6,491 nucleotides of DNA. Source: Gammaproteobacteria bacterium. Lineage in GTDB: Bacteria > Pseudomonadota > Gammaproteobacteria > Granulosicoccales > Granulosicoccaceae. The notes beneath the pieces are model-generated. The model was not told where the DNA came from. It did no database searches and saw only the letters and a program-made list of their open reading frames with translations. This document shows, piece by piece, positions 1-6,491 of the stretch (positions are counted from its first letter, which is position 1; every line of letters starts with the position of its first letter). The DNA is taken from NCBI GenBank assembly GCA_019634245.1, contig JAHQVR010000303.1, positions 1 through 6,491 of the forward strand. The letters run 5' to 3'. Made by a program: the position numbers and the translations under genes.

Positions 1-140
1 GTAAATAAAGGTTCATGAATTTGTGTGTGGTGTTCGATACCCATCGCACTTAAGGCGTCCAGAACCTCTTGCACAGTGGCAGCCTTTTCGCCGCTATTTA
101 AGGTGACAGATTCTGGATCGGGTCGGTCTGAGTGGCTCAT
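1..140 (-). CDS. YbaK/ProX-like aminoacyl-tRNA editing (deacylase) protein, N-terminal fragment
   Basis: Reading the minus strand from an ATG at 140 gives 46 codons that stay open to the window edge. The N-terminus is a hydrophilic, probably disordered leader of about 20 residues (MSHSDRPDPESV...). It is followed by VQEVLDALSAMGIEHHTQ and then IHEPLFT. The pattern 'LDxLGIxHxTxxHxPLFT' is the usual opening of YbaK/ProX-type trans-editing proteins, which hydrolyse mischarged aminoacyl-tRNA such as Ala- or Cys-tRNA(Pro) in the cytosol. The start is well bounded: an in-frame TAG lies 15 nt upstream with no other start codon in between. The catalytic part lies outside the window, so the family call rests on about 25 residues. 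The gene diverges from the operon starting at 335 and has no evident functional tie to it. Confidence 0.6.
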   Translation of the reverse strand, partial: MSHSDRPDPESVTLNSGEKAATVQEVLDALSAMGIEHHTQIHEPLF

Positions 141-198
141 AAGGTTTTGGTGCTAAATTCTGGGGTGTAAGGGAGGTCTAGTAGAGGAAAATATCACA

Positions 199-218
199 TA
201 AAAACGTGCGTAAAAACG
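199..218. repeat. Pair of TAAAAACG direct repeats
   Basis: TAAAAACG occurs at 199-206 and again at 211-218, separated by TGCG, giving a 12-bp period. It sits inside the divergent promoter region and could be part of a protein-binding site or simply an AT-rich chance repeat. Confidence 0.4.
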
Positions 219-224
219 AACAAG

Positions 225-232
225 GTGTACAC
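225..232. promoter_or_regulatory. GTGTACAC palindrome, possible operator
   Basis: A perfect 8-bp palindrome GTGTACAC sits between the divergent genes. It extends imperfectly by AA on the left and TT on the right (one mismatched pair at 224/233). A dimeric regulator could bind here. No regulator gene is in the window, and 8 bp alone is weak evidence. Confidence 0.25.
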
Positions 233-321
233 TTTTAAGAGGAGAATAGACGCTTTTAAGCACTCATGGGCTGGCTGAAATCAATCTAAACCTCACCAGA
301 CCCTAACTGACACTTTTGAGA
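232..321. repeat. Three copies of a CTTTTAAG-type element upstream of the operon
   Basis: CTTTTAAG is present exactly at 232-239 and 253-260, 21 bp apart (two helical turns). A near copy, CTTTTGAG, is at 313-320 just before the first start codon. Regular spacing on one DNA face suggests possible regulator binding, and the third copy may double as the purine-rich (GAG) ribosome-binding region. No known regulator motif is recognised. Confidence 0.3.
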
Positions 322-334
322 ATAGAGTTATTGT

Positions 335-1066
335 GTGAATAATCCTGAACAACTTGATGTATCGGTATGGAGAGGCACTGGGGAGTCAGGAGAATTTAAG
401 CTTTACAGTGTGCCTAGCTTTGAGAGCCAAACGGTGCTCGATATTGTTTCCTGGATACAGCTTAACGTTGATCCAACCCTGAGCTACCGCTTTGCCTGCA
501 GAGTGGGCATGTGCGTCAGTTGCGCCATGATGGTCAATGGGCAGCCACGCTGGACCTGTCGTACCCATGTCAGCAAAGTGTTGCAGGGGAATAGGCTGGA
601 AGTAGGGCCATTGCGCAACCTGCCGGTCATCAAAGACCTGGCCACGGATATGGATCCCTTTTTTGGCAAGTGGATAGAGGCGCAGGGTTGGCATGAGTCT
701 GGTCTAACCAGGCACGATGATATTCCTTGCGTGGATCCACAGAGTGAGACCCGGAGTGAGGCAGACGACGGTATAGAGTGTATCAACTGCGCTGTCTGCT
801 ACGCCGCTTGCGATACTGTGACTCATCACCCTGAGTATTTGGGGCCTGCGGCATTACAGCGCGCCTGGACTGTATATAACGATGAAAAAAATACTAACAA
901 AGCTCGGGTGTTACAGGCTGTGTCAGGTAGTAACGGCTGCCACAATTGTCATTCGATGGGCAGTTGTACACAGCATTGCCCTAATGAGCTCAACCCGATG
1001 AAAGCTATTGCCGGGTTTAAAAAAGAGACCCTAAAGACCTTTTGGAAACGAACCAAGCATGCTTGA
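335..1066 (+). CDS. Succinate dehydrogenase/fumarate reductase-like iron-sulfur subunit
   Basis: This is the electron-transfer subunit that carries electrons between the flavoprotein and the membrane anchor; at 243 residues it has normal family length. An N-terminal plant-type ferredoxin domain binds [2Fe-2S] through Cys55, Cys60, Cys63 (CRVGMCVSC) and Cys75. The C-terminal domain has ECINCAVCYAAC (Cys149, 152, 155, 159), and CHSMGSCTQHCP supplies Cys205, 211 and 215. These are all the ligands expected for [4Fe-4S] and [3Fe-4S] clusters. ECINCxxCYAAC and the following HPEYLGPAAL resemble FrdB-type proteins more than mitochondrial-type SdhB. An extra Cys202 sits three residues before Cys205. 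The GTG start is the only option: an in-frame TAG lies at 323-325 and the next start would remove the 2Fe-2S region. It is first in the operon and overlaps the next gene by 8 bp. The family assignment is secure, but the physiological substrate of the complex is not. Confidence 0.93.
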   Translation: MNNPEQLDVSVWRGTGESGEFKLYSVPSFESQTVLDIVSWIQLNVDPTLSYRFACRVGMCVSCAMMVNGQPRWTCRTHVSKVLQGNRLEVGPLRNLPVIKDLATDMDPFFGKWIEAQGWHESGLTRHDDIPCVDPQSETRSEADDGIECINCAVCYAACDTVTHHPEYLGPAALQRAWTVYNDEKNTNKARVLQAVSGSNGCHNCHSMGSCTQHCPNELNPMKAIAGFKKETLKTFWKRTKHA

Positions 1067-1397
1067 TGCGCGTTTATTTTTACTTCAGCGGTTAACGGCT
1101 CTGGTGATGGCTCCATTGGTGTTGGGCCATCTGATTACTATGATCTATGCGGTACAAGGTGGATTATCAGCCGAGGAAATTTTAGGTAGAACACAAGGGT
1201 CTGTTTTTTGGGTGCTGTTTTATGGCATCTTCGTAACGGCTGTATCGATTCATGCGGCGATTGGGCTTCGGGTGGTGTTGTATGAATGGCTTAATGTCAG
1301 AGGCTTTGCCTTGACGGTATTGTCCTGGTTGATTGCGATGATATTGCTTTATACAGGGTTACAAGCCGTTCTTGCTGTGACGGGTTTTGTTTCATGA
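1059..1397 (+). CDS. Succinate dehydrogenase/fumarate reductase-like membrane anchor, first subunit
   Basis: A 112-residue hydrophobic protein with three predicted transmembrane helices (roughly 12-32, 49-75 and 84-107). QRLTALVMAPLVLGH resembles the 'HRxSGxxL...H' helix of SdhC-type anchors with the first His replaced by Gln. His24 (VLGHLITM) and His65 (VSIHAAIGLR) sit in helices 1 and 2, where heme b ligands are found. This subunit should anchor the catalytic dimer to the cytoplasmic membrane and help form the quinone site. It starts inside the end of the iron-sulfur gene, and its TGA overlaps the next ATG (ATGA), which points to translational coupling. Sequence conservation in such anchors is low, so the call leans on helix pattern, histidines and context. 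Confidence 0.82.
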   Translation: MLDARLFLLQRLTALVMAPLVLGHLITMIYAVQGGLSAEEILGRTQGSVFWVLFYGIFVTAVSIHAAIGLRVVLYEWLNVRGFALTVLSWLIAMILLYTGLQAVLAVTGFVS

Positions 1398-1735
1398 TCA
1401 AGCCCAAGCGACAGGAGCCTTTATGGCTTGCCTTCATCGTACACAGGATTTCGGGTATTGCCTTAGCGGTGTTCTTACCGTTTCATTTCTGGGTGTTGTC
1501 ATTAGCGTTAACTGATACAGCGAGATTGAACACATTTCTTCACTGGACTGAACACCCGTTGGTGTCAATCGCAGAATTCGGTTTGGTGTTTTTGCTGTGC
1601 ATACATTTTTTTGGTGGTATTCGATTGATGGCAATGGAATGGCTTCCGTGGTCTGACAAACAAAAAACGTTTGCAGCAATGGCCACAGCGTTTGCACTTC
1701 TGGTGGCTGGTGTGTTTTTGCTTAAGGCAGTTTGA
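1394..1735 (+). CDS. Succinate dehydrogenase/fumarate reductase-like membrane anchor, second subunit (cytochrome b)
   Basis: A 113-residue protein with three predicted membrane helices (about 13-38, 56-79 and 92-112). It carries the SdhC hallmark HRISGIAL (His17, Arg18, Ser20, Gly21). His31 (FLPFHFW) and His71 (LCIHFFGGIR) are candidate heme ligands, and the FFGGIRLMAMEW stretch is typical of cytochrome b subunits of this family. Together with the preceding anchor it should form the heme- and quinone-binding membrane domain. The ATG overlaps the upstream stop, and the flavoprotein gene begins 3 bp after its TGA with AAGG about 10 nt before that start. Which of the two anchors corresponds to SdhC or SdhD in other systems is unclear. 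Confidence 0.87.
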   Translation: MIKPKRQEPLWLAFIVHRISGIALAVFLPFHFWVLSLALTDTARLNTFLHWTEHPLVSIAEFGLVFLLCIHFFGGIRLMAMEWLPWSDKQKTFAAMATAFALLVAGVFLLKAV

Positions 1736-1738
1736 TTC

Positions 1739-3499
1739 ATGGTATCGACGCCCAACATCGACAGGATTGATACAGACATCTTAATCCTTGGCACCGGGGG
1801 TGCGGGATTGTTTGCAGCGCTGCATGCCCAACAAACAGCCCCTGCTGGCACTCGCATTACATTGGCGGTCAAAGGGTTGATCGGCAAGTGTGGTTGTACC
1901 CGAATGGTTCAAGGCGGTTACAACGTGGCCCTGGGCGGGGGTGATACGGTTGAGCGGCATTTTATGGATACCATCAAAGGTGGGATGTGGTTGCCGAACC
2001 AGGACATGGCGTGGCGATTGTGTGAGCAAGCGGTGGTACGAATTAGAGAACTGGAAAACGAAATCGGCTGTTTTTTTGATCGAAACAATGATGGCACGCT
2101 TCATCAGAAAGCCTTTGCTGGGCAAACGGCTGATAGAACGGTTCATAAAGGTGATTTGACTGGTATCGAAATCATTAACCGGCTGATGGAACAAGTACTT
2201 GCAAGCCCGGTTGAAAAACTGCAAGAGCACCGAGCGATTAGCATCATTCCAACTAGAGATGGCTCGGCCATTTCAGGTGTGTTGATGATTGATATGCGCA
2301 CTGGGGGATACCGCTTTGTTCGCGCAAAAACCGTGTTGATGGCAACTGGCGGCGGTCCGACGATGTACAAATACCATACGCCCTCTGGTGATAAAACGAT
2401 GGATGGGTTGGCTATGGCATTGCGAGTGGGGCTGCCATTGCGAGACATGGAAATGGTGCAGTTCCATCCAACCGGTTTGCTGGCCGGGGACCACACTCGA
2501 ATGACGGGTACCGTTTTGGAAGAAGGTTTAAGAGGTGCAGGCGGTCAACTTATCAACCATCACGATGCTCGCTTTATGTTCGACTACGATGAACGCGGAG
2601 AGCGAGCCACTCGCGATATCGTTAGCCGAGCCATTTATTCTGAGATGTCGAAAAACAACAACCCTGAACAGGAGGGTGTGTTCATTTCTATGGGTCATTT
2701 AGGGCCAGCCAATGTAGAACAGAAATTCAAAGGCATGGTTAAGCGCTGCGCGGACAGTGGATTTGACTTAGCCGCAGGTTTAGTACCGGTGGTTCCGACT
2801 GCTCATTATTTTATGGGTGGTGTCGTTGTCGATGTGGATACAAGAACTCAGATGGAAGGATTATATGTTGCCGGTGAGGATGCTGGCGGAGCCCATGGTT
2901 CTAATCGACTCGGTGGCAATGGGGTAGCGAATTCAACGGTGTATGGCGGCATTGCAGGTGACACCATGGGCCGAGATATTACCGGCATGGCTGCTTTGAG
3001 AGAGCCTGATGAATCTGTGTTAGCCGCAGAGATCGCCAGGGCTAATTACCCCTTGCATCAGCCACCCCAGCTGCTGCAACCTTTGAGGAAAACACTTCAA
3101 GAGATGATGTGGGATGATGCCGGGGTAATTCGTACCCACGCAGGGCTGAATCATGGCTTAGCTGAGCTTCAGCAGATATCCGATGAGTTGATGACCATTG
3201 GTGTCGATGATTCACAGCTAGCCTTCAACTTATCCTGGCATGATTGGCTGAATATGCGTTCACTGTGTGATATTTCTGAAGTCATAATAAAAGCGTCATT
3301 GTCGCGCACGAATTCGCGAGGGGCTCATTTCCGCTCCGATTTTCCTGATTCCGGCGACTTAGCAAGCTCTTATTTTACGGTTGCAACATCTAATGGAATG
3401 AATGTATCTGTGAGCCAAGAGCCTGTCGAGTTTTCAGTAGTCAAACCGGGCGATACGATTTTGCCCGACCATGAACCAGAGACTTTGGTGGCCTCATGA
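1739..3499 (+). CDS. Succinate dehydrogenase/fumarate reductase-like flavoprotein without the covalent-FAD histidine
   Basis: The 586-residue catalytic subunit should catalyse two-electron oxidation of a succinate-like substrate (or the reverse) using FAD. The Rossmann motif GTGGAG is at residues 18-23. Typical active-site elements are present: QFHPTG (His243), EEGLRG (Glu262, Arg265), TRDIVSRA (Arg292), PTAHYFMGG (His356) and GSNRLGG (Arg390), with the FAD-binding AGE at 378-380. The segment that normally reads RSHT, whose His binds FAD covalently, is here KCGCT, with Cys53 at the His position. FAD is therefore probably non-covalent or held differently. Glu261 replaces the substrate-contacting Thr of E. 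coli FrdA, and the usual RGEGG reads RGAGG (Ala267). The ATG follows the second anchor by 3 bp, and the stop overlaps the hydratase alpha gene. L-aspartate oxidase is related and also non-covalent, but it does not normally come with cognate iron-sulfur and anchor genes. Family is firm; substrate unknown. Confidence 0.92.
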   Translation: MVSTPNIDRIDTDILILGTGGAGLFAALHAQQTAPAGTRITLAVKGLIGKCGCTRMVQGGYNVALGGGDTVERHFMDTIKGGMWLPNQDMAWRLCEQAVVRIRELENEIGCFFDRNNDGTLHQKAFAGQTADRTVHKGDLTGIEIINRLMEQVLASPVEKLQEHRAISIIPTRDGSAISGVLMIDMRTGGYRFVRAKTVLMATGGGPTMYKYHTPSGDKTMDGLAMALRVGLPLRDMEMVQFHPTGLLAGDHTRMTGTVLEEGLRGAGGQLINHHDARFMFDYDERGERATRDIVSRAIYSEMSKNNNPEQEGVFISMGHLGPANVEQKFKGMVKRCADSGFDLAAGLVPVVPTAHYFMGGVVVDVDTRTQMEGLYVAGEDAGGAHGSNRLGGNGVANSTVYGGIAGDTMGRDITGMAALREPDESVLAAEIARANYPLHQPPQLLQPLRKTLQEMMWDDAGVIRTHAGLNHGLAELQQISDELMTIGVDDSQLAFNLSWHDWLNMRSLCDISEVIIKASLSRTNSRGAHFRSDFPDSGDLASSYFTVATSNGMNVSVSQEPVEFSVVKPGDTILPDHEPETLVAS

Positions 3500-4458
3500 T
3501 TTCAATTGATAGCATTCAAACAACGGCCCAAAGTTTGATGGAGAAAGCGGCCATTGAAATTCCGGATGACTACTTGGGTGGCATCAGAAAGGCTGCTAAA
3601 TCAGAAACGGGTGGGCTGGCCTCCTATGTGATTCATGCCATGCTTGATAACTACGATGCAGCCAAAGAAGATCGTTGTGCGATGTGCGGCGACACGGGTG
3701 TACCCCGATGGTATGTCAAGATGGGTAATGAGGCCTCCATCGAAGGTGGTCCGATTGCTCTAGAGGCAGCCCTGCGGCGTGCAACAGCTGATGCTACACG
3801 CAGTGTACCGTTGCGGCCGAATCGAGTTCATCCATTGTGGCGCACCGACCATGACAATAATGTGGGCATTGGCGCACCCGAAATTGAATATGCGTTTGAG
3901 CCTGAAGGCGATTGGCTGGATTTGATCACTGTGCATAAAGGTGGATTGTTCGGTACTGACTACCGGATGTTATTTCCGTCAGATGGTATAGAAGGTATCA
4001 AGCGTTTTTATCTGGATAGTCTTGTCGCCTTTGGCAAACGCGGTTTGGCCTGTCAACCGGCAATCATCGGTATTGGCCTTGGGGGTGCGAAGGATGCGTG
4101 CATGGTGCTGGGTAAGCGCGCCGCCTGTTTGCGAACAGTGGGAAGTCAAAACCCTGATCCAAAAATCGCAGAGCTAGAGGAGGATTTTAAAGAACTGGGT
4201 AATTCCATTGGCATGGGCGCGATGGGATTTGTCGGAAAAAACATGGTGGTCGATTGTCATATCGAAGTGGGGTATTGCCACACAGGTGGAATGCAGATGA
4301 GCGTTCATGCCTTTTGTTTGTCTTCGCGTAGGGCGGTGGCTCGACTCTATCCGGATGGTCGGGTGGAGTATCGAACAGATCCTGACTGGTTCACTGATTA
4401 TCAACGTCGAGACACTGTCGACTGGACGCCCGCTATGAGTCAGGCGTTGGAATCATGA
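3496..4458 (+). CDS. Class I fumarase/L-tartrate dehydratase-like hydro-lyase, alpha subunit
   Basis: This 320-residue protein matches the N-terminal (alpha) domain of iron-sulfur hydro-lyases such as class I fumarase, TtdA and mesaconase. These add or remove water across the double bond of fumarate-like acids using a [4Fe-4S] cluster. All three expected cluster cysteines are visible: Cys64 in CAMCGDTG, Cys186 in CQPAIIGIGLGG, and Cys274 in HTGGMQMSVHAFC, which is followed by RRAVARLYPDGRVEY. Canonical members read CQDTG; here Gln is replaced by Gly65, while the Asp66 proposed to act in catalysis is kept. Cys61 is additional. Enzymes of this class split into alpha and beta are the rule in TtdAB-type systems. 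The ATG overlaps the flavoprotein stop and its own stop overlaps the beta-subunit start. Its place after a dehydrogenase complex suggests that it hydrates the product of that complex. Confidence 0.9.
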   Translation: MISIDSIQTTAQSLMEKAAIEIPDDYLGGIRKAAKSETGGLASYVIHAMLDNYDAAKEDRCAMCGDTGVPRWYVKMGNEASIEGGPIALEAALRRATADATRSVPLRPNRVHPLWRTDHDNNVGIGAPEIEYAFEPEGDWLDLITVHKGGLFGTDYRMLFPSDGIEGIKRFYLDSLVAFGKRGLACQPAIIGIGLGGAKDACMVLGKRAACLRTVGSQNPDPKIAELEEDFKELGNSIGMGAMGFVGKNMVVDCHIEVGYCHTGGMQMSVHAFCLSSRRAVARLYPDGRVEYRTDPDWFTDYQRRDTVDWTPAMSQALES

Positions 4459-5135
4459 ACTCTCCTGCGCAACCCAGACAGCTCCGTTTAAGTACCACAC
4501 CTACAGATGAATCACTTCAAGAGCTTCAGCTCGGTGATATCGTTTTTCTTGATGGCCTGATGTACACCGCGCGCGAAGGTGTTTATACCCGAGCATTGGA
4601 GAAAAAAGCGAACCTACCACTAAATTTACCGGACGATAGTGCGGCAAATTTTCATTGCTCGCCTGCGGCTGCGATTCGCGATGACGGTACATTCGATATG
4701 GGTGCTGTGACGGCAACAGCATCCTTTCGGTTTGCTAAATGGCTGCCTGAGTGGATGGAGAAAACGGGCGCTAAGTTGATCATCGGTAAAGGTGGAATGT
4801 CGTCCAAGGATTACAAAAACTATTTTGTACCTAATGGTGCCGTGTATTTATCCACGGTGGGTTATGGCACCGGTGCGCTACTCGGGCGAGGCATCGAAGG
4901 GGTGGAAGCGGTGCATTGGAACGAAGAACTTGGTTTGGCGCAAGCGATGTGGGTGATCAAATGCAACAATATGGGCCCTTTTATTGTAGCGTCTGACCTA
5001 GAAGGAAATTGCTTGTTTGAACGAGAAAACGAAAAGATTGCAGAAAACCTCGAGCGCGTATATGAAGGGACCAAGCCGGCGGTGTTAAAGCGTTTTGGTG
5101 AAACGGATGATCGCAGCGACGAACTGATCGGCTAG
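4455..5135 (+). CDS. Class I fumarase/L-tartrate dehydratase-like hydro-lyase, beta subunit
   Basis: A 226-residue C-terminal (beta) partner of the hydro-lyase. The fold is recognisable from LGDIVFLDGLMYTAR (residues 26-40), the GKGGM loop (111-115), and GAVYLSTVGYGTGALLGRGI. Its role is to complete the active site with Arg40, Lys112, Thr88 and Arg92; the last two keep the four-residue spacing of the GPTTxxR motif. Several positions differ from fumarases and TtdB: ARDxxH reads AREGVY (Glu41, Tyr44), and GPTTxxRMD reads ATASFRFA with the Asp lost. These changes suggest a substrate other than fumarate, L-malate or tartrate. An N-terminal stretch of about 20 residues (MNSPAQPRQLRL...) precedes the domain. 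It is coupled to the alpha gene by an ATGA overlap. Confidence 0.88.
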   Translation: MNSPAQPRQLRLSTTPTDESLQELQLGDIVFLDGLMYTAREGVYTRALEKKANLPLNLPDDSAANFHCSPAAAIRDDGTFDMGAVTATASFRFAKWLPEWMEKTGAKLIIGKGGMSSKDYKNYFVPNGAVYLSTVGYGTGALLGRGIEGVEAVHWNEELGLAQAMWVIKCNNMGPFIVASDLEGNCLFERENEKIAENLERVYEGTKPAVLKRFGETDDRSDELIG

Positions 5136-5148
5136 CTCATAAATTAAA

Positions 5149-6180
5149 ATGCAAGTCGATGTCAACACACTAACAAGGGCTCTTAATCAACATCCAACAG
5201 TAGACCTTGGTTTGTCAACGACGCCCATCGAGTGCATGCGCAGAATGGGTGATGAGCTTGGTGTGAATTTGTGGGTGAAGCGAGATGACACCGCATCGCT
5301 GGCTCTGGGTGGCAATAAAGTCAGGCAACTGGGCTACTATCTGGGAGCTGCTGCTCATAACACAGACACCGTGTTAATAACTGGTGCCATTCAATCCAAT
5401 TTTGTTCGTCTCTGTGTAGCCGCAGCCAGGAAATTAGGTTGGCATCCGGTGGTGCAGTTAGAGCATCGGGTATCTAACCAAAGTGCACTTTATCAATCCT
5501 CAGGCAATGTGTTACTCAATCGTTTAATGGGTGCGGATATTCGTTACTTCGATGGAGGTGATGATGAGGCTGCTGCAGACCATGCGTTGGATCAATTGGC
5601 GGCAGAACAACGTGCACTAGGTCGGACACCCCACGTTGTCCACCTGGGCATGGACCATCCACCTATCGGGGCTTTGGGGTATGTGGAGTGTGCATTGGAA
5701 GCTGACTCGCAATTGAATGTTCTGGAGATGAAACCTGATCATGTGGTGATTCCTTCTGGCAGTGGTTTGACCCATGCTGGGTTTCTGATCGGAGCGAGTG
5801 CCTGGGATAGCTCTGTGAAGGTTCACGGTGTTTGCGTACGACGCGACAAGGCGAAGCAGCAAACGCGCATTTTCACCCGGGCAACAGAAGCCGCTAGGCT
5901 GATGGGTTTAGACCCTCTGAGCATCGAGCTTGATGTTCGCCTTGATGATGCCGTTCTGCCTCCTGGGTACGGCCAATTAAATGAATCGGTACTGCGAGCC
6001 ATACGTATGGCTGCCGAAACAGAAGGCCTGCTGCTCGATCCCGTGTACTCGGGTCGGACCATGGCGGGTTTGATGTCCTTGGTTGAACGTGGTGTGATAA
6101 AAAAGGGCGAGAGTGTATTGTTTATTCATACCGGTGGTATTCCTGCTGTGTTTGCCTATCAAAATGAACTGGTGTCTTAG
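5149..6180 (+). CDS. Fold-type II PLP enzyme of the D-cysteine desulfhydrase / cysteate sulfo-lyase / ACC deaminase family
   Basis: At 343 residues it has family length. KRDDTASLALGGNKVRQL contains the PLP-binding Lys57; GAIQSN (79-84) is the substrate-carboxylate loop; SGSGLTHAG (203-211) is the phosphate-binding loop; HTGG lies at 327-330. ACC deaminases have a Glu after the Tyr of DPVY and a Leu in place of the Thr of HTGG. Here they read DPVYS (Ser301) and HTGG (Thr328), as in D-cysteine desulfhydrases. I therefore expect beta-elimination of an amino acid (giving a 2-oxo acid and ammonia plus a leaving group), not cyclopropane ring opening. The usual QSNHxRQ is QSNFVRL (Phe85, Leu88), so substrate preference may differ. 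It starts 13 bp after the hydratase beta gene with a poor ribosome-binding site, still on the same transcript by spacing. Candidate substrates include D-cysteine, cysteate or a beta-hydroxy amino acid; none can be chosen from sequence alone. Confidence 0.85.
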   Translation: MQVDVNTLTRALNQHPTVDLGLSTTPIECMRRMGDELGVNLWVKRDDTASLALGGNKVRQLGYYLGAAAHNTDTVLITGAIQSNFVRLCVAAARKLGWHPVVQLEHRVSNQSALYQSSGNVLLNRLMGADIRYFDGGDDEAAADHALDQLAAEQRALGRTPHVVHLGMDHPPIGALGYVECALEADSQLNVLEMKPDHVVIPSGSGLTHAGFLIGASAWDSSVKVHGVCVRRDKAKQQTRIFTRATEAARLMGLDPLSIELDVRLDDAVLPPGYGQLNESVLRAIRMAAETEGLLLDPVYSGRTMAGLMSLVERGVIKKGESVLFIHTGGIPAVFAYQNELVS

Positions 6181-6236
6181 GGCTTGATAGCATCGACGGT
6201 CTTCTGGCCTTATCTATAAACTGACCGCTTGCCGAT
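6181..6236. other. Short spacer after the operon, no clear terminator
   Basis: This 56-bp stretch follows the TAG of the PLP enzyme gene. I find no stable GC hairpin followed by a T-run, so where transcription ends is not visible. Read-through into the next plus-strand gene at 6401 is possible. Confidence 0.4.
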
Positions 6237-6353
<117 letters not shown>

Positions 6354-6355
<2 letters not shown>

Positions 6356-6369
6356 TTGGCTTGCCAGGG
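6354..6369. other. Small inverted repeat CCTTGGC/GCCAGGG
   Basis: Immediately after the repeat array, CCTTGGC and GCCAGGG can pair over 6-7 bp (one G-U pair) around a TT centre. There is no T-run after it, so it is not a typical intrinsic terminator. It may be a small structural element or chance. Confidence 0.25.
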
Positions 6370-6385
6370 GACCGACTGTTTAACG

Positions 6386-6390
6386 AAAGG
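6386..6390 (+). promoter_or_regulatory. Ribosome-binding site AAAGG for the gene at 6401
   Basis: AAAGG lies 10 nt before the ATG at 6401. An in-frame TGA at 6395-6397 prevents an earlier start, so this site and the ATG agree. Confidence 0.45.
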
Positions 6391-6400
6391 CCACTGATCC

Positions 6401-6491
6401 ATGACAATTTTATCCACGAAGGCACAAACGCTAAATGCGAAGGTCGGAGCAATAGCTCTGTTTTTTGGTGCTTTTTTCACTCTGCTACTAA
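6401..6491 (+). CDS. Unidentified membrane protein, N-terminal fragment
   Basis: An ATG at 6401 opens a frame that runs 30 codons to the window edge: MTILSTKAQTLNAKVG, then IALFFGAFFTLLL. A short polar N-terminus followed by a strongly hydrophobic helix beginning near residue 17 suggests an inner-membrane protein. The helix-first layout would suit a small transporter subunit (for example TctB- or TRAP DctQ-like), but the fragment is too short to say. If it is a transporter for a carboxylate, it would fit the neighbouring catabolic operon. It is separated from that operon by 220 bp holding the heptad array, so it may have its own promoter. Confidence 0.55.
   Translation, partial: MTILSTKAQTLNAKVGAIALFFGAFFTLLL

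Follow-up and report, generated by a model that had tools for sequence, protein, structure and literature searches.

Gene Content of the Operon

The stretch of DNA analyzed here (the window; 6,491 nucleotides) carries seven tightly packed genes at positions 335-6180, all of them located on the plus strand according to ORF calling. The family of each gene is backed by matches to both Pfam and NCBIfam profiles.

335..1066, +: SdhB/FrdB-like iron-sulfur subunit with 2Fe-2S and dicluster ferredoxin domains, GTG start (TIGR00384, 172.1 bits, cut-off 88; Pfam Fer2_3 and 4Fe-4S dicluster)
1059..1397, +: membrane anchor subunit, Sdh_cyt family (PF01127, 35.2 bits, cut-off 25.8)
1394..1735, +: membrane anchor of the SdhC cytochrome b556 type, Sdh_cyt (TIGR02970, 65.2 bits, cut-off 52.3)
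1739..3499, +: non-canonical complex II flavoprotein, a candidate 3-sulfopropanoate dehydrogenase (FAD_binding_2 and Succ_DH_flav_C)
3496..4458, +: alpha subunit (TtdA/FumA-N type) of a class I [4Fe-4S] hydro-lyase, a candidate sulfoacrylate hydratase (Pfam Fumerase)
4455..5135, +: beta subunit (TtdB/FumA-C type) of the class I hydro-lyase (Pfam Fumerase_C)
5149..6180, +: fold-type II PLP enzyme in a subfamily of its own within the D-cysteine desulfhydrase/CuyA superfamily, a candidate lyase for the desulfonation of a 3-sulfo amino acid (PALP)

The ORFs and both sets of profiles bear out the original prediction of a complex II-like B-C-D-A gene set joined to a split class I hydro-lyase and a fold-type II PLP enzyme; that prediction spoke of six genes while itself listing seven, and seven is the correct number. 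Its gaps of 3 and 13 bp agree with our data, while the overlaps (8, 4, 4, and 4 bp) span 4-8 bp instead of the 1-8 bp given. No RNA family reached its gathering score in the window, and promoter-like sites were not in excess (7 versus 7.1 in shuffled sequences). Terminator-like sites numbered 14 versus 6.5 in shuffled sequences, 13 of them falling within genes of the operon. The partial ORFs flanking the operon had no Pfam match, and the 6.5-kb contig of the window contains no sulfite or sulfonate gene apart from the CuyA-like PLP gene.

A flavoprotein, an iron-sulfur subunit and two Sdh_cyt anchors encoded in one operon place the first four genes in the complex II superfamily and predict a link to quinone. 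They share with succinate dehydrogenase and fumarate reductase, and also with TfrA and NadB, the subunit set, the Fe-S and anchor domains and the catalytic residues, the equivalents of His242, Arg286, His354, and Arg399 being retained in the flavoprotein family. The block differs from complex II in its B-C-D-A order, its accessory distribution, an extra basic loop and two exchanged residues: alignment with canonical SdhA puts Cys53 where SdhA has its FAD-linking His and Glu261 at the site of Thr254 of Escherichia coli SdhA. The loop (residues 251-256) contains Arg254, and Arg or Lys is found there in all relatives aligned. Both replacements and the basic loop are present in 183 of 183 flavoprotein relatives. 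The exchange of Thr254 for Glu is of no obvious advantage for a sulfonate; the basic loop may be. Among the 25 curated models listed, the flavoprotein reached no cut-off for SdhA, FrdA, NadB, or TfrA (SdhA/FrdA: TIGR01816, 327.1 versus 727.35; TIGR01812, 414.7 versus 567.3; NadB: TIGR00551, 348.9 versus 452.75). An assignment as L-aspartate oxidase NadB was rejected because of this score and of the anchors and the Fe-S subunit present in the operon. We set aside a NadB-like oxidation of cysteate as well, since the hydratase beside the complex would then not be needed. In the source annotation, several flavoprotein relatives carry the name "L-aspartate oxidase".

The alpha and beta domains of the hydro-lyase, together with a score that reaches the TIGR00722 cut-off, assign it to the class I Fe-S hydro-lyase superfamily. 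It resembles class I fumarase and L(+)-tartrate dehydratase TtdAB in its split alpha/beta organization and its Fumerase and Fumerase_C domains, but differs from them in its company: in all 26 genome loci, which were found via the flavoprotein, it lies near the genes of the complex II-like enzyme. Both subunits scored below the fumarase/tartrate dehydratase equivalogs (alpha: PRK06246, 198.2 versus 276; PRK08230, 144.8 versus 365; beta: PRK08228, 121.3 versus 264; PRK06043, 117.8 versus 269).

For the PLP enzyme, the top curated model is that for CuyA (NF052482), the cysteate sulfo-lyase of R. pomeroyi, with which it shares the fold-type II PLP superfamily. Unlike CuyA, it stays below the cut-off of this model (309.6 versus 450; positive controls 553.0, 552.8, and 562.2 bits), is only 38% identical to the R. 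pomeroyi enzyme, and belongs to a distinct subfamily in which QSNF replaces QSNH. Likeness to CuyA extends to a sulfite-exporter-type neighbor beside one relative, and in genome G127 a subfamily member stands in an apparent TRAP-TauE-PLP row. Elsewhere the neighborhoods of the PLP gene were little informative, and most of the relatives examined were not found next to sulfonate genes (L001, L002/L061, L003/L060, L032, L033, L034, L062, and L063). The PLP enzyme and the complex occur together in 4 of 100 genomes, compared with 0.8 expected (Fisher 0.003). As a relative of CuyA, the enzyme may perform a desulfonation. The suggestion that it handles a sulfur amino acid was the part of the original prediction that came closest to this reading, and stood there as a side remark on a separate sulfur amino acid.

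Distribution of the Block and Its Sulfite-Related Neighborhood

The relatives comprise 26 genome loci in 25 genomes, sampled through the flavoprotein, and 13 plasmid loci. Since the order B-C-D-A-alpha-beta recurs in 25 of the 26 genome loci, the association of these genes is beyond chance; the exception is L083, where the hydro-lyase is placed between D and A. Extra genes separate A, alpha, and beta in some genome loci (6 kb of them in L082), and in L044 beta lies off the contig. What varies is the PLP gene, which adjoins the block in the window, in one of the 26 genome loci (L051) and in none of the 13 plasmid loci. Within the phylum, the block is present in at least 10 of 398 genomes and is therefore accessory. 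Its hosts among the relatives, as distinct from the window's own genome, also keep canonical SdhA (25 of 25) and FumC (21 of 25), so that the block is not the TCA pair. This agrees with the original view of a dedicated accessory set, and the lack of any other succinate dehydrogenase or fumarase that would have spoken against it was not encountered in these hosts.

A TauE-family gene (PF01925) is present within 10 kb of the block (53-8346 bp) in 14 of 26 genome loci, as counted by hand from the tables of two locus sets (9/16 and 5/10). With a background of 1.54 TauE genes per Mb over 25 genomes, the binomial P is about 1e-14. Since TauE is a broad family, found in all 14 control genomes and 2-10 times per host, its proximity is not proof of sulfite. 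Sulfite export or oxidation genes were found near the block in 15 of 26 genome loci of the relatives, and in 12 of 13 plasmid loci, when at least one of TauE, YeiH/CuyZ, SorA/SoxC-like, SuyB-like, and CuyA was scored; 11 of the 26 genome loci had none of the five markers, L041 and L044 being cut by contig ends. The exporter beside R. pomeroyi CuyA belongs to the YeiH family, and we take it to be cuyZ (SPOA0157). The product of the latter is termed a "sulfite exporter" (PMC4334477).

Several neighbors name the carbon skeleton. In G110 and in Pseudomonas sp. MPC6, a true CuyA gene (552.8 and 562.2 bits, respectively; cut-off 450) is separated from the block by about 10 kb and by 13 kb. Locus L083 combines, within about 20 kb, SuyAB-type, ComC-type, SlcC-type, HisD-family (HpsN-like), and TauE genes with the complex, and in two haloarchaea with a 45-47% flavoprotein match a SuyAB-type pair and TauE adjoin the block. 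The SuyAB, SlcC, ComC, SorA, and HpsN labels are presumptive assignments from family and neighborhood: NCBIfam gave no SuyAB match, with galactarate dehydratase far below its cut-off, and for these neighbors neither the sulfolactate dehydrogenase model nor that for SorA reached its cut-off. SuyAB-type loci carry another hydratase, either a divergent class I enzyme (L008, L037, and L083) or an ArgH-like lyase (L010 and L038). Counted among block carriers alone, Xsc, a SuyB-like gene or CuyA occurs in 24 of 25 host genomes. A TPP enzyme was ruled out as Xsc (171.5 versus 676.4 bits). In G110, an Asp/Glu-type racemase gene lies by CuyA.

A Proposed Route for C3-Organosulfonates

We favor, by little more than an even chance, the view that the operon is a catabolic module for C3-organosulfonates in which 3-sulfopropanoate is converted via sulfoacrylate to 3-sulfolactate and desulfonated later. 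The oxidize-hydrate logic on a succinate analog that had been predicted fits this route, 3-sulfopropanoate being succinate with one carboxylate replaced by a sulfonate. The membrane-bound complex II-like dehydrogenase would oxidize 3-sulfopropanoate to 3-sulfoacrylate and pass the electrons via its Fe-S clusters to quinone, and the class I hydro-lyase would add water to yield 3-sulfolactate. Enzymes encoded elsewhere would oxidize sulfolactate to sulfopyruvate and aminate the latter to cysteate, from which the PLP enzyme would eliminate sulfite to leave pyruvate and ammonia. In relatives, SuyAB, CuyA, or Xsc would supply the last steps, and the sulfite would be exported or oxidized. What the data show directly are the genes and their families, the changed active-site residues, the conservation and the sulfonate neighborhood in relatives; the initial substrate, the hydration product and the substrate of the PLP enzyme we infer.

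Roseovarius nubinhibens ISM degrades 3-sulfopropanoate via sulfoacrylate and sulfolactate according to a thesis cited in PMC11489063 (2024), the only report of bacterial degradation which that source mentions. These are the intermediates predicted here for the homotaurine-derived compound; the route as given there has no gene assignment, our literature search found none for this degradation route, and our homologue search showed that the genus Roseovarius carries the hydratase family. The same source names as origins of 3-sulfopropanoate homotaurine and, in some anaerobes, sulfoquinovose via dihydroxypropanesulfonate; its breakdown by Bilophila is called unclear in a 2026 review (PMC12890257). 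A gene assignment would close this step of the organosulfur cycle, and sulfite release by a succinate/fumarate-like gene set may fill a gap in bacterial organic sulfur recycling. It would also account for a family that in marine Roseobacters currently goes under the names fumarate reductase, L-aspartate oxidase, and tartrate dehydratase, add a sulfonate to the substrates of complex II, and provide gene markers for metagenomes.

In Paracoccus wurundjeri, a gene cluster (cluster 3) rises on sulfofucose in a 2025 proteomics study, whose authors suggest for it a connection with the Krebs cycle and a part in exporting sulfite and, in contrast to our proposal, propose no sulfonate dehydrogenase (PMC12421959). 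Since 3-sulfopropanoate is not a reported intermediate of sulfofucose breakdown, this induction speaks for sulfonates generally rather than for this particular compound. Like the block, cluster 3 is described as containing fumarate/tartrate metabolism genes and a TauE homologue, and by this description it is probably the same block (compare our Paracoccus loci L004 and L039).

Alternative Readings

Sulfite might instead be set free during hydration, an outcome we consider unlikely. Here, the window-type hydratase would hydroxylate the sulfonate-bearing carbon of sulfoacrylate; this would yield 3-hydroxy-3-sulfopropanoate, which as a bisulfite adduct would decompose into sulfite and malonate semialdehyde, the latter being converted to acetyl-CoA by MmsA-type enzymes, with the PLP enzyme as a parallel sulfite-releasing route. 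A SuyB-like gene is missing from all 34 loci that have the window-type hydratase but present in all five that have another hydratase (P 1.7e-6 if independent, the five loci representing about three lineages), sulfite genes accompany both hydratase types, and MmsA exceeds its cut-off of 448.5 within three loci, all with the window-type hydratase: Pseudomonas sp. MPC6 (L009; 695.3), Cupriavidus sp. P-10 (L036; 690.6), and G301 (L080; 701.2). Chemically, a carboxylate should also be the better carbanion stabilizer than a sulfonate. Against this stands that the known class I Fe-S hydro-lyases place the hydroxyl alpha to the cluster-held carboxylate. MmsA is near in just 3 of 39 loci, sulfolactate-type dehydrogenases lie near the window-type hydratase in L004 and L039, Xsc or a SuyB-like gene is found in 23 of 25 hosts (in G536 within the locus), and the thesis route cited in PMC11489063 passes through sulfolactate. 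If true, this chemistry would be a new desulfonation mechanism by a fumarase-like [4Fe-4S] hydratase, would let sulfonate carbon be respired via the quinone pool without a dedicated sulfo-lyase, and would add, in the PLP enzyme, another desulfonase that works independently and represents a new subfamily. Another sulfonated succinate analog is a still less probable substrate; sulfosuccinate, for example, would give sulfofumarate, whose hydration product is the bisulfite adduct of oxaloacetate and would release sulfite. The sulfite genes near the block speak for it, as does TctA of the tripartite tricarboxylate transporters, whose genes are common there (TctA in 6 of 13 plasmid loci and 5 of 26 genome loci), but CuyA, SuyAB-type genes, and sulfolactate-type dehydrogenases point to a C3 skeleton, and such transporters carry sulfolactate too (SlcHFG, PMC5812351).

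We consider it improbable to a greater degree that the substrate lacks a sulfonate, the sulfite genes being coincidental or serving the PLP enzyme alone. The enzyme families permit the aspartate-type (enamine) and methylsuccinate-to-mesaconate routes originally suggested, and the "L-aspartate oxidase" names, the NadB score, and the racemase of G110 also speak for this reading. This NadB score misses its cut-off, however, and a PLP gene of the window's subfamily stands beside the block in none of the 14 TauE-near loci, so that the sulfite genes do not serve this enzyme. Among the annotated plasmid loci (all except L036, which has no annotation; neighbors in genome loci are named in part), no named neighbor fits the aspartate-type route and no mesaconate, methylaspartate, or 3-methylaspartate product appears; sulfite and organosulfonate chemistry recurs instead, and neither suggestion was upheld. 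That these genes encode the usual succinate dehydrogenase and fumarase, only arranged differently, is hardly credible. All Fe-S, anchor, and hydro-lyase domains are there, and the Krebs cycle link proposed for P. wurundjeri cluster 3 (PMC12421959) would agree with it, but the accessory distribution of the block and the FumC genes of its hosts argue against this. Canonical SdhABCD is rejected on the missed cut-offs, the Cys and Glu replacements in 183 of 183 relatives, and the other SdhA in 25 of 25 hosts.

Gene layout and occurrence of the operon

The window appears to form one complete contig, its 6491 bases being the length of the longest contig in the cluster of its PLP protein. ORF calling places seven co-directional genes in positions 335-6180 of the window, and clear domain calls identify them, in order, as those for an Fe-S subunit, two anchors, a flavoprotein, the alpha and beta subunits of a hydro-lyase, and a PLP enzyme. 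Successive genes overlap by 8, 4, 4, and 4 bp or are set apart by gaps of 3 and 13 bp. The layout and families of the original prediction hold, while its count of six genes becomes seven. The window also contains these features:

3-140, minus strand: partial ORF at the left contig end, no Pfam match; we take it to be vaguely like prolyl-tRNA editing proteins
6245-6356: 7-base unit (ACTGCCT or a variant of it) repeated in tandem, 16 copies, after the PLP gene and before the right contig end
6401-6490, plus strand: partial ORF at the right contig end, no Pfam match

The window operon is real, conserved, and accessory. Its flavoprotein reaches none of the SdhA, FrdA, TfrA, or NadB cut-offs among the 25 NCBIfam models shown; the best score is 470 of 718 for TfrA, followed by 415 of 567 for SdhA/FrdA and 349 of 453 for NadB. 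Apart from the window protein itself, the 120 nearest flavoproteins all share 80-82% identity with it, and many of these 119 come from Roseobacters. The best 40 of 467 plasmid records include 15 at 60-80% identity, followed by three at 45-47% (Rhodococcus and two haloarchaea) and then by matches at 30-35%. At a threshold of E <= 1e-150, the flavoprotein was found in 5 of 61 genomes from the family of the relative G002, in 9 of 100 from the family of the relative G001, and in at least 10 of 398 from the phylum of G001, the last figure being a lower bound because at most three candidates per genome were scored among the matches listed.

Our genome set comprises 26 loci in 25 genomes, of which G001 (the genome whose family was sampled), G002, and G003 were reached via the PLP gene and the remaining ones via the flavoprotein. 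The original prediction had set the operon apart from the core TCA genes, and the genomes hosting the block (the complex II-like genes plus the hydro-lyase pair) indeed encode canonical enzymes: SdhA scores above its cut-off in all 25 and FumC in 21. One host, G004, possesses two block copies (L045 and L046), and behind each of them lie genes for a branched-chain-type ABC importer; no sulfite gene was found near either copy.

Sulfite and sulfonate genes beside the block

The operon is best read as serving the catabolism of an organosulfonate by way of a complex II-like dehydrogenase. We compared 13 plasmid loci (11 of the 15 records at 60-80% identity and the two haloarchaeal ones), which include the near-duplicate pairs L004/L039 and L008/L037 and one locus, L036 of Cupriavidus sp. 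P-10, without annotation. Recurrent plasmid neighbors are TauE/SafE, YeiH, SoxC or a sulfite oxidase with cytochrome c, UxaA-family pairs, Ldh-family and hydroxyacid dehydrogenases, TctABC, NIPSNAP, and LysR; in L006, a neighboring product is named sulfolactaldehyde 3-reductase. From family and synteny rather than a curated match, we assign the UxaA pairs, the Ldh-family gene, and the hydroxyacid dehydrogenase as putative SuyAB, ComC, and SlcC, respectively, because L083, the locus of one relative, has all four genes in a row like Paracoccus wurundjeri, where a passage of PMC12421959 places those for SuyAB, ComC, and SlcC side by side. The UxaA-family pairs gave no NCBIfam match for SuyAB, and the sulfolactate dehydrogenase model is the best for the Ldh-family genes but falls below its cut-off (204 and 217 of 500). 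In R. pomeroyi, the exporter next to the cysteate sulfo-lyase gene cuyA belongs to the YeiH family; we take it to be the cuyZ of PMC4334477. The Pseudomonas sp. MPC6 locus carries TctABC, TauE, MmsA, YeiH, and a sulfite oxidase, and at 13-17 kb from the hydratase there is a true CuyA (562.2 bits) with a CuyZ-type exporter and a HisD-family gene. The host G110 has its CuyA gene outside the 20-kb stretch of the locus; it shares a contig with the flavoprotein (L059) and is about 10 kb away from it.

A TauE gene lies within 10 kb of the flavoprotein in 14 of the 26 genome loci, at distances of 53 to 8346 bp. The whole genomes of the block hosts contain 167 TauE-family genes in 108.6 Mb, and the chance rate is about 0.033 per locus (P about 1e-14, assuming an even spread and independent loci); the phylum-wide sample alone gives 5 of 10 loci (P about 8e-6). 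TauE is a broad family, found in all 14 control genomes. By uniform BLAST, with Pfam TauE calls added for the genome loci, at least one of TauE, YeiH, SorA/SoxC-like, SuyB-like, and CuyA is present in 15 of the 26 genome loci and in 12 of the 13 plasmid loci, where matches are partly self-matches since most reference proteins were taken from those plasmid loci; the TauE match of L036 is weak (26%). None of these five markers was found in 11 genome loci (L040, L041, L044, L045, L046, L051, L053, L075, L077, L079, and L082).

A succinate-type dehydrogenase and a fumarase-type hydratase with sulfite genes next to them suggest that the substrate is a sulfonate resembling succinate, and with sulfolactate-type genes and CuyA as additional neighbors, 3-sulfopropanoate is the simplest candidate. 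The complex II-like dehydrogenase would convert it into sulfoacrylate, from which the fumarase-type hydratase would form 3-sulfolactate. A passage of PMC11489063 presents bacterial degradation of 3-sulfopropanoate as previously unreported, except in a thesis on Roseovarius nubinhibens ISM with the same intermediates. Our literature search, whose scope left out subscription papers and the thesis and which is no proof of absence, found no paper assigning genes to this breakdown. In Paracoccus wurundjeri, proteomics found cluster 3 (MDP0926751-0926761) raised on sulfofucose; the relevant passage of PMC12421959 ascribes it to fumarate and tartrate metabolism, and its authors propose a link to the Krebs cycle. 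Judged from this description rather than by comparison of sequences, cluster 3 is probably the same block, observed there but unassigned. It would then lend experimental support to a sulfonate role, but the sulfofucose pathway is not reported to form 3-sulfopropanoate. We consider it very likely that the block has a sulfonate as its substrate and yields sulfite in the end, a confidence raised slightly by the proteomics passage, and regard the particular route that leads from 3-sulfopropanoate to sulfolactate as just about probable.

The host genomes have the enzymes to complete such a route. Xsc scores above its cut-off in 19 of 25 hosts versus 0 of 14 control genomes, a SuyB-like gene is present in 11, and one or the other in 23 (counts without a background rate for these genes); G110 adds CuyA (the search for CuyA-like genes covered 15 of the 25 hosts). 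None of Xsc, SuyB-like, and CuyA was found in G004.

The flavoprotein pocket and the PLP enzyme

We aligned 183 family flavoproteins (157 distinct) with two haloarchaeal relatives (45-47% identity) and the canonical SdhA proteins of G002 and G003, an alignment weighted to near relatives in that just 17 rows fall below 70% identity to the window protein. His243, Glu262, Arg292, His356, and Arg390 (window numbering) are kept in 187 of 187 sequences and match E. coli SdhA His242, Glu255, Arg286, His354, and Arg399, respectively. The E. coli numbers of His242, Thr254, Glu255, and Arg286 were counted on the 1nek alignment; His354 and Arg399 bear their customary E. coli numbers, and the roles assigned to the residues are those usual for SdhA. 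The position of Thr254, which is Thr in the canonical pair and in structures 1nek and 7d6v and Ser in 6lum, is occupied by Glu in all 183 family members and both haloarchaea. These same proteins carry Cys (window residue 53) instead of the FAD-linking His, and the flavin would be either non-covalent or differently linked. An extra loop, not in the canonical pair, bears Arg in 169 and Lys in 14 of the 183, and Lys in both haloarchaea. Since the catalytic residues are kept while Thr254, the FAD-linking His, and the loop are altered, the pocket seems to have been rebuilt at one end with its catalytic centre retained, and the altered residues may face the substrate.

By sequence, the window PLP enzyme is a subfamily of its own: it shares 55-64% identity with the other 119 best-listed of 4949 matches and 38% with R. 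pomeroyi CuyA. CuyA is its best NCBIfam model, but its 309.6 bits stay below the cut-off of 450, which three true CuyA proteins pass with 553, 553, and 562 bits. The PLP gene adjoins the block in the window and in L051 (46-47% identity), i.e., in 1 of the 26 genome loci. In genome G127, a relative of the PLP enzyme lies within an apparent TRAP-TauE-PLP row. Of the 100 genomes sampled in the family of G001, nine have the block, nine have a member of the PLP subfamily or its near branch (identity of at least 46%, E <= 1e-70), and four have both (Fisher 0.003; 0.002 without G001; the test ignores phylogeny). No adjoining sulfonate genes were recognized, from annotations or reference proteins, at the loci of the PLP relatives L001, L002/L061, L003/L060, L032-L034, L062, and L063. 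Taken together, these data make a desulfonating role of the PLP enzyme likely, though not secured.

Two kinds of locus

A SuyB-like gene was found by BLAST in 0 of the 34 loci with a window-type hydratase (alpha subunit at 64% or more; 25 genome and nine plasmid loci) and in all five with another one, namely a divergent class I enzyme (L008, L037, and L083) or an ArgH-like lyase (L010 and L038); P is 1.7e-6 if these are independent draws, the five loci representing about three lineages. The haloarchaeal loci, without annotated anchors or a class I hydratase, are:

L010, 10218-11720: flavoprotein and Fe-S subunit, ArgH-like lyase, SuyAB-type pair
L038, 8290-9792: flavoprotein and Fe-S subunit, ArgH-like lyase, SuyAB-type pair

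Here, the ArgH-like lyase has apparently replaced the hydratase. Judging from these loci, the enzyme for the hydration step was apparently exchanged on two or more occasions, and its type goes along with the mode of sulfite release. The two kinds of locus may reflect different sulfolactate stereochemistry, or, in a bolder reading, the window-type hydratase may itself release sulfite; MmsA genes over the cut-off in L009 (Pseudomonas sp. MPC6), L036, and L080 (genome G301) fit the latter.

A TPP enzyme of the acetolactate synthase type, not Xsc, recurs by the block in nine of the 26 genome loci and three of the 13 plasmid loci, and could decarboxylate a 2-oxo sulfonate. Examples adjoining the block, among others, are:

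L048, 15485-17083: TPP enzyme
L040, 5646-7256: TPP enzyme
L043, 1856-3487: TPP enzyme

Three loci that also have TauE contain a mandelate racemase/muconate lactonizing-family gene:

L042, 5497-6657
L035, 15398-16537
L055, 12585-13769
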